Assembly: GCA_029249445.1 (NCBI GenBank)
Contig: JAQWHI010000006.1
Coordinates: 111,948-175,947 of the forward strand
DNA: 64,000 bases
Direction of reading: 5' to 3'
Source: Crocinitomicaceae bacterium
Lineage (GTDB): Bacteria; Bacteroidota; Bacteroidia; Flavobacteriales_D; Crocinitomicaceae
Shown: in pieces, positions 1-64,000 of the stretch
Position numbering within the stretch: position 1 is the first letter of the stretch
Layout: each line of letters starts with the position of its first letter
Notes under the pieces: model-generated
The model's database searches: none
What the model saw: the letters and a program-made list of their open reading frames with translations, nothing else
What the model was told of the DNA's origin: nothing
Made by a program: the position numbers and the translations under genes

Positions 1-1
1 T

Positions 2-958
2 ACAGATGATGTTTTTATTCGAAGATTGAAGCCTGTAAAAAAAGGAGCCGTAAAAATCGGATTTACTGCACTCGAAAAGCTAAACTGGAAAAAGAAAGTA
101 TATATTGCTGCAATTGGCTGTAATTATTCTGATCCCAATCAAATGCGAAGTGATTTGCTAATTGCCAACTCCGAACCAATTTGTCTAAATGATTATCGAG
201 AGGCATACGAAACAAATCCAATAAAAGTTGTTTCTGAACTTACAGCATTAATTCAGAAGTTGATGCAAGAGCAAATTACCCACATCGAAAAGACAGGAAA
301 TTCTGAATTGCATGAAAATATAATGATACTTACGCGCAAGGGAATGAATGCGATTTCATTTGATCCAGCAATCTCTCTCTACGAACGCTGGAAATATTCA
401 CAGAATTTAGCAACTTGGCTCAACAAGCAAGATATTAATACGGATGAAAAACTTCAAACAATTCAAGAGGAGTTAGAAAATTACATCAAACTCCTCAAGC
501 GAATGAAACTAAATGATGCTCTCGTTTATTGGAAAAAAACCAATGGAACCCGTTCCAAAGAGTGGGCCGCATTGTTGCTACTGTTCCCACTAATGATAGT
601 TGGTCTAATTCACTGTTTTATTCCTTACTATTTCGTAAAAAATTTCACTGAAAAAACATTTAAGCGTCGTGTATTTTGGAGCTCTGTAAAAATGATTTTA
701 GCGAAATTTTCAATTGGTATTTTCAACCTCCCCTTCATTTTTGTGTTTTATCATTTTATCTATCCAAGTTGGTGGCTTGCAATTGCTTACTTCACCTCTA
801 TTGGATTGACAGGAACTGTGGCTTATATATGGTTCAATAACTTTAAATCACTAAAAGCAAAAAATGCTGTAAACAAAGTAGATCTGTCAGCATTAATCGC
901 AAAACGAGACCATTTAAATACAAAATTATTGGATATTTTACCTCAAGAATTGGCGTGA
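2..958 (+). CDS. 1-acyl-sn-glycerol-3-phosphate acyltransferase-like protein, C-terminal part (5' end outside window)
   Basis: Frame is open to the window edge (TDDVFIRRLK...); C-terminal hydrophobic segments typical of long LPLAT proteins; family call is weak because the catalytic HX4D region is off-window. Confidence 0.5.
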   Translation, partial: TDDVFIRRLKPVKKGAVKIGFTALEKLNWKKKVYIAAIGCNYSDPNQMRSDLLIANSEPICLNDYREAYETNPIKVVSELTALIQKLMQEQITHIEKTGNSELHENIMILTRKGMNAISFDPAISLYERWKYSQNLATWLNKQDINTDEKLQTIQEELENYIKLLKRMKLNDALVYWKKTNGTRSKEWAALLLLFPLMIVGLIHCFIPYYFVKNFTEKTFKRRVFWSSVKMILAKFSIGIFNLPFIFVFYHFIYPSWWLAIAYFTSIGLTGTVAYIWFNNFKSLKAKNAVNKVDLSALIAKRDHLNTKLLDILPQELA

Positions 959-995
959 CCGCAAGAACTGAAATTATTAGGACTTACACCCACCA

Positions 996-1358
996 CTATC
1001 CACGTATACGAACAAAATAAATTAATCCGACTCCAAGAAGCACGGAAATTAAAATATTTAGGATTGCTACTAGATGGTTTCCCGAATTTAACAATTGAAA
1101 AGTCTCATTTCCAAAAGTACTAAACGTGCTAAATCCGCCACAAAAACCAACAATAAACAATGGGTGGATCCATTCGTATTCAGACGATTTTTCATCGAGA
1201 ATCACTACAAAAAATGCGAGCAAAATACAGGCCATCATATTGGAAAGAAACGTCCCCATTGGAAAGTTCGTGAAAAATAGTTGAACCGAGGCTTTTCCGA
1301 TTAAAAATCGTAAAAGACTACCGAGTCCACCCCCAAGAAAAACGAGTAAATAAATCAT
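996..1358 (-). CDS. crcB: Fluoride channel CrcB/Fluc
   Basis: GGGLGSLLRF, FPMGTFLSN, GFCGGFSTFSTF motifs. Confidence 0.93.
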   Translation of the reverse strand: MIYLLVFLGGGLGSLLRFLIGKASVQLFFTNFPMGTFLSNMMACILLAFFVVILDEKSSEYEWIHPLFIVGFCGGFSTFSTFGNETFQLLNSGNHLVAILNILISVLLGVGLIYFVRIRG

Positions 1359-1954
1359 TTTCGCATCACTTCTTTTCTAATAATGGCAATATAAAAAAAA
1401 CGGTAGACAATCACTGCAACAAGAATGCCTAAAGCTGCTCCTCCAAGAATATCGGTAAGATAGTGTACACCGAGATAAATCCGACTGAAGGAAACTAGTA
1501 GAGCTATAGAAATCAAAACAAATGAAATGCGCTGGTATTGTTTCTTTAGTACCAAAGAAACAAAAGTACAAAGTCCGAAAAAATTCGCAGCATGAGATGA
1601 GACAAAGCCAAACATTCCACCTTTGTAATAGTCGTCTGGTCCCAATTGATAAAAATGAAGCTGTTCAGAAAGAACTGCATTGTGTGATGGCCTATAACGC
1701 ATTACATATTCCTTTATCAGTTGTGATGAAATTAAATCGGAAAGTCCTACTACTACCAATGCCGCAAGCACAAAAAACAACGTCATTCTAGTGTTGAATT
1801 TATTCCAATACATCATAATTAATACAATGTACATCGGAAGCCAAATTAATTTTCCAGAAACTGCCCACATAAATTCATCCAAAAAAGGATTGTGCCAGCT
1901 ATTTACAGCAAGGACAATGGAATGATCAATTGCTTCTATATAATCAATCATCAT
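1355..1954 (-). CDS. PAP2 family phosphatase
   Basis: RYRPSH...SSHAANFFG...[16 protein letters not shown] phosphatase motifs; start likely [10 protein letters not shown]. Confidence 0.9.
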
Positions 1955-2939
1955 TAAGCGTTTTCCAAATAAGGTCATTCAATTCAACCAGCCCAATCTG
2001 GGCAACAGAGGAGATGAACAAATGAGGAACATTTGGTGGTAGCGTTGGTATAATTTCTTCCTTTAATTCCTCATCTAACATGTCACTCTTCGTAACTGCC
2101 AAGATAATATCCTTATGAATCAGTTCTGGATTATATTGATTGAGCTCGTTAAAAAGCACCTTATATTCATTTGCAATATCATCACTGTCTGCTGGTACCA
2201 TAAACAAGAGCAATGAATTTCTTTCGATATGACGTAAAAAACGCAAGCCCAATCCCTTTCCCTTGTGCGCATTTTCAATGATCCCAGGTATATCTGCCAT
2301 CACATAGGAACGCAAATCACGGTATTTTACAATCCCCAAGTTTGGTTTTAGCGTTGTGAATGGATAGTCTGCAATTTCCGGCTTCGCGGCAGAAACGACT
2401 GAAAGTAAGGTGCTTTTTCCAGCATTTGGAAATCCAACCAGTCCCACATCGGCTAGTAATTTGAGTTCTAAAATTTTCCAACTTTCAATTCCATCTTCTC
2501 CAGATTGAGCGAATCTAGGCGTTTGATTCGTCGATGATTTAAAGTTGTTGTTACCAAGACCACCTCGACCTCCTCTCTGAATGATCTTCTCCTCTCCATC
2601 TTCTGTAATTTCAAAAAGAATTTCATTGGTTTCAGCATCCCGAGCAATCGTGCCTAAAGGCACTTCAATGTATTCGTCCCTCCCTTGAGCTCCCGTTTTC
2701 AAATTCCCAGAACCATGCACTCCATGTCCGGCTTTGATGTGTTTGGAAAATTTCAAATGAAGCAGGGTCCAAAGCTGCTTATTACCACGAACGATTACAT
2801 GCCCTCCACGACCTCCATCTCCTCCATCAGGACCGCCTTTCGGGATGTACTTTTCTCTGCGAAAATGACTTGAACCTCCTCCTCCGTTACCAGAAGTGGT
2901 GTGAATCTTAACATAATCGACAAAATTTCCCGAAGCCAT
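1944..2939 (-). CDS. obgE: GTPase Obg/CgtA
   Basis: Gly-rich Obg domain plus [13 protein letters not shown]-domain. Confidence 0.97.
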
Positions 2940-2984
2940 TGCACTACAAATTTAATTGTGTTAAGTTCTCTTTAACCGCTAAAA

Positions 2985-3557
2985 TTACAAGGATGCGATG
3001 GCATCAAAAAGACGGTTGGTAATGTCTTGAATCGTTCCGAGTCCATCAATTTTTATCCATTTGTTTTGTGCTGAATAATAGTCAATGACTGGAGCTGTTT
3101 CATTTTTATATACATCGATTCTATTTTGTATCACTGCAGGATTCGCATCGTCAGGACGTCCACTAGTTTTCGCTCGGTTTGCCAACCTTTCTCTGAGTTC
3201 ATCTTCTTGGACATCCAAAGATATCATTGAAGTGATTGATGTATTGATTTCTGACAGCAATTCGTCCAATGCAGCTGCTTGGGCATTTGTTCTTGGGAAA
3301 CCGTCAAAAATAAATCCTTTCGGATCACGATGGTTTAAGACTTCAGCTTTCAACATATTTATCGTTACCTCATCAGGAACAAGCTGCCCGTTATCCATAA
3401 AGCTCTTCGCAAGAATACCAAGATCAGTTTCACCTTTAATATTTGCTCTAAAAATATCTCCAGTTGATAAATGAACCAACCCATATTTATCAATTAATCG
3501 CTCTGATTGTGTTCCTTTTCCTGCACCTGGAGGTCCAAATAATACAATATTCAACAT
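2985..3557 (-). CDS. adk: Adenylate kinase
   Basis: LFGPPGAGKGTQ, DGFPRT motifs; start at MLNIVLFG. Confidence 0.97.
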   Translation of the reverse strand: MLNIVLFGPPGAGKGTQSERLIDKYGLVHLSTGDIFRANIKGETDLGILAKSFMDNGQLVPDEVTINMLKAEVLNHRDPKGFIFDGFPRTNAQAAALDELLSEINTSITSMISLDVQEDELRERLANRAKTSGRPDDANPAVIQNRIDVYKNETAPVIDYYSAQNKWIKIDGLGTIQDITNRLFDAIASL

Positions 3558-3561
3558 GCTT

Positions 3562-4101
3562 TTAATTTTTATTTTCTCTAATTTGATACAATGCATCTAA
3601 ATTCCTTCCTTTCTCATTGTAGTCCAATCCATATCCAACAACAAACGCGTTTGGAATATCAAATCCAACATAAGTAGGCTTTGAAGTTCCTTTGAATGCA
3701 GCTGGTTTGTATAAAAGTGTACAGATTTCAACTGAATTCGGCTTTTTCACATTCAGTAATGAGATAATTTTCTCAATGGTATGTCCTGTATCAACAATAT
3801 CTTCTATGATAATCACATCTTTCCCCTCAACATCAGTATTCAAGCCAAGTAATTCATCTACAACCCCAGTAGTCTGGGTTCCTTGATAAGAGCTCATTTT
3901 TACAAATGAAATTTCACAAGAAAGGTGAATATTTTTCAACAAATCAGAAGCAAACATAAATGCCCCATTTAAAACCGCAATAAAAATGACCTCTTTTCCA
4001 TGGTAGTCTTTATTTATCCTATCAGCAACAGAGCTTACTTTTTGGGCTATTTCATCTTTATCGATGAAAATTTCGAATGACTTGTCTAATACTTCAATCA
4101 C
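3562..4101 (-). CDS. hpt: Hypoxanthine phosphoribosyltransferase
   Basis: VIFIAVLNGAFMFASDL, VIIIEDIVDTGHT PRPP motif; start probably GTG (VIEVLDKSFE), not the longer TTG ORF start. Confidence 0.93.
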   Translation of the reverse strand: MIEVLDKSFEIFIDKDEIAQKVSSVADRINKDYHGKEVIFIAVLNGAFMFASDLLKNIHLSCEISFVKMSSYQGTQTTGVVDELLGLNTDVEGKDVIIIEDIVDTGHTIEKIISLLNVKKPNSVEICTLLYKPAAFKGTSKPTYVGFDIPNAFVVGYGLDYNEKGRNLDALYQIRENKN

Positions 4102-4163
4102 AAAAATGTCATTTAGAATAGCAAAGCTACGATTTTCTTCTGAATAGACATTATCTTTGTACA

Positions 4164-5306
4164 ATGGAAAAGGACCTTATAGGATCGTCTCATCGTCTTG
4201 GAATTTTGGGAGGTGGACAGTTAGGACGAATGTTTATTCAAGAAGCAATCAGTTACAACATCCATGTACATATTATGGAAAATGATACCAATGCTCCGAG
4301 CTCCTCAATTGCGACATCCATGACCCTTGGAGACATCACAAATTATGATGATGTGCTTGACTTCGGGAAAGACAAAGATGTGATTACGGTTGAAATAGAG
4401 AATGTTAACATCGATGCACTGTATGAACTAGAACAAAGAGGAGTTAAAGTTTTTCCCCAACCAAGGGTGTTGGAGATCATCAAAGACAAAGGTCTTCAAA
4501 AAGAATTCTACCAAAAACACAACATCCTCACCTCGAAATTCGAATGTATCGATGAAAATACACCAAAAAGTGACTTAATTCAAAAAATACCCTTCGTTCA
4601 CAAACTGCGGACAGGAGGATATGATGGGAAAGGTGTTAAAATCATAAACTCGGAAAGCGATTTGGCCACGTCATTTACGCAGGCCTCAATATGTGAAGAA
4701 CTCGTTCCATTTGAAAAGGAACTCTCCGTGATTGTTGCACGAAATGAAAACGGAGAAATAGCCGTATACCCCACCGTCGAATGTGAATTTAACGATGCGA
4801 ATTTGGTTGCTTACTTGTTCTCGCCCGCTTCTATTTCTGATGAAATAGAACAAAAAGCCTACAAAGTTGCAATTGATGTCATTAACAAACTTGAACTCGT
4901 CGGAATATTAGCTGTTGAGTTGTTTTTAACTTCAGAAGGGGAGATTTTAGTGAATGAAGTTGCTCCACGACCTCACAACAGCGGTCACCACACGATCGAA
5001 TGTAACATTACCTCGCAATTTGAGCAGCACATGCGCGCAGTTCTAAATATGCCGCTTGGGTCCACGGAAATGACACGTTATGGTGTAATGCTAAACCTTA
5101 TTGGAAGTTCAGACAGTTCGGGACAAGCGAAATATGAAGGGCTTTCAGAAATTATTTCTCAACCTGGAGTCCATGTCCATCTTTATGGCAAAGAAATGAC
5201 CAAACCAAACCGTAAAATGGGACACATAACGATTGCTTCATCCACAATGGAAAGCGCAAAACAACTTGCGGATGAGATTAAAAATAAAGTCCGAGTGACG
5301 ACGTAA
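4164..5306 (+). CDS. purK: 5-(carboxyamino)imidazole ribonucleotide synthase
   Basis: LGILGGGQLGRM, ATP-grasp core, EVAPRPHNSGHHTIE. Confidence 0.97.
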   Translation: MEKDLIGSSHRLGILGGGQLGRMFIQEAISYNIHVHIMENDTNAPSSSIATSMTLGDITNYDDVLDFGKDKDVITVEIENVNIDALYELEQRGVKVFPQPRVLEIIKDKGLQKEFYQKHNILTSKFECIDENTPKSDLIQKIPFVHKLRTGGYDGKGVKIINSESDLATSFTQASICEELVPFEKELSVIVARNENGEIAVYPTVECEFNDANLVAYLFSPASISDEIEQKAYKVAIDVINKLELVGILAVELFLTSEGEILVNEVAPRPHNSGHHTIECNITSQFEQHMRAVLNMPLGSTEMTRYGVMLNLIGSSDSSGQAKYEGLSEIISQPGVHVHLYGKEMTKPNRKMGHITIASSTMESAKQLADEIKNKVRVTT

Positions 5307-5324
5307 CGAGCCACTTCTAGCAAA

Positions 5325-5350
5325 AAAAAAGGCCCGAAGGCCTTAAAGAT
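5325..5350 (-). terminator. Rho-independent terminator
   Basis: AAGGCC-CGAA-GGCCTT stem with A-run on + (U-run for minus strand) downstream of 5371..5682. Confidence 0.7.
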
Positions 5351-5370
5351 TTAATCTGTTTGGTTAGAAA

Positions 5371-5682
5371 TTATACCATCAAAAAAATCCACCAAACGAT
5401 ATTTATTATAGAGAGATATGCCCAGTATTTTGTCATTCGCGTTTTCAGTCTTTCAACTCTCAAACATGCAAAGGCAAATGCAGCATTTAAAATGATCAAT
5501 ACGATTGGAAGTGACCCAACATTTTCAATAGCACGAACGGCTTTTGAAATGTCCATTTCCATGACAGCATCAAAGTAATCTTTCATAATGATCGCTGGAG
5601 GACCAAAAGTGATTACAACTAATACAATAAACATAACAAGATTCACCATAAAGGCTGAACCAGTAGACTTAGAATTACTCAT
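5371..5682 (-). CDS. Small membrane protein of unknown function
   Basis: ORF with hydrophobic helices, followed by terminator. Confidence 0.65.
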   Translation of the reverse strand: MSNSKSTGSAFMVNLVMFIVLVVITFGPPAIIMKDYFDAVMEMDISKAVRAIENVGSLPIVLIILNAAFAFACLRVERLKTRMTKYWAYLSIINIVWWIFLMV

Positions 5683-5809
5683 AGCGTTAATTTTAGATTT
5701 GTGTGAATCTAACGAAAATCTTACGGTTGAAAGCTATATTAGAATATATTATTGTCGGCTCAGACAAAATACGTTAGGAATTAGGCTCCATTTCAGAATA
5801 AAACCAAGC

Positions 5810-6173
5810 CTATTTCACATAATCTTGTTTGTGTACGAGCATGTATTTGTCATTTTCAATTCGAAGGTATCCCTGCTCGTAACAGAAAAAATAAGATGCC
5901 CCTGACTTTGTGGTGTATACATTTGTATAATAATGAAAATTAAAACCCCTCTTCGGCCAGAGTAATGCCATCAACAGTTTTTTTTCCATTAGGATTTAAT
6001 TCATTTAAAATACGCCTATTTTTTCTCAAAATTCCATTTATACGACGCATGTATTTTGTTGTGTCTTCATTCAAACGGTTGTTAAATGTATTGCGACAAT
6101 AATCACAACAATACCGTTGATCTCTCCTTCCAGTAAGTATTGAATTACATTCACGACATTTTCGTTCTTCCAT
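5810..6173 (-). pseudogene. Zinc-ribbon (CxxC...CxxC) small protein, frameshifted
   Basis: N-terminal frame ends EEGF* at 5940; alternate frame continues GFNFHYYTNVYTTKSGASYFFCYEQGYLRIENDKYMLVHKQDYVK* to 5810; one extra G in GGGG (CCCC at 5946-5949 on +). Confidence 0.75.
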
Positions 6174-6271
6174 CCCTTTGTTTATCTACAATATACAAAA
6201 TAATGTTAACAATAATTAACTCCGTGTGAGACAGAAGAGAATTATCTTTAGGTGATAATATAAGCCTTGGA

Positions 6272-7300
6272 ATGGACAATACAGAACAGTTAAAGCCAAC
6301 TGCAAACCCTGCAGAAGCACTTCGAATATTAAGTGACAAGATTACTCAAGAAACAGCGATCATTGGAATGCTCCGAGAGGAGTTTAGAAAAGTAATTGTT
6401 GGACAGCATTATATGATGGACCGACTCCTGATTGCCCTACTTGCAGATGGTCATATCCTGCTGGAAGGAGTTCCGGGACTCGCAAAAACCCTGGCTATTA
6501 AAACTCTTTCCGATGCAATCAATTTAGAATTTAACCGTATTCAATTTACACCAGATTTACTTCCGGCTGATGTTACAGGAACACTAATTTACAGTCAGAA
6601 GAAAGAGTCTTTTAGTGTGAAAAAAGGTCCTATTTTTTCAAACTTTGTGCTTGCAGATGAAATCAATCGGGCACCAGCAAAAGTGCAAAGCGCTTTGCTC
6701 GAGGCAATGCAAGAAAGACAAATAACCATCGGAGAAGAAACACATGCTTTACCAAAACCATTTTTGGTTTTAGCCACTCAAAATCCGATTGATCAAGAAG
6801 GAACTTATCCGCTTCCAGAAGCCCAAGTTGATCGATTTATGCTTAAAGTTTTTCTCGGTTACCCAACAAAAGAAGAAGAACGCCAAATTATTCGAAGTAA
6901 TGTAAGACAAGAAGGACTTGCATCGGCTAAACACGTCATCTCGGCCTCAGATATTGAACGCTGTCGTGACCTCGTAAAGCAAATTTACCTCGATGAAAAA
7001 ATCGAGCAATACATCGTAGATATTATTTTCGCCACCCGCCGCCCTGATCACTGCGGCTTGACAGAATTAAGTCCAATGATATCTCTAGGGTGCTCCCCTC
7101 GTGCAAGTATCAATTTGGCTATTGCCGCGAAGGCATATGCTTTCCTGCAAGGAAGAGCATTCGTAATTCCAGAGGATGTACGGGCCATTGCTCCTGACGT
7201 GATGAGACACCGTCTCGGATTGACATACGAAGCAGAAGCAGAAAATATTTCCTCAGGAGATATTGTGCATCAAATAATTAACAACGTCGAAGTACCTTAA
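6272..7300 (+). CDS. MoxR-family AAA ATPase
   Basis: GVPGLAKT, ADEINRAPAKVQSALLEAMQE, ATQNPIDQEGTYPLPEAQ. Confidence 0.96.
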   Translation: MDNTEQLKPTANPAEALRILSDKITQETAIIGMLREEFRKVIVGQHYMMDRLLIALLADGHILLEGVPGLAKTLAIKTLSDAINLEFNRIQFTPDLLPADVTGTLIYSQKKESFSVKKGPIFSNFVLADEINRAPAKVQSALLEAMQERQITIGEETHALPKPFLVLATQNPIDQEGTYPLPEAQVDRFMLKVFLGYPTKEEERQIIRSNVRQEGLASAKHVISASDIERCRDLVKQIYLDEKIEQYIVDIIFATRRPDHCGLTELSPMISLGCSPRASINLAIAAKAYAFLQGRAFVIPEDVRAIAPDVMRHRLGLTYEAEAENISSGDIVHQIINNVEVP

Positions 7301-7309
7301 TCCTTTTTA

Positions 7310-8173
7310 ATGGATACCAAAGAACTTCTCAAACGCATCCGTCGCCTAGAAATAAAAGCAAAAGGGCTCACCAAACACATCTTTTCTGGTGAATACCACT
7401 CTGCTTTTAAAGGAACAGGAATGGCCTTTAGCGAAGTACGTGACTATCATTTAGGTGATGACGTACGCACTATTGATTGGAATGTCACAGCGCGATTCAA
7501 TGCACCGCATGTTAAAGTTTTTGATGAAGAGCGTGAACTTAACCTAATGCTTATTATCGATGTTTCTGGCTCGAGTGACTTTGGTTCATCGAAAAAAACA
7601 AAAAAAGATTTGGCTTTGGAACTGGCCGCTGTTTTATCATTCTCGGCATTAAGTAACAACGATAAAGTTGGTGCTATTTTTATCTCTAATCAAGTTGAAA
7701 AATATATCGCTCCAGAAAAAGGAAAGAAACACGCACTCTATATCCTTCGAGAATTCATCAAATTAAAGCCAATGAGCAAAGGAACAGACATAAAACAGGG
7801 ACTGAAGTTTTTCAGAAACACACAGAAAAAAAGAAGCATCGCGTTTCTAATCAGCGATTTTATTGATGAGGACTTTTTGGAAGAACTGAAAATGTCAAGA
7901 AAAAAGCACGACATGATCGCCATTCGTCTCATTGATGAAGCCGAGAGAGAAATTCTTGATATGGGGTTAGTTCAGCTTTATAATTCAGAAACTGGAATCA
8001 CCACTTGGGTAAACTCAAAAAGTGCTCATTTCAGATCTGCACAAAAAGAAAAATTCACCCACCAAGAAGAAAAACTTTTCTATGATTTTCAGAAGTCCGG
8101 TATTGACTATACATCAATATCCACAAGTGAAGATTTCATAAAACCATTAATAAAATTGTTTCAAAACAGATGA
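7310..8173 (+). CDS. DUF58 domain protein
   Basis: RDYHLGDDVRTIDWNVTAR, DVSGSSDFGS. Confidence 0.95.
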   Translation: MDTKELLKRIRRLEIKAKGLTKHIFSGEYHSAFKGTGMAFSEVRDYHLGDDVRTIDWNVTARFNAPHVKVFDEERELNLMLIIDVSGSSDFGSSKKTKKDLALELAAVLSFSALSNNDKVGAIFISNQVEKYIAPEKGKKHALYILREFIKLKPMSKGTDIKQGLKFFRNTQKKRSIAFLISDFIDEDFLEELKMSRKKHDMIAIRLIDEAEREILDMGLVQLYNSETGITTWVNSKSAHFRSAQKEKFTHQEEKLFYDFQKSGIDYTSISTSEDFIKPLIKLFQNR

Positions 8174-9132
8174 TTCAAAAGCTCGTTTATGTGGTGCTTC
8201 TTTTTTCGACAACGACATGCTTCTCACAAGAATTGTCGGCAACACTTTCTGCAAAAAAAATACAGATTGGTATCCCTCTTAAACTTACATACAGTGCAAA
8301 ATCAGTCCAAAATGCCGAAATCGAGTTTATTTCTAGAAAAAAGTCAATACTTGCTCAAAGGCTTGACGAAAACCTTCAGTCAAAAGACACTGTAGAATTT
8401 GAGATTTTAAGTGATTTTTCTGATACGCTAAGTAAGTATGAGGAAACCAAGACCTGGATAGGTCAATACACTGTGACTGTTTGGGATAGTGGTTTTTATA
8501 GTATCCCAGGACCAGAGATCACAATAGATGACGTGACCTATCAATTTGAGTCTTTACGAGTGTATTCAAGCTACACTCCGAAAATAGATAGCCTCGACTT
8601 GTACGACATACAAGAAAGTTACATTGAAATTCCAGAAAATTCAACCTCTACTCTCAATTTTATCGCCAAAAATTGGTGGTGGGTGCTTGCAATTATTGTG
8701 CTTCTATTTGGATTCATTATTTATCGATTCTTGAAAAACCGAAATCGATTTGATTCAGAGAAAACAATTTTGCTCTCGTTGGAAGAAAGAACATTGAATG
8801 CCATTGACGCTCTGGAAAAGCGCAAACTATGGGAGGAAGATCGTTTGAAGGAACATTTTGTTCAATTATCATACATCTTGAGGTCCTATTTAACGGAAAG
8901 GTATTCAATCTCTTTACTCGAAAAAACTACACATGAAGCCCGATTGCTTTTGGAAGAGATCGCATTGAATAAAAGCACAATATCTTCCATTATCAGTGTA
9001 CTTTCGGAAGCAGACATGGTGAAATTTGCGAAATCGAAGCCAGAAGTAAATTCAATTCTTCTGGTGTCGAGAATGGCAAGAGTTATTGTCAAAGAAACAA
9101 GACCCATAGAATCGGAGAATCATGCTGAATAA
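8170..9132 (+). CDS. Exported/membrane protein of the bat operon
   Basis: Signal peptide, central TM, position between DUF58 and BatA genes. Confidence 0.75.
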   Translation: MIQKLVYVVLLFSTTTCFSQELSATLSAKKIQIGIPLKLTYSAKSVQNAEIEFISRKKSILAQRLDENLQSKDTVEFEILSDFSDTLSKYEETKTWIGQYTVTVWDSGFYSIPGPEITIDDVTYQFESLRVYSSYTPKIDSLDLYDIQESYIEIPENSTSTLNFIAKNWWWVLAIIVLLFGFIIYRFLKNRNRFDSEKTILLSLEERTLNAIDALEKRKLWEEDRLKEHFVQLSYILRSYLTERYSISLLEKTTHEARLLLEEIALNKSTISSIISVLSEADMVKFAKSKPEVNSILLVSRMARVIVKETRPIESENHAE

Positions 9133-10153
9133 TTGGAACATCTTTTTCTGGGAATATGAATTCCACGCTCCAGCGTGGCTGTTGCTTTTACTATTAATTC
9201 CATTCGTTTTGTGGGCACTGTTTCGTGCTGAACAGAATTCCACAGGAGAAGTTAAATATACTGGAAGCGACCAGCAACAGCAATTTTTGAGTGACAATTG
9301 GATTGTTCAATTACGGAAAACAATCATAATATGCTATGGACTCATTACAGCGCTTCTTATTTTGGCCATTGCAAAACCATTTCATTTGGAGATGGATGAG
9401 GACAATACAATGAACTACAAAGACGGAATAGACATTGTTATTGCCATGGACATCTCTGGTTCAATGCTCACTCAAGACTTTAAACCAAATCGTTTGGAGG
9501 CATCAAAACGTGTTGCAAAAGAATTCATTTCTAACAGAAAAGGTGATCGGATTGGCCTTGTTGCTTATGCTGGTGAGGCATATACTGCCTGCCCTCTTAC
9601 ACTCGACTATGAAGTATTAAAAAATCAAATTGATGCCGTTAATGGTGAGCGAATTAAACGCGGAACCGCAATCGGCGTTGGTTTGGGAACAGCCTTAACT
9701 CGTTTGAATAACGATAGTATCGAATCTAAAGTAATTATACTACTCACTGACGGAGTCGATGGTGGAGCTCAACTCGATCCTCTAACGGCTGCCGAACTAG
9801 CCAGAGAAATGGGTGTTCGGGTCTATACAATTGGGGTTGGAAGTAATGGAGAGGTTCCAACATTAATTAATTCTCCTTTCGGATCTTATTATGCATTAAC
9901 CGAGACTGAAATCGATGAAGACATACTCAGAGAAATAGCGTCCAGAACCAATGGCCGTTACTTTAGGGCAAAAGATGAAAAGACGTTAAAAGAAATCTAC
10001 AAGGAAATTGAAAAGCTAGAGAAGCGAAAAATTGAAAATTCAGCATTCAACCCAATTCGACCAATACACCCTCAAGGATTTTTGAATTGGGCATTCATCC
10101 TACTTTGTATCATCTGGTGTCTGCGCTATATACTATTTAATCGAAATGAGTAA
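9122..10153 (+). CDS. batA: BatA-like VWA domain protein
   Basis: VIAMDISGSMLTQDFKPNRLEASK MIDAS motif, TM helices, operon context. Confidence 0.9.
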   Translation: MLNNWNIFFWEYEFHAPAWLLLLLLIPFVLWALFRAEQNSTGEVKYTGSDQQQQFLSDNWIVQLRKTIIICYGLITALLILAIAKPFHLEMDEDNTMNYKDGIDIVIAMDISGSMLTQDFKPNRLEASKRVAKEFISNRKGDRIGLVAYAGEAYTACPLTLDYEVLKNQIDAVNGERIKRGTAIGVGLGTALTRLNNDSIESKVIILLTDGVDGGAQLDPLTAAELAREMGVRVYTIGVGSNGEVPTLINSPFGSYYALTETEIDEDILREIASRTNGRYFRAKDEKTLKEIYKEIEKLEKRKIENSAFNPIRPIHPQGFLNWAFILLCIIWCLRYILFNRNE

Positions 10154-11306
10154 AGACAAATATATATATAACATAAAAGTTCTTATCGCTTGGAGTATTG
10201 CCTGGGAAATTATTTTTTGGAGTACATGTTACTTTACACCATTCTTACTCGGTTTGTTTGATTCTGCGAATTCCGAACAATTAATTTTCGAACAGCCGTC
10301 AGCGTTCTTTTTTCTATTTGCTATAGTCCCAATTTTTGGAATTTACATTTACAATTTAATACGCAACAATAAAAGAACCGCAAAGCTGAGTCAAAACATT
10401 CAGAAATCTTTCATGAAGCCAGTATCAACATTCAATAGTTTTATGCGGTACTTTCTCTTTAGAAATGCGATTGGTTTTTTAATCCTTGCGATGGCGCTGC
10501 CAACATTTGGAACAAAAAAAGAGCAAAGTGCAATAGACAAACTTGAACTTGTAATTTGCCTTGATATTTCGAGTTCGATGAATACAAAAGATATTTCGAA
10601 AACTATTTCTCGACTGAATATTTCAAAAAGAGCAATCAATCAACTAATCAACAAATTGAATGGAGAACGCATTGGGGTTTGTTTGTTCGCAAATAACGCA
10701 TTTGTTCAGCTACCAATTACAAATGATTATGCAGCGGCAAAAATGTTCGTTAGGAGTATTGAAACGAGTATGATCTCCGACCAAGGAACCAATATCAACG
10801 CCGCACTTCAGATGTCAATGAAAATGTTTTCAAAAGAAAAGACAGGCAAAGGAATTGTATTGATTACTGATGGAGAACACCATGAAAGCAATCCATCGGA
10901 AGTATTGATGAATATACGCGAATCGCAGATCAATTTTAGCGTATTAGGCATTGGAACACTTAATGGAGGGCTAGTTCCAAAAGACCCAGACCGACCTGAA
11001 ATCGGTTACAAAAAAACACCCACTGGAAAAACTATATTGTCCAAATTAAATGAAAAATTCATTCAAGAAATTGCAACAAAAGCAGGCGGAAAAGCATCCG
11101 TGAGCTCAAATGAATTCCCTGATCTTTCAGCTTTATTAACACAAATTAACCAGATAAAACGAACTAAAATTGATAGTTTTGAGTTCGATCGTAAACAAGA
11201 ACGATATCAGGTGCCGTTGTTAATCGCACTGATTGTTTGGTTGTTGTATTTGCTCTGGTCAAAAAAACACACAAACGTTCTTAACAAACTAATAGGGCAA
11301 AAATGA
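10146..11306 (+). CDS. batB: BatB-like VWA domain protein
   Basis: LVICLDISSSMNTKDI MIDAS motif, operon context. Confidence 0.88.
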   Translation: MSKDKYIYNIKVLIAWSIAWEIIFWSTCYFTPFLLGLFDSANSEQLIFEQPSAFFFLFAIVPIFGIYIYNLIRNNKRTAKLSQNIQKSFMKPVSTFNSFMRYFLFRNAIGFLILAMALPTFGTKKEQSAIDKLELVICLDISSSMNTKDISKTISRLNISKRAINQLINKLNGERIGVCLFANNAFVQLPITNDYAAAKMFVRSIETSMISDQGTNINAALQMSMKMFSKEKTGKGIVLITDGEHHESNPSEVLMNIRESQINFSVLGIGTLNGGLVPKDPDRPEIGYKKTPTGKTILSKLNEKFIQEIATKAGGKASVSSNEFPDLSALLTQINQIKRTKIDSFEFDRKQERYQVPLLIALIVWLLYLLWSKKHTNVLNKLIGQK

Positions 11307-11986
11307 AAAATTTAGTCGTCACCCTTACTTTGCTGACTGTATCTTCAAGCTCTTTTTCTCAAGAATGGGTGGATGCCGTAAAGCGCGCGAGAAAATCATA
11401 CCAAGCGAGCGAGTATAAAAAGGCGCTAACTTATTATCAGCGCGCGCAAAAATTAGCACCGGACGATGTTAATTTATCTGATGAAATCGGACAAACATCT
11501 TATAAGCTAGGAGATTTCGAAAAGTCGGAGCAGTTTTTTCAAGAAAATACTGCGGCCAAATCCTCGAAATTAGAAAAAGCTAAAAGTTTCCACAACATCG
11601 GAAACTCACGCATGAAAAACAAAAATTACCAAGGCGCTGCGGAGGCATACAAAGCATCCCTTCGATTACATCCTGAAAGTGATAAAACGAGGTACAACCT
11701 CTCAGAAGCACTCCGGCAAATAAAAAAAGAAGCGCAACAGAAGCAAAATCAAAGTAAATCATCGGAAAACCAGAATGATCCTAACAATTCAAACGGTAGC
11801 AACAAAGATCAAACAAACCGGGGAGGCGAAAGAAATAAAGAAAACCAAAAAAGTGAGAACAGGTGGCCAAACAAAACAACAGACCGCATACTCAAGGAAC
11901 TAATGAAGAAGGACGCAGAGACCAAGCAAAAGATAGATAAAAATTTAAGCCGAGGTGTTGCTCCAAAATCCGGGAAAGATTGGTGA
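11303..11986 (+). CDS. batC: BatC-like TPR protein
   Basis: Signal peptide, TPR repeats, polar C-terminus, operon position. Confidence 0.83.
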   Translation: MKNLVVTLTLLTVSSSSFSQEWVDAVKRARKSYQASEYKKALTYYQRAQKLAPDDVNLSDEIGQTSYKLGDFEKSEQFFQENTAAKSSKLEKAKSFHNIGNSRMKNKNYQGAAEAYKASLRLHPESDKTRYNLSEALRQIKKEAQQKQNQSKSSENQNDPNNSNGSNKDQTNRGGERNKENQKSENRWPNKTTDRILKELMKKDAETKQKIDKNLSRGVAPKSGKDW

Positions 11987-11987
11987 T

Positions 11988-13697
11988 ATGAAAAAATATA
12001 TTGTCGTAATACTCTCCCTCTTTGTGGTCCTCTTTGCAAATGCGCAAAAGAAAGTCCACATAGAACTTACACCAAAAAATGCTGAAATCGGCGAAACATT
12101 CAATATTACAATCACTTCTTCGGTTCCCGGAAACTTGAATTTTGATAATGTCCCTGACCTATTTATTCAAGACTATAATGTCCAACGTGGGAGTAAAAAA
12201 TCAATCGACCATGCAAGTGGAACGATACGGGCGGAATACTATTACACTTTCACCGGAATGATCACAAAAGCAGGGCAGTACAATTTTGGTCCTGTTTTCA
12301 TAACCAATGGAAATAAAACACACAGCTCAAATAAAGCTACAATAACAATTGGAGAGAAAGTTCAAATGCAACCTGGCGAGGTCTCATCGAACCAGTTACA
12401 AGATCCTGCATTTGGAATAATCCAAACCAACAAAAAGACAATTTACGAAGGGGCACCTCTTCTTGTGTCATGTAAAATATATGCTCAATACGATCCAACA
12501 CACGTCGGCGCATATAAAAGTTATACTGTTCCTCGCTCAAACAGAAAACATTCAATAGGAAATAATGCGACAACAATTAAGCACCACATTGAACGGTTTA
12601 AAGGCCGTGAATATTACACTTTCGACTATGACAAAAACATTATATTTCCCTCCAGAATCGGAACGTTTCACATTCAACCCTTCTCTCTAAATCTCCATCA
12701 AGGATATGAAAGTTTCCCTGTAGTGTCTGGTGATATTGAAATTGAAGTATTGCCACTTCCAGAGAATCCCCCTTCAGATTTTATTGGTGGTGTTGGTAAA
12801 TTTAGCATTGAAAGCAACTTGAATTCGAAAACAATTAAACAAGGTGAAGTATTTAATTTAAAAGTGAAAATATCAGGATCTGGCAACCTTCACAATATAT
12901 CAGCACCAGAACTCAAGCTGCCTGATGGATTTACTGTGTATGGCGATCCGATAATTAATGAGAGGTACTCCATTGATATTAATGGTGCCGAAGGTGAAAT
13001 TGAATACGAATACAATGTCCAAGCAAAAAATGCTGGGATTACAGAATTACCTGAAACTTCAATCTCATATTTCGATCCAAACAAAGAAAAGTACATCCAA
13101 AGTCGAACCAAGGAACAAAAATTAAACGTTGTTGAGGATATCAATTTTATCGCAGCTCAAGAAAACGATAAAACGATTAAAAATAAGGACCTCGTAGTTC
13201 ACCGGTCAGAGATTAGAAACATCATATCAATTGTAAAAAACAACTCACTCTTCGGTACAACCATTTTTTGGAGTTCACTCACGTTGCCTTTTCTCGCCAG
13301 TTTCTTTCTTCTTTTCTTAACAAAAAAAAGAAGTCAAATAGATGAAAATATAAAAAATAAGCAGCAACGAAATGAGCAACTTGCTCAGTTAAAAAAACAT
13401 ATTGAAAAAGCAAAATCAAATTCTACGACAGGCCCAGATCAACAGTTTTATCCACACATTGAAAATGCACTGATCAAAGCCTTTGAAATAAAAATGAACC
13501 GATACGGTGAGCAAAGTCGAGAAAAACAAGAAATTTTAGAATATATTGATGACCAAGAAAGACAAGAAAAAATACGATCAATTTTTGCTTCATGCGATCA
13601 AGCAAAATACGGATTCTCTCCAGACAAGGCCTCAAGGCTTGAAACTCTGAATAATTTGAAAGCTGTGATTCACAATCTGAATATCATAAAATGGTAA
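11988..13697 (+). CDS. batD: BatD-like protein
   Basis: Signal peptide, BatD-type Ig-like repeats, TM near C-terminus; start MKKYIVVIL at 11988. Confidence 0.88.
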   Translation: MKKYIVVILSLFVVLFANAQKKVHIELTPKNAEIGETFNITITSSVPGNLNFDNVPDLFIQDYNVQRGSKKSIDHASGTIRAEYYYTFTGMITKAGQYNFGPVFITNGNKTHSSNKATITIGEKVQMQPGEVSSNQLQDPAFGIIQTNKKTIYEGAPLLVSCKIYAQYDPTHVGAYKSYTVPRSNRKHSIGNNATTIKHHIERFKGREYYTFDYDKNIIFPSRIGTFHIQPFSLNLHQGYESFPVVSGDIEIEVLPLPENPPSDFIGGVGKFSIESNLNSKTIKQGEVFNLKVKISGSGNLHNISAPELKLPDGFTVYGDPIINERYSIDINGAEGEIEYEYNVQAKNAGITELPETSISYFDPNKEKYIQSRTKEQKLNVVEDINFIAAQENDKTIKNKDLVVHRSEIRNIISIVKNNSLFGTTIFWSSLTLPFLASFFLLFLTKKRSQIDENIKNKQQRNEQLAQLKKHIEKAKSNSTTGPDQQFYPHIENALIKAFEIKMNRYGEQSREKQEILEYIDDQERQEKIRSIFASCDQAKYGFSPDKASRLETLNNLKAVIHNLNIIKW

Positions 13698-14446
13698 GAA
13701 AAGGTCTTATTTCATGCCTCTGTATTTTGATGTCATTTTGTGCATTTACCATAGATCAGAACCCTGCTTTTCAAAAAGGAATTGATGCCTTCAATAAAAA
13801 AGATTTTGCTATCGCAACAAATCATTTTGAAGAAGAATTAAAAAACACACCCAACAACGTTTCAGCTCAATTTAACTTAGGGCTGTCCCACAGCGCTCAA
13901 AAAAACTATGGAAAAGCAATAGTAGCGTTCGAACGTGTCTTGAAACAGATGCCAATGGACTATGAAGCAATTGACAACATTAAGTATTTGTATGAAGAAC
14001 TAAACAATGGTGAAGAGTGGACTTCCGATATTAGTCCACTTCAAAGAGCTCTTTATGCCATAACATCAACCACCTGGTCCTATATTAGCATTATTCTATC
14101 CATTTTATTTACGATAACATTGCATGTTTTTCGTTCAGCCAAGAACCACAACAAGAAACGTTTGTCACTCCTAATCTCTGGACTATTAATCGCATTATTG
14201 TTCTTTTCCCTATATACTGCATCTGAAGCATATCAATACGAAACCTCAAGAGATATTGGCATTGTAACAAACATCGATCAAAGTGAAACACATCATAAGA
14301 AATCGGATGAAAGCATAAAAGAGAAAAAATTACCCATAGGAACAAAAGTCAAAAGAATTGGACTCTCAAAAGGTAAACTGCAAAAGGTACAAACGAAGAA
14401 TGGCGCAACCTACTATATACGAAGTTCTGAAATTGAATTTATCTAG
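13691..14446 (+). CDS. batE: BatE-like TPR/SH3 protein
   Basis: TPR (NVSAQFNLGLSHSAQKNYGKAIVAFERVL), two TMs, SH3-like end. Confidence 0.83.
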   Translation: MVRKGLISCLCILMSFCAFTIDQNPAFQKGIDAFNKKDFAIATNHFEEELKNTPNNVSAQFNLGLSHSAQKNYGKAIVAFERVLKQMPMDYEAIDNIKYLYEELNNGEEWTSDISPLQRALYAITSTTWSYISIILSILFTITLHVFRSAKNHNKKRLSLLISGLLIALLFFSLYTASEAYQYETSRDIGIVTNIDQSETHHKKSDESIKEKKLPIGTKVKRIGLSKGKLQKVQTKNGATYYIRSSEIEFI

Positions 14447-14474
14447 TTGAACTGCAGTAAATCAATTATCTTTG
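14447..14474 (+). promoter_or_regulatory. Bacteroidota-type promoter of rlmN
   Basis: TTG-N17-TATCTTTG. Confidence 0.6.
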
Positions 14475-14493
14475 CATCAAAGGTGACCTTTCT

Positions 14494-15567
14494 ATGGAAG
14501 AAAAGCAGAGCATACGAAAACTTACAATTGAAGAACTCAAAGGTGTGATGGTCCGTTTTTCGGAAAAACCATTTCGTGCAAAACAACTGTTTGAATGGCT
14601 CTGGCAAAAAGATGCTGCTTCATTTGAGGAAATGTCAAGCTTACCAAAAGCACTCCGAGAACAACTCGAAGGGCATTATTACATCGATCATATTGAATTG
14701 AAAGATCAACAAGTTAGTTCAGACAAAACGATAAAATGTGCTTTCAACACGCAGCAAGGGAATATCATCGAAGGAGTATTGATCCCAACATCCAAACGAA
14801 TGACTGCGTGTATCTCATCACAAATTGGATGCAGTTTGGCTTGTAAATTCTGTGCAACAGGAAAGCTGAAACTTATGCGCAATCTGTCTGCCGGGGAAAT
14901 GGTCGACCAAGTAACCTATTTAAGAGATCAAGCGCAACTAAAATATGGATCCACATTATCAAATATTGTTTACATGGGAATGGGAGAGCCGCTGCTCAAT
15001 TACAACAATATGATTCAGTCAACGAATTTAATCACCTCAGAACAGGGACTTGGAATTTCACCGAAACGAATTACTGTCTCAACTGCTGGTATCGCTAAAA
15101 TGATAAAACGACTGGGAGATGATGAAGTGAAATTCAATCTTGCCTTGTCCCTGCATGCGGCAAATGATAAAAAGCGAAGTCACATCATGGAAATTAATGA
15201 CTCAAACAACCTTGATGCATTGCGTGAGGCACTCAAATACTTTCATGAAAAAACAGATACAAGAGTTACATTCGAATACATAATTTTTAAAGATTTTAAT
15301 GATGCATTAGAAGATGCACAAGAACTCGCTGAATTTGCAAAGTGCGTGCCATGTAAAATTAATATAATTGAATACAATCCAATTGATGACGGTGAATTCC
15401 AACAGGCTGCCTCTTCAAAAGTGGATGCGTTCGCAAATTATCTCGAAAAGAAAAATATCATCGTAAATGTGCGCAGAAGTAGAGGTAAAGATATCGACGC
15501 TGCATGCGGCCAACTGGCAAATAAAAATAAAGCAATAAAAAAAGAAGATCGAATTTTGAAAGCATAA
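14494..15567 (+). CDS. rlmN: 23S rRNA (adenine2503-C2) methyltransferase
   Basis: Radical SAM CKFCATGK; GMGEPLLNY; NIIEYNP. Confidence 0.96.
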   Translation: MEEKQSIRKLTIEELKGVMVRFSEKPFRAKQLFEWLWQKDAASFEEMSSLPKALREQLEGHYYIDHIELKDQQVSSDKTIKCAFNTQQGNIIEGVLIPTSKRMTACISSQIGCSLACKFCATGKLKLMRNLSAGEMVDQVTYLRDQAQLKYGSTLSNIVYMGMGEPLLNYNNMIQSTNLITSEQGLGISPKRITVSTAGIAKMIKRLGDDEVKFNLALSLHAANDKKRSHIMEINDSNNLDALREALKYFHEKTDTRVTFEYIIFKDFNDALEDAQELAEFAKCVPCKINIIEYNPIDDGEFQQAASSKVDAFANYLEKKNIIVNVRRSRGKDIDAACGQLANKNKAIKKEDRILKA

Positions 15568-15751
15568 CTGCACCCTTCAGATATCCATTGCGTTATTTAT
15601 TAATTCACAGAAGTTCCTAACTGTTAAATATTCAAGGGTTTAGAAAAAATCAATCATTTTTTTAGTAGAAATGATAAAATAAACCGACATTCGTGCATCC
15701 TATTGACAATTCACCACGTCTTAGGTAAAAATGAACTATTAACCGATTACT

Positions 15752-16204
15752 ATGAAGCAAAAAATTTTCAAAACGGTGTCCACGTTTGTCGTAGTGATGC
15801 TCACTTCTTTTTCAAGCCTCTCGCAAGGTGAAGTGGTTGCAGATAAACTAACGAATGACTGGACGCTTTTGCAGTCGCAAGAAGGTATTAATATCTACAT
15901 TCGCAAAGAGAAGTGCAATGTAGGTGCGCCAGAACTTTTCACATATGCTTTTATCCGCATCATAAACAACAATACGGTAGAAAAAACGGTTGAATTTAAC
16001 TTCCAAATTCAATACGATAACAGATGTGTTGGTTGCGGAAACACAAGAGAAACAAAACAAATGTTGGCTGTTCCAGCATCAACTTCTGTTGAAGGCGAAA
16101 CGACCTTTGAAATTGCTGAGCTTTCATTATTAATTAACAATCCATACCAAAAAGACACTGGTTCTCTAGAGTCAATTCGATTGGATGAATTTAAAATTAA
16201 TTAG
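15752..16204 (+). CDS. Secreted protein of unknown function
   Basis: Signal peptide, ORF directly upstream of T9SS protein. Confidence 0.7.
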   Translation: MKQKIFKTVSTFVVVMLTSFSSLSQGEVVADKLTNDWTLLQSQEGINIYIRKEKCNVGAPELFTYAFIRIINNNTVEKTVEFNFQIQYDNRCVGCGNTRETKQMLAVPASTSVEGETTFEIAELSLLINNPYQKDTGSLESIRLDEFKIN

Positions 16205-16206
16205 TC

Positions 16207-18147
16207 ATGAGAAATTTATTTATACCTATACTAATGGCATTGATTTTGCCATTTTCAGGACAATCACAAGTTTGTATTGTAAACGTGAGTCCTCAAGACA
16301 CGACAATATGTCCTGGTGATTCAGTTGGAATCGTTGGTTACGCTGCAATTGTTGCAACGGGACAAAACTTTGACTTTGATTTGGGAGCATTACCGCCAGG
16401 CTGGTCTGCAACGGGAGGACAAACATGGGGTACTCCATGTGGCGCTGGAATTAATGGAACACCATACTATTGGGCTTCTACATCAGGTTCAGGGGTTCCA
16501 ACAGTAGGTTCACCGGCCTTTGATGTTTCATGTGGAGGGTTTGTAAACTTTGATATGGTATATTCTGTCCAAGGTGGTGCCGCTCCTTGTGAAGGTCCCG
16601 ATTTGGCGAATGAAGGTGTATCTCTTCAATATTCTACCAATGGGGGAGCAACATGGACAACGATCGTATATTACAGCCCTGGTGGATTTGAACTTCCAAT
16701 AATGCCAAACACCTCAGGAAGTGTAGCAAGTGGGGCTACCACATACACAACATGGAACAGTTTTAGTGTGCCTATTCCACAAGCAGCTATGACTACGGGA
16801 ACCATGTTCCGATGGACTCAATTTAATTCGTCTGGAACCTGCTGTGATAACTGGGGACTTGATAATATTGAAATTTTTGGTGGTCCATGTAATACGGCTA
16901 CAATTAACTGGGACAATGGTCTAAGCAATACGAATTATTTCTGGACCACACCAACTCAAGATACTGCATTTGTTGCGATGGTCTATGATACACTTGGAAA
17001 TTACATGTGCTCATCTGATACAATCCATATCGATGTTATGGAGCCAACCTTAACTTGGAACTTGACAGACACATTATTTGCATTTTGTCCTACAGATTCT
17101 TTACCAGCGGAAGTAACAAGCTTCAACAATGCCATTGCTCCTTATGGAGTAACGTGGTCTACAGGAGCCACTTCCAATCCAACACTTCTCGGAACAAATG
17201 GTAATCTGCAAGACCTGATAACGTACACCGTGGAAATAACCGATGGCTGTGGATATGTCTATAACGACACCATAATGATGCTCGTGAATCAAACGCTAGC
17301 CATTGATACAATGTTAGCCTATGATGCAACAGCTTGTGATCCAACAGGTGCCGCGAGTGCGTTCATCTCAGGAATAACATCGACAGGTGGTCAGCCATTT
17401 TACAACTGGTCAGGACCTGGAAATACCGGTCAATTTAGTATCGATGGTACTGCAATTACCGATATTCCTCCAGGATGGTATTATTTTACTGTAGTTGATG
17501 ATGTTTGTGAAGTTGTTGACAGTATCTATATTGATGTTGAAAATCCGCCAATTGCTGATTTATCTCCACTTACGAGTAACGGTTGTGGACCTGTGCCTGT
17601 ATCATTCACAAATAACAGTTCAAATACTGTAACTTATTTATGGAATTTCGGTGATGGATCACCAACCACAACCGATGTCAATACTTCTCACTCGTTTGAG
17701 TCATCGTCCATGGTAACGCTAATTGCCTATGACGAGAGTGGATGTGCTGATACAGCATATGCAAACGTTGTTGTTGAACCTTGCGGATGTACAGATCCAG
17801 TAGCACTGAACTTCAATCCGAATGCTACATTCGATGATGGTTCATGCTCATATCCATTCCCAACTGCAGCAGCGCCTAATGTTTTCACCCCGAATGACGA
17901 TAACAAAAATGACTTGTTCTACTTAGACGCAACAAACGCAGGTGACATTCATCTTATAATCTTAAATCGATGGGGTAATGTGATTTTTGATGAAACTGGA
18001 CCAAACCCAGCATGGGACGGAACAGCTTCTAACGGAATGATGGTTGAAGAAGGAACATATTTCTACAAATACACCGTTAATGGTCTTGCGAGTAACATTG
18101 ACCCAATAGAAGGGCATGGCTTTGTTCAACTCATAAAATCAAATTAA
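16207..18147 (+). CDS. PKD-domain protein with T9SS type B (gliding-motility-associated) C-terminal sorting domain
   Basis: Signal peptide; PKD YLWNFGDGSPTTT; C-term VFTPNDDNKNDLFYL...ILNRWGNVIFDE...GTYFYKY. Confidence 0.93.
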   Translation: MRNLFIPILMALILPFSGQSQVCIVNVSPQDTTICPGDSVGIVGYAAIVATGQNFDFDLGALPPGWSATGGQTWGTPCGAGINGTPYYWASTSGSGVPTVGSPAFDVSCGGFVNFDMVYSVQGGAAPCEGPDLANEGVSLQYSTNGGATWTTIVYYSPGGFELPIMPNTSGSVASGATTYTTWNSFSVPIPQAAMTTGTMFRWTQFNSSGTCCDNWGLDNIEIFGGPCNTATINWDNGLSNTNYFWTTPTQDTAFVAMVYDTLGNYMCSSDTIHIDVMEPTLTWNLTDTLFAFCPTDSLPAEVTSFNNAIAPYGVTWSTGATSNPTLLGTNGNLQDLITYTVEITDGCGYVYNDTIMMLVNQTLAIDTMLAYDATACDPTGAASAFISGITSTGGQPFYNWSGPGNTGQFSIDGTAITDIPPGWYYFTVVDDVCEVVDSIYIDVENPPIADLSPLTSNGCGPVPVSFTNNSSNTVTYLWNFGDGSPTTTDVNTSHSFESSSMVTLIAYDESGCADTAYANVVVEPCGCTDPVALNFNPNATFDDGSCSYPFPTAAAPNVFTPNDDNKNDLFYLDATNAGDIHLIILNRWGNVIFDETGPNPAWDGTASNGMMVEEGTYFYKYTVNGLASNIDPIEGHGFVQLIKSN

Positions 18148-18161
18148 TACAAAAACGAATC

Positions 18162-18195
18162 AAAAAGGGCTTCACATGTGAAGCCCTTTTTTTTT
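18162..18195 (+). terminator. Rho-independent terminator
   Basis: AAAAAGGGCTTCACATGTGAAGCCCTTTTTTTTT. Confidence 0.9.
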
Positions 18196-18277
18196 GTCTG
18201 TACCGTAAGAAAATTGTTTTGCTCTTTCCTCATATAATTTATCTATTTTCGAAATCCTAAGCCTTATATTTGTACCC

Positions 18278-19249
18278 ATGATGACAGTAGAGGAAATAAT
18301 GGAGCCCATAACTGCGGAGATGTCGGAATTCGAAGTTCGATTCCGACGAAGTATGAAGTCCAAGGTGCCGCTTCTTGATAAAGTTACTCACTACATCATC
18401 AGGAGAAAAGGAAAACAAATGCGTCCGATGTTTATTTTTCTTACAGCAAAAATGCTTGGCAAGGTCAATGACAAAACATACGACGCAGCTACACTTGTGG
18501 AACTTCTTCATACAGCAACACTTGTTCACGATGATGTTGTTGATGATGCGAATGAAAGAAGAGGATTCTTCTCTGTGAATGCGCTTTGGAAAAATAAAAT
18601 TGCAGTATTGGTTGGTGATTATATGCTTTCTAAAGTATTACTGCTTTCTATAGAAAAGAACAATACCCTGCTACTTGAAGTTGTTGCCCGTGCAGTAAGG
18701 GAAATGTCTGAAGGTGAATTGCTGCAAATTGAAAAGGCACGTAAGTTAGACATCACTGAAGAAATCTATTTTGATGTAATTCGACAAAAAACAGCATCAC
18801 TAATTTCTACATGTTGTGAGGCAGGTGCGATTAGCGCAGAAAGACAAGACAGCGCAGAAACAATGCGTAAATTTGGAGAATATATTGGAATATCCTTTCA
18901 ATTAAAAGATGATATTTTTGATTACGGCGAGCCTGGAGAAATTGGCAAACCGACTGGTCTTGACATTCGAGAACGAAAAATGACACTTCCTTTGATTTTT
19001 GTATTGAACAACAGCACTCCAGAAATTCGAAAAGAATTGATTAACATTGTTAAGAACCACAACGAAAATCCCAAAAAGGTGCGTCGTGCAGTTCAATTAG
19101 TTATAGAAAATGGAGGTATTGAATATGCACATATGAAGATGTTAGAATTCAAAAATAAAGCATTAGAACTCATTAAAAATATTCCGAACTCAGATGCCAA
19201 AACATCTATCATTGGACTGGTAGATTATACTACGAAACGAAAAAAATAA
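18278..19249 (+). CDS. Polyprenyl diphosphate synthase
   Basis: LVHDDVVDDANERRG and FQLKDDIFDYGEPGEIGKPTGLDIRERKMTLP. Confidence 0.96.
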   Translation: MMTVEEIMEPITAEMSEFEVRFRRSMKSKVPLLDKVTHYIIRRKGKQMRPMFIFLTAKMLGKVNDKTYDAATLVELLHTATLVHDDVVDDANERRGFFSVNALWKNKIAVLVGDYMLSKVLLLSIEKNNTLLLEVVARAVREMSEGELLQIEKARKLDITEEIYFDVIRQKTASLISTCCEAGAISAERQDSAETMRKFGEYIGISFQLKDDIFDYGEPGEIGKPTGLDIRERKMTLPLIFVLNNSTPEIRKELINIVKNHNENPKKVRRAVQLVIENGGIEYAHMKMLEFKNKALELIKNIPNSDAKTSIIGLVDYTTKRKK

Positions 19250-19250
19250 G

Positions 19251-19706
19251 ATGAAGTGTCTAACATTCATAGTCCTATCACTGATCATTGCAAGTTGTGC
19301 GGATCAAGTGAAAAAAAAAGTTGCCCCGGCGACTAAACCTGTGGTGTCCAAAACCCACGAAAAAAGTCCCAAACCATTACAAAAAGTAAAAGAAGAAATC
19401 CTCGTAAAAATTCAAGGAAATACTTACACAGAGTATTATCCGGGTAATAAAAAAATCAAATTCCAAGGACCTCAAGACGCTGAAAAAAGACGTCATGGCG
19501 AGTGGAAGTACTTCTCTGAAAATGGAGACGTTATGTCTATTACCGAATACAGCCATGGAATTCGGAATGGATTGATGGTCGTAAAACACTTGAATGGACA
19601 AATAAGTTATACTGGAGAATTCAAAAATGGTGACAAGATAGGTATATGGAGGTCCTACAGTGAAAATGGAGAATTAATTGAAGAAAAAGACTGGACAGGC
19701 AAATAA
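19251..19706 (+). CDS. Lipoprotein with MORN/YwqK-like repeats
   Basis: Lipobox IASCAD; HGEWKYFSENGDVMS, NGQISYTGEFKNGDKIGIWRSYSENG. Confidence 0.85.
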   Translation: MKCLTFIVLSLIIASCADQVKKKVAPATKPVVSKTHEKSPKPLQKVKEEILVKIQGNTYTEYYPGNKKIKFQGPQDAEKRRHGEWKYFSENGDVMSITEYSHGIRNGLMVVKHLNGQISYTGEFKNGDKIGIWRSYSENGELIEEKDWTGK

Positions 19707-19708
19707 AA

Positions 19709-21727
19709 ATGGCAATCATTCCACCACATATCGTTGATGACATTATGCAAACTTCTCGCATTGAAGAAGTGGTCGGCGAATTTGTGAATTTGAAACGCTC
19801 AGGGTCAAATCTTAAGGGTTTAAGCCCATTTACAGACGAGAAAACACCTTCTTTTGTAGTCTCTCCTGCAAAACAGATTTTTAAATGCTTTTCGACAGGC
19901 AAAGGGGGGTCTGTTGTTTCTTTCCTAATGGAAAAAGAGCATTACTCATATCCTGAGGCATTGCGATGGCTCGCAGATAAATATGGAATTACGATTCCTG
20001 AAGACAAACCTGCAACCCCAGAAGAACTTGCAGTAATTTCGGAGCGTGAAAGCCTTCATGTCATTAACGAATTTGCAAAAAATCATTTTATTAGCAACCT
20101 ACACAACAATGAAGAAGGTAAAAAAATTGGGCTTTCTTACTTTATTGAGCGTGGCTTCAGACCTGAAATAATTGAAAAATTCCAGCTAGGATATTGCTTA
20201 AATAAGAGTGATGACTTTACTTCTACCGCCCTTGATAAAGGATACAAAAAAAAGTATTTGGAAAAGGTAGGGCTTACCAAATCAAAAAATGAACGGCATT
20301 TTGATTTCTTTCGTGGAAGAGTAATCTTCCCTATTCATAGTGTGTCAGGAAGAGTATTGGGTTTTGGCGGACGCACACTTATAACAGACAAAAAAATAGC
20401 GAAATATTTTAACTCTCCTGAGAGCTTAATATACAACAAAAGTGAAATTTTATATGGATTACACTTCGCAAAAGGAGATATAATTAAGTATGATAATTGT
20501 TATTTGTGTGAGGGGTATACAGACGTAATTAGTATGTATCAAGCCGGTGTACAAAATGTGGTCTCCTCATCTGGCACATCCTTAACGCGGGAGCAAATAC
20601 GCTTGATTAAACGCTACACAAAAAATATGACTATCCTCTACGATGGTGATGCAGCTGGAATTAAAGCATCATTTAGAGGTATTGATCTCATTCTTGAAGA
20701 AGGATTAAACGTTAAAGTTGTACTATTCCCAGAGGGTGAAGATCCCGATTCATTTGCAAAAAAATCAAGTACAACAGAACTTGAGTCCTACATCTCAGAA
20801 CACCAACAAGATTTCATCTCTTTTAAAGCAGACATTTTGTTAGATAGCGAAGGAAATGATCCAATTAAAAAAGCGCAACTAATTAAAGACATCACACATA
20901 GTGTCTCACTAATTCCGGATCAAATTACACGTAATGTATTCATCCCAGAAGTTGCGAAACGCTTCGACATAAAAGAGGATGTCATTTGGGCAGAAGTAAA
21001 TAAAGACCGAAAAGCAGCAGCCGAAAAACTACAAAAAGAATCACTACGTAAAAAAAGCAATTTACAGGAACAAAAACCAACATCAAGTCAAAATGATCCG
21101 TATGCTTTTGAGCCGAATCCTATTGATGACAGTGCAATTGCAACATCCGCGAAAGAAAAAACAGACGATCATAACGAATTCGACTTGATGCGAATTTTAC
21201 TGAAATATGGATCAAATGCAATCAAAATTGACCACATCAATGAAAAAGATGAAAAAGAAGAGGTAGAAACGAGTATCGCTGAACTAATCTGCCATGAATT
21301 GCATGTCGATGAATTGGTTTTTGAAATACCACTTTATCAGCGAATATATAAGATCATTGCTGAATCGCTAGAGAACAATACGTTCCTTAAAATATCCTAT
21401 TTCCAGCGATTAGAAGACCAAGAAATTGTCCGTTTCGCAACTGAAATTGAAATGAACGATCATGAATTGAGTGCCAACTGGATCACCAAGTACAACATCC
21501 ATACAAGTTCTGAAAAAGACAAACTCAAGCATGCGGTAATGTCATCGATTTTTGGGTTTAAGGTTTCAAAAGTTGAAAAGCGCATCAACGAACTTCGTGA
21601 GATTTTATCTCAAAAAGCACAAGAACTATCAGATGATGAACTAATGGAAATACTTTCAGAACAAGTTGCCCTTGAAAAAGTAAAGAAAGTTATTTCTGAA
21701 AAAATGGGACGAATAATCATTAACTAA
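19709..21727 (+). CDS. dnaG: DNA primase
   Basis: CHC2-like N-terminus, GRVIFPIHSVSGRVLGFGGR, EGYTDVISMYQAG toprim, LYDGDAAG. Confidence 0.97.
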   Translation: MAIIPPHIVDDIMQTSRIEEVVGEFVNLKRSGSNLKGLSPFTDEKTPSFVVSPAKQIFKCFSTGKGGSVVSFLMEKEHYSYPEALRWLADKYGITIPEDKPATPEELAVISERESLHVINEFAKNHFISNLHNNEEGKKIGLSYFIERGFRPEIIEKFQLGYCLNKSDDFTSTALDKGYKKKYLEKVGLTKSKNERHFDFFRGRVIFPIHSVSGRVLGFGGRTLITDKKIAKYFNSPESLIYNKSEILYGLHFAKGDIIKYDNCYLCEGYTDVISMYQAGVQNVVSSSGTSLTREQIRLIKRYTKNMTILYDGDAAGIKASFRGIDLILEEGLNVKVVLFPEGEDPDSFAKKSSTTELESYISEHQQDFISFKADILLDSEGNDPIKKAQLIKDITHSVSLIPDQITRNVFIPEVAKRFDIKEDVIWAEVNKDRKAAAEKLQKESLRKKSNLQEQKPTSSQNDPYAFEPNPIDDSAIATSAKEKTDDHNEFDLMRILLKYGSNAIKIDHINEKDEKEEVETSIAELICHELHVDELVFEIPLYQRIYKIIAESLENNTFLKISYFQRLEDQEIVRFATEIEMNDHELSANWITKYNIHTSSEKDKLKHAVMSSIFGFKVSKVEKRINELREILSQKAQELSDDELMEILSEQVALEKVKKVISEKMGRIIIN

Positions 21728-21747
21728 CACGGAGTAAGTAAATCTAT

Positions 21748-22476
21748 TTAATTGCCCTTTTCAAACAGTAACTTCTTGTACATCTGAATACTATTTTCAA
21801 GCCCAAAATATAGAGCATCAGAAATCAGAGCATGACCAATAGAAACCTCCATCAATCCGGCAATATTTGCGTCAAAAAACTCAAGATTTTCCAAACTTAA
21901 ATCATGCCCTGCATTAATCCCAAGGCCCAATTTAGAGGCTAAATCTGCGGCTTCAACATAAGACGCGATCGCATTTTCAGGATTGCTCAAATACGCATCA
22001 GCATATGGGCCAGTATACAATTCAATTCGATCAACTCCGCTTTTTGCGGCAAACTCAATATTTTCTAAATTTGTATCGACAAAAATTGAAGATCGCACTC
22101 CTTGACTTCGAAACCGCTCTGTTAAATCAGTTAATAAATCCAAATGTTTTTTGGTATCCCATCCTGCATTCGACGTCAATACATTTGGAGGGTCAGGAAC
22201 AAGAGTTGCCTGAGTGGGAAGCACTTCATCTATCAGCTGTAAATAACGTTCATCCGGATACCCTTCAATATTAAACTCTGTTTGCACAACTGCTGATAAA
22301 TCAATCACATCTTGTCGAGTGATGTGACGCTCATCAGGACGCGGGTGCACTGTAATACCATCTGCACCAAATCGCTCGCAATCAAGGGCAACTTGAACAA
22401 CATTTGGTGTGTTTGCTCCTCTCGCATTTCGAATCGTTGCAATCTTATTTACATTTACACTCAATCTCGTCTTCAT
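21748..22476 (-). CDS. pdxJ: Pyridoxine 5'-phosphate synthase
   Basis: [43 protein letters not shown]. Confidence 0.96.
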
Positions 22477-22544
22477 TCGGCACAATTTTGTCGATATAAA
22501 AGTACAAACTTACTAAGGAAATAATAGTACATTAGCACAGAAGA

Positions 22545-23207
22545 ATGAAAGCAATACACCTCATAGCAGAAGATATTCCGCCGTTAACGCACATTGATAC
22601 TGCAGAACGGGCATTGAGTTGGATGGATGAGTTTAAAGTTTCTCATCTTCCCGTTTTGAAGAATGCTGACTTTGTAGGAGTTGTCTCTGAAACGGATATT
22701 TTAGACAAAATGGAAATGGACCATACCCTGGACGAACTCTTTCAGCACCTTCCCCGTCCATTCGTCTATGAATCGGACCACATCTATCAGGTACTCTCAA
22801 AGGTCGCAGAGTTCAAATTAAGCTTAATTCCTATTCTAAGCTCAGATGACTCTTATTTAGGATGCACCTCTGTACACCATTTACTCACCATGATGGCGAA
22901 TACAGGAAGTATAAAAGAAAATGGAGGTATCCTGGTCCTTGAAATGGCAAGAACGGACTACTCGATGTCTCAAATTGCTCAAATTGTTGAGAGTAATGAT
23001 GCGCATATAATAAGTTCTTATATCATGTCCTCACCTGACTCAACAAACCTTGAGATTACGCTAAAGATTAACAAAATTGAGTTGGATCGTATTATCCGAA
23101 CTTTCGAACGATATGATTATATTATAAAAGCATCTTTTCAGAAAAGCAACTACAATGATGATATGCAATTCCGTTACGATGCACTAATGAATTATTTGAA
23201 TCTATAA
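22545..23207 (+). CDS. CBS-domain protein
   Basis: Two CBS motifs plus ACT-like C-terminus; pdxJ-CBS-nadK context. Confidence 0.9.
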   Translation: MKAIHLIAEDIPPLTHIDTAERALSWMDEFKVSHLPVLKNADFVGVVSETDILDKMEMDHTLDELFQHLPRPFVYESDHIYQVLSKVAEFKLSLIPILSSDDSYLGCTSVHHLLTMMANTGSIKENGGILVLEMARTDYSMSQIAQIVESNDAHIISSYIMSSPDSTNLEITLKINKIELDRIIRTFERYDYIIKASFQKSNYNDDMQFRYDALMNYLNL

Positions 23208-23209
23208 AT

Positions 23210-24088
23210 ATGAATGTTGCCGTTTTTGGTCGTAAAGTGACAAAAGAAAACATTGGATATTACAATGAATTCTTATCCGTCCTCCAAGATTTTGGTTGGA
23301 ATCCAATTGTAGAATCGAACTTAAAAAGTCTTCTGGTAAAAAAAGCTGGGCTTTCTGAAAGTACTGATGAATTTTCATCTCATGAAGACTTCAAAAGCGG
23401 GATCGATTTAAGTTTTAGTATTGGTGGAGACGGAACTTTTATTGAAAATGTAAAATTTGTTCGCGATTCAAATGTACCTGTTCTCGGAATAAACACCGGA
23501 CGGCTAGGTTTTCTCGCCAACGTTCCAAAAGAACATTTAGAGGAGGCCATGGGGATGGTAAAAGCCAAAAAATTTGATCACCAAAAGCGATCATTAATTC
23601 GTGTTGAATCAGAAGCCAACCACTTTGGTGAAGACAATATCGCCTTTAACGAAATAACCCTGCAAAAAAAAGATACCTCATCGATGATTACGGTGCACGC
23701 GTCTCTTGGAGGAAAGTACCTGAATTCGTATTGGGCAGATGGTCTGATAGTAGCCACACCATCAGGTTCTACCGGATATAGCCTAAGTTGCGGAGGACCA
23801 ATTATCACACCGGGCTGTCAAGTGCACATCCTTACCCCTATTGCACCGCACAATTTGAATGTTCGCCCAATGGTCGTCCCAGATCATATGTCAATAAAAT
23901 TAAGCATAGAAGGAAGGAATAGAACCTATCTAATGAGCATAGATGGCAACTCCGTACCTATCAAAAACGAGGAAGAGCTTACCATTTCAAAAGCGAATTA
24001 CATGATTAACGTAATTAAATTTGAAGACAATAATTTTCTTGATACCATTCGAACAAAAATGCTTTGGGGTATTGACAAACGGAATTAA
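23210..24088 (+). CDS. nadK: NAD kinase
   Basis: GGDGTFIENVK, GRLGFLAN, TPSGSTGYSLSCGGPII. Confidence 0.97.
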   Translation: MNVAVFGRKVTKENIGYYNEFLSVLQDFGWNPIVESNLKSLLVKKAGLSESTDEFSSHEDFKSGIDLSFSIGGDGTFIENVKFVRDSNVPVLGINTGRLGFLANVPKEHLEEAMGMVKAKKFDHQKRSLIRVESEANHFGEDNIAFNEITLQKKDTSSMITVHASLGGKYLNSYWADGLIVATPSGSTGYSLSCGGPIITPGCQVHILTPIAPHNLNVRPMVVPDHMSIKLSIEGRNRTYLMSIDGNSVPIKNEEELTISKANYMINVIKFEDNNFLDTIRTKMLWGIDKRN

Positions 24089-24175
24089 TTTTTCCCCTCG
24101 GCAAAAGAGTATTGCTGAATAAATCAGTAAATTAGAGTTCACAACCAAACGTACAAACAAATACAAACTAGAAAA

Positions 24176-25555
24176 ATGAATAAATTACTTTTAACATTAC
24201 TTTCCGTAATCATTGTTGGGTCAGTATTCGCCGAGTCAGAAAAAGCCAAAAAGCCAAAAAAACCGAAACTTGAGGCGGGCATGTACGCAAAATTCAATAC
24301 CACGAAAGGCATTATTATTTGTAAACTGGAATTTGAAAAAACACCAATGACAGTTGCCAACTTTGTTGGGTTGACCGAGGGTAACTTCAAAGTTGACACA
24401 AACAATTATACAAGACCTTTTTATGATGGGGTAAAATTCCACAGAGTAATCGCTGATTTTATGATTCAAGGTGGTGACCCAAAAGGAAATGGTTCAGGTG
24501 GACCCAATCACAGAATATTTGATGAAACTAGAAATGATCTTTTGCATTCAAGTGCGGGTATTTTATCTATGGCCAATTCTGATCCACAAGGGTCAAAAAA
24601 ACCATTTTCCAACACCGGACAGACAAATGGTAGCCAATTTTTCATCACCCACAAAGCAACGCCACACCTCGATGGTTTGCATACAGTTTTTGGCAATGTT
24701 ATCATTGGACAAGATGTTGTAAATGCAATTGAACAAAACGATGTTATGACCAATGTAACGATCATACGAAAAGGAAAAGCAGCAAAAGCATTTGATGCAT
24801 CCAAAATTTTTGAAGTAGAAGCGTACAACAGAACTCCAAATGGTAAAATTGAATTGCTCAAAAAGAACAAAGAACAGATCAGTTCACTGAAGGTAGCCAT
24901 CGCCAGATTAGAACAGGAGCAAGCAACACAAAAAAAAGACAAAAAGAAACAAAAAATTGCAAGTGAAATAGCAAACGTTAAAGAACGATTAATGGTTTTA
25001 GAGACTCAAAATAAAACCATTGAAACAGCCATGGAAGAAATAAAAAAGGCTGGGGCAGAAAAAATACGCATCAGTAAAATTGCTTCAATGTCAGTTGAAG
25101 AATACAATGCTTTTTTATTTTCAGAAGTCCAAAAAAAGTTTCCTGAAGCAAAACAAACATCTTCTGGTTTGGTTTATGTTATCAAAGAAGCGGGGGCTAA
25201 AGAACCTATTTCAGAGGGGGCTGAAGTTAGCGCGCACTGCACGGGTAACTTCCGAAAAGACGGTTCCAAATTCTTCTCTACTCGCGATGGTCGCGGTGAG
25301 CCAATGAAATTCCGATACAAAATTGATCGAATGGTCCCAGGGTGGGAAGAAGGACTTGCAATGCTAGGCGAAGGAGGTAAAGGAATATTCTTTTTACCCT
25401 ATCATTTGGCATATGGAGCCAGAGGCAGAGGAGCAGCGATCCCTGCCTACTCAGATTTAATATTCACCACAGATATTATGTCAGTTACTCCTCCTGCGCA
25501 ACATGATGAGAACGATGGTCATGATCACAGTGGACATGACGGACACAAACATTAA
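24176..25555 (+). CDS. Exported dual PPIase: cyclophilin + coiled coil + FKBP, His-rich tail
   Basis: Cyclophilin FHRVIADFMIQGGDPKGNGSGG and QFFITHKATPHLDGLHTVFG; FKBP VSAHCTGNFRKDGSKF, VPGWEEGLAMLGEGGKGIFFLPYHLAYG; GHDHSGHDGHKH tail. Confidence 0.95.
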   Translation: MNKLLLTLLSVIIVGSVFAESEKAKKPKKPKLEAGMYAKFNTTKGIIICKLEFEKTPMTVANFVGLTEGNFKVDTNNYTRPFYDGVKFHRVIADFMIQGGDPKGNGSGGPNHRIFDETRNDLLHSSAGILSMANSDPQGSKKPFSNTGQTNGSQFFITHKATPHLDGLHTVFGNVIIGQDVVNAIEQNDVMTNVTIIRKGKAAKAFDASKIFEVEAYNRTPNGKIELLKKNKEQISSLKVAIARLEQEQATQKKDKKKQKIASEIANVKERLMVLETQNKTIETAMEEIKKAGAEKIRISKIASMSVEEYNAFLFSEVQKKFPEAKQTSSGLVYVIKEAGAKEPISEGAEVSAHCTGNFRKDGSKFFSTRDGRGEPMKFRYKIDRMVPGWEEGLAMLGEGGKGIFFLPYHLAYGARGRGAAIPAYSDLIFTTDIMSVTPPAQHDENDGHDHSGHDGHKH

Positions 25556-25557
25556 TC

Positions 25558-25593
25558 AAAAAAAATCTTCAGTTTTCGCTGAAGATTTTTTTT
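25558..25593 (+). terminator. Rho-independent terminator
   Basis: AAAAATCTTCAG-TTTTCG-CTGAAGATTTTTTTT. Confidence 0.88.
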
Positions 25594-25613
25594 ATCCGTT
25601 ATTTAAATTCATT

Positions 25614-26456
25614 TTAATCTTCCCAAGGCATACACTTTGATGGTTTTCCTAAGCGAAATGTAATCATCATACCTGAAAAAATATACCAATCCTTTGTCGT
25701 AGCATTGCCACGACGTCCATAGCGCGAACCTGAAAACGATCTGTTCGATAGTTCTGCTGCCAAAGGACCATTTTCTGATGCCAACGCCACCGGATCAACA
25801 TATGAACTTGATCCCACGTCATCAATATAATCAGTAAACGTTTTGCGCAATCCAATTTCAAAATTAATTGATGCCTTATCGCCTAACGAAATCTTCGCTC
25901 CAACTCCAATAGGCAGGCACAACTGATTTAGACTGTAGTTGCCCTTACTACTTAAAGAAGAACCTTGCCCCTCAGTCCCAAGCGGTTGCAATTCCACTTC
26001 AGTTCCACCATCGGTAATTGCTTTGGGATTCATACGAAAAAGCCCCATCTCAGTCAAAATATAAGCAGTCCCTTTAAATCGATCGTGGCCAAGCTGAAAT
26101 GGAAAATAATTAAACTCCAAGCCAAAAGCGAACTCCCAAATGTTCGTTTCAAAACTCAGGCTACGTTCTTTTGTAAGATTTTCTTTGGATTTAGAATCAT
26201 CTCCTGCCAGACGCCCGTAGGTGAAGTTAGTTCTCAAAGTCAGACGTGAGTGCACGTTATACCTGTATACAAGCCCTCCAGCTAAATTAATCTCTCTCCA
26301 TGGCTCAAAAGGATTCAAATCACCAATGTAAGAAGCTCCACCAATCAAAAATCCAAGTTCTGAACGCGACTTTGCAGTATGAAACTGAGCATGGACTGAA
26401 GAGGTTCCAAAGCATAAGAACAAAACGAATACATATAGACTTTTTCTCATTTTCAT
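25614..26456 (-). CDS. Outer-membrane beta-barrel protein (DUF6089-like)
   Basis: Signal peptide; SELGFLIGGASYIGDLNP; barrel-like strands; start MKMRKSLYVF. Confidence 0.8.
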   Translation of the reverse strand: MKMRKSLYVFVLFLCFGTSSVHAQFHTAKSRSELGFLIGGASYIGDLNPFEPWREINLAGGLVYRYNVHSRLTLRTNFTYGRLAGDDSKSKENLTKERSLSFETNIWEFAFGLEFNYFPFQLGHDRFKGTAYILTEMGLFRMNPKAITDGGTEVELQPLGTEGQGSSLSSKGNYSLNQLCLPIGVGAKISLGDKASINFEIGLRKTFTDYIDDVGSSSYVDPVALASENGPLAAELSNRSFSGSRYGRRGNATTKDWYIFSGMMITFRLGKPSKCMPWED

Positions 26457-26659
26457 TTCAAAGTAGAACGCAAATATATTAAGAAAATTGTATGTATTGG
26501 CTGTGATGTACGAGTTCTGTTCCCACATGGTCGAATAGTTAATTGATTGAGAAAATCGCTCGATACAGCGATTGGTCGAACCTAAAAAAAAATAAAATAG
26601 ATCCTACCACATGGGACAAATAAGATCTAACTTCAATACAACAATTGCGTGGCAGAAAA

Positions 26660-27025
26660 TTATTTGGATATTCGAGAAAAGAACCGATTGAGATTCTCAT
26701 TTTTCAATAGTGTATCAGAACCTAAAATCAAAATGTTTTTACACTTGAAATTGTTTAGCCAAATTTCCATATTAGAAACTGCAACCTGAAGAGTGCCATT
26801 CACATCAATTTTCTGTGTTGGGATGTGTTTTTTATCAAAAAGCGTATGAATATCTAAGTGATCTCTATCAATGTCTTGATTTGCATTAATGAGTAAAAGT
26901 CCTTCTGGGAAATCACTGGATTTTTGATCGTAATTGAGAATCTCAACATCATTATTCAACGCCCATTCATTTAAGAACTTAGAGAAGTCAGAATCGGCTT
27001 TAATATAAATTGAATTTAAATTCAT
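26660..27025 (-). CDS. Hypothetical protein
   Basis: 121-codon ORF without strong family match. Confidence 0.6.
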   Translation of the reverse strand: MNLNSIYIKADSDFSKFLNEWALNNDVEILNYDQKSSDFPEGLLLINANQDIDRDHLDIHTLFDKKHIPTQKIDVNGTLQVAVSNMEIWLNNFKCKNILILGSDTLLKNENLNRFFSRISK

Positions 27026-27113
27026 CCTAAGAGTGCAGTATTTTGCGCGGTGGCAAATATACTTGTTTTAATATTAAAACAGGTATACATCAACATTAAT
27101 ATGTGTTTTCGTT

Positions 27114-27461
27114 CTATAAAATTTCAGAGATCTTCTCTGTTGGCCGAGCAACAACCGCTTTTTGACCTAAAATTACAATCGGTCTTTCGATCAGTTTGGG
27201 ATAGTTTATCATTGCATCTACCCATTCTTTATCCGTTAGTTGTGCATTCTTAAAGAGCTCTTTATAAATAGCTTCCCCTTTTCTTATTAACTCCTTTGGA
27301 GACATAGATAATTTAGACAATACATCAGATAACTCTGCTGCCGTGAGAGAGCCATCTTGGTAGTCAACCACCTCATAAGATTTATTTTTTTCGTCGAGGT
27401 ACTTCAGGGCCATTCTACTTTTTGAGCAGCGTGGATTGTGATAGATCTTAAAGTTTGCCAT
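27114..27461 (-). CDS. ArsC/Spx-family arsenate reductase-like protein
   Basis: IYHNPRCSKSRMALKYL, LIERPIVILGQKAVVARPTEKI. Confidence 0.95.
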   Translation of the reverse strand: MANFKIYHNPRCSKSRMALKYLDEKNKSYEVVDYQDGSLTAAELSDVLSKLSMSPKELIRKGEAIYKELFKNAQLTDKEWVDAMINYPKLIERPIVILGQKAVVARPTEKISEIL

Positions 27462-27514
27462 TGTTCCAAATTAAATATAAAGTCTGCCTATTGTTGGCTG
27501 TAAATTGTTTCAAT

Positions 27515-28600
27515 TTAATTTCCATAGGTCATCAAATACGATTTTAAAAAGTCATTAATATCTCCGTTCATCACAGCGTCAACATTCCCTGTTTCATGTC
27601 CTGTACGAACATCTTTAACGAGTTTATAAGGATGCATCACATAATTTCGGATTTGTGATCCCCATTCAATCTTCTTTTTACCTGCTTCAATTTCCTCTCT
27701 TGCTTCCATTCTAGAACGGTATTCAAGCTCATAAAGTTGAGACTTTAATAATTGCATTGCCTTCTCTTTGTTCCCTAGCTGAGATCGACTCTCAGAATTT
27801 TCAACAATAATTCCACTGGGTGCATGTCTTAATCGCACAGCTGTTTCGACTTTATTTACATTTTGCCCACCAGCACCACCTGAACGAAAAGTCTCCCACG
27901 TAACATCTGCCGGATTGACGTGGATCTCAATTGACTCATCAACGAGTGGATAAACATATACAGAAGCGAAAGAAGTATGCCGTTTTGCATTTGAATCAAA
28001 AGGTGAGATACGAACCAATCGGTGCACACCATTTTCCCCCTTTAGGTAACCAAAAGCAAAATCTCCTCCGAGTTCTAATGTTACTGTTTTTATTCCAGCA
28101 ACGTCGCCCTCCTGATAATTTAATTCTTTGATCTTATATCCATTTTTTTGTGCCCACATAGTGTACATGCGCATTAGCATTAAAGCCCAATCGCAACTTT
28201 CAGTTCCGCCTGCACCAGCGGTTATTTGCAAAACAGCACTCAAACTATCCTCTTCACCTGAAAGCATATTTTTGAGTTCCAACTCCTCTACTTCGGAGGA
28301 CAGTTTCAAATACACTTGATCAATCTCATCCTCACTTCCTTCTCCCTCTTTAATAAACTCCATTAAAACCTCTAAATCACCAAGCGCATCACGCAAGACT
28401 TCGTATGCATTAATCCAAAACTTGATTCCCCGAATCGATTTCATTTTAGCTTCAGCTGCTTTTGGATCGTTCCAGAAGTCAGGATCCTGGGTTTTAAGCT
28501 CCTCTTCGCTCAATTGCATGCGCTTCTCGTTGATTTTTAGGTAATCACCAATAGCATCAATTCTGTTGCGCAACGTCTTTATCTGATCCTGATTTATCAT
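27515..28600 (-). CDS. prfB: Peptide chain release factor 2
   Basis: [17 protein letters not shown] tripeptide ([16 protein letters not shown]) diagnostic of RF2. Confidence 0.96.
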
Positions 28601-28683
28601 AGGTGCTAAATTTAGTTAAAAAGATGCGATTATTTGTTCAGAACTTAATCCCGATGGGGTAGCATTAACTATCAGAAAAATTT

Positions 28684-28691
28684 TACATTTG
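28684..28691 (+). promoter_or_regulatory. -7 element TACATTTG upstream of gcvH
   Basis: TAnnTTTG match about 20 nt upstream of ATG. Confidence 0.45.
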
Positions 28692-28710
28692 CTTATCAAA
28701 TTTTATTGAA

Positions 28711-29088
28711 ATGAATATACCACAAGAACTTAAGTACACAAAAGATCACGAATGGGTGCGCATCGATGGAGATGTTGCAACGGTAGGTATTACTGAATTT
28801 GCACAAAGCGAATTGGGTGACATCGTATACGTCGAAATTGAAACCGAAGGTGAGACAATCAAAGCAGAAGAAGTTTTCGGTTCAATAGAAGCGGTAAAAA
28901 CAGTTTCGGACTTGTTCATGCCTGTGAGTGGCGAAATTACTGAGTTCAATGAAGCGCTCGAAGCAGCTCCAGAAGTAGTGAATTCAGATCCTTATGGAGA
29001 TGGATGGATGATTAAAATCAAAATAACTGATCCTTCCGAATTGGATGCACTGCTTGACGCGACTGATTACTCAAACGTAATCGGATAA
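28711..29088 (+). CDS. gcvH: Glycine cleavage system H protein
   Basis: [25 protein letters not shown]-type lipoyl site ([11 protein letters not shown]). Confidence 0.97.
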
Positions 29089-29100
29089 CTTTTTTTTCTT

Positions 29101-29478
29101 TTGAGCTTCCGCTACTTCATACCAGGAATACTGTGGCTTGTTCCCACTGGGCTTATGCTATTGCCGTCGCAATACAGCACTGGAAGTTTATTTTTTGGTA
29201 GCGTGCCATCCGTCTCATTTTTACACGGAATCCTTTTACTTGGGCTTGTCCATATTTGGATTGGAGCCTGCAAGAAACAGCTCAAATACAGTTTATTACG
29301 AAGAAGAGCAATTTACTTGGTTTATGGTTCAGCAATTTTGATTTCAATTCTTACTGAAGCCAGTTCCTTTTTATATGGCGTTCACTTCAAATACTGCCTA
29401 TGGAACCTACTTTTTGATATCATTGGTGCGTCACTAGGAATTTTAACTTTTAAACTCTTGTATCGTAAGTGCTATTGA
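29101..29478 (+). CDS. VanZ-like family membrane protein (TTG start)
   Basis: Multiple TMs, LYGVHFKYCLWNLLFDIIGASLG, position between gcvH and tonB. Confidence 0.8.
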   Translation: MSFRYFIPGILWLVPTGLMLLPSQYSTGSLFFGSVPSVSFLHGILLLGLVHIWIGACKKQLKYSLLRRRAIYLVYGSAILISILTEASSFLYGVHFKYCLWNLLFDIIGASLGILTFKLLYRKCY

Positions 29479-29541
29479 TTTTATGGCACGAGATTTGTGA
29501 ACAATTATTAATATATTTACACCCACAATATTGAGAATACA

Positions 29542-30207
29542 ATGGAGGCAAAGAAAAGCGATTCAGCAAATAATGAAAATTTAAGGTTCCCGATCATGCT
29601 AATGGGAGTTTTGTTCGTATCCGGAATATTACTCGCTTCGTTTACATACGAAGTAGGTGTTATTTCTGATATAAATCTTTCAAAAGAAAGTGCAAGCGAC
29701 AATTCTCAAGTGCAAACTGTAGACAAACCTGAAGAACCTGAAGAACAAGAAGAGCCACCTAAAGTAGAAGCTACGCCACCCCCACAAGAAGAGGTGGTTG
29801 TAGAAGAAAATACTGAAGAAGAACCGGTTGCTGTAGTTACACCGCCACCACCAATGGAAATTGCTGTAGAGGAAGAACCACTTCCAGAAGCAGAAATTAT
29901 CGATTTCCCTGACGTTGAAGCAGGATTCCCAGGGGGAGCAGCAGAATTACACAGGTGGATTGTATCGAACGTACAATACCCTGAAACGTCCATTGAGATG
30001 GAAGATCAAGGCCGAGTATACCTTTCTTTTGTAGTTGAGGCTGATGGTTCAATCTCCAACATTAAAGTGGAAAAAGGAGTTACTCGAGAATTGGATCGTG
30101 AAGCAAAACGCCTCGCCCGAAAAATGCCGAGATGGACACCAGGAGAAGCAGGAGGAAGAAAAGTTAGAACACGTTGCAGATTGCCAATAGTTTTTACATT
30201 GGAGTAA
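29542..30207 (+). CDS. TonB-family energy transducer (copy 1)
   Basis: N-terminal TM, Pro/Glu-rich linker, C-terminal TonB domain YPETSIEMEDQGRVYLSFVVEADGSI. Confidence 0.93.
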   Translation: MEAKKSDSANNENLRFPIMLMGVLFVSGILLASFTYEVGVISDINLSKESASDNSQVQTVDKPEEPEEQEEPPKVEATPPPQEEVVVEENTEEEPVAVVTPPPPMEIAVEEEPLPEAEIIDFPDVEAGFPGGAAELHRWIVSNVQYPETSIEMEDQGRVYLSFVVEADGSISNIKVEKGVTRELDREAKRLARKMPRWTPGEAGGRKVRTRCRLPIVFTLE

Positions 30208-30231
30208 GAAATCAAACGCAAAAAATAGTAT

Positions 30232-30261
30232 AAGCCCAACGGAATACCGTCGGGCTTTTTT
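30232..30261 (+). terminator. Rho-independent terminator
   Basis: AAGCCCAACGGAATACCGTCGGGCTTTTTT. Confidence 0.85.
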
Positions 30262-30315
30262 GTTTTGGCACATCATTTGCATTTCTATTTCTAGAAACAA
30301 ATCAAAACAAAAATT

Positions 30316-30978
30316 ATGGAACGGAAAAAAAATAACTCTGCAACCAATGAGAACCTTCGATTCTCACTTGCACTAATGGGCTTTTTGTTTGTCGGTGGAC
30401 TTGCACTTGCATCGTTTACCTACAAAACAACGACGGAAAAAAATCCTATTGCAATAACAAGTACCGGTAAATCTGAAATCGTTTATCAATCGCAAACTGA
30501 AACGCCCGATGTATCGCAAACTGAAAAAATTAAATTTACTCCACCTCCGGCTGTAAAAATAATAATCACACCACCAGATCCTACCCCACCTGCACCTGTA
30601 GTAACTCCTCCTCTACCACCACCTGTTGTAGTTGGACCAGTAATCGTAGCTCCTACTCCACCAGAAATTATTGATTTTCCCGATGTTGAAGCTCGTTTTC
30701 CCGGAGGAGCAGCTGCACTTCAAAAATGGATTTCAAACAATGTAGAATATCCTGAAACATCAATTATAATGGAAGATCAAGGACGCGTCACACTTTCGTT
30801 TGTCGTTGAACCTAATGGAGCAATTACAAACATTGAAATCATCAAAAAAGTGACCAAAGAACTCGATAGAGAGGCAAAGCGTGTCACCCGTAAAATGCCA
30901 AATTGGATTCCTGGTGAAGTTCAAGGAAAAAAAGTACGCACTCGATGCAGCCTGCCGGTTGTATTCACCTTGTACTAA
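30316..30978 (+). CDS. TonB-family energy transducer (copy 2)
   Basis: Same architecture as 29542..30207; C-terminal domains highly similar. Confidence 0.93.
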   Translation: MERKKNNSATNENLRFSLALMGFLFVGGLALASFTYKTTTEKNPIAITSTGKSEIVYQSQTETPDVSQTEKIKFTPPPAVKIIITPPDPTPPAPVVTPPLPPPVVVGPVIVAPTPPEIIDFPDVEARFPGGAAALQKWISNNVEYPETSIIMEDQGRVTLSFVVEPNGAITNIEIIKKVTKELDREAKRVTRKMPNWIPGEVQGKKVRTRCSLPVVFTLY

Positions 30979-30982
30979 ATCA

Positions 30983-31022
30983 AAAAATCCGAAGACATCA
31001 ATGATAGCCTTCGGATTTCTTC
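30983..31022 (+). terminator. Rho-independent terminator
   Basis: AAATCCGAAG...CTTCGGATTTCTT hairpin. Confidence 0.75.
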
Positions 31023-31036
31023 ATTTATTCCGCTAA

Positions 31037-31918
31037 TTAATAAGATGATGATGCACCTCCTATATTTTCAATAGGGTGCCATGTCGTTTTAACTTCCGTG
31101 CAATCCGAAATAAAGTGCAAACCTTGACTTTTTGGCTCCATCCAATGATGTTCATAATGTCGAATTCGCTTCAGATTTGATGTTGATGCGGAATTCAATT
31201 CTTTCATAATTTCTCGATCTTTTCCAGAATAAATTAAGCCATTGACATCCATATGCGAGACCAAAGGCTGAATCAACTCTTCTTTTGAACCTGTAACAAT
31301 GTTTACAACACCCCCAGGCACATCAGAAGTGCTCAATACTTCAGCAAATGTTATGGCTCCTATAGGTTTTGATTCGGAAGCAATAACAACGCAGGTATTT
31401 CCACTTGCTATTGTCGGCGCTATAATCGAAACTAAGCCAATCAGTGATGTATTTTCATCCGCAATAATTCCAACAACACCCATTGCTTCATGCGTTGAGA
31501 AATTAAAATGGGAGGAAGCCACTGGATTCACTGAACCCAAAACTTGATGGTATTTATCACACCAACCAGCATAATAAACCAATCGATCAATTGCCAACTC
31601 CACTTCAGCTTTCGCATCAACCGTTGAAACACCCTGTATTACAAGTTCTTCTATGAATTGAGATTTTCGCCCTTCCAGCATTTCACCTATTCGGTATAAA
31701 ATTTGACCACGATTAAATGCTGCACGTTCTGACCATCCTCCGAATGCCTTTCGGGCTGCAACAACTGCATTGCGAATATCTTTTCTGGAGGAAAGACAAA
31801 TATTTCCAAAAGCCTCTCCTTCTGAATTTAATGGTGTGTAGTACCTCCCAGATTCAGTTCTTGGAAACTTACCCCCAATATAAATTTTATACGTTTTGAG
31901 AATTTTCAATCTTTCCAT
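31037..31918 (-). CDS. Non-catalytic aldehyde dehydrogenase-like protein (ALDH16 C-terminal-half-like)
   Basis: ALDH N-terminal fold motifs (YKIYIGGKFPRTESG, AVVAARKAFGGW) but no catalytic Cys/Glu motifs; directly follows 31921..33390. Confidence 0.85.
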   Translation of the reverse strand: MERLKILKTYKIYIGGKFPRTESGRYYTPLNSEGEAFGNICLSSRKDIRNAVVAARKAFGGWSERAAFNRGQILYRIGEMLEGRKSQFIEELVIQGVSTVDAKAEVELAIDRLVYYAGWCDKYHQVLGSVNPVASSHFNFSTHEAMGVVGIIADENTSLIGLVSIIAPTIASGNTCVVIASESKPIGAITFAEVLSTSDVPGGVVNIVTGSKEELIQPLVSHMDVNGLIYSGKDREIMKELNSASTSNLKRIRHYEHHWMEPKSQGLHFISDCTEVKTTWHPIENIGGASSSY

Positions 31919-31920
31919 TT

Positions 31921-33390
31921 TTATCTAAGTTTAACATAACCTTCAAGTCCATGAAGTCCTCCCTCTCTGCCAAACCCACTCTCTTTGTACCCTCCAAAAG
32001 GTGAGGTTGGGTCAAACTTATTATACGTATTTGCCCACACCACGCCGGCCCTTAGCTTGGAGGTTAAATTAAATATTCTTGATCCCTTATCTGTCCAAAC
32101 GCCAGCAGCTAAACCATAAGGTGTGTTGTTTGCTTTTTGAATGACCTCATCAACCGTTCGAAAAGTTTGAACCGTCAAAACAGGTCCAAAAATTTCCTCC
32201 TGCACGATCCGACTTGATTGAGCAACATCTGTAAACAGTGTTGGGCGACAATAATAGCCTTCTTGAGGAAGTTCACATTCACTCTGATACATCTTTGAGC
32301 CTTCACTTTGACCAATTTTCAAATAGTCATTAATAGTATCAAGTTGTTCTTTCGAATTTATAGCACCGACATCTGTATTTTTATCCAGAGGATTCCCGAC
32401 AACAAGTGACTTCATCCTGTGTTTCAATTTTTGAATTACTTTATCTGCAACAGATTCTTGGACAAACAAGCGAGATCCAGCGCAGCAAACGTGCCCCTGG
32501 TTGAAAAAGATTCCATTAATGATCCCCTCGACTGCCTGATCCAATGGTGCGTCTTCTAGAATAATATTCGCAGATTTACCGCCAAGCTCAAGTGTCGCTT
32601 TTTTAGTTGTTCCCGCAATTGATTCTTGTATAATTTTTCCCACTTGCGTAGATCCCGTAAAAGCTATCTTGTCTATATCTTGATGATTAACAATAGCAGC
32701 ACCAGTATCTCCATATCCAGTCACAATATTTACAACTCCAGCAGGCAGTCCTGAATCATGAATTAATTCTGCCAATTTCAATGCAGTTAAAGGTGTTGTT
32801 TCTGCTGGTTTAATTACAACTGTATTACCAGCGGCCAAGGCCGGAGCAATCTTCCAAGCCGCCATTAGAAGTGGAAAATTCCAAGGAATAATTTGACCTG
32901 CGACACCTAGAGAATTCACCTCTCGATTGGGAAACGCATATTCCAATTTATCAGCCCATCCTGCGTAATAAAAAAAATGATTGTACGCCAATGGTATATC
33001 AATATCACGTGATTCACGTATCACCTTCCCAGAATCCAACGTTTCAATAACTGCAAATTCCTTAGCGCGTTCCTGCATAAGTCGAGCGATCCGATAAATG
33101 TATTTAGCGCGTTCATTCCCATTTAATTTGGACCAAACAGTATCGTAGGCATTCCGGGCTGCTTTGACCGCTTTATCAACGTCTTTTTCATTGGCATATG
33201 CAACATCTGCCAACTTCTTTTTATTTGCCGGATTAATCGTTTCAAAATAAATTCCAGATTCAGGTTTTATCCACTTCCCATCGATGTACAAGTCATACTG
33301 CTCTTTGAGCTTAACATGTCCCGTACTTTCGAGTGATGGAGAGAAATTCCATTCAACCTCTTTTTTGTTGTTTGATGTTTTATCTGTCAT
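31921..33390 (-). CDS. Aldehyde dehydrogenase, catalytically complete
   Basis: ELGGKSANI, FFNQGHVCCAGSR, EEIFGPVL motifs. Confidence 0.95.
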   Translation of the reverse strand: MTDKTSNNKKEVEWNFSPSLESTGHVKLKEQYDLYIDGKWIKPESGIYFETINPANKKKLADVAYANEKDVDKAVKAARNAYDTVWSKLNGNERAKYIYRIARLMQERAKEFAVIETLDSGKVIRESRDIDIPLAYNHFFYYAGWADKLEYAFPNREVNSLGVAGQIIPWNFPLLMAAWKIAPALAAGNTVVIKPAETTPLTALKLAELIHDSGLPAGVVNIVTGYGDTGAAIVNHQDIDKIAFTGSTQVGKIIQESIAGTTKKATLELGGKSANIILEDAPLDQAVEGIINGIFFNQGHVCCAGSRLFVQESVADKVIQKLKHRMKSLVVGNPLDKNTDVGAINSKEQLDTINDYLKIGQSEGSKMYQSECELPQEGYYCRPTLFTDVAQSSRIVQEEIFGPVLTVQTFRTVDEVIQKANNTPYGLAAGVWTDKGSRIFNLTSKLRAGVVWANTYNKFDPTSPFGGYKESGFGREGGLHGLEGYVKLR

Positions 33391-33392
33391 AT

Positions 33393-34355
33393 TTAGTCGA
33401 TTGAAAAATAATCTGATGATTGATACACTCCTGTTTCAGCTTTCAATATTTGCATAAGTACATCATTTGCCAGACTGCTCGCTCCAAATCGGAACCACTC
33501 ATTCGTAAGCCACAATCCACCAAGCACCTCTTTTACCATAATCAAATTGTGAAGTGCGAGCTTTGAGTTTGAAATTCCACCTGCAGGCTTCATTCCTACT
33601 TGTATTCCAGTTTGCTCATAAAAATCTCGAATAGCCTCTAACATTGTATAGGTAACTTGCAGCGTTGCAGCCGGTTGGATTTTTCCCGTCGATGTCTTAA
33701 TAAAATCCGCTCCAGCATGCATTGCAATATCACTCGCTCTTCGCACGTTATCCAATGTTATCAATTCTCCGGTTTCAAGAATAACTTTCAATCGAGACGT
33801 TCCGCAGGCCTCCTTGATGGCTGAAATCTCATCGAAAACAAAATTATAATCGCCCGACAAAAATCTACCTCTTGAAATAACCATATCTATCTCATCTGCT
33901 CCAGACTCAACTGCAAACTTGGTATCCATCAACTTAACTTTCAAAGGTGCTTGCCCACTTGGAAATGCAGTTGAAACAGAAGCTACTTTTATTCCAGTTC
34001 CCTCAACCGCTTTTTTTGCCGTTTCCACCATAGATGGATAGACACAAACTGCAGCAACACTTGGCAAACCTGGGTGAACATCATGCAAATGAGCAGCTTT
34101 AAAACACATTTGTTTTACTTTTCCGGGAGTATCTTTCCCCTCCAAAGTAGTTAAATCAATCATGTTAAGTGCCATTTTCAGCCCTTGCAGCTTCATTTCG
34201 TTTTTAACACTTCTCTTTTGGAATCGAGAGACGCGCTCTTCAACCCCAACTTTATCAATTCGTGGAGATTGAGTAAAATCATAGGGCACTGTAGTTACGG
34301 TACCGTTTGTTTTATTCATTTTAGTAGTTGTTTCTTTAAGTGCAAATATAATCAA
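33393..34355 (-). CDS. deoC: Deoxyribose-phosphate aldolase
   Basis: VCVYPSMV, KVILETGELI, DFIKTSTGK, GMKPAGGI. Confidence 0.96.
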   Translation of the reverse strand: MIIFALKETTTKMNKTNGTVTTVPYDFTQSPRIDKVGVEERVSRFQKRSVKNEMKLQGLKMALNMIDLTTLEGKDTPGKVKQMCFKAAHLHDVHPGLPSVAAVCVYPSMVETAKKAVEGTGIKVASVSTAFPSGQAPLKVKLMDTKFAVESGADEIDMVISRGRFLSGDYNFVFDEISAIKEACGTSRLKVILETGELITLDNVRRASDIAMHAGADFIKTSTGKIQPAATLQVTYTMLEAIRDFYEQTGIQVGMKPAGGISNSKLALHNLIMVKEVLGGLWLTNEWFRFGASSLANDVLMQILKAETGVYQSSDYFSID

Positions 34356-34428
34356 GAACTTTAGAGCATAAAGTCGTCTTTTGTCGAAAACATCGAGAAA
34401 AGACCAATCTTCTTTTGTTACTTTTCAA

Positions 34429-35298
34429 TCAAAGTTGCCCATCTGAATTGTAGTATCCATTTTTAAATACCCTAACTTTTAGTAAGATCCCATCCTCATC
34501 ATATACATAAAGCTTCCCATTCCAAAGTGCTCCGCTTCTGAAATCTCCATCTTGCCAAATTTCATCATTCAAATTGTATACTTTATTGTAACCATTTGGC
34601 ATAAAAGGGCTCCCTTTCGTTCTTGGTTGACCAACTGCTGGAGCACGTTCTTTCGAGACTTGAACTCCTATGGCATTGCTTTCCGGGCTCACCATTTGCT
34701 TTTTCACTGAACCAATCACTTTCCCGTCAGGTCCTAGTGAAATTTCCTCTTTTACATCCCCATTCGGCCAATAACGCGTGGCCTTACCCGTTGGGATTCC
34801 ATTTAAAGCCTCGTAACTGAATTTTTCCTGTCCATTGGGGTGAAAAAACTTGACTGAACCGTCTTCCTGACCATTTCCACTGTAATAACTCTTATACATT
34901 AACTGACCATTATCGTAGTAGCGCTCAATACTCCCTGAGTATTGATTTCTATCGAAAGTCCCTTTTTCTTTCAAGGCGCCATTTGGATATCTTTTTTCGT
35001 AAGGGCCATTTGGACGATTATTAAGGTATTCTCCTTTGAGTTTGGGAGTAATGCCATCATTGTAGTATTTGATCCATACCCCTTCTTTTCGATCATCTTT
35101 GTAAACTCCTTCTTCGATTTTACCCTCTGCTGGATACCCGCTCGATGGAATATCTTTTCCTCGAATAATCCATAAGCCCTGTTTTAAGCCATTTTCATCT
35201 GTCTTATTGATTTCGATATCTTGATCTTCCCCACCAGCCCAAAGAGGAGTGGCAATAATTCCAAAAAATAAAATTAAAAGAGTTAGTATTTTCGTCAT
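34429..35298 (-). CDS. Exported MORN/YwqK-like repeat protein
   Basis: Repeats NGPYEKRYPNGALKEKGTF, YYDNGQLMYKSYYSGNGQEDGSVKFFHPNGQEKF; start MTKILTLLILF. Confidence 0.85.
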   Translation of the reverse strand: MTKILTLLILFFGIIATPLWAGGEDQDIEINKTDENGLKQGLWIIRGKDIPSSGYPAEGKIEEGVYKDDRKEGVWIKYYNDGITPKLKGEYLNNRPNGPYEKRYPNGALKEKGTFDRNQYSGSIERYYDNGQLMYKSYYSGNGQEDGSVKFFHPNGQEKFSYEALNGIPTGKATRYWPNGDVKEEISLGPDGKVIGSVKKQMVSPESNAIGVQVSKERAPAVGQPRTKGSPFMPNGYNKVYNLNDEIWQDGDFRSGALWNGKLYVYDEDGILLKVRVFKNGYYNSDGQL

Positions 35299-35413
35299 TT
35301 CACGGTACTTACAGGTCGCTGTAGAGGTATGATTCATACAAACGAAGATACAAATACAAGTGCTGAAGTCAAAATATATGTTCAGATTATTGCTACGAGG
35401 AGCATCTATAGTC

Positions 35414-36373
35414 CTAAACGTCTTTGTCCAAGAGAGAAACATCAACATTTTCAAGCATTACCTCAACTAGACTTTCCAATGTATACCGCTCTTTCCATCC
35501 CCAATCTTTGGTCGCTTGAGAATCATCAATGGAGCCGGGCCACGTATCTGCAATTTTCTGTCTAAAATCCGGAGTATAAGACATCTCAAAATCTGGTAAA
35601 TGCAATTTGATTTTTTGAGCAATTTGTGCAGGCGTAAAGCTGATACCAGCAAGATTGTATGAAGTCCTGACCTTTACTTTTTCCGACGGTGCCTCCATCA
35701 ACTCAATGGTTGCACGTATTGCATCTTCCATGAACATCATAGGTAAAAGAGTGTCTTCTTTCAAAAAACAAGAATACTGGGATTTCAATTTGGCTTGATA
35801 AAAAATGTCTACCGAATAGTCAGTTGTTCCTCCCCCCGGTAGACTCTTATACGATATCAAACCCGGGTATCGAATACTTCGAACATCAACCCCATAATTG
35901 TCAAAATAATAAGAACACCAACCTTCACCGGACTGTTTTGAAATACCATAAACCGTGCTTGGTTCCATCACCGTTTTCTGAGGAGTATTGACCTTTGGTG
36001 TTGTTGCACCAAAAACAGCAATTGAGCTTGGCCAAAAGATTTTTTTTATGTGCTTCTCTTTTGCCAAATCGAGCACTGAAAATAGCCCCTCCATATTTAG
36101 CTTCCATGCAAAATCCGGGTGTTTTTCAGCAGTTGCGCTCAACAAAGCTGCAAGCAGGTAGACCTCATCGATCTGTTGAGAAATAATGTAGTCCCGCACA
36201 AATTCGCGATCAAGCACATCCATTTGAACGTAAGGGCCATTTTTTATCAATACTGGGCATTCATCGCTCAAATCAGCAGCAATAACAGTGTCATTGCCTT
36301 TCATTTTTCGCAATTCCAGTACAAGTTCTGTTCCAATCTGGCCACCTGCTCCAATAATTAATATCTTACTCAT
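35414..36373 (-). CDS. NAD-dependent epimerase/dehydratase, short-chain L-threonine 3-dehydrogenase type
   Basis: ILIIGAGGQIGTEL, STVYGISKQSGE, VDVRSIRYPGLIS; start MSKILII. Confidence 0.88.
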   Translation of the reverse strand: MSKILIIGAGGQIGTELVLELRKMKGNDTVIAADLSDECPVLIKNGPYVQMDVLDREFVRDYIISQQIDEVYLLAALLSATAEKHPDFAWKLNMEGLFSVLDLAKEKHIKKIFWPSSIAVFGATTPKVNTPQKTVMEPSTVYGISKQSGEGWCSYYFDNYGVDVRSIRYPGLISYKSLPGGGTTDYSVDIFYQAKLKSQYSCFLKEDTLLPMMFMEDAIRATIELMEAPSEKVKVRTSYNLAGISFTPAQIAQKIKLHLPDFEMSYTPDFRQKIADTWPGSIDDSQATKDWGWKERYTLESLVEVMLENVDVSLLDKDV

Positions 36374-36456
36374 AAAACCTCTTCTAGGAACAAATAGAAA
36401 AATTATTTGACACAATTCCTATTCTCTTCCACAAAAAAACGAATAAATTTGATTTG

Positions 36457-36470
36457 ATGACAATTGTCAT
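36457..36470. promoter_or_regulatory. 14-bp perfect palindrome, candidate operator
   Basis: ATGACAATTGTCAT in the divergent intergenic region between the Tdh-like gene and hmgA. Confidence 0.4.
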
Positions 36471-36632
36471 TTTTTGAACTCAAATGTGATGATAATTTTG
36501 TCCGATAAGCTACCCAAATAACAGGAACTTTTTTAAACTTGAAATTTAAGGTATCTTGCGATTACAAAATGATTGATTGAATCACTCGCAAGCCTTAAAT
36601 AAGTTATTACGTTAAATCAAACATGCTCAAAT

Positions 36633-37793
36633 ATGCCAAGGTATCATACATTGGGGTCCATCCCAAAGAAACGACACACAACATTCAAAAAACCTGATGG
36701 AAGCCTTTACCAGGAAGAACTATTCGGAACTGCTGGTTTCTCTGGAATGTCCTCGTTAATATATCACCTGTATCCACCTACAGTAGTCACTGAGGTTCGA
36801 GAATTAAAAGATCTCTCCCCAAAAATCGCAGTTGAAAAGAACATGAAAGCACTGAGTTTCAAAGGGTTCTCAATACAACCAGAAGAAGATTATTTGGAGA
36901 GCAGAAAAGTACTTTTCACCAACAACGATTTGAGTATTGGATTGGCCGCACCTAAATCATTTTCAAAAGATTACTTCTACAGAAATAGTGATTCTGATGA
37001 AATGCTATTTGTTCATGTAGGTTCAGGAAAACTCAAAACCTTGTACGGGAATATCGATTTCAAATATGGAGATTACCTCATAATTCCGCGAGGTGTTACG
37101 TATCAAATTGACTTCGATACCAACGACAACAGATTGCTTTTTATTGAGGCTTCAAGCCCAATAGCAACTCCAAAGCGGTACCGGAATAATTTCGGACAAA
37201 TGTTAGAAAGCTCTCCTTTTTGCGAACGTGACATCAGACTGCCACAAGAATTACAAACACACGATGAAAAAGGAGAATTCAAAGTGCTTTCAAAAAAGCA
37301 AGGAATGCTCTGGGAATACACGCATTCCAACCACCCTTTTGATGCTGTAGGATGGGATGGGTTTCATTATCCTTATGCATTCTCAATTCACGATTTTGAA
37401 CCAATAACTGGACGGATTCATATGCCTCCTCCCGTTCACCAAACCTTTGAAGCTGCAGGATTTGTTGTATGCTCATTTGTTCCGCGTATGTATGACTATC
37501 ATCCAGAATCAATCCCCGCTCCATACCATCACAGTAACATCGATTCAGAGGAGCTCTTGTATTATGTTGATGGTGACTTTATGAGTCGGAACAATATTGA
37601 AAAAGGACAAATTACACTTCATCCTGGTGGAATTCCTCATGGCCCACATCCAGGCTCTATTGAACGCAGCGTTGGCAAAAAGAAAACAGAAGAATTGGCA
37701 GTGATGATTGATCCTTTTGCACCGATGATGATAACAGAAGAAGCACTTAAATTGCAGGTAGAGGATTATTACAAATCATGGATAATAGATTAA
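36633..37793 (+). CDS. hmgA: Homogentisate 1,2-dioxygenase
   Basis: SFVPRMYDYHPESIPAPYHHSNIDSEELLYYVDGDFMSR, HPGGIPHGPHPG. Confidence 0.95.
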   Translation: MPRYHTLGSIPKKRHTTFKKPDGSLYQEELFGTAGFSGMSSLIYHLYPPTVVTEVRELKDLSPKIAVEKNMKALSFKGFSIQPEEDYLESRKVLFTNNDLSIGLAAPKSFSKDYFYRNSDSDEMLFVHVGSGKLKTLYGNIDFKYGDYLIIPRGVTYQIDFDTNDNRLLFIEASSPIATPKRYRNNFGQMLESSPFCERDIRLPQELQTHDEKGEFKVLSKKQGMLWEYTHSNHPFDAVGWDGFHYPYAFSIHDFEPITGRIHMPPPVHQTFEAAGFVVCSFVPRMYDYHPESIPAPYHHSNIDSEELLYYVDGDFMSRNNIEKGQITLHPGGIPHGPHPGSIERSVGKKKTEELAVMIDPFAPMMITEEALKLQVEDYYKSWIID

Positions 37794-37849
37794 ATTTGAA
37801 CCCATTTTTGAATTACGAACGGTAAATTCGATTCACAAATAAATAAGTT

Positions 37850-39010
37850 ATGGCTAAAGACATAAAAAGTGTAGATTACGGTTTAGAAAAAATATTTAAA
37901 GGAGCAAAAGACTTCCTTCCATTGCTTGGAACAGACTATGTGGAATTTTATGTAGGGAATGCGAAGCAAGCAGCGCACTTTTACAAAACTGCTTTTGGCT
38001 TTCAGTCATATGCCTATAAAGGTTTAGAAACAGGAAGTAAAGATGTTGTCTCGTACGTCCTCACACAAGATAAAATCAAGTTGGTCCTGACAACACCTTT
38101 GAACTCCTCAAGTCAAATCAACGAACACCTTGTAAAGCATGGCGATGGAGTAAAAGTTATTGCACTGTGGGTTGATGATGCTCAGAATGCATGGGAAGAA
38201 ACAACAAAAAGAGGTGCCAAATCATACTTCGAACCAAGAACTGAAAAAGACGCTGATGGAGAAGTCGTTCGGGCTGGGGTTCACACGTATGGTGATACCG
38301 TTCATGTTTTTGTAGAGCGTAAAAATTACAACGGAATTTTCTTGCCTGGCTTCAAAGCTTGGGAATCTGACTACAACCCTCAAAGTCTTGGTCTAAAATA
38401 TGTTGACCACATGGTTGGTAACGTTGGCTGGGGTGAAATGAACGATTGGGTCAAATGGTACGAAGATGTAATGGGCTTCGAAAACTTTCTCTCGTTTGAT
38501 GACAGCCAGATTCATACTGAATATTCAGCGTTAATGAGTAAAGTAATGAGCAATGGAAACGGTCGCATTAAATTCCCAATAAATGAACCAGCCGAAGGCA
38601 AAAAGAAGTCACAAATCGAAGAGTATTTGGATTTTTATGAAGGTCCTGGATGCCAACACATTGCTGTTGCAACAGATGACATCATTAGCACTGTCAGGGG
38701 AATGCGTGAACGTGGAGTAGAATTTTTGACTACGCCACCAGATACCTATTACATGGCTGCGCCAAAACGTCTCGCGGAACACGACCATAAATTGAAAGAA
38801 GACCTAGAAACACTTAAAAGTTTGGGTATTATGATAGACGCAGATGACGAGGGTTATTTGTTACAAATATTTACGCGACCTGTCGAAGACAGACCAACAT
38901 TATTTTTTGAAATAATACAACGAATGGGAGCCAAAGGCTTTGGTGCAGGTAATTTTAAAGCATTGTTCGAATCGATTGAAAGGGAACAGGAGCTAAGAGG
39001 AACACTTTAA
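37850..39010 (+). CDS. hpd: 4-hydroxyphenylpyruvate dioxygenase
   Basis: VDHMVGNVGWGEMNDWVKWYEDVMGF, GCQHIAVATDDI, FFEIIQRMGAKGFGAGNFKALFESIEREQ. Confidence 0.97.
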   Translation: MAKDIKSVDYGLEKIFKGAKDFLPLLGTDYVEFYVGNAKQAAHFYKTAFGFQSYAYKGLETGSKDVVSYVLTQDKIKLVLTTPLNSSSQINEHLVKHGDGVKVIALWVDDAQNAWEETTKRGAKSYFEPRTEKDADGEVVRAGVHTYGDTVHVFVERKNYNGIFLPGFKAWESDYNPQSLGLKYVDHMVGNVGWGEMNDWVKWYEDVMGFENFLSFDDSQIHTEYSALMSKVMSNGNGRIKFPINEPAEGKKKSQIEEYLDFYEGPGCQHIAVATDDIISTVRGMRERGVEFLTTPPDTYYMAAPKRLAEHDHKLKEDLETLKSLGIMIDADDEGYLLQIFTRPVEDRPTLFFEIIQRMGAKGFGAGNFKALFESIEREQELRGTL

Positions 39011-39143
39011 GTTTCAGCATGGCGCGTGTTTTAACTTCAATACAACACACCAGCTATCAGTTCTGAAACTACTTCTTTTTAAACACCAACAGCCTTATTC
39101 GTTAGAAATGGTAGAAATCACGAATCGCAAAACAGGAATTAAT

Positions 39144-39151
39144 TACTTTTG
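39144..39151 (+). promoter_or_regulatory. -7 element TACTTTTG upstream of kynA
   Basis: TAnnTTTG match about 20 nt before ATG. Confidence 0.4.
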
Positions 39152-39171
39152 ATTCCATAGTAAATTGAGAC

Positions 39172-40122
39172 ATGACAAGAGAAGAATTACTTAAAGCCAT
39201 TGACGAAAAATATGAAGCAATGGGACAGAATCCTGATGTTCATTTATCTGGATTATTGCATTCCGAACCGATGAAATATTGGGATTTTATCCAAGTAGAT
39301 GCCTTACTGGGGCTTCAGACACAACGGACTCAACTACCGGATGAAATGGTATTCATCATGTACCATCAAATCAACGAACTTTTGTTCAAAATGATTCTCT
39401 GGGAGATGAAACAAATTTCTCATAACAAGACAATTACGCCTGATAAATTTGAAATGCACTTGATGCGGATCAGCCGTTACTTCGATATGCTTTCCGATTC
39501 ATTTGATGTAATGGGAGAAGGAATGGAATTGGAGCAATACATGAAATTCAGAGATACACTAACACCTGCGAGCGGTTTCCAATCTGCACAATACCGACAA
39601 ATTGAAATTGCTTCTACTGAATTAATCAATTTAATTGATTTTAGATTTCGAAAAACAATCGATAGAAACACGTCTTATGAACATGCATGGGACAACATGT
39701 ATTGGCAGGCTGCGGGTGTTGACCATTCGACAGGAAAGAAAAATAAATTAATGGTCAACTTTGAAGCGAAGTACAAAATACCATTGATTGAATGGATGAA
39801 GGAATACAATGAGATTAACCTTTGGACAAAATTCAAACAACTCCCAGAATCGGATCAAAAAAATATAAAATTAGTGAATGCAATGCGCCATTATGACCAC
39901 ACGGTCAATATTGACTGGGTGATGCACCACTACAATGCAGCTGCAAAGTACTTGGACAGCGGTCAAGGGAATGCCGAAGCTACAGGAGGGAGCGATTGGC
40001 AAAAGTATATGCATCCACGCTACCAGCGTAGAATCTTCTTCCCTGAATTGTGGTCGCAGGAGGAACTCGAAAACTGGGGGATTGACAACATTGAATCCTA
40101 TAAAGTACTGGATAACATTTAG
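39172..40122 (+). CDS. kynA: Tryptophan 2,3-dioxygenase
   Basis: QTQRTQLPDEMVFIMYHQINELLFKMILWE, TPASGFQSAQYRQIE. Confidence 0.95.
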   Translation: MTREELLKAIDEKYEAMGQNPDVHLSGLLHSEPMKYWDFIQVDALLGLQTQRTQLPDEMVFIMYHQINELLFKMILWEMKQISHNKTITPDKFEMHLMRISRYFDMLSDSFDVMGEGMELEQYMKFRDTLTPASGFQSAQYRQIEIASTELINLIDFRFRKTIDRNTSYEHAWDNMYWQAAGVDHSTGKKNKLMVNFEAKYKIPLIEWMKEYNEINLWTKFKQLPESDQKNIKLVNAMRHYDHTVNIDWVMHHYNAAAKYLDSGQGNAEATGGSDWQKYMHPRYQRRIFFPELWSQEELENWGIDNIESYKVLDNI

Positions 40123-40228
40123 ATAAAAAGGTCGAGTAGTCTTGTAAATTGAATGAATTCAATCAAATTCAGAATCCCCATTTGTCGAATCAGGATTTGA
40201 TTCTCTATCTTTACAAAAAATATACGTT

Positions 40229-40720
40229 ATGGCAGAAGTAGGAATCATCATGGGAAGCACATCGGATTTGCCTGTTATGCAGGATGCAATTGATATCCTA
40301 AACGAACTTGGTATTGAACACGAAGTCAATATTGTTTCAGCTCATAGAACGCCTGAGCTCATGTTTGATTATGCTAGATCTGCCCATACACGTGGCTTAA
40401 AAGTAATTATTGCAGGTGCTGGAGGTGCTGCTCATTTGCCAGGAATGACTGCCTCATTAACTCCTTTACCCGTTATTGGGGTTCCGGTTAAATCTAGCAA
40501 TTCAATTGATGGATGGGACAGTGTCTTGTCAATCCTTCAGATGCCAGGGGGAATTCCCGTAGCTACTGTAGCATTGGATGGAGCAAAAAATGCAGGAATT
40601 TTAGCTGCTAAAATCATTGGGACATCAAATTCTCATGTATTAAAAACAATGGAGAATTATATGGAGGGGCTCAAGTCAAAAGTGCTAAACAACGCAAAAG
40701 AAATCAATAACTTTAAGTAA
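40229..40720 (+). CDS. purE: N5-carboxyaminoimidazole ribonucleotide mutase
   Basis: GIIMGSTSDLPVMQDA, VSAHRTPE, IAGAGGAAHLPGM. Confidence 0.97.
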   Translation: MAEVGIIMGSTSDLPVMQDAIDILNELGIEHEVNIVSAHRTPELMFDYARSAHTRGLKVIIAGAGGAAHLPGMTASLTPLPVIGVPVKSSNSIDGWDSVLSILQMPGGIPVATVALDGAKNAGILAAKIIGTSNSHVLKTMENYMEGLKSKVLNNAKEINNFK

Positions 40721-40742
40721 AGGTATTCCTGCGCTAGCGGAT

Positions 40743-41939
40743 CTAATCGTAAATAATATACTTCTCTCGGACGAGAAGAAAAGCAGTAAGATCTTCCAGC
40801 CATGATTGACGTATCTGATCTGCTGTCATTCCTTTTTTAAGTTGTTGCAGCAGTTGATCGCTTCCACAAAGCAAGAAAAACATTCGCTTACTTTTACCGC
40901 GGAATAGATCCCCTTTCATGAAAGAAAATGCATCAATTAAAAAACTCAGATCCAATGCCCTCATGTCCTTATAGTTGCTATCTAAAGTAAGGTCAATTCC
41001 ATAACATAGCTGCCCTTGTAACTTTGGGTGTTTAGCTCCAAAGTTTGGCTCAGGAACAAAACTAAAATTGAGTGTGTCTGGAAAATCAGGATGACCAAAA
41101 CGCTCAAAAGGCCCCTCTGTACCGCGACCTACTGTTACTGCAGTTGCTTCCAAAAGGCACAAGCTCGGGTACAAACTAATCGCAAAGGAAGAACGCAAAT
41201 TCGGAGAAGGAGGAACAGTCAACTCCCATTTGTCTTGATGCACATACGATTGACATTCAATCACATTCAAGTCACACTGAATACCATTTTTTAACCAACG
41301 TTCGCCATTGATCATTTTACCATACTCCCCAATTGTCATTCCATGAACAATCGGAACTGGATGCATTCCCACAAAAGACTTAAAATTAACGTCCAAAACT
41401 GGCCCATCTACATAATGTCCATTTGGATTCGGTCGGTCCAGAATTATCAATGGAAGCTCACTTTCAGCGCATGCCTCCATAACATAATGTAGTGTTGATA
41501 TATAGGTATAAAAGCGAACACCGACGTCCTGAATGTCAAATACAAGTACGTCCAAATCTTCAAGCTGCTCAGCGTAGGGTTTTTTGTTTTTACCATACAA
41601 AGAAACTATCGGTAGCCCCGTTTTCTTATCGTTCTGATTCCCGACATGCTCTCCAGCATCAGCATCGCCACGAAAACCATGCTCGGGCGAAAAAACCCTG
41701 ACAACACCTATCCCGGAGGCAATGAGCGTATCAACCAAATGGGCATCACCAACAAGTGAAGTTTGATTTCCAACCACACCTACTTTTTTATCTCGAAGCA
41801 GATAGAGGTATTTCTGTGTTTGAGACGCGGCTGTATTCTTTCGGAGACGAAAGTCCTCAGTGCTCCTCGTATTTGTTCGAATATTCTGAGGTTCGGCACT
41901 TTCACACGAAAAGATCAAAAGAAAAAAAATACTTTTCAA
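40743..41939 (-). CDS. DUF1343 / NamZ-type exo-beta-N-acetylmuramidase, probable lipoprotein
   Basis: VGVVGNQTSLV, VRVFSPEHGFRG, DVLVFDIQDVGVRFYTY; candidate TTG start giving LKSIFFLLIFSC lipobox; alternative ATG at 42002. Confidence 0.88.
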   Translation of the reverse strand: MKSIFFLLIFSCESAEPQNIRTNTRSTEDFRLRKNTAASQTQKYLYLLRDKKVGVVGNQTSLVGDAHLVDTLIASGIGVVRVFSPEHGFRGDADAGEHVGNQNDKKTGLPIVSLYGKNKKPYAEQLEDLDVLVFDIQDVGVRFYTYISTLHYVMEACAESELPLIILDRPNPNGHYVDGPVLDVNFKSFVGMHPVPIVHGMTIGEYGKMINGERWLKNGIQCDLNVIECQSYVHQDKWELTVPPSPNLRSSFAISLYPSLCLLEATAVTVGRGTEGPFERFGHPDFPDTLNFSFVPEPNFGAKHPKLQGQLCYGIDLTLDSNYKDMRALDLSFLIDAFSFMKGDLFRGKSKRMFFLLCGSDQLLQQLKKGMTADQIRQSWLEDLTAFLLVREKYIIYD

Positions 41940-41982
41940 GCACAAAACCTTTGCGTATTTTAGCCAAAAATAAGAATAACAT

Positions 41983-43680
41983 TTGTCGTACGAATATTTC
42001 ATATCTAAGAAAACCCTTAAGAGTGTTGTACAAGGTAAGAAAGTTTCGAAACCTATCGTACGTATTTCAATTATAAGCATCGCTCTGGCTATGATTGTTA
42101 ATCTCCTGACCATTGCAGTGGTTACTGGTTTCCAGCAAGAAGTGCGCCAAAAAGTAAGCGGTTTTGGGGCCCATATATCAATTATGAATGCGAATGAAGC
42201 AAGCATTTATGAGAGCGAAGCAATCCGAAAAGACCAACCGGTCATCGCACGTCTCCGAAGAGAAAAAGGCATTAAATCCATCTTTCCAGTTGGATACAAG
42301 CCTGTTCTTTTTCAATCGAAAAAACAGACAATTGCCTATAAAACTGCACGTGGCAAGGACACATCAGAAATTCAACAAAACATTTTTGGAACGGTTGTAA
42401 AAGGAGTTGAAGACAACTATGATTGGGCGTTTTTCAAAGAACACCTGATCGCTGGAGAAATACCAGTTTTTGGCGACTCGACATCAAACAAAGTCGTAAT
42501 CTCTAAAAAATTAAGTGACGACCTTCACTTTGCGATTCACGATACAGTAAGTGCATTTTTTGTGCGCAATCAACCTGTCAAACGCAACTTTATAATTGCT
42601 GGAATTTACGATACTGGTCTGGAAGAATTCGATAAGAAAATCGTTTTGGGCGACCTACGGTATGTTCAACAGCTGAGTGACTGGGGAATTCATACAATAA
42701 TCGAACTCAGCGATACACTTGTAGATCAAGGAGTTATTGTACTCAGTGCGAACGTCACTGGTGGAAATGGAAACTATAGGTATGACTGGGGGGCGGGCTA
42801 TGCACAATATGCATCCCGCGGATTTTGTCCTACGAAAGACACAACGCTTCGACTTATTGCATCAGATTTTTGGAGCAACATAAATGCACCTTCAACGGAA
42901 ACATCCCTTCCTGACACTGCATATCTAAAAATCAGTGTTCGCGGGGACACGCAAAGCTCATGCGATTTTGAAGTCAATGAATCGGGAGAAATAAAGAGAA
43001 CCTATCTCAACCAATCGGGAACTAAATTTTCAATAAAAGGCCCAAGAAAAGAAATCACATTTGAATTTATTCCTGGGAAAGGGAGTTCGACGTATTATGT
43101 AGGTGGATTCGAGATTGGACTACACGATTGGACTGCATTGGATGAAGTGCATCGCAACGTAAAAAAGATGGTTGAATTCGTGCCTACTCCATACAATGAA
43201 GTCCTTTCTACATCAAGCATTAAGGAAAACCAACGAGATATTTTTGTCTGGCTTGATTTTCTCGACATCAATGTTGTTATTATTTTATCATTGATGATAT
43301 TGATTGGTATCATTAATATGGGGTCCGCTCTACTTGTCCTAATTTTAATTCGATCCAATTTCATCGGAATGATGAAGTCGATGGGTGCAAGCAACTGGAA
43401 AATTCGAAAAATATTCTTGATTCAAGCCACTTTCCTTATTGGAAGGGGTATAATAATAGGCAATGCGATAGGGCTGCTTTTGTGTTTTCTTCAAGAGACA
43501 TTCGGTATCGTTCGGCTCAATCCTGAGGTTTACTATCTCACGCAAGTGCCAATCGAATTAAACCTATGGCATTGGCTGCTCTTGAATCTCGGGACGCTTC
43601 TCGTTTGTGTAATTTCCTTGATTATTCCTAGCATAGTAATCACACGGATCAGTCCAATTAAAGCGATAAAGTTTGATTGA
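41983..43680 (+). CDS. LolC/E-type ABC transporter permease (FtsX family) with extra periplasmic insertion
   Basis: N-terminal ISIALAMIVNLLTIAVVTGFQ, VGGFEIGLHDW..LDEV, C-terminal FtsX TMs; TTG start MSYEYFISKKT. Confidence 0.88.
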   Translation: MSYEYFISKKTLKSVVQGKKVSKPIVRISIISIALAMIVNLLTIAVVTGFQQEVRQKVSGFGAHISIMNANEASIYESEAIRKDQPVIARLRREKGIKSIFPVGYKPVLFQSKKQTIAYKTARGKDTSEIQQNIFGTVVKGVEDNYDWAFFKEHLIAGEIPVFGDSTSNKVVISKKLSDDLHFAIHDTVSAFFVRNQPVKRNFIIAGIYDTGLEEFDKKIVLGDLRYVQQLSDWGIHTIIELSDTLVDQGVIVLSANVTGGNGNYRYDWGAGYAQYASRGFCPTKDTTLRLIASDFWSNINAPSTETSLPDTAYLKISVRGDTQSSCDFEVNESGEIKRTYLNQSGTKFSIKGPRKEITFEFIPGKGSSTYYVGGFEIGLHDWTALDEVHRNVKKMVEFVPTPYNEVLSTSSIKENQRDIFVWLDFLDINVVIILSLMILIGIINMGSALLVLILIRSNFIGMMKSMGASNWKIRKIFLIQATFLIGRGIIIGNAIGLLLCFLQETFGIVRLNPEVYYLTQVPIELNLWHWLLLNLGTLLVCVISLIIPSIVITRISPIKAIKFD

Positions 43681-43786
43681 ACCTGGATTAAAGTTGAGAA
43701 TCTGCGGTAGGAATCACCTACAATCGAATCTCCTGTAAAACTATACTCTTAAAAGGTAGGATTCCAATAGTACTGTTTTTTTGTGG

Positions 43787-43817
43787 TTGAAAAGTGAAAA
43801 AAATTAATCTACCTTTG
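43787..43817 (+). promoter_or_regulatory. Promoter-like element upstream of secreted-protein remnant
   Basis: TTGA at 43787-43790 spaced about 19 nt from TACCTTTG at 43810-43817. Confidence 0.5.
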
Positions 43818-43864
43818 CCTCAAAACGCATACATATGGTGGACTTGTAACAACTAAACCTCTTA

Positions 43865-44069
43865 ATGATGACTAAAGCCATAATTCTCTTTTTAGCTCTA
43901 TTGCTGAATTCAGACCTCTACTCGCAAGTTCCTAAAAATCATGTAACGCTTGAGGGCAGCACAGGGACATGGGACAATTTCGATTGCATTTTTGGAGGCA
44001 GGAACTTACTTTTTGAAAGTTGAATATCCAAACGGACGTATTTCTAACCAGAGATTCATAAAACAATAA
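43865..44069 (+). pseudogene. Remnant of a T9SS-secreted protein: signal peptide plus out-of-frame C-terminal sorting tail
   Basis: MMTKAIILFLALLLNSDLYSQVPKNH... (stop 44023); alternate frame TISIAFLEAGTYFLKVEYPNGRISNQRFIKQ* to 44069. Confidence 0.8.
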
Positions 44070-44096
44070 ATCATTTCGTATCGCTTTTAATCACTA

Positions 44097-44672
44097 TTAC
44101 TCCATGCAATCGCAGGCATTGTCGAAAACAAAATTGGTGTTGGGCATTCGAGCGCGCCATGTTTCTTGAAAAGTTGGACCGAAACGAATACCACTTAAAT
44201 CAACTTTACTCAGGTTGGACATTCGTTCAAAGCTATCAGGAAACGAGCGGATCGGATTGTCATAAAGATCAAGATAAGTTAGATGAGTCATGAATTCAAT
44301 ACACATTGGAAGTGTCGTGAGTAAATTTCGATTCATAATCAAACCCTCCAATATTTTGAGTTGGCATAGTACAAACGGCATTTTTTCAAATCGATTTTTC
44401 TCAAGATTCAAATGCAAAAGAAATTGAAAATCTCCAATAAAATCTGGTAATTCAGAGATCTTATTCTTCCCTAAATCAAGAGAAACTAGGTTTTTGAATC
44501 GGACCAAATCCTCCGGAACCTCGGTAAGCTTCATCCTTGACAAGCTTAGTCCATAGATGGTATCTGTTCCGAAGACATGAGGCAATTCCTCCCAATGGTA
44601 TATGGGAAAATCATCCTGCGCATTTGACCAGCTACAAACCGTCAGAAAAATAAGTGCGTATAGAAACTTCAT
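44097..44672 (-). CDS. Secreted leucine-rich-repeat protein
   Basis: Signal peptide; LVSLDLGKNKISELPDFIGDFQFLLHLNLEKNRFEKMP LRR units. Confidence 0.9.
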   Translation of the reverse strand: MKFLYALIFLTVCSWSNAQDDFPIYHWEELPHVFGTDTIYGLSLSRMKLTEVPEDLVRFKNLVSLDLGKNKISELPDFIGDFQFLLHLNLEKNRFEKMPFVLCQLKILEGLIMNRNLLTTLPMCIEFMTHLTYLDLYDNPIRSFPDSFERMSNLSKVDLSGIRFGPTFQETWRARMPNTNFVFDNACDCME

Positions 44673-45573
44673 CTTTACTGAGTTGCTCTCTTAAATCGAA
44701 TACTGAATTGAACTTTTCCTCATCACGAAATCTTGATAAAAATTGAACCGTGATGTACTTACCATAAATATCTTGATCAAAATCAAACAAATGAACTTCT
44801 ATAGAAATGGAAATTGCCGTCGCAATAGTAGGTTTTGTTCCAATATTCATCATGCCCTCTCTGATAGATCCGTCCGGAAGCAAGACATTCACTGCATATA
44901 CTCCCGCTTTCGGCAATAATTTTATGTCACTTTCGATGTCAATGTTTGCTGTTGGGAAACCAATAATTCTACCCAACGCTTGCCCTTTAACAACTCGACC
45001 ATATAGTTCATAAGGCTCACCCAAAAATTTAGCAACACGATTGGTTTCCCCCTTGAGAATGGCATTTCTAATTTTTGTAGAACTAATATTTACATCATCA
45101 ATTTCCTGCGCAGGAATCTCGATTACCTCAAATCCATAAGTGTCTTGAACCTCCCTTAAAAATGAAATCGACCCTTCTCTATTTTTCCCAAATTGATGGT
45201 CGTAACCAATTACCAATTTTTTAACATGCAACTGATTGACCAAATAGTCACGCACAAATTCCAATGCGGACAAACGAGAAAAATTCTTAGTAAAAGGGTG
45301 AACAATTACATTCTTTAATCCAAACCTCCGGAGTTTGTCCATTTTTTCCATTTGTGTCTGAATCAATTTCAGTCCATGATTCTCAGGATACAAAACCATT
45401 CTGGGATGTGGATAAAACGTAAAAAGTACTGATTCTCCACCGATTTCTTTGGCGGCCTTATTCAACTGATTAATAATTTTCTGATGGCCAATGTGCACCC
45501 CATCAAAGGTACCAATTGTTAAAACCGGATTGGGTATAGCCTCGATATTCTCGAATCCTTGAAAAATCTTCAT
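44632..45573 (-). CDS. ribF: Bifunctional riboflavin kinase/FAD synthetase
   Basis: LTIGTFDGVHIGHQKII, ISSTKIRNAI, GRIIGFPTANI. Confidence 0.96.
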   Translation of the reverse strand: MKIFQGFENIEAIPNPVLTIGTFDGVHIGHQKIINQLNKAAKEIGGESVLFTFYPHPRMVLYPENHGLKLIQTQMEKMDKLRRFGLKNVIVHPFTKNFSRLSALEFVRDYLVNQLHVKKLVIGYDHQFGKNREGSISFLREVQDTYGFEVIEIPAQEIDDVNISSTKIRNAILKGETNRVAKFLGEPYELYGRVVKGQALGRIIGFPTANIDIESDIKLLPKAGVYAVNVLLPDGSIREGMMNIGTKPTIATAISISIEVHLFDFDQDIYGKYITVQFLSRFRDEEKFNSVFDLREQLSKDEVSIRTYFSDGL

Positions 45574-45798
45574 TTAATCAGATAACGTTCTTTTACAAAT
45601 TTAGCAATCCAAAACAATTCCGAACGTTTCAATCATAGAATTTAACCTGTAATTCCCGCTGTTTACACTGCACGATTTACACCATCAACGAGGACAATTA
45701 AAATATCACACGAATTGAAGTGGTCCGCTTCATTTGATAAGAATAAAATGATAGAATGACGCGTGTCAAAATTGTTTGAAGATATAACCAATATATTC

Positions 45799-45829
45799 TT
45801 GCAACAATACCACAAATTAGGTATTTTTG
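45799..45829 (+). promoter_or_regulatory. Bacteroidota-type promoter of the suf operon
   Basis: TTG-N20-TATTTTTG. Confidence 0.55.
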
Positions 45830-45872
45830 CACAAGGAATTGGATTTATTTATAATTAATCTAAATAAAGCAA

Positions 45873-46196
45873 ATGATAACAGTAACTGATTCAGCAAAGA
45901 AGCAAGCCATACGACTCATGGAAGATGAGGGGCAGGATGGTTATTTTATCCGTGTTGGCGTTGAAGGGGGTGGGTGTTCAGGTTTAATGTATCAACTGGA
46001 ATTTGATAACAAAGAAACTGAAAATGATAAATCATTCGAAAACAATGGAATAAAGGTTGTTGTAGACAAAAAAAGCTTTTTATACCTCGTTGGAACCACA
46101 TTGGATTTTTCAGGAGGATTGAACGGCAAAGGGTTTGTCTTTGTAAATCCTAATGCAGACCGCACATGTGGATGCGGGGAATCTTTCTCTATTTAA
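45873..46196 (+). CDS. HesB/IscA-family iron-sulfur carrier (SufA-like)
   Basis: VEGGGCSGLMY ... NPNADRTCGCGESFSI. Confidence 0.96.
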   Translation: MITVTDSAKKQAIRLMEDEGQDGYFIRVGVEGGGCSGLMYQLEFDNKETENDKSFENNGIKVVVDKKSFLYLVGTTLDFSGGLNGKGFVFVNPNADRTCGCGESFSI

Positions 46197-46205
46197 AGAA
46201 ACGGA

Positions 46206-47654
46206 ATGTCAAATTATACTGAAAACGAATTAGCAAAAGATCTTGAGAACCAAGAATATGAGTTTGGTTTTACTTCAGATATTCAAGCTGATAAGGCACC
46301 GAAAGGACTGAACGAGGGAATTATTCGGTTTATCTCGGCAAAAAAAAATGAACCTGAATGGCTCTTAGAGTTTCGTCTTGATGCTTTTCGGAAATGGCAA
46401 GAAATGACTGAGCCCTCGTGGGCACATGTCCATTACAAGAAAGTAGACTTTCAAGATATTTGTTACTACGCTGCACCGAAGCAAACAAAAAAATACGAAA
46501 GCTGGGACGATGTAGACCCTGAAATGAAAGAAACCATGAAAAAATTGGGCATTTCATTGGAAGAACAGAAACGTTTGACTGGTGTTGCAGTTGATTTTGT
46601 AATGGACTCGGTATCAGTAGCGACATCATTCAAAGATAAACTCGCCGAATTGGGTATTATTTTCTGTTCATTCTCTGAAGCAGTTCAAGAGTATCCCGAA
46701 TTAGTTCGTGCCAACATGGGAACGGTCATACCCGTGACGGACAATTACTACGCTGCACTAAATTCTGCTGTTTTTACAGATGGTTCGTTCTGTTACATCC
46801 CAAAAGGTGTCAAATGTCCCATGGAACTTTCAACCTACTTCAGAATTAATGAAGGTGGAACGGGTCAATTCGAGCGAACGCTTGTTGTCGCTGATGAGGG
46901 GGCCTACGTATCCTATTTGGAAGGGTGCACAGCACCTCAACGAGATGAAAATCAACTGCATGCGGCAGTCGTGGAATTGATCGCCAAAGACAATGCTGAA
47001 ATAAAGTACTCAACGGTTCAAAATTGGTATCCTGGCGATAAAGACGGAAACGGTGGAATTTTCAATTTTGTAACAAAACGAGGAATTTGCGGAACGAATT
47101 CAAAAATTTCTTGGACGCAAGTAGAAACTGGATCCGCAGTCACATGGAAATATCCATCATGCATATTAAAAGGCGATAATTCTATTGGAGAGTTCTACTC
47201 TGTGGCAGTGACCAACAATTATCAGCAAGCAGATACAGGGACAAAAATGATTCACCTTGGAAAAAATACGAAAAGTACAATCATTTCAAAAGGTATCTCC
47301 GCAGGAAAATCACACAATTCGTACCGTGGTTTGGTTCAAATTCACAAGGGTGCAAAAAATGCACGGAATTTTTCCCAATGTGATTCGTTATTAATGACTG
47401 ATGAATGTGGCGCTCATACCTTCCCATACATAGAATGTAAAAATAGCTCGGCAAAAATTGAACATGAAGCCACAACTTCAAAAATTGGAGAAGATCAAAT
47501 CTTCTATTGCAAGCAACGTGGTATTGGAGAAGAAAAAGCAATCAGTCTGATTGTCAACGGCTATTGTAAAGAAGTGTTGAACCAACTTCCAATGGAGTTT
47601 GCTGTTGAGGCACAGAAATTACTATCTATTAGTTTAGAAGGATCAGTAGGATAA
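46206..47654 (+). CDS. sufB: Fe-S cluster assembly protein SufB
   Basis: [46 protein letters not shown]. Confidence 0.97.
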
Positions 47655-47705
47655 AAAAAATTGATACATCGAAGGTGGAAACCGTACTACACTTAAATAA
47701 ATAAA

Positions 47706-48452
47706 ATGATTACGATAAAAAACTTACACGCAACTATTGAAGGGAAAAAAATCCTAAAAGGACTAAATCTCGAAGTAAATGCAGGAGAAATACATGCGAT
47801 CATGGGTCCGAATGGTGCAGGAAAAAGTACGCTTGCCTCTGTGTTAGCAGGTAGAGAGGACTACGAAATCACGGAAGGATCTGTCGATTTTGACGGAGTT
47901 GATTTGTTGGAAATGGATACTGAGGAGAGAGCACGCGAAGGATTGTTCCTTGCGTTTCAATATCCAATTGAAATACCTGGTGTATCGAACATTAACTTCT
48001 TGCGCACAGCAATCAATGAAACACGCGAACACAAAGGACAAGATCCAATTTCAGCGAAAGATTTCATGGCAATGGTTCGAGAAAAATCAAAGTTGGTTGA
48101 ATTGGATCCAAAATTGGCATCTCGCAGTGTAAACGAAGGCTTCTCTGGTGGAGAAAAAAAACGAAATGAGATTTTTCAAATGGCAATGTTGGATCCGAAA
48201 CTTTCGATCCTTGACGAGACGGATTCGGGCTTGGATATCGATGCCCTTCGTGTGGTAGCTGGTGGTGTAAATACGCTCAAAAGTGAAAAGAATGCAACAA
48301 TCGTCATAACGCACTACCAGCGTTTACTGGACTACATCGTACCTGATTTTGTCCATGTTTTGCACGATGGAAAAATTGTGAAAACAGGACCAAAAGAATT
48401 GGCCCTTGATTTGGAGGAGAAAGGATACGATTGGATTAAAGAAGAAAACTAA
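47706..48452 (+). CDS. sufC: Fe-S cluster assembly ATPase SufC
   Basis: GPNGAGKSTLA, FSGGEKKRNEI, DSGLDIDAL. Confidence 0.97.
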   Translation: MITIKNLHATIEGKKILKGLNLEVNAGEIHAIMGPNGAGKSTLASVLAGREDYEITEGSVDFDGVDLLEMDTEERAREGLFLAFQYPIEIPGVSNINFLRTAINETREHKGQDPISAKDFMAMVREKSKLVELDPKLASRSVNEGFSGGEKKRNEIFQMAMLDPKLSILDETDSGLDIDALRVVAGGVNTLKSEKNATIVITHYQRLLDYIVPDFVHVLHDGKIVKTGPKELALDLEEKGYDWIKEEN

Positions 48453-48464
48453 GTAGACGTCGAA

Positions 48465-49736
48465 ATGAACAAGGTCGCAGACAAAAGCAAAGCGTTTATC
48501 TCTAAGCTAGATAAAACTTCAGTTGCACTTCCCAATGCGCTTAAAGACAAAGCGAATTCTATTTTAGCTTCTCTTGAATTGCCAACAACACGCAATGAGG
48601 CATGGAAATACACACGGGTGGCGAAATTGGGGAAAATTAATTTTGCAACTTCCAAAGGAAATATTTCTTCTATTGATTCCTATACAATTGATCCACAAGC
48701 ACCAACTTTGGTCTTTGTTAACGGTTATTTTTCCAAAAGCCTCTCCAACAATCACCTTCCTGAAGGCATAAATTTCACACTACTTTCAGATGCAAATGAG
48801 GTAAAAAGTGAAATTCCAATCGAAGATGAGATTTTTAATGCCCTTAATACGGCACACCTCATCGATGGCGTAGCTCTCAACATAGCGAAAAACACCATCC
48901 TTGAAAAACCTGTTCAAATCCTCCATATTCTGGATGGACAATCTGTAATGTCCAACTTCAAAACACGAATCGATGCCGGAGCTTTTGCAAAAGCAGGAAT
49001 CATTCAAGGCTATTTTGCCACTGAGGCATCTGACAAAGCTTTTGCGAATGTTACTACAGAAATTGAAGTTGGGGAAAGTGCACATCTTACGATTGACAAG
49101 ATTCAATTTGAAAATGAAACCTCTTTTCATATCAGCACAGAACAAATAAATCAAAGTAAAGATTCAACGTTCACTTTAAATACAATTACTCTTAATGGTG
49201 GGCTGGTTCGAAACAATTTGAACATCAATGTCAACGGAGAAAATTGTACTTCAAATTTAAATGGTGCCTACATTTTAAAGGGAAAGCAACATGTTGATAA
49301 CCACTCAGTCGTTGATCACAGAGTAGCCAATTGCCAGTCCAATGAATTGTATAAAGGAGTAATCGATGACAATTCCACTGCTGTATTTAACGGGAAGGTA
49401 TTCGTTCGTCAAGATGCACAGCAAATCAATGCATTTCAATCAAACAGAAATGTTTTGCTGTCCGATAATGCTGCCGTCAACTCAAAGCCAGAATTGGAAA
49501 TTTATGCGGATGACGTAAAATGTTCTCATGGTTCCACAACTGGTCAATTGGATGAGGACGCAATTTTCTATCTTCGAGCGCGAGGTCTTTCATTAAAGGC
49601 AGCACGCCAATTATTGGTATCCGCTTTCATCACTGACGTACTCGATAAAATTGAAAATCTGAAAGTGAAAACGTTCATATTTTCACTTTTAAAAGAACGA
49701 TTTGGTTGGGAAATTACTCCTGAAGATTTTCATTGA
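48465..49736 (+). CDS. sufD: Fe-S cluster assembly protein SufD
   Basis: RNEAWKYTRVAKL, DDVKCSHGSTTGQLDEDAIFYLRARGL. Confidence 0.96.
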   Translation: MNKVADKSKAFISKLDKTSVALPNALKDKANSILASLELPTTRNEAWKYTRVAKLGKINFATSKGNISSIDSYTIDPQAPTLVFVNGYFSKSLSNNHLPEGINFTLLSDANEVKSEIPIEDEIFNALNTAHLIDGVALNIAKNTILEKPVQILHILDGQSVMSNFKTRIDAGAFAKAGIIQGYFATEASDKAFANVTTEIEVGESAHLTIDKIQFENETSFHISTEQINQSKDSTFTLNTITLNGGLVRNNLNINVNGENCTSNLNGAYILKGKQHVDNHSVVDHRVANCQSNELYKGVIDDNSTAVFNGKVFVRQDAQQINAFQSNRNVLLSDNAAVNSKPELEIYADDVKCSHGSTTGQLDEDAIFYLRARGLSLKAARQLLVSAFITDVLDKIENLKVKTFIFSLLKERFGWEITPEDFH

Positions 49737-50262
49737 TGTCCTTAATCGCAATGGCGATTTCACTCAGCAAATGCGACTTTTGATCATCTTTTGGGGCAGT
49801 GTCCTCCAAATAACTCTTCAAGTGCAATTGCGCTTCAAGAATATCCTCTTCCATAAAAGGTCCTTCTAGATTTTCAATAATCGTAAGGCAATCTAAGGTT
49901 TCCATGAAGTCTCCCTGAACAGCAATTGCAACAAAATCATCAATGTAACCGCTGAAATCTACCTTGGTATTCCATACGATCGAAAGCATAATCTTTCGAA
50001 TTGGTTTGAACTTTTCGTTTTCAATTACATCCATAATATCGGCAGTGACCGAACTGTCTTTTATACTGCACAACAATTCTATAATTTCACCTTGATTCTT
50101 TTGAGAAGCACCGTGTAATAGCTTCTCTGCTAAAGGCTTAATAAAAGATACATCTCCGTGAGTTTCCAGGGATTTTATTACTTTAGATACCTTTTTCTCA
50201 TCGTCGGAATTCAATTCCATTAGAATTTTTTTCAGTCGAATGTCTTTCTTATTCTCTGCCAT
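49714..50262 (-). CDS. HEAT-like repeat protein of unknown function
   Basis: Helical-repeat-like sequence; start MAENKKDIRLKK; convergent 3' overlap with sufD. Confidence 0.7.
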   Translation of the reverse strand: MAENKKDIRLKKILMELNSDDEKKVSKVIKSLETHGDVSFIKPLAEKLLHGASQKNQGEIIELLCSIKDSSVTADIMDVIENEKFKPIRKIMLSIVWNTKVDFSGYIDDFVAIAVQGDFMETLDCLTIIENLEGPFMEEDILEAQLHLKSYLEDTAPKDDQKSHLLSEIAIAIKDINENLQE

Positions 50263-50390
50263 GGGGTAATTTTCGGACAAAAATACGAAACCTACAGCAT
50301 AGTTCAGCGCAAATCAGCTGTTTTGCAATAATCGTTTTCATTAACATGAAGTTCTAGAATGAAACTGAATAGAGCTTTTGATTGAGAATA

Positions 50391-50800
50391 AAAAAAAGGC
50401 AAACCATAAGCCGGGTTCTGTAATCACGTCAGACGTGACGTCTATCATTTATCTAGCGTTAACGTCACCGTTAACGTCAATCGACCTACCCTCCCCGCAA
50501 AATAAGAGCGAGCAACTCTTTCAGTTAATAACTGAACGAGGTATACATGGTCTTTCAGCACGTAAGGTTTACCTTGCGCATGTTGTCACCAACAAACCGG
50601 TGAGCTCTTACCTCACCTTTTCACCTTTTCCCAAACTTCCGTTTCGACATGCGGAACTTTCATTCGGGTAGTTTACTTTCTGTGGCACTTTCTGTTACCC
50701 TAACTGGGTACCTTCCCGTTAAGAAGTACGTTGCTCTGTGCTGCCCAGACTTTCCTCCCTTCGTCAATTGACGAACAGCGATAGACTGGTTTGCCTTTTT
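50391..50800 (-). ncRNA. rnpB: RNase P RNA (bacterial class A)
   Basis: On minus strand: GAGGAAAGTCTGGGC, AAAAGGTGAAAAGGTG, GCAAGGTAAACC, ACAGAACCCGGCTTA; P1 from AAAGGCAAACC / GGTTTGCCTTTT ends. Confidence 0.96.
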
Positions 50801-50816
50801 ACAAAAATAGTGAATA

Positions 50817-51896
50817 TTACTCTTTCAAGAACGGCACTCGTGCGAGCTGGCCCTCGGAATGTACCAATAACATATATGTGCCTTGACAAAAACCGCTTGT
50901 CGAAATACTTCCAGAAGAACCTACAATTCCATCGCCCACAACCTTCCCTGCCTGATCTATAATCAAATAAACAGCGTCAAAATCAAATCCTTGAATATGT
51001 AACTCATCGACTACTGGGTTCGGATACAAACGGACTTCGACCTCATCTTGCTCAGAAATTGCTAACTCCGGATTCACAATGTCACGAAACTCAATACTTG
51101 ACACCACTTCAATACCTGCAAGGCTGGATGTTTCAATACGCAAAACAGCATCTTTTTCACCATTCGTCCACCATTCGTATATATAGCTGTCTGGAACCGG
51201 AATAGGAATCCATGTACTAACACCAAAGGCGTCCAAATAAATCGAGTCTATTTCTGTTATTGTATGTTTTATACGCAAAGATTGAAACGTTCCAAATGGA
51301 GTCGTTATACTCCCCCACCCGTCAACTTCAGAGCTTCTAGTCCTGTATTGCCGCCAGATAAAATCTTGAATTGGATTCGCATCAATATTTGTGTATCCAT
51401 TTGAGGTGTAGGTATCTTGATATGATAGAGGCAGCTCGTAACGCGTCTCAATGGTGTCTGACTTATATGGAATATCAACACCGTTCACTGCCAGTGCAAA
51501 TCCAAGTGAATTGATTGCACTGGAACTTACTTTAGAGTATTGATAAATATCTGTAATACTAACTGGAAGGAAACTTCCCGCAAGATCCAGAGGGATATCA
51601 TCATTCTCGGTAAAATAGGACGCCTGATAAGACGAGGGTGCAAAAGGACCGTAAACCAAATCAACGATAAATGGTGCATTTGACATACTTGTGAATTCAC
51701 GGAGATCTTGACTTTCGGCTATTAAAGTTGAAAAATCCCATGTCCAATTTGCCCCTGTTGATGAGTAATCAATACCAAGATCAGTGGCTAAACTCATAAC
51801 CGCAACATCTCCTCCATCCGCGAAGTCCGCTTGTTGAAGTATTATTTGTCCAACAGACAAAAACGGCAAGAAACACACAAGAAGTACAGCCCTCAT
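50817..51896 (-). CDS. Secreted protein with T9SS type A sorting domain
   Basis: Signal peptide; C-term VRLYPNPVVDELHI...GTYMLLVHSEGQLARVPFLKE. Confidence 0.88.
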   Translation of the reverse strand: MRAVLLVCFLPFLSVGQIILQQADFADGGDVAVMSLATDLGIDYSSTGANWTWDFSTLIAESQDLREFTSMSNAPFIVDLVYGPFAPSSYQASYFTENDDIPLDLAGSFLPVSITDIYQYSKVSSSAINSLGFALAVNGVDIPYKSDTIETRYELPLSYQDTYTSNGYTNIDANPIQDFIWRQYRTRSSEVDGWGSITTPFGTFQSLRIKHTITEIDSIYLDAFGVSTWIPIPVPDSYIYEWWTNGEKDAVLRIETSSLAGIEVVSSIEFRDIVNPELAISEQDEVEVRLYPNPVVDELHIQGFDFDAVYLIIDQAGKVVGDGIVGSSGSISTSGFCQGTYMLLVHSEGQLARVPFLKE

Positions 51897-51934
51897 AATT
51901 TTACTTTTGAGTAAAGCTACAGAAAGTGATTGAC

Positions 51935-53017
51935 TTAGTCTATTTCTAGACCAAAAACAGTTGAAAAAGTGACTGGAATAATTTTCTCTGAAATACTGCT
52001 TTTTACGAATGCATTGATCGTTGCACTCACCTCATAGACGTTTTTCCCTGCAGCATTTTTGCCATAATGCTCAACATTCGAAATATCACATGTAGACAAT
52101 GAATTGTCTGCATAAATTGAGCTGTACGTCACTCCATCTGACTGAATCTCGATGCATACATTAAAATCTTGATATGGATCATCATAATTTGAAATCAATT
52201 CGAAAATTGAAAAATCACCTACTGAATTCCCATTTCCGCCTTCATCAATCAAAACGGATCGTCGTCGAATGACATCGTTATCAAAATGAACCTCTGAAGA
52301 TAACGTATGCAATTGACCCGGAGAATCATATTGAATCAATCCTCCGACTTCTCCCAAAATTTGTGTCCCATCTAAGAACCATTGAGCACAATGAGCAGAA
52401 GAACCGACACAATTTGTCGAAGCATTCACAACATTTGATTGAGACATGAAGTCAATATTAAAATTGGCGGACTTACTGTAACCAACAATAACTTCATCAC
52501 ACAATTGTGCTTCATCATTATTGGCAAAAGTTATGAATGCACAAACATTGTATTTTCCAGGCGCTTCAATTGGAACATTATTTTCACCGGCATAAACACC
52601 ATTAATGAACCATACTACTGACTGAATGTTTGGATTTCCTAAGAAATTTTTATCCAGATAAACCAAGGGCTCGGTGGGCTGTTGGGCAAAAAGTGGTGTA
52701 ACATTAGCAAGATTTTCCGAAGGGTTACGATCTGGTTGATCCAAAAAACCATCAAAGAATCCTATCTCAACAGAAAAATCACCATTACTCAGTTTTCCAT
52801 TAAACAAGGAAACTCCATTCACTATTTCTGAACCTGTATGCATATAGGTATTTTCATCGCCCGCAATCAAGCTGATTGCCTCACCATCAAACTCACCATC
52901 AAGCATAAAAATAGGAGCACTCGCTTCTGGTAAAGTAGGTACTGTTTTATCGCAGGAAGATATCATCAGTACAAGCAGTACAGCAGAGAATCCATATATA
53001 TGTCCAAATTTTTTCAT
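51935..53017 (-). CDS. Lipoprotein of unknown function
   Basis: Signal peptide with lipobox MISSCDK; 2-bp gap to upstream gene. Confidence 0.82.
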   Translation of the reverse strand: MKKFGHIYGFSAVLLVLMISSCDKTVPTLPEASAPIFMLDGEFDGEAISLIAGDENTYMHTGSEIVNGVSLFNGKLSNGDFSVEIGFFDGFLDQPDRNPSENLANVTPLFAQQPTEPLVYLDKNFLGNPNIQSVVWFINGVYAGENNVPIEAPGKYNVCAFITFANNDEAQLCDEVIVGYSKSANFNIDFMSQSNVVNASTNCVGSSAHCAQWFLDGTQILGEVGGLIQYDSPGQLHTLSSEVHFDNDVIRRRSVLIDEGGNGNSVGDFSIFELISNYDDPYQDFNVCIEIQSDGVTYSSIYADNSLSTCDISNVEHYGKNAAGKNVYEVSATINAFVKSSISEKIIPVTFSTVFGLEID

Positions 53018-53018
53018 T

Positions 53019-54587
53019 CTATTTTTTAAACCGAAGTGTTTTTCTTAAATAAATTTCGCCGTCAATCGGAAATCTATTTGTTGATTTGTCAAAGTACTCG
53101 TCATCAATTGAAGAACGCATTTCCGAACCTATTGTTCCGCCGATTGATAATCTTGGTGTTACTTTAAATGTGTATCCTATCGTAGGCTTTACTCTTAATC
53201 TATTCACACCATTCATATAGCCATACTGCTCTCTCGTGTGAGATGTGCTGGTTTGGATATTGGAATTTTGGCCCATCGTATGACTTTGAGTCGCTATGAC
53301 TACTTTAGAACTAAACACAAAAGACGGCCGTATTCCAAGTTCTAGGCGGTGTCTATTTATATTATAGCCCACACCCAGGCGACCTTCAACTACATACAAT
53401 TGCTTTAAATCCACCGAGAATTGATGTACTTCAGATCCAAAGCCGTAGATTTTTGCAGATCGTGTTAACGTAAGGTCATCATGATTTTCAACTCGACCCA
53501 TTACAGCAGCAATCAAAGAGAAGTTTCCTTTGTTCATCTCCATTCCTAATCCCAAACTGGCACTTGTTGATACGTGATCTGACGGAGCCACAATTGATTC
53601 TGAAAGTCCAACGTCCGCTTGAGTAAAATAATTGACATATGCGAGTTCAAATGGCACATATGGATTCTTATACACCAAACCAGCAGACGGAACGTCAAGT
53701 GCTCTAAACGCTAAAACAACGTCCTCGTCTGATATAAGTTCATCCGGTACGAAAGGTACATGTGGATTCTTGTACTCCAAACCAACAGACGGAACGTCAA
53801 GCGCTCTAAATCCTAATAGGACATTCTCATCTGATGCAGATTCGACCCGAATTGATCCTTGATCTTCTGCTCTTTCCAATTTTAACGGAACAGTAAATTT
53901 GTCTTTGACCGCCACCATTTCTAAACCGTTTGCTTCTTCCCTATCTATTGATCCAGAAACAGTTTCAATAGCAGAAGACAATTTCATCGGAGTAGCAGGG
54001 CCATCTTGCGTTTGCAAATTCAAAGCATCATCGATCTGCTCATTTGAATTGTCAGCCGCCTGACTTTGGACAAATCTCGCTTTGGTTTGTTTCGCAATAA
54101 ATGGTTCATTTTCGATATCAACTGACTTGTCTATGAAAAATAACAGTCCAATTGCCACAATGAATGCATAAGCCGTGACAAACCACAATAAATCTGGACG
54201 TCTGTTCCGACGCCAAATCGATAAAAACTCATCCCAATAGAACGGCTTGTAGGCAAAGTACAATCTTCTTGCCCCTTCTTTGTATATCGTATCTACACCA
54301 TTATCATTGAGTACTCCAGCATCTTCTGCTTCGAAACCATCAGTCGTGCTGTAAGATTCGTTAAATTCATTCCAGTATTGACTCGAGTAATAAAAAGACA
54401 AGTCTTCAGTACTCGCCGAATACATCTCGTCAATTTGGGCATCCGATAAATTGGATGTATTTGGAGCCCCATTTGCTCCTAAATACATAGATTCAAACTC
54501 GTCCCAATGGGATTCATCGTACGCTAAAGATATATTCTCAGAGCGCTCACGATATAATTTATCTATATTTTTATCCGTCCACTTCAT
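53019..54587 (-). CDS. Putative dual-membrane-spanning anti-sigma-like protein (cytoplasmic repeats, TM helix, periplasmic stalk, C-terminal OM beta-barrel-like domain)
   Basis: Three N-terminal repeats (IDKLYRERSENISLAYDESHWDEF etc.), single TM LLWFVTAYAFIVAIGLLFFI, tandem VPSxGLxYKNPxVPF repeats, alternating amphipathic strands at C-terminus; adjacent to ECF sigma gene. Confidence 0.75.
   Translation of the reverse strand: MKWTDKNIDKLYRERSENISLAYDESHWDEFESMYLGANGAPNTSNLSDAQIDEMYSASTEDLSFYYSSQYWNEFNESYSTTDGFEAEDAGVLNDNGVDTIYKEGARRLYFAYKPFYWDEFLSIWRRNRRPDLLWFVTAYAFIVAIGLLFFIDKSVDIENEPFIAKQTKARFVQSQAADNSNEQIDDALNLQTQDGPATPMKLSSAIETVSGSIDREEANGLEMVAVKDKFTVPLKLERAEDQGSIRVESASDENVLLGFRALDVPSVGLEYKNPHVPFVPDELISDEDVVLAFRALDVPSAGLVYKNPYVPFELAYVNYFTQADVGLSESIVAPSDHVSTSASLGLGMEMNKGNFSLIAAVMGRVENHDDLTLTRSAKIYGFGSEVHQFSVDLKQLYVVEGRLGVGYNINRHRLELGIRPSFVFSSKVVIATQSHTMGQNSNIQTSTSHTREQYGYMNGVNRLRVKPTIGYTFKVTPRLSIGGTIGSEMRSSIDDEYFDKSTNRFPIDGEIYLRKTLRFKK
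53653..53856. repeat. Tandem 102-bp coding repeat (2 copies, 34 aa)
   Basis: GGYACATRTGGATTCTTRTACWCCAAACCARCAGACGGAACGTCAAGYGCTCTAAA occurs twice, offset 102 bp. Confidence 0.85.
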
Positions 54588-54588
54588 A

Positions 54589-55158
54589 TCAAATAACCAT
54601 ACGCTGGTTTTGATTTTCCAATTGCTCTAATTTTCCTCTTAATTCTTTTCTCGCCGTAGAAAGGTGCCATTTTGATGTCCCTTCAGACATCTCAAGTAGT
54701 ACTCCAATTTCTTTGTGCGAGTAGCCCTCAATCACATACAGATTGAATACTTTACTTGTAGTGGCAGGAAGCTCTTTCACAAGTCTTATAATGTTTTCAT
54801 AACCTAAATTGCTCTCCGCATCATTGACCTCTCCTTGGGAGTGGTAGTCCAATTCACTCTCACTGTCACTTTTCGCAATTTGAGTCGTATATTTTTTATT
54901 TTTTCGGTACTCATCAATCAATGAATTCACCATTATTCGTTTCGCCCAGGGGTTGAAATTAATTGTATCTTCAACCTTATTGAGCCCTTTTAGTATTTTA
55001 AGAAATCCTTGATTGTAGGCCGCTCTTGCGTCCTCCTCGTTTTTGTTGTAACGAAAACAAACAGGCATGAGCATACCAAAGCAGTACTCATACATGAGAT
55101 TGACCGTCTTTCTGTCGTTTCGACGACAAGATTCAATTATTTCTGGAGTAACATTCAT
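54589..55158 (-). CDS. ECF-type RNA polymerase sigma factor
   Basis: NFNPWAKRIMVNSLIDEYRKNKK (region 2), LPATTSKVFNLYVIEGYSHKEIGVLLEMSEGTSKWHLSTARKEL (region 4). Confidence 0.95.
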   Translation of the reverse strand: MNVTPEIIESCRRNDRKTVNLMYEYCFGMLMPVCFRYNKNEEDARAAYNQGFLKILKGLNKVEDTINFNPWAKRIMVNSLIDEYRKNKKYTTQIAKSDSESELDYHSQGEVNDAESNLGYENIIRLVKELPATTSKVFNLYVIEGYSHKEIGVLLEMSEGTSKWHLSTARKELRGKLEQLENQNQRMVI

Positions 55159-55347
55159 TCAATATATTCAGCCAAATCTATTCGAAGGTTTTTGTCTTTA
55201 TAGACAAATTCTCGAGCCCGTTTAATATAAAATTATCGCCTTCCTTATGCCTATAACGGCAACTGATCAAGATTGGTTGGATAAAATTCAATATATTTCT
55301 TACGAGACACTAAATTTAGCAAATTTAGGAAGAACAAGATTGTAATT

Positions 55348-55806
55348 ATGAAGTTACTTATTCTAAGACATGCGGCAACAGAGCCGCACACTCAACATAG
55401 AAACGACTTTGATCGCAGACTAACAAATGAAGGGCGAGATCGATGCTACGTTTTGCGTAAAGCCTTTGAGGCTCTTCGGATTGAAACTGTTTGGTGCAGC
55501 TCCTCTGTTCGAACAAAAGAAACTGCAACTTTGGTCTTGAACAACATGCAACCAAAACCCGACTTTTTGGACGAAATGTATCTGGCAACAAACGACGACT
55601 TACTTCAAAAAATCTGGCACGATGCACCGGACGGTGATCTCTTCCTTATTGGCCACAACCCTGGAATATCATATCTTGCAACATATTCGACAGGAGATGC
55701 AATAGCACTCAGTACTGGAGAATTGATCTGTATCGAATTTGATATTAAATCTTGGAATGAACTAACACAAGAATCCGGAATTATTGTTGATCTCGATCAT
55801 CTTTAG
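55348..55806 (+). CDS. SixA-like histidine phosphatase
   Basis: LLILRHAATEPHT, VWCSSSVRTKETA, DLFLIGHNPGIS. Confidence 0.93.
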   Translation: MKLLILRHAATEPHTQHRNDFDRRLTNEGRDRCYVLRKAFEALRIETVWCSSSVRTKETATLVLNNMQPKPDFLDEMYLATNDDLLQKIWHDAPDGDLFLIGHNPGISYLATYSTGDAIALSTGELICIEFDIKSWNELTQESGIIVDLDHL

Positions 55807-56572
55807 TTTTTGGATTATAGTGATACACCACTCGTGTAGGTGGTTGCTCCTCTTTTTCAGACATACGAACCTTCTGATCATGCAGTTCCTGCTCATTCGC
55901 TCGTGCAACTTTCTCCTTCCACATCCCCTCTAAATCTGGTGGTTCAATGCCCATCTCTTTTTCAAGTTCATATAGGTATTTTGGTGCTTGTGGACCTTGC
56001 TTTCGGTAATAAACAGCGAGCAAAACACCTACAACCAAACCAGACAAATGCCCTTCCCAGGAGACATGTGACTCTGTGGGAAATATCCCCCAAATCATTG
56101 AACCATAGAGAAACGCTACAAAAAGTGAGATGGCCTGAAGCGGCCTGTAACGCCTCAACACTCCTGAAGTAAAAAGAAATCCTGCCATGGCATATATAAC
56201 GCCACTCATTCCTATATGATAACTGTTTGTATTGGCTGCAAATAACCACAAACCAAATCCGGTTCCGAACCAAGATACAAGGAAAACACGCAACGCTACT
56301 GATCGATAGTAGTATACGATTGCGGCAAGAAGAATGACGACAGGAACGGAATTATTAAATATGTGCTCAAATCCAGCTTTCGAATGAATGAATGGCATCA
56401 ATACAACACCTGCTATTGAATCCAAATCTCCAGGCATCACTCCATATTGATAAAAGGGCACAAGCGGAAATAGGTGATCCGCCCAATAAACGAGCCACAT
56501 AACTACCAATAGTAATAAAGGATATACCAGCGCTTCTATCGATGATCCGAACGGATAATTGTTTGTTTTCAC
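55781..56572 (-). CDS. Rhomboid-family intramembrane serine protease
   Basis: HIFNN, HIGMSGVIYAMAGFL, SHVSWEGHLSGLVVG. Confidence 0.94.
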   Translation of the reverse strand: MKTNNYPFGSSIEALVYPLLLLVVMWLVYWADHLFPLVPFYQYGVMPGDLDSIAGVVLMPFIHSKAGFEHIFNNSVPVVILLAAIVYYYRSVALRVFLVSWFGTGFGLWLFAANTNSYHIGMSGVIYAMAGFLFTSGVLRRYRPLQAISLFVAFLYGSMIWGIFPTESHVSWEGHLSGLVVGVLLAVYYRKQGPQAPKYLYELEKEMGIEPPDLEGMWKEKVARANEQELHDQKVRMSEKEEQPPTRVVYHYNPKTKDDRDQQ

Positions 56573-56729
56573 GCGTCTATAGTGTCAACTATTGTGCCTT
56601 ACTTATTTTGCTGACAGTCTGTCACTTTAAGGTCGCACGAACTCAACCAAAAAGAATCTTGAGTAACCGTATATTAAATCATCTCTGTAATCAAGCGCAT
56701 TGAATCATCGAAATCAATAACTTTGTACC

Positions 56730-57239
56730 ATGAGTGAAATTAGAAATAAGGTTGCCGAAAGTGGATTAATTTCACTTGATTTGGCAGATTACAAACCAAA
56801 AATCATTGCAATTGGCATTGATATTTCAGAACAATTGTGGCAAGGTTTGGTTTTAAAAGAAAAAGACTTCAGAGCATGGATTAAAGCACATGATTGGGAA
56901 AGCTATTTAAACAAAGCCGTATTCATTCATTGCTCAGTTGATGCCATCGTTCCAACCTGGGCCTACATGTTGATTGCATCTCAATTGGAGTTGCAAAAAA
57001 CGACTTATGTCGTTGGAACAGCTCTCGACCTCGAGAAAAAAATGATCCATGATCAAATCCAACAAGAAGACCTCAACCGATTCAAAGACGGACGTGTCAT
57101 CATCAAAGGATGTGCTGATGTGGCTGAACCAGAATATGCCATGGTAGAACTCGTGAAATTTATTCAGCCCGCAGCGAAGAGCATCATGTACGGCGAGCCA
57201 TGCTCAACCGTGCCCGTTTTCAAAAGAAAAAACAAATAA
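56730..57239 (+). CDS. DUF2480 family protein
   Basis: AGLISLDL-type start, HCSVDAIVPTWAYMLIASQL, ADVAEPEYAMVELVKFIQP. Confidence 0.85.
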   Translation: MSEIRNKVAESGLISLDLADYKPKIIAIGIDISEQLWQGLVLKEKDFRAWIKAHDWESYLNKAVFIHCSVDAIVPTWAYMLIASQLELQKTTYVVGTALDLEKKMIHDQIQQEDLNRFKDGRVIIKGCADVAEPEYAMVELVKFIQPAAKSIMYGEPCSTVPVFKRKNK

Positions 57240-57248
57240 TCCCTCCCA

Positions 57249-57797
57249 TTATACATTGAGCGGATCAATAGCTTCAAAACTATATCCTTTTTCCTTTACC
57301 AATCTTATGAGTTGTGGCAATAGTTCTTTTAAACGACTTTGTGTTTTAATGTTGTCATGCACTACAAGAATATCACCATTTTTGATTTTTTTTGCTTTCT
57401 CAATAATTACTGAAACAGGTATGCGCTCGTCGTAATCGTAGGAAAGCCATGTCCACATAATCACGTTGTATTTTTTCGTTATTTCCTTGGAGAAAGATAT
57501 CGGGAGACGACCGTATGGTGGACGAAACAAGTTGGACTTTATGATTTTATCTGCGGCTTCAATAGAAGAAAGATAGTAGTTCTTTCCAATAGTTGTTCCT
57601 TTTTCATGACGCATCGTATGGTTTCCTGTGGAATGGCCTTCTGCTTCAATTTTTTGAAGTAGCTCGGGATGGTTCTCACAGTTGGTACCAACACAAAAAA
57701 AAGTCGCCTTTACATTTTCTGAAGCAAGTGTTTCTAAAATCCAAGGGGTAAGTTCAGGTGTCGGACCGTCATCGAAGGTTAAATTAAACTGCTTTAT
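57249..57797 (-). CDS. Polysaccharide deacetylase, no conventional start codon for the intact domain
   Basis: Frame reads IKQFNLTFDDGPTPEL...FFCVGTN...EGHSTGNHT...FRPPYGRLP...GDILVVHD; first ATG at 57614 lies after the TFDDGP motif; in-frame TAG at 57798-57800. Confidence 0.8.
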   Translation of the reverse strand: MKQFNLTFDDGPTPELTPWILETLASENVKATFFCVGTNCENHPELLQKIEAEGHSTGNHTMRHEKGTTIGKNYYLSSIEAADKIIKSNLFRPPYGRLPISFSKEITKKYNVIMWTWLSYDYDERIPVSVIIEKAKKIKNGDILVVHDNIKTQSRLKELLPQLIRLVKEKGYSFEAIDPLNV

Positions 57798-57803
57798 CTA
57801 CAG

Positions 57804-57853
57804 AAAAACCCCAAGTTCTTCTGTGGAATATCCACTTGAAGAATCTTGGGGTT
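57804..57853 (-). terminator. Rho-independent terminator for the DUF2723 gene
   Basis: AACCCCAAG ... CTTGGGGTTTTT hairpin on minus strand. Confidence 0.75.
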
Positions 57854-57871
57854 CGAAATGTTCTAATCATC

Positions 57872-60800
57872 TTATCGACCTTGTCCAACCGGTAAGTTCC
57901 CAGGAATGGTCATTCCTGAAGGGGCACCTCCCTGTGTTGCGGGCAACGTTTGTGGCGCTTCAATGTATTGGTAACTAATTCCAATGGCCATTGCTTGTTC
58001 TTCAATTGCAAATCGAGTTTGAGTCGTTGGACTATCGGGAGAATTACGTCCTACGCCTTCACCTCGGTCACTTGCCAACTGTTTCAATTCATTGACCATT
58101 TTCGGAATAATTACCTGATAGACTTCATTGAGTTTTTTAACGATACGCTTGGACATTTTTCCATTCGGATCTCCAAGTTTTGCATCCATTGAAGATTGAT
58201 ATAACATCATATAGGCTTCCAAAGCAGCATAGAAATCCTTGGTATTGTGGACTCTATCTTGCACTAAAACTGCAACATCTGTATTGTCGTAATAGTTAAA
58301 TACTGACTCCAACTGATCACAAACGATCATTCCGAGTTCATTCGCTGCTTTTTTATCTCCTGCCAACAACAATACATCGACATACTCGTGAAGAATGCCA
58401 TCTATCCACGATTGGTACTTTTTATTTCCGCTCGTATAATCTAAATTCCCATTTGGATTTGGTTCTCCAAGGTCGATAACAATCTCAGCAGGCATCACCT
58501 CTAATGATTTTTTCACCAACTTGATAGCCCTTTCGTTGTACTGGTCAATCTCCTTTTGCGAGAGTTCTCCTGGGCGCACGATCGTATCATTGCGCATGTC
58601 GGCCATCATTTGAGCCTGCATTGCGGATGCCGCGTAGTCTTTTGCCAATCTGAGGAAATGGCTTCTGTATTGAACCGTGTGTCTTCTCGTGTAATAGTCT
58701 GTCAGAACATCTGGATTGTTCATTTGTCCAAACTCATAGTTCTCCATTAGATTGGCGTACATTTTATCACGATTCAACATTGTTGACTTCGTTTTTAATG
58801 GTGTCAATTCGAAAGCCAAACCATTTTGTTTCACGTACCCATCTCTACCTTGACGTCCGTATCCGAGATACAGTGACTTCCCAACTTTGGACCCCATAGG
58901 TGAAGAGAAATAGATTGGACGTTTCCAGTCATTGTTCGCAAGAACATCTAAAATCATCACTTGTTCTCTGGTCAATCCTCCCTCAGTGAATCGGAATTTA
59001 ATTTCGTCTACACAATCTGACACTTGCTCTTTTGAAATCAATTTCGACGCCAAGACATTCTCTTTGTTTACCGGCAATACGAATCCAGAACTTGGGAAAA
59101 CTCGCAGTGTTTGTTGTCCATTGTTAAAGGCAACCATGTTTGCATCATCTCGAACGAAGGCCATTGCCTCAGTCAAATTGGTTACATCCCAGCCTTTCTC
59201 ATAGTCGAACAGTAAGGTTTGAAATGCTTGTGCATTCGATTGGTCCATGTTCACGGTTCCACTGCGTAGCGCCTGAAATATTTCATAACAGGCTTTAAAT
59301 TTCTCGTATGCTGCTTTACCCAAGTCTTCACCTATAGGTCGTCCAATCAATTGAATCAATTGGCTCAAGCGCTTGTTGTATTTTGCATCACTTGAAGTTG
59401 CTCCTTGCAGATATATCGGCACATTAGACGCCAATTTCCCAACTGCTGCCTGAGCGATTGATGGATTTTGCTTAGCCCTCATTCGAATCACTTTTTCAAC
59501 CACAGCTGGCGCGGCGTTATTGTACATGAGGTTAAACGCATCGGTAAATAGCACCTGATCTGTACCTCCAGAATTCATCAAAATCTGATCCTCTCTAAAC
59601 TTAATTGGAAGGGCTTCAGAATCGTATGCTTTCATTTTCATTTGATCGGTATACCAATCTGTTTGCATCAATGAGAGATTACAAACTCTTACACTTGTAA
59701 ACTTCCCTTCAACCTCTTGCATATACCACAATGGGAAGGTGTCATTGTCACCGTTAGTAAATATAATTCCATTGTCTTCGCAAGAAGTAAGGTAATTGTA
59801 TGCCAAATCATGTGCAGACGTTTTCAAACTTCTGTCGTGGTCATCCCAACCTTGGATTCCCATAATGATTGGCACGAACAATCCAAGTAGCACTGCGAAC
59901 GACGCTCCTTGTACTTCTCCTTTTACTACTTTTCTCAAACCTACCATTCCAGCAATTGCTGCACCTCCAATCAAGAGTACCATAATCCACGAGAGTGCTA
60001 AAGGCATTGAAGTTGGGGATGAAGCGGAATCCATTGCTGCAAAGAACATCAATCCGATGATTCCGATGATACCCATCTTAATAAACTCCTTTTTACCAAA
60101 AGATTTGAACGCATCATATAGCGCATATACACCTATACCGATCCACATGGTAAAGAAATAGAACGAGCCAGCATAGGCATAATCACGTTCTCGTGGTTCA
60201 AGTGGTTTCTGATTGAGATAAACAACAATTGCAATTCCTGTAAATAAGAATGCCAAGAAAACAACAAAAGCATCCTTAGGATTCCTATATGCATGGAAAA
60301 AGAGTCCAATCAAACCTAAAATGAGAGGCAAAAGGAAGAATTTGTTGTTTGCCGGATTCTCTGATGTGTAATACGGTGCGTTGTCCTGATCACCCAATCG
60401 TGCGTTGTCTATAAAGCTGTAGCCAGTAATCCAGTTTCCGCGCATCGCTGCACCTCGACTGCCTTGAATATCATTTTGACGTCCAGAAAAATTCCAAAAG
60501 AAATAGCGGAAATACATCCAATTTATTTGGTAACGGAAAAAGAAGCGATAATTCTCACTTGCCGTCGGCAATCGTTGCTGAACGTTTCTTGGGTTGGATG
60601 CACTTGGCGCTTGACTGGAATTATAATATGGATTTTTTTCAGGTTTTCCGAGCTCGGTTCCTGCATCATCTCTTGGGTCATATCCTGACCATTCCTTGTA
60701 CGAATCAATTCTACTCTGATCTTGCGTCCAATACATTCTTGGGAAAAATGTAGTCTGCGCATAGGTTGGAACAGAATTCATCCGGTTGTTTTTGTTCGAC

Positions 60801-62101
60801 TCAAAATACGTTTCTTCAACCTCTGAACCAGAGAGAGTGGCAGAAAAATCTATTGCATTTTGTTCGTCTTTGAATGCTTTAATTACTGTTCCATTTTTGG
60901 AAACCACGAAACGTCTCAAATGGATCGGTGACTGATCGTCCCATTCGGATTTATCGACATAAGACCATCGTTTGTCACCTTCTTGCGTTACTTCTACTCG
61001 GCCGCCATTTTCCATCGAATTCCAAAAATGACCAGTTAAAAGCGGAGCTGAACCGTATTGATCTCGTTTCAGATAAGAATGAAACGTAACAAGATTTTCT
61101 GGATCATTCTCATCCAAGGGGGTGTTTGCATTCGAACGAATGACGATAACGGCAAATGAACCGTATCCAATCATTAATAAAATCAACCCCATAACAGCCG
61201 TGTAAAGAGTACGATTTTTATTTCTTTTCGAATAGCGTAAAAGCACTAAAAAACCGATGATTAATAATGCAAAAAAGAATATGGCTCCTGAATAAAATGG
61301 CAATCCTAGGTCGGTCACAAAACCGATTTCAAAAGCAGAAGCCAACGCTATTGAACCAGGAATAACTCCCTCCTGGATAAATACGAGTACGATGAGTGAT
61401 AACAATCCAACTAGAAAAATTCCTTTGAAATTTACTGTATCTCGGAAACGGAAATAAATCACAAATGCAATTGCTGGAACGACAAGGATTCCCAAAAGGT
61501 GAACTCCAATTGCCAATCCAAGCATAAACAAAATAAAGAGCAACCAGCGGTCTGGTGAATACCCTGTTGGATTTAGTTGTCCATACCGAATTTCCATCAT
61601 CTCCTCATCCCACTTCAGGATGGCCCAGAAAATGATAGCAGTGAACAATGAAGACATTGCATACACTTCCCCTTCTACGGCAGAAAACCAAAAAGAATCA
61701 GAGAATGTGTAAGCTAGAGAACCAATTAACCCACTCCCAAGAATGGCAACTTTATCTCCTGTTGAGAGCGATCTGTTTTCACTTTTGTTGAGTGAAATTT
61801 TCTTCACCAATAATGTTATCGACCAAAACATAAAAAGAATGGTCGCTGAACTTGACAGTGCAGACAAGCGATTGATCCAAACAGCAACATCTTCAGGAGC
61901 AGCAAAAAAAGAAGAAAGTCTTCCCAATACCATGAACAATGGTGCACCTGGAGGGTGTCCAACCTCGAGTTTGTATGCTGCCGTGATGTACTCCCCGCAG
62001 TCCCATAAACTCACGGTATCTTCAAGAGTCATGAAATAAACTGTAGTAGCAATAATAAAAACGAGCCAGCCTAGGTAATTGTTGTATTTTCTGTAATCCA
62101 T
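57872..62101 (-). CDS. DUF2723 giant polytopic membrane protein (putative glycosyltransferase-like)
   Basis: TLEDTVSLWDCGEYITAAYKLEVGHPPGAPLFMVLGR; many TMs; large soluble C-terminal half. Confidence 0.92.
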   Translation of the reverse strand: MDYRKYNNYLGWLVFIIATTVYFMTLEDTVSLWDCGEYITAAYKLEVGHPPGAPLFMVLGRLSSFFAAPEDVAVWINRLSALSSSATILFMFWSITLLVKKISLNKSENRSLSTGDKVAILGSGLIGSLAYTFSDSFWFSAVEGEVYAMSSLFTAIIFWAILKWDEEMMEIRYGQLNPTGYSPDRWLLFILFMLGLAIGVHLLGILVVPAIAFVIYFRFRDTVNFKGIFLVGLLSLIVLVFIQEGVIPGSIALASAFEIGFVTDLGLPFYSGAIFFFALLIIGFLVLLRYSKRNKNRTLYTAVMGLILLMIGYGSFAVIVIRSNANTPLDENDPENLVTFHSYLKRDQYGSAPLLTGHFWNSMENGGRVEVTQEGDKRWSYVDKSEWDDQSPIHLRRFVVSKNGTVIKAFKDEQNAIDFSATLSGSEVEETYFESNKNNRMNSVPTYAQTTFFPRMYWTQDQSRIDSYKEWSGYDPRDDAGTELGKPEKNPYYNSSQAPSASNPRNVQQRLPTASENYRFFFRYQINWMYFRYFFWNFSGRQNDIQGSRGAAMRGNWITGYSFIDNARLGDQDNAPYYTSENPANNKFFLLPLILGLIGLFFHAYRNPKDAFVVFLAFLFTGIAIVVYLNQKPLEPRERDYAYAGSFYFFTMWIGIGVYALYDAFKSFGKKEFIKMGIIGIIGLMFFAAMDSASSPTSMPLALSWIMVLLIGGAAIAGMVGLRKVVKGEVQGASFAVLLGLFVPIIMGIQGWDDHDRSLKTSAHDLAYNYLTSCEDNGIIFTNGDNDTFPLWYMQEVEGKFTSVRVCNLSLMQTDWYTDQMKMKAYDSEALPIKFREDQILMNSGGTDQVLFTDAFNLMYNNAAPAVVEKVIRMRAKQNPSIAQAAVGKLASNVPIYLQGATSSDAKYNKRLSQLIQLIGRPIGEDLGKAAYEKFKACYEIFQALRSGTVNMDQSNAQAFQTLLFDYEKGWDVTNLTEAMAFVRDDANMVAFNNGQQTLRVFPSSGFVLPVNKENVLASKLISKEQVSDCVDEIKFRFTEGGLTREQVMILDVLANNDWKRPIYFSSPMGSKVGKSLYLGYGRQGRDGYVKQNGLAFELTPLKTKSTMLNRDKMYANLMENYEFGQMNNPDVLTDYYTRRHTVQYRSHFLRLAKDYAASAMQAQMMADMRNDTIVRPGELSQKEIDQYNERAIKLVKKSLEVMPAEIVIDLGEPNPNGNLDYTSGNKKYQSWIDGILHEYVDVLLLAGDKKAANELGMIVCDQLESVFNYYDNTDVAVLVQDRVHNTKDFYAALEAYMMLYQSSMDAKLGDPNGKMSKRIVKKLNEVYQVIIPKMVNELKQLASDRGEGVGRNSPDSPTTQTRFAIEEQAMAIGISYQYIEAPQTLPATQGGAPSGMTIPGNLPVGQGR

Positions 62102-62270
62102 TCTTTTTAGCTTAAATTTTCTTTAGGCGCTTTTATTTGTACACCGCCACAAGAATCATTTGCGAATTTAAAAATATATCAACAGCAATTGACCCAAGAG
62201 AAGTGAAAAATTAGTAAAATCATCGAATCATTTTATTTCAAGTATGACGCCATTTTTTTTAAATTAATTA

Positions 62271-62301
62271 TTGGGTGAATCGAATTTTGTTAGTACATTT
62301 G
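62271..62301 (+). promoter_or_regulatory. Promoter of tRNA-Gln
   Basis: TTG-N20-TACATTTG. Confidence 0.55.
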
Positions 62302-62344
62302 CCCCCGTCTAGCACGTTTGTGCTGTACAAGACAACACCTAAAC

Positions 62345-62417
62345 TGTCCTATGGTGTAACTGGCAACACGTCGGTTTTTGATACCGAAGAGTCTAGGTTC
62401 GAGCCCTAGTGGGACAA
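62345..62417 (+). tRNA. tRNA-Gln (anticodon UUG)
   Basis: TGTCCTA/TGGGACA acceptor, CGGTTTTTGATACCG anticodon arm (TTG), GGTTCGAGCC T-arm. Confidence 0.93.
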
Positions 62418-62447
62418 CAAAAAGCCCCCAACTATGGGGGCTTTTTA
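62418..62447 (+). terminator. Rho-independent terminator after tRNA-Gln
   Basis: AAAAAGCCCCCAACTATGGGGGCTTTTT. Confidence 0.88.
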
Positions 62448-62593
62448 TGTTTTTGCCCAACAATTGCCCAACGAAACCATTTTTACTTTAATAAATATGG
62501 GGTTTAACGAAAGTCATCTTCGATATTTAACACGCAGGACGCAGTGCTTAGCTTTCCCATATTCGACAACTACTCGGATAAATTTCTATCGAA

Positions 62594-64000
62594 TTACTTC
62601 TCCTTTCCTAAAAAGTCTGCCCATCCTTTCCATTGGTCTCTCCACTGAAGAACATTATGTGGAGAGCGAGGCAAACTATTAGGTCTCTTACAATAAACAT
62701 ATTCTCTCGATGTCAGGATACCCCTCTCTTTAACCCATTTTTTTGCATCAGCAAAACTCATATATAAACTTCCTTTTGACTCTGGTCGATATGGTGTATC
62801 TAATCCAAAAAAGTCTGTCCAACCTTTCCAAACACCTAATCGCGTGTATACTCCATTTGGGTTTTTAGGAATATGTGAAGGTAAACTATTGTTTTTCTTG
62901 AACTCATTCCATTGACCTTTGGATTTAATATTGTGTTTTTTTACGAATACTTTCGCTTCGTCAAAGGAAGCCCAATCTTGCTCCCCATCTTTAACTCGCC
63001 CAGTACCTAACCAATCCCCATAATTAATCCATCCTTTATTCTTATAGGTATTATGTGGACTCCCACTAATATCATCTGGAACTCTCCCCGACTGGCAATA
63101 TTCCCTCCATTCGGAAAGAGTCTTCAGTTTTAAGGAACGAGCAAATTCTCGTGCTTTATTGAATTCTAGGTATTTCTTATTGTAATGTGCAACAACTCCT
63201 GTTCCAAAATAATCACCAAAACCTTTCCATCCAGAATTTTTATAAGTAACATTTGGAGCAGAAGGTAAACCTTCAGGTTTGTGTTTTTTGAAATATACCC
63301 TCCATTCGTTCATCGATTTTATTCCTAATTCAGCAATAATATCTTTCGCTTTATCAAAATCAAAAAACTCTGTATCTAAATGAGTTTTAATTCCTAACCA
63401 ATCTCCAGTACCTTTCCACCCCTTATCTTTATATGTTTGTACGGGGTAAGTTGGAATGTCATCAGGTTTCTTTCCGGATCGACAATATAACAGCCATTCA
63501 CTTCCATTTTTAAGACTGAGGGAACGGGCAAATTCTCTAGCATCTTCAAAACTTCGATATTCTTTTAATTGGGATGCAACTCTTCCTGAACCGAGCCAAT
63601 CACCCATACTAACCCAACCACTACCCCTGTAGGTGTACCAGGGCGCTTTAGGTATATTTTTTCGTGCTGAATTAGATTCAACATATAATTGCCATTGAGG
63701 TAGATTATGTAGATTCAAACTCCTAACAATACTTCGTGCCTCTTGAAATGGCATCCAATTAAACTTTGCCAATTTATCCCACAACCTAATTTGAAGTTGC
63801 TCACTAAGTTGCTCCTCATCAATATAATCTGACAACACCTCAAAGTTGAATTGCTCAGAAGATTCAATTTTCTTGTTTCCTGATTTCTGGTTTTTATCCT
63901 TGAAATACTCAACAATTCTTTCATCATTGGAGGCAAGTCCACGAACGATTGATAATATCTCATTAAAACTATCATTGTCTATTTCTTGGGTTTCTTCATC
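62594..64000 (-). CDS. Integrase-repeat (INT_rpt-like) protein, six C-terminal repeats; N-terminus beyond window
   Basis: Repeats of the form FxxAREFARSLxLKxxxEWxxYCxSGxxPDDIPxxPxxTYKxKGWKGxGDWLG; frame open to base 64000. Confidence 0.85.
   Translation of the reverse strand, partial: DEETQEIDNDSFNEILSIVRGLASNDERIVEYFKDKNQKSGNKKIESSEQFNFEVLSDYIDEEQLSEQLQIRLWDKLAKFNWMPFQEARSIVRSLNLHNLPQWQLYVESNSARKNIPKAPWYTYRGSGWVSMGDWLGSGRVASQLKEYRSFEDAREFARSLSLKNGSEWLLYCRSGKKPDDIPTYPVQTYKDKGWKGTGDWLGIKTHLDTEFFDFDKAKDIIAELGIKSMNEWRVYFKKHKPEGLPSAPNVTYKNSGWKGFGDYFGTGVVAHYNKKYLEFNKAREFARSLKLKTLSEWREYCQSGRVPDDISGSPHNTYKNKGWINYGDWLGTGRVKDGEQDWASFDEAKVFVKKHNIKSKGQWNEFKKNNSLPSHIPKNPNGVYTRLGVWKGWTDFFGLDTPYRPESKGSLYMSFADAKKWVKERGILTSREYVYCKRPNSLPRSPHNVLQWRDQWKGWADFLGKEK

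Follow-up and report, generated by a model that had tools for sequence, protein, structure and literature searches.

A predicted Dma-like anti-sigma protein with three tandem N-terminal units in a Crocinitomicaceae ECF sigma operon

Genes and features at the locus

The window analysed here, a 64,000-nucleotide stretch from a Crocinitomicaceae bacterium (genome assembly of 2.33 Mb in 23 contigs, 94% complete), carries on its minus strand an ECF sigma gene followed by a gene for a 522-aa Dma-like protein. From gene order across relatives, the pair heads a conserved predicted operon of four genes: sigma, anti-sigma, a lipoprotein and a protein with a type IX secretion (T9SS) tail, separated by gaps of 1, 1 and 38 bp. 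The features, in the direction of transcription, are:

55255..55280, minus strand: predicted ECF promoter CCAACC-N16-CGTT, conserved upstream of orthologous sigma genes
54589..55158, minus strand: ECF sigma factor, 189 aa (Pfam and NCBIfam matches)
53019..54587, minus strand: Dma-like anti-sigma protein, 522 aa (sigma neighbour, AlphaFold2 architecture), comprising the next six features
54474..54584, minus strand: unit 1, aa 2-38, helices 5-18 and 25-38 (unit HMM i-E 2e-14; AlphaFold2)
54348..54452, minus strand: unit 2, aa 46-80, helices 49-62 and 69-80 (unit HMM i-E 1e-9; AlphaFold2)
54210..54314, minus strand: unit 3, TM-proximal, aa 92-126, helices 95-108 and 115-126 (unit HMM i-E 5e-9; AlphaFold2)
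54123..54191, minus strand: transmembrane (TM) helix, aa 133-155 (AlphaFold2 helix and hydropathy)
53640..54122, minus strand: periplasmic tether, disordered (low pLDDT), aa 156-316, containing an internal duplication of ~35 aa
53034..53639, minus strand: C-terminal outer-membrane beta-barrel, aa 317-518 (AlphaFold2, Foldseek, Pfam in relatives)
51935..53017, minus strand: gene 3 of the operon, encoding a predicted lipoprotein of 360 aa (LMISSC near aa 17-22) and separated by 1 bp from the anti-sigma gene
50817..51896, minus strand: gene 4 of the operon, encoding a secreted protein of 359 aa whose T9SS type A tail is weakly matched (Por_Secre_tail 3.4e-5)

The sigma ORF matches Sigma70_r4_2 (3.5e-12) and Sigma70_r2 (2.9e-8) in Pfam and TIGR02937 (4.9e-22) in NCBIfam, while the NCBIfam ECF subfamily models all fell under their cut-offs. 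One base separates its TGA stop from the ATG of the 522-aa ORF, confirming the coordinates and spacing in the initial annotation. The two genes adjoin in orthologous loci as well, where the frames abut or overlap (by 4 bp in 45 pairs). Pfam found no anti-sigma domain in the 522-aa protein, nor any meaningful match at all. That protein used alone as query against genome contigs gave no match; a search of the contigs with an alignment of closer relatives recovered relatives in Fluviicola and other Crocinitomicaceae/Flavobacteriales metagenome assemblies. None were found among the viral contigs searched.

A homolog of the lipoprotein gene lies immediately downstream of the anti-sigma gene in about 60 loci. 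By our own reading the lipoprotein has a PKD-like look; Pfam gave no PKD match for it. The Por_Secre_tail match of the fourth gene product falls just under the cut-off. Directly downstream of the operon is an RNase P RNA gene (RF00010, 50392-50797, minus strand), and at least 28 of 60 loci have an RNase P core motif some 1.1-2.4 kb 3' of the anti-sigma gene.

Predicted topology of the 522-aa protein

An AlphaFold2 model built on an alignment of 41 relatives predicts a protein reaching from the cell interior to the outer membrane. The TM helix, with a hydropathy peak of 2.45, is preceded by RRNRRPD and followed by the acidic VDIENE, which argues for an N-terminus inside the cell. Order is absent from residue 156 to about 308, with pLDDT <50 over 156-299. 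The internal duplication of this tether (aa ~251-320) is visible at the protein level; it was not among the repeats that Tandem Repeats Finder called in the DNA. At 161 aa (124-249 aa in relatives), the tether would be ample for crossing the periplasm. The C-terminal region is modelled as about eight strands with pLDDT mostly 87-98. Its top PDB matches in Foldseek are outer-membrane barrels, including the 8-stranded NspA, OmpX and Ail, at low TM-scores (best TMt 0.61), and relatives match the Pfam families OMP_b-brl and OMP_b-brl_2 (best 2.4e-8).

The initial annotation, made from the sequence alone, had proposed a soluble, repeat-containing N-terminus of ~130 aa, one strong TM helix (aa ~132-152), a repeat-containing linker and a ~190-aa C-terminal barrel, in the manner of the Dma anti-sigma factors. 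Each of these segments is predicted in our analysis and conserved in relatives, the N-terminal repeats as the three unit copies listed above, and the structure prediction that it had suggested as a check returned both the TM helix and the barrel. Since the resulting domain order equals that stated for Dma proteins (PMC13088901), its reading holds for the architecture.

In a closely related trio of loci (L041, L043 and L052), identities are 95-98% for sigma, 74-94% for the units and 37-48% for the tether; thus the units are constrained and the tether sequence is not, with a tether length that stays at or above 124 aa despite the drift. Amino-acid identities were used in place of per-unit dN/dS, the units being too short and dS often saturated.

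Tandem copies of the N-terminal unit

In the N-terminus, a ~35-aa helix-loop-helix unit occurs three times in tandem, as scored with an HMM made from single-copy relatives. Among 41 proteins, a single unit is present in 32, two units in one, three in three (the window protein included), four in four and about five in one. Five unit matches per protein are also seen at 15 more loci, which form a separate lineage spread over five other genera (L101-L115); units 2 and 5 are halves in most of these loci, unit 2 having lost the second helix motif and unit 5 the first. Within the genus of the window, the hallmark residues D..[IVL]D..[FY] and Y..[YFH][WF]..[FM] are kept at all unit positions, including all 27 units of the multi-unit proteins. 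The nearest relative is L033, with whose units 1, 2 and 4 the window units 1, 2 and 3 pair best.

A single origin of the multi-unit state was considered and rejected: by parsimony the multi-unit label needs about four changes on the best sigma tree, and well-supported branches force at least two. Proteins with two tandem N-terminal units of another sequence type also occur. One is an anti-sigma-like protein in the window's own genome (L178:3911-5338, contig C10), with a PKD-like periplasmic part and a C-terminus resembling, by eye, a gliding-motility/T9SS tail; it has no Pfam match. The paralogs L128 and L131 likewise have two units of a different sequence type. Given the several changes on the sigma tree and these two-unit proteins, the unit has been multiplied more than once. 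The literature searched gave no relevant description of tandem anti-sigma domains, which is not proof of absence. What goes beyond the initial annotation is the multiplied anti-sigma-type units, which are the new part, together with the four-gene operon and the promoter, which are solid additions.

The promoter and its predicted regulon

The predicted promoter is the only match to CCAACC-N16-CGTT in the window (0.20 expected by shuffling), with 122 bp between the start of the -35 box and the sigma ATG. With a spacer of exactly 16, the motif lies upstream of sigma in 66 of the 67 orthologous rows, among which L064 and L137 are the same locus; a few rows vary at one base. The exception, L046, has the motif inside an over-extended ORF call (G031:C76:13058-13083); the start of its sigma ORF (L046:5372-6133) was probably called too far upstream. 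The motif was found at none of 13 non-orthologous sigma loci and in 2% of random segments of the same loci. Its conservation across sigma orthologs therefore strongly suggests that the sigma factor autoregulates its own operon.

Across the 30 genomes of the genus that have the system, the motif occurs 321 times vs 213 for a reversed-pattern control; the counts are 10 vs 19 in four genomes without the system (none in G001). The window's own genome shows no overall enrichment (6 vs 13), so single sites there need caution. An ORF starts 26-250 bp downstream of 18 of 39 sampled motif sites vs 2 of 20 reversed-control sites (Fisher p=0.008), in a small sample with crude intergenic calls. Candidate targets include: (i) a second ECF sigma gene, with the motif at 181-188 bp in five genomes, the window's among them; (ii) rpoD, with the motif at 58 bp in two genomes; (iii) a lipoprotein gene in two genomes; (iv) recurrently, T9SS-tail proteins akin to the product of the fourth operon gene; and (v) one-off cases encoding PorP/SprF and a patatin-like phospholipase. 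In the window's genome the motif also precedes a gene for a 784-aa T9SS-tail protein whose trypsin-like domain scores just under the Pfam cut-off. We predict from these motif positions a small, autoregulated regulon of secretome and outer-membrane genes with a sigma cascade.

Some RNA-like features were seen near motif copies. Two copies in the window's genome, L190 (motif on the minus strand, at 916 in the reverse complement) and L191 (motif at 991), have a hairpin and T-run within about 110 nt, resembling sigma-dependent small RNAs. The ~110-nt leader that separates the promoter from the sigma ATG in the five-unit lineage (L066, L101-L107 and L109-L115; e.g. L104:2327-2449) looks like a conserved structured RNA, with a covarying hairpin (16 of 21 predicted pairs change on both sides), an invariant ACTACTTATTC and, just before the sigma gene, a GC-rich, terminator-like hairpin with a T-run. 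Rfam gave no match for this leader, for which a small RNA and an attenuator are both possible identities. It seems to be absent from the window and from L108.

Comparison with known systems

Dma proteins consist of an N-terminal sigma-binding domain, a TM helix, a disordered tether and a C-terminal barrel; Dma1 and Dma2 affect vesiculation and polysaccharide loci, and the Dma2 operon of Bacteroides thetaiotaomicron includes a third gene of unknown function (PMC13088901). Compared by published description, Dma1/Dma2 with Das1/Das2 share with the window system the adjacent ECF sigma gene and the domain order. The window system differs in its threefold unit, in its partner genes (lipoprotein and T9SS-tail protein) and in its predicted targets, which are secretome genes. 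By analogy of domain architecture, it is placed with the Dma proteins as a tandem-unit variant.

The M0N98_03760-61 pair of Phocaeicola vulgatus likewise combines a sigma factor with a long anti-sigma factor, predicted to span the periplasm and end in an outer-membrane barrel, and responds to an envelope-attacking antibacterial toxin (PMC9308784); repeated units are not reported for it, and it comes from a different bacterial order. In Flavobacterium psychrophilum, SM6 promoters have an ECF-type -10 CGT box, and their targets include one ECF/anti-sigma pair, THC0290_1774/1773, and T9SS components (PMC9723704). The -10 box, the ECF/anti-sigma pair and the T9SS targets are all shared with the window system; the paper gives no -35 box or anti-sigma architecture, and identity of SM6-THC0290_1774/1773 with our system is only a lead.

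Another kind of sensor is suggested elsewhere in the window's genome (L177:3695-4558, contig C12), where a further ECF sigma gene is followed by a gene whose product has one TM helix, an anti-sigma-like N-terminus and, at the C-terminus, a CHU_C type IX secretion signal (PF13585, 6.5e-11). Such a T9SS-signal-tailed anti-sigma factor could monitor that secretion system.

Interpretation and alternatives

Taken as a whole, the locus probably encodes a Dma-like, two-membrane-spanning anti-sigma factor of Crocinitomicaceae, which is the best explanation of the data. The anti-sigma role we infer from the sigma neighbour, the abutting or overlapping frames, the conservation of the units and published precedent. 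As a co-fold proxy we used L104, a relative from a different lineage whose sigma and anti-sigma genes share a reading frame and are separated by 3 bp, with the stop read as a residue purely as a device. In this single remote co-fold, the model of sigma plus units showed no docking (pTM 0.30, unit pLDDT about 50-60), and its PDB matches were accounted for by the sigma part; the outcome counts neither for nor against binding.

In the mechanism we propose, each ~35-aa unit would be able to hold the adjacent ECF sigma factor, a job presumably done by a single unit in most relatives. The TM helix would pass through the inner membrane, the ~160-aa tether through the periplasm, and the small barrel would sit in the outer membrane, where barrel or tether, by analogy with Dma1/Dma2, might report the state of the outer membrane or surface. 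A change in the outer membrane or barrel would be passed along the chain, probably until the N-terminal part is lost or cleaved, and would free sigma. The freed sigma would transcribe its own operon from CCAACC-N16-CGTT and, beyond it, a limited number of genes encoding surface proteins, secreted (T9SS) proteins and additional sigma factors.

One could instead take the protein for an ordinary outer-membrane protein, its TM helix a signal sequence and its sigma neighbour incidental, as small barrels are common in Bacteroidota and Pfam gives no anti-sigma domain. A hydrophobic helix 130-170 residues in, behind conserved units, is unusual for a signal peptide, however; the sigma gene adjoins in the orthologous loci with its frame abutting or overlapping, and the architecture agrees with published anti-sigma factors (PMC13088901, PMC9308784), all of which makes this account very improbable.

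As to the extra units, the three could hold three sigmas, give a higher effective affinity for one, serve other sigmas or be partly idle. Polyvalent sigma binding is plausible, and we tentatively advance, as a possibility to be held loosely, that each of the three units holds one sigma, so that a single chain anchored in the outer membrane stores several sigmas and lets them go together, the size of the store being tuned in evolution by gain or loss of units. Somewhat unlikely is that sigma is bound by one unit alone, the TM-proximal one (or else the first), and that the remaining units are spacers or duplication relics that add no regulation. That one unit suffices in most relatives agrees with such idle units, as do the half-units of the five-unit lineage, but it would leave unexplained why all 27 units of the multi-unit proteins in the window's genus retain the hallmark residues and why, between relatives with only 37-48% identity in the tether, the middle units show 74-84%. 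The extra units might also hold other sigmas, such as the second ECF sigma with the same promoter: the near-constant motif distance at that gene in five genomes would fit, as would the seven sigma-70-type matches in the window's genome. We consider this improbable, as the second ECF sigma is under the motif in single-unit genomes too (G030, G031 and G020), so that unit multiplicity does not follow it.

Significance

In the literature searched, experiments on Dma-type signalling are confined to Bacteroidales. A conserved Crocinitomicaceae version, for which the promoter motif is precise and a regulon is predicted, would make what the barrel senses addressable outside the gut. The presumed sigma-binding element, present at one to five tandem copies, forms a natural copy-number series with which to ask whether anti-sigma valency sets the threshold or the burst size of a stress response.
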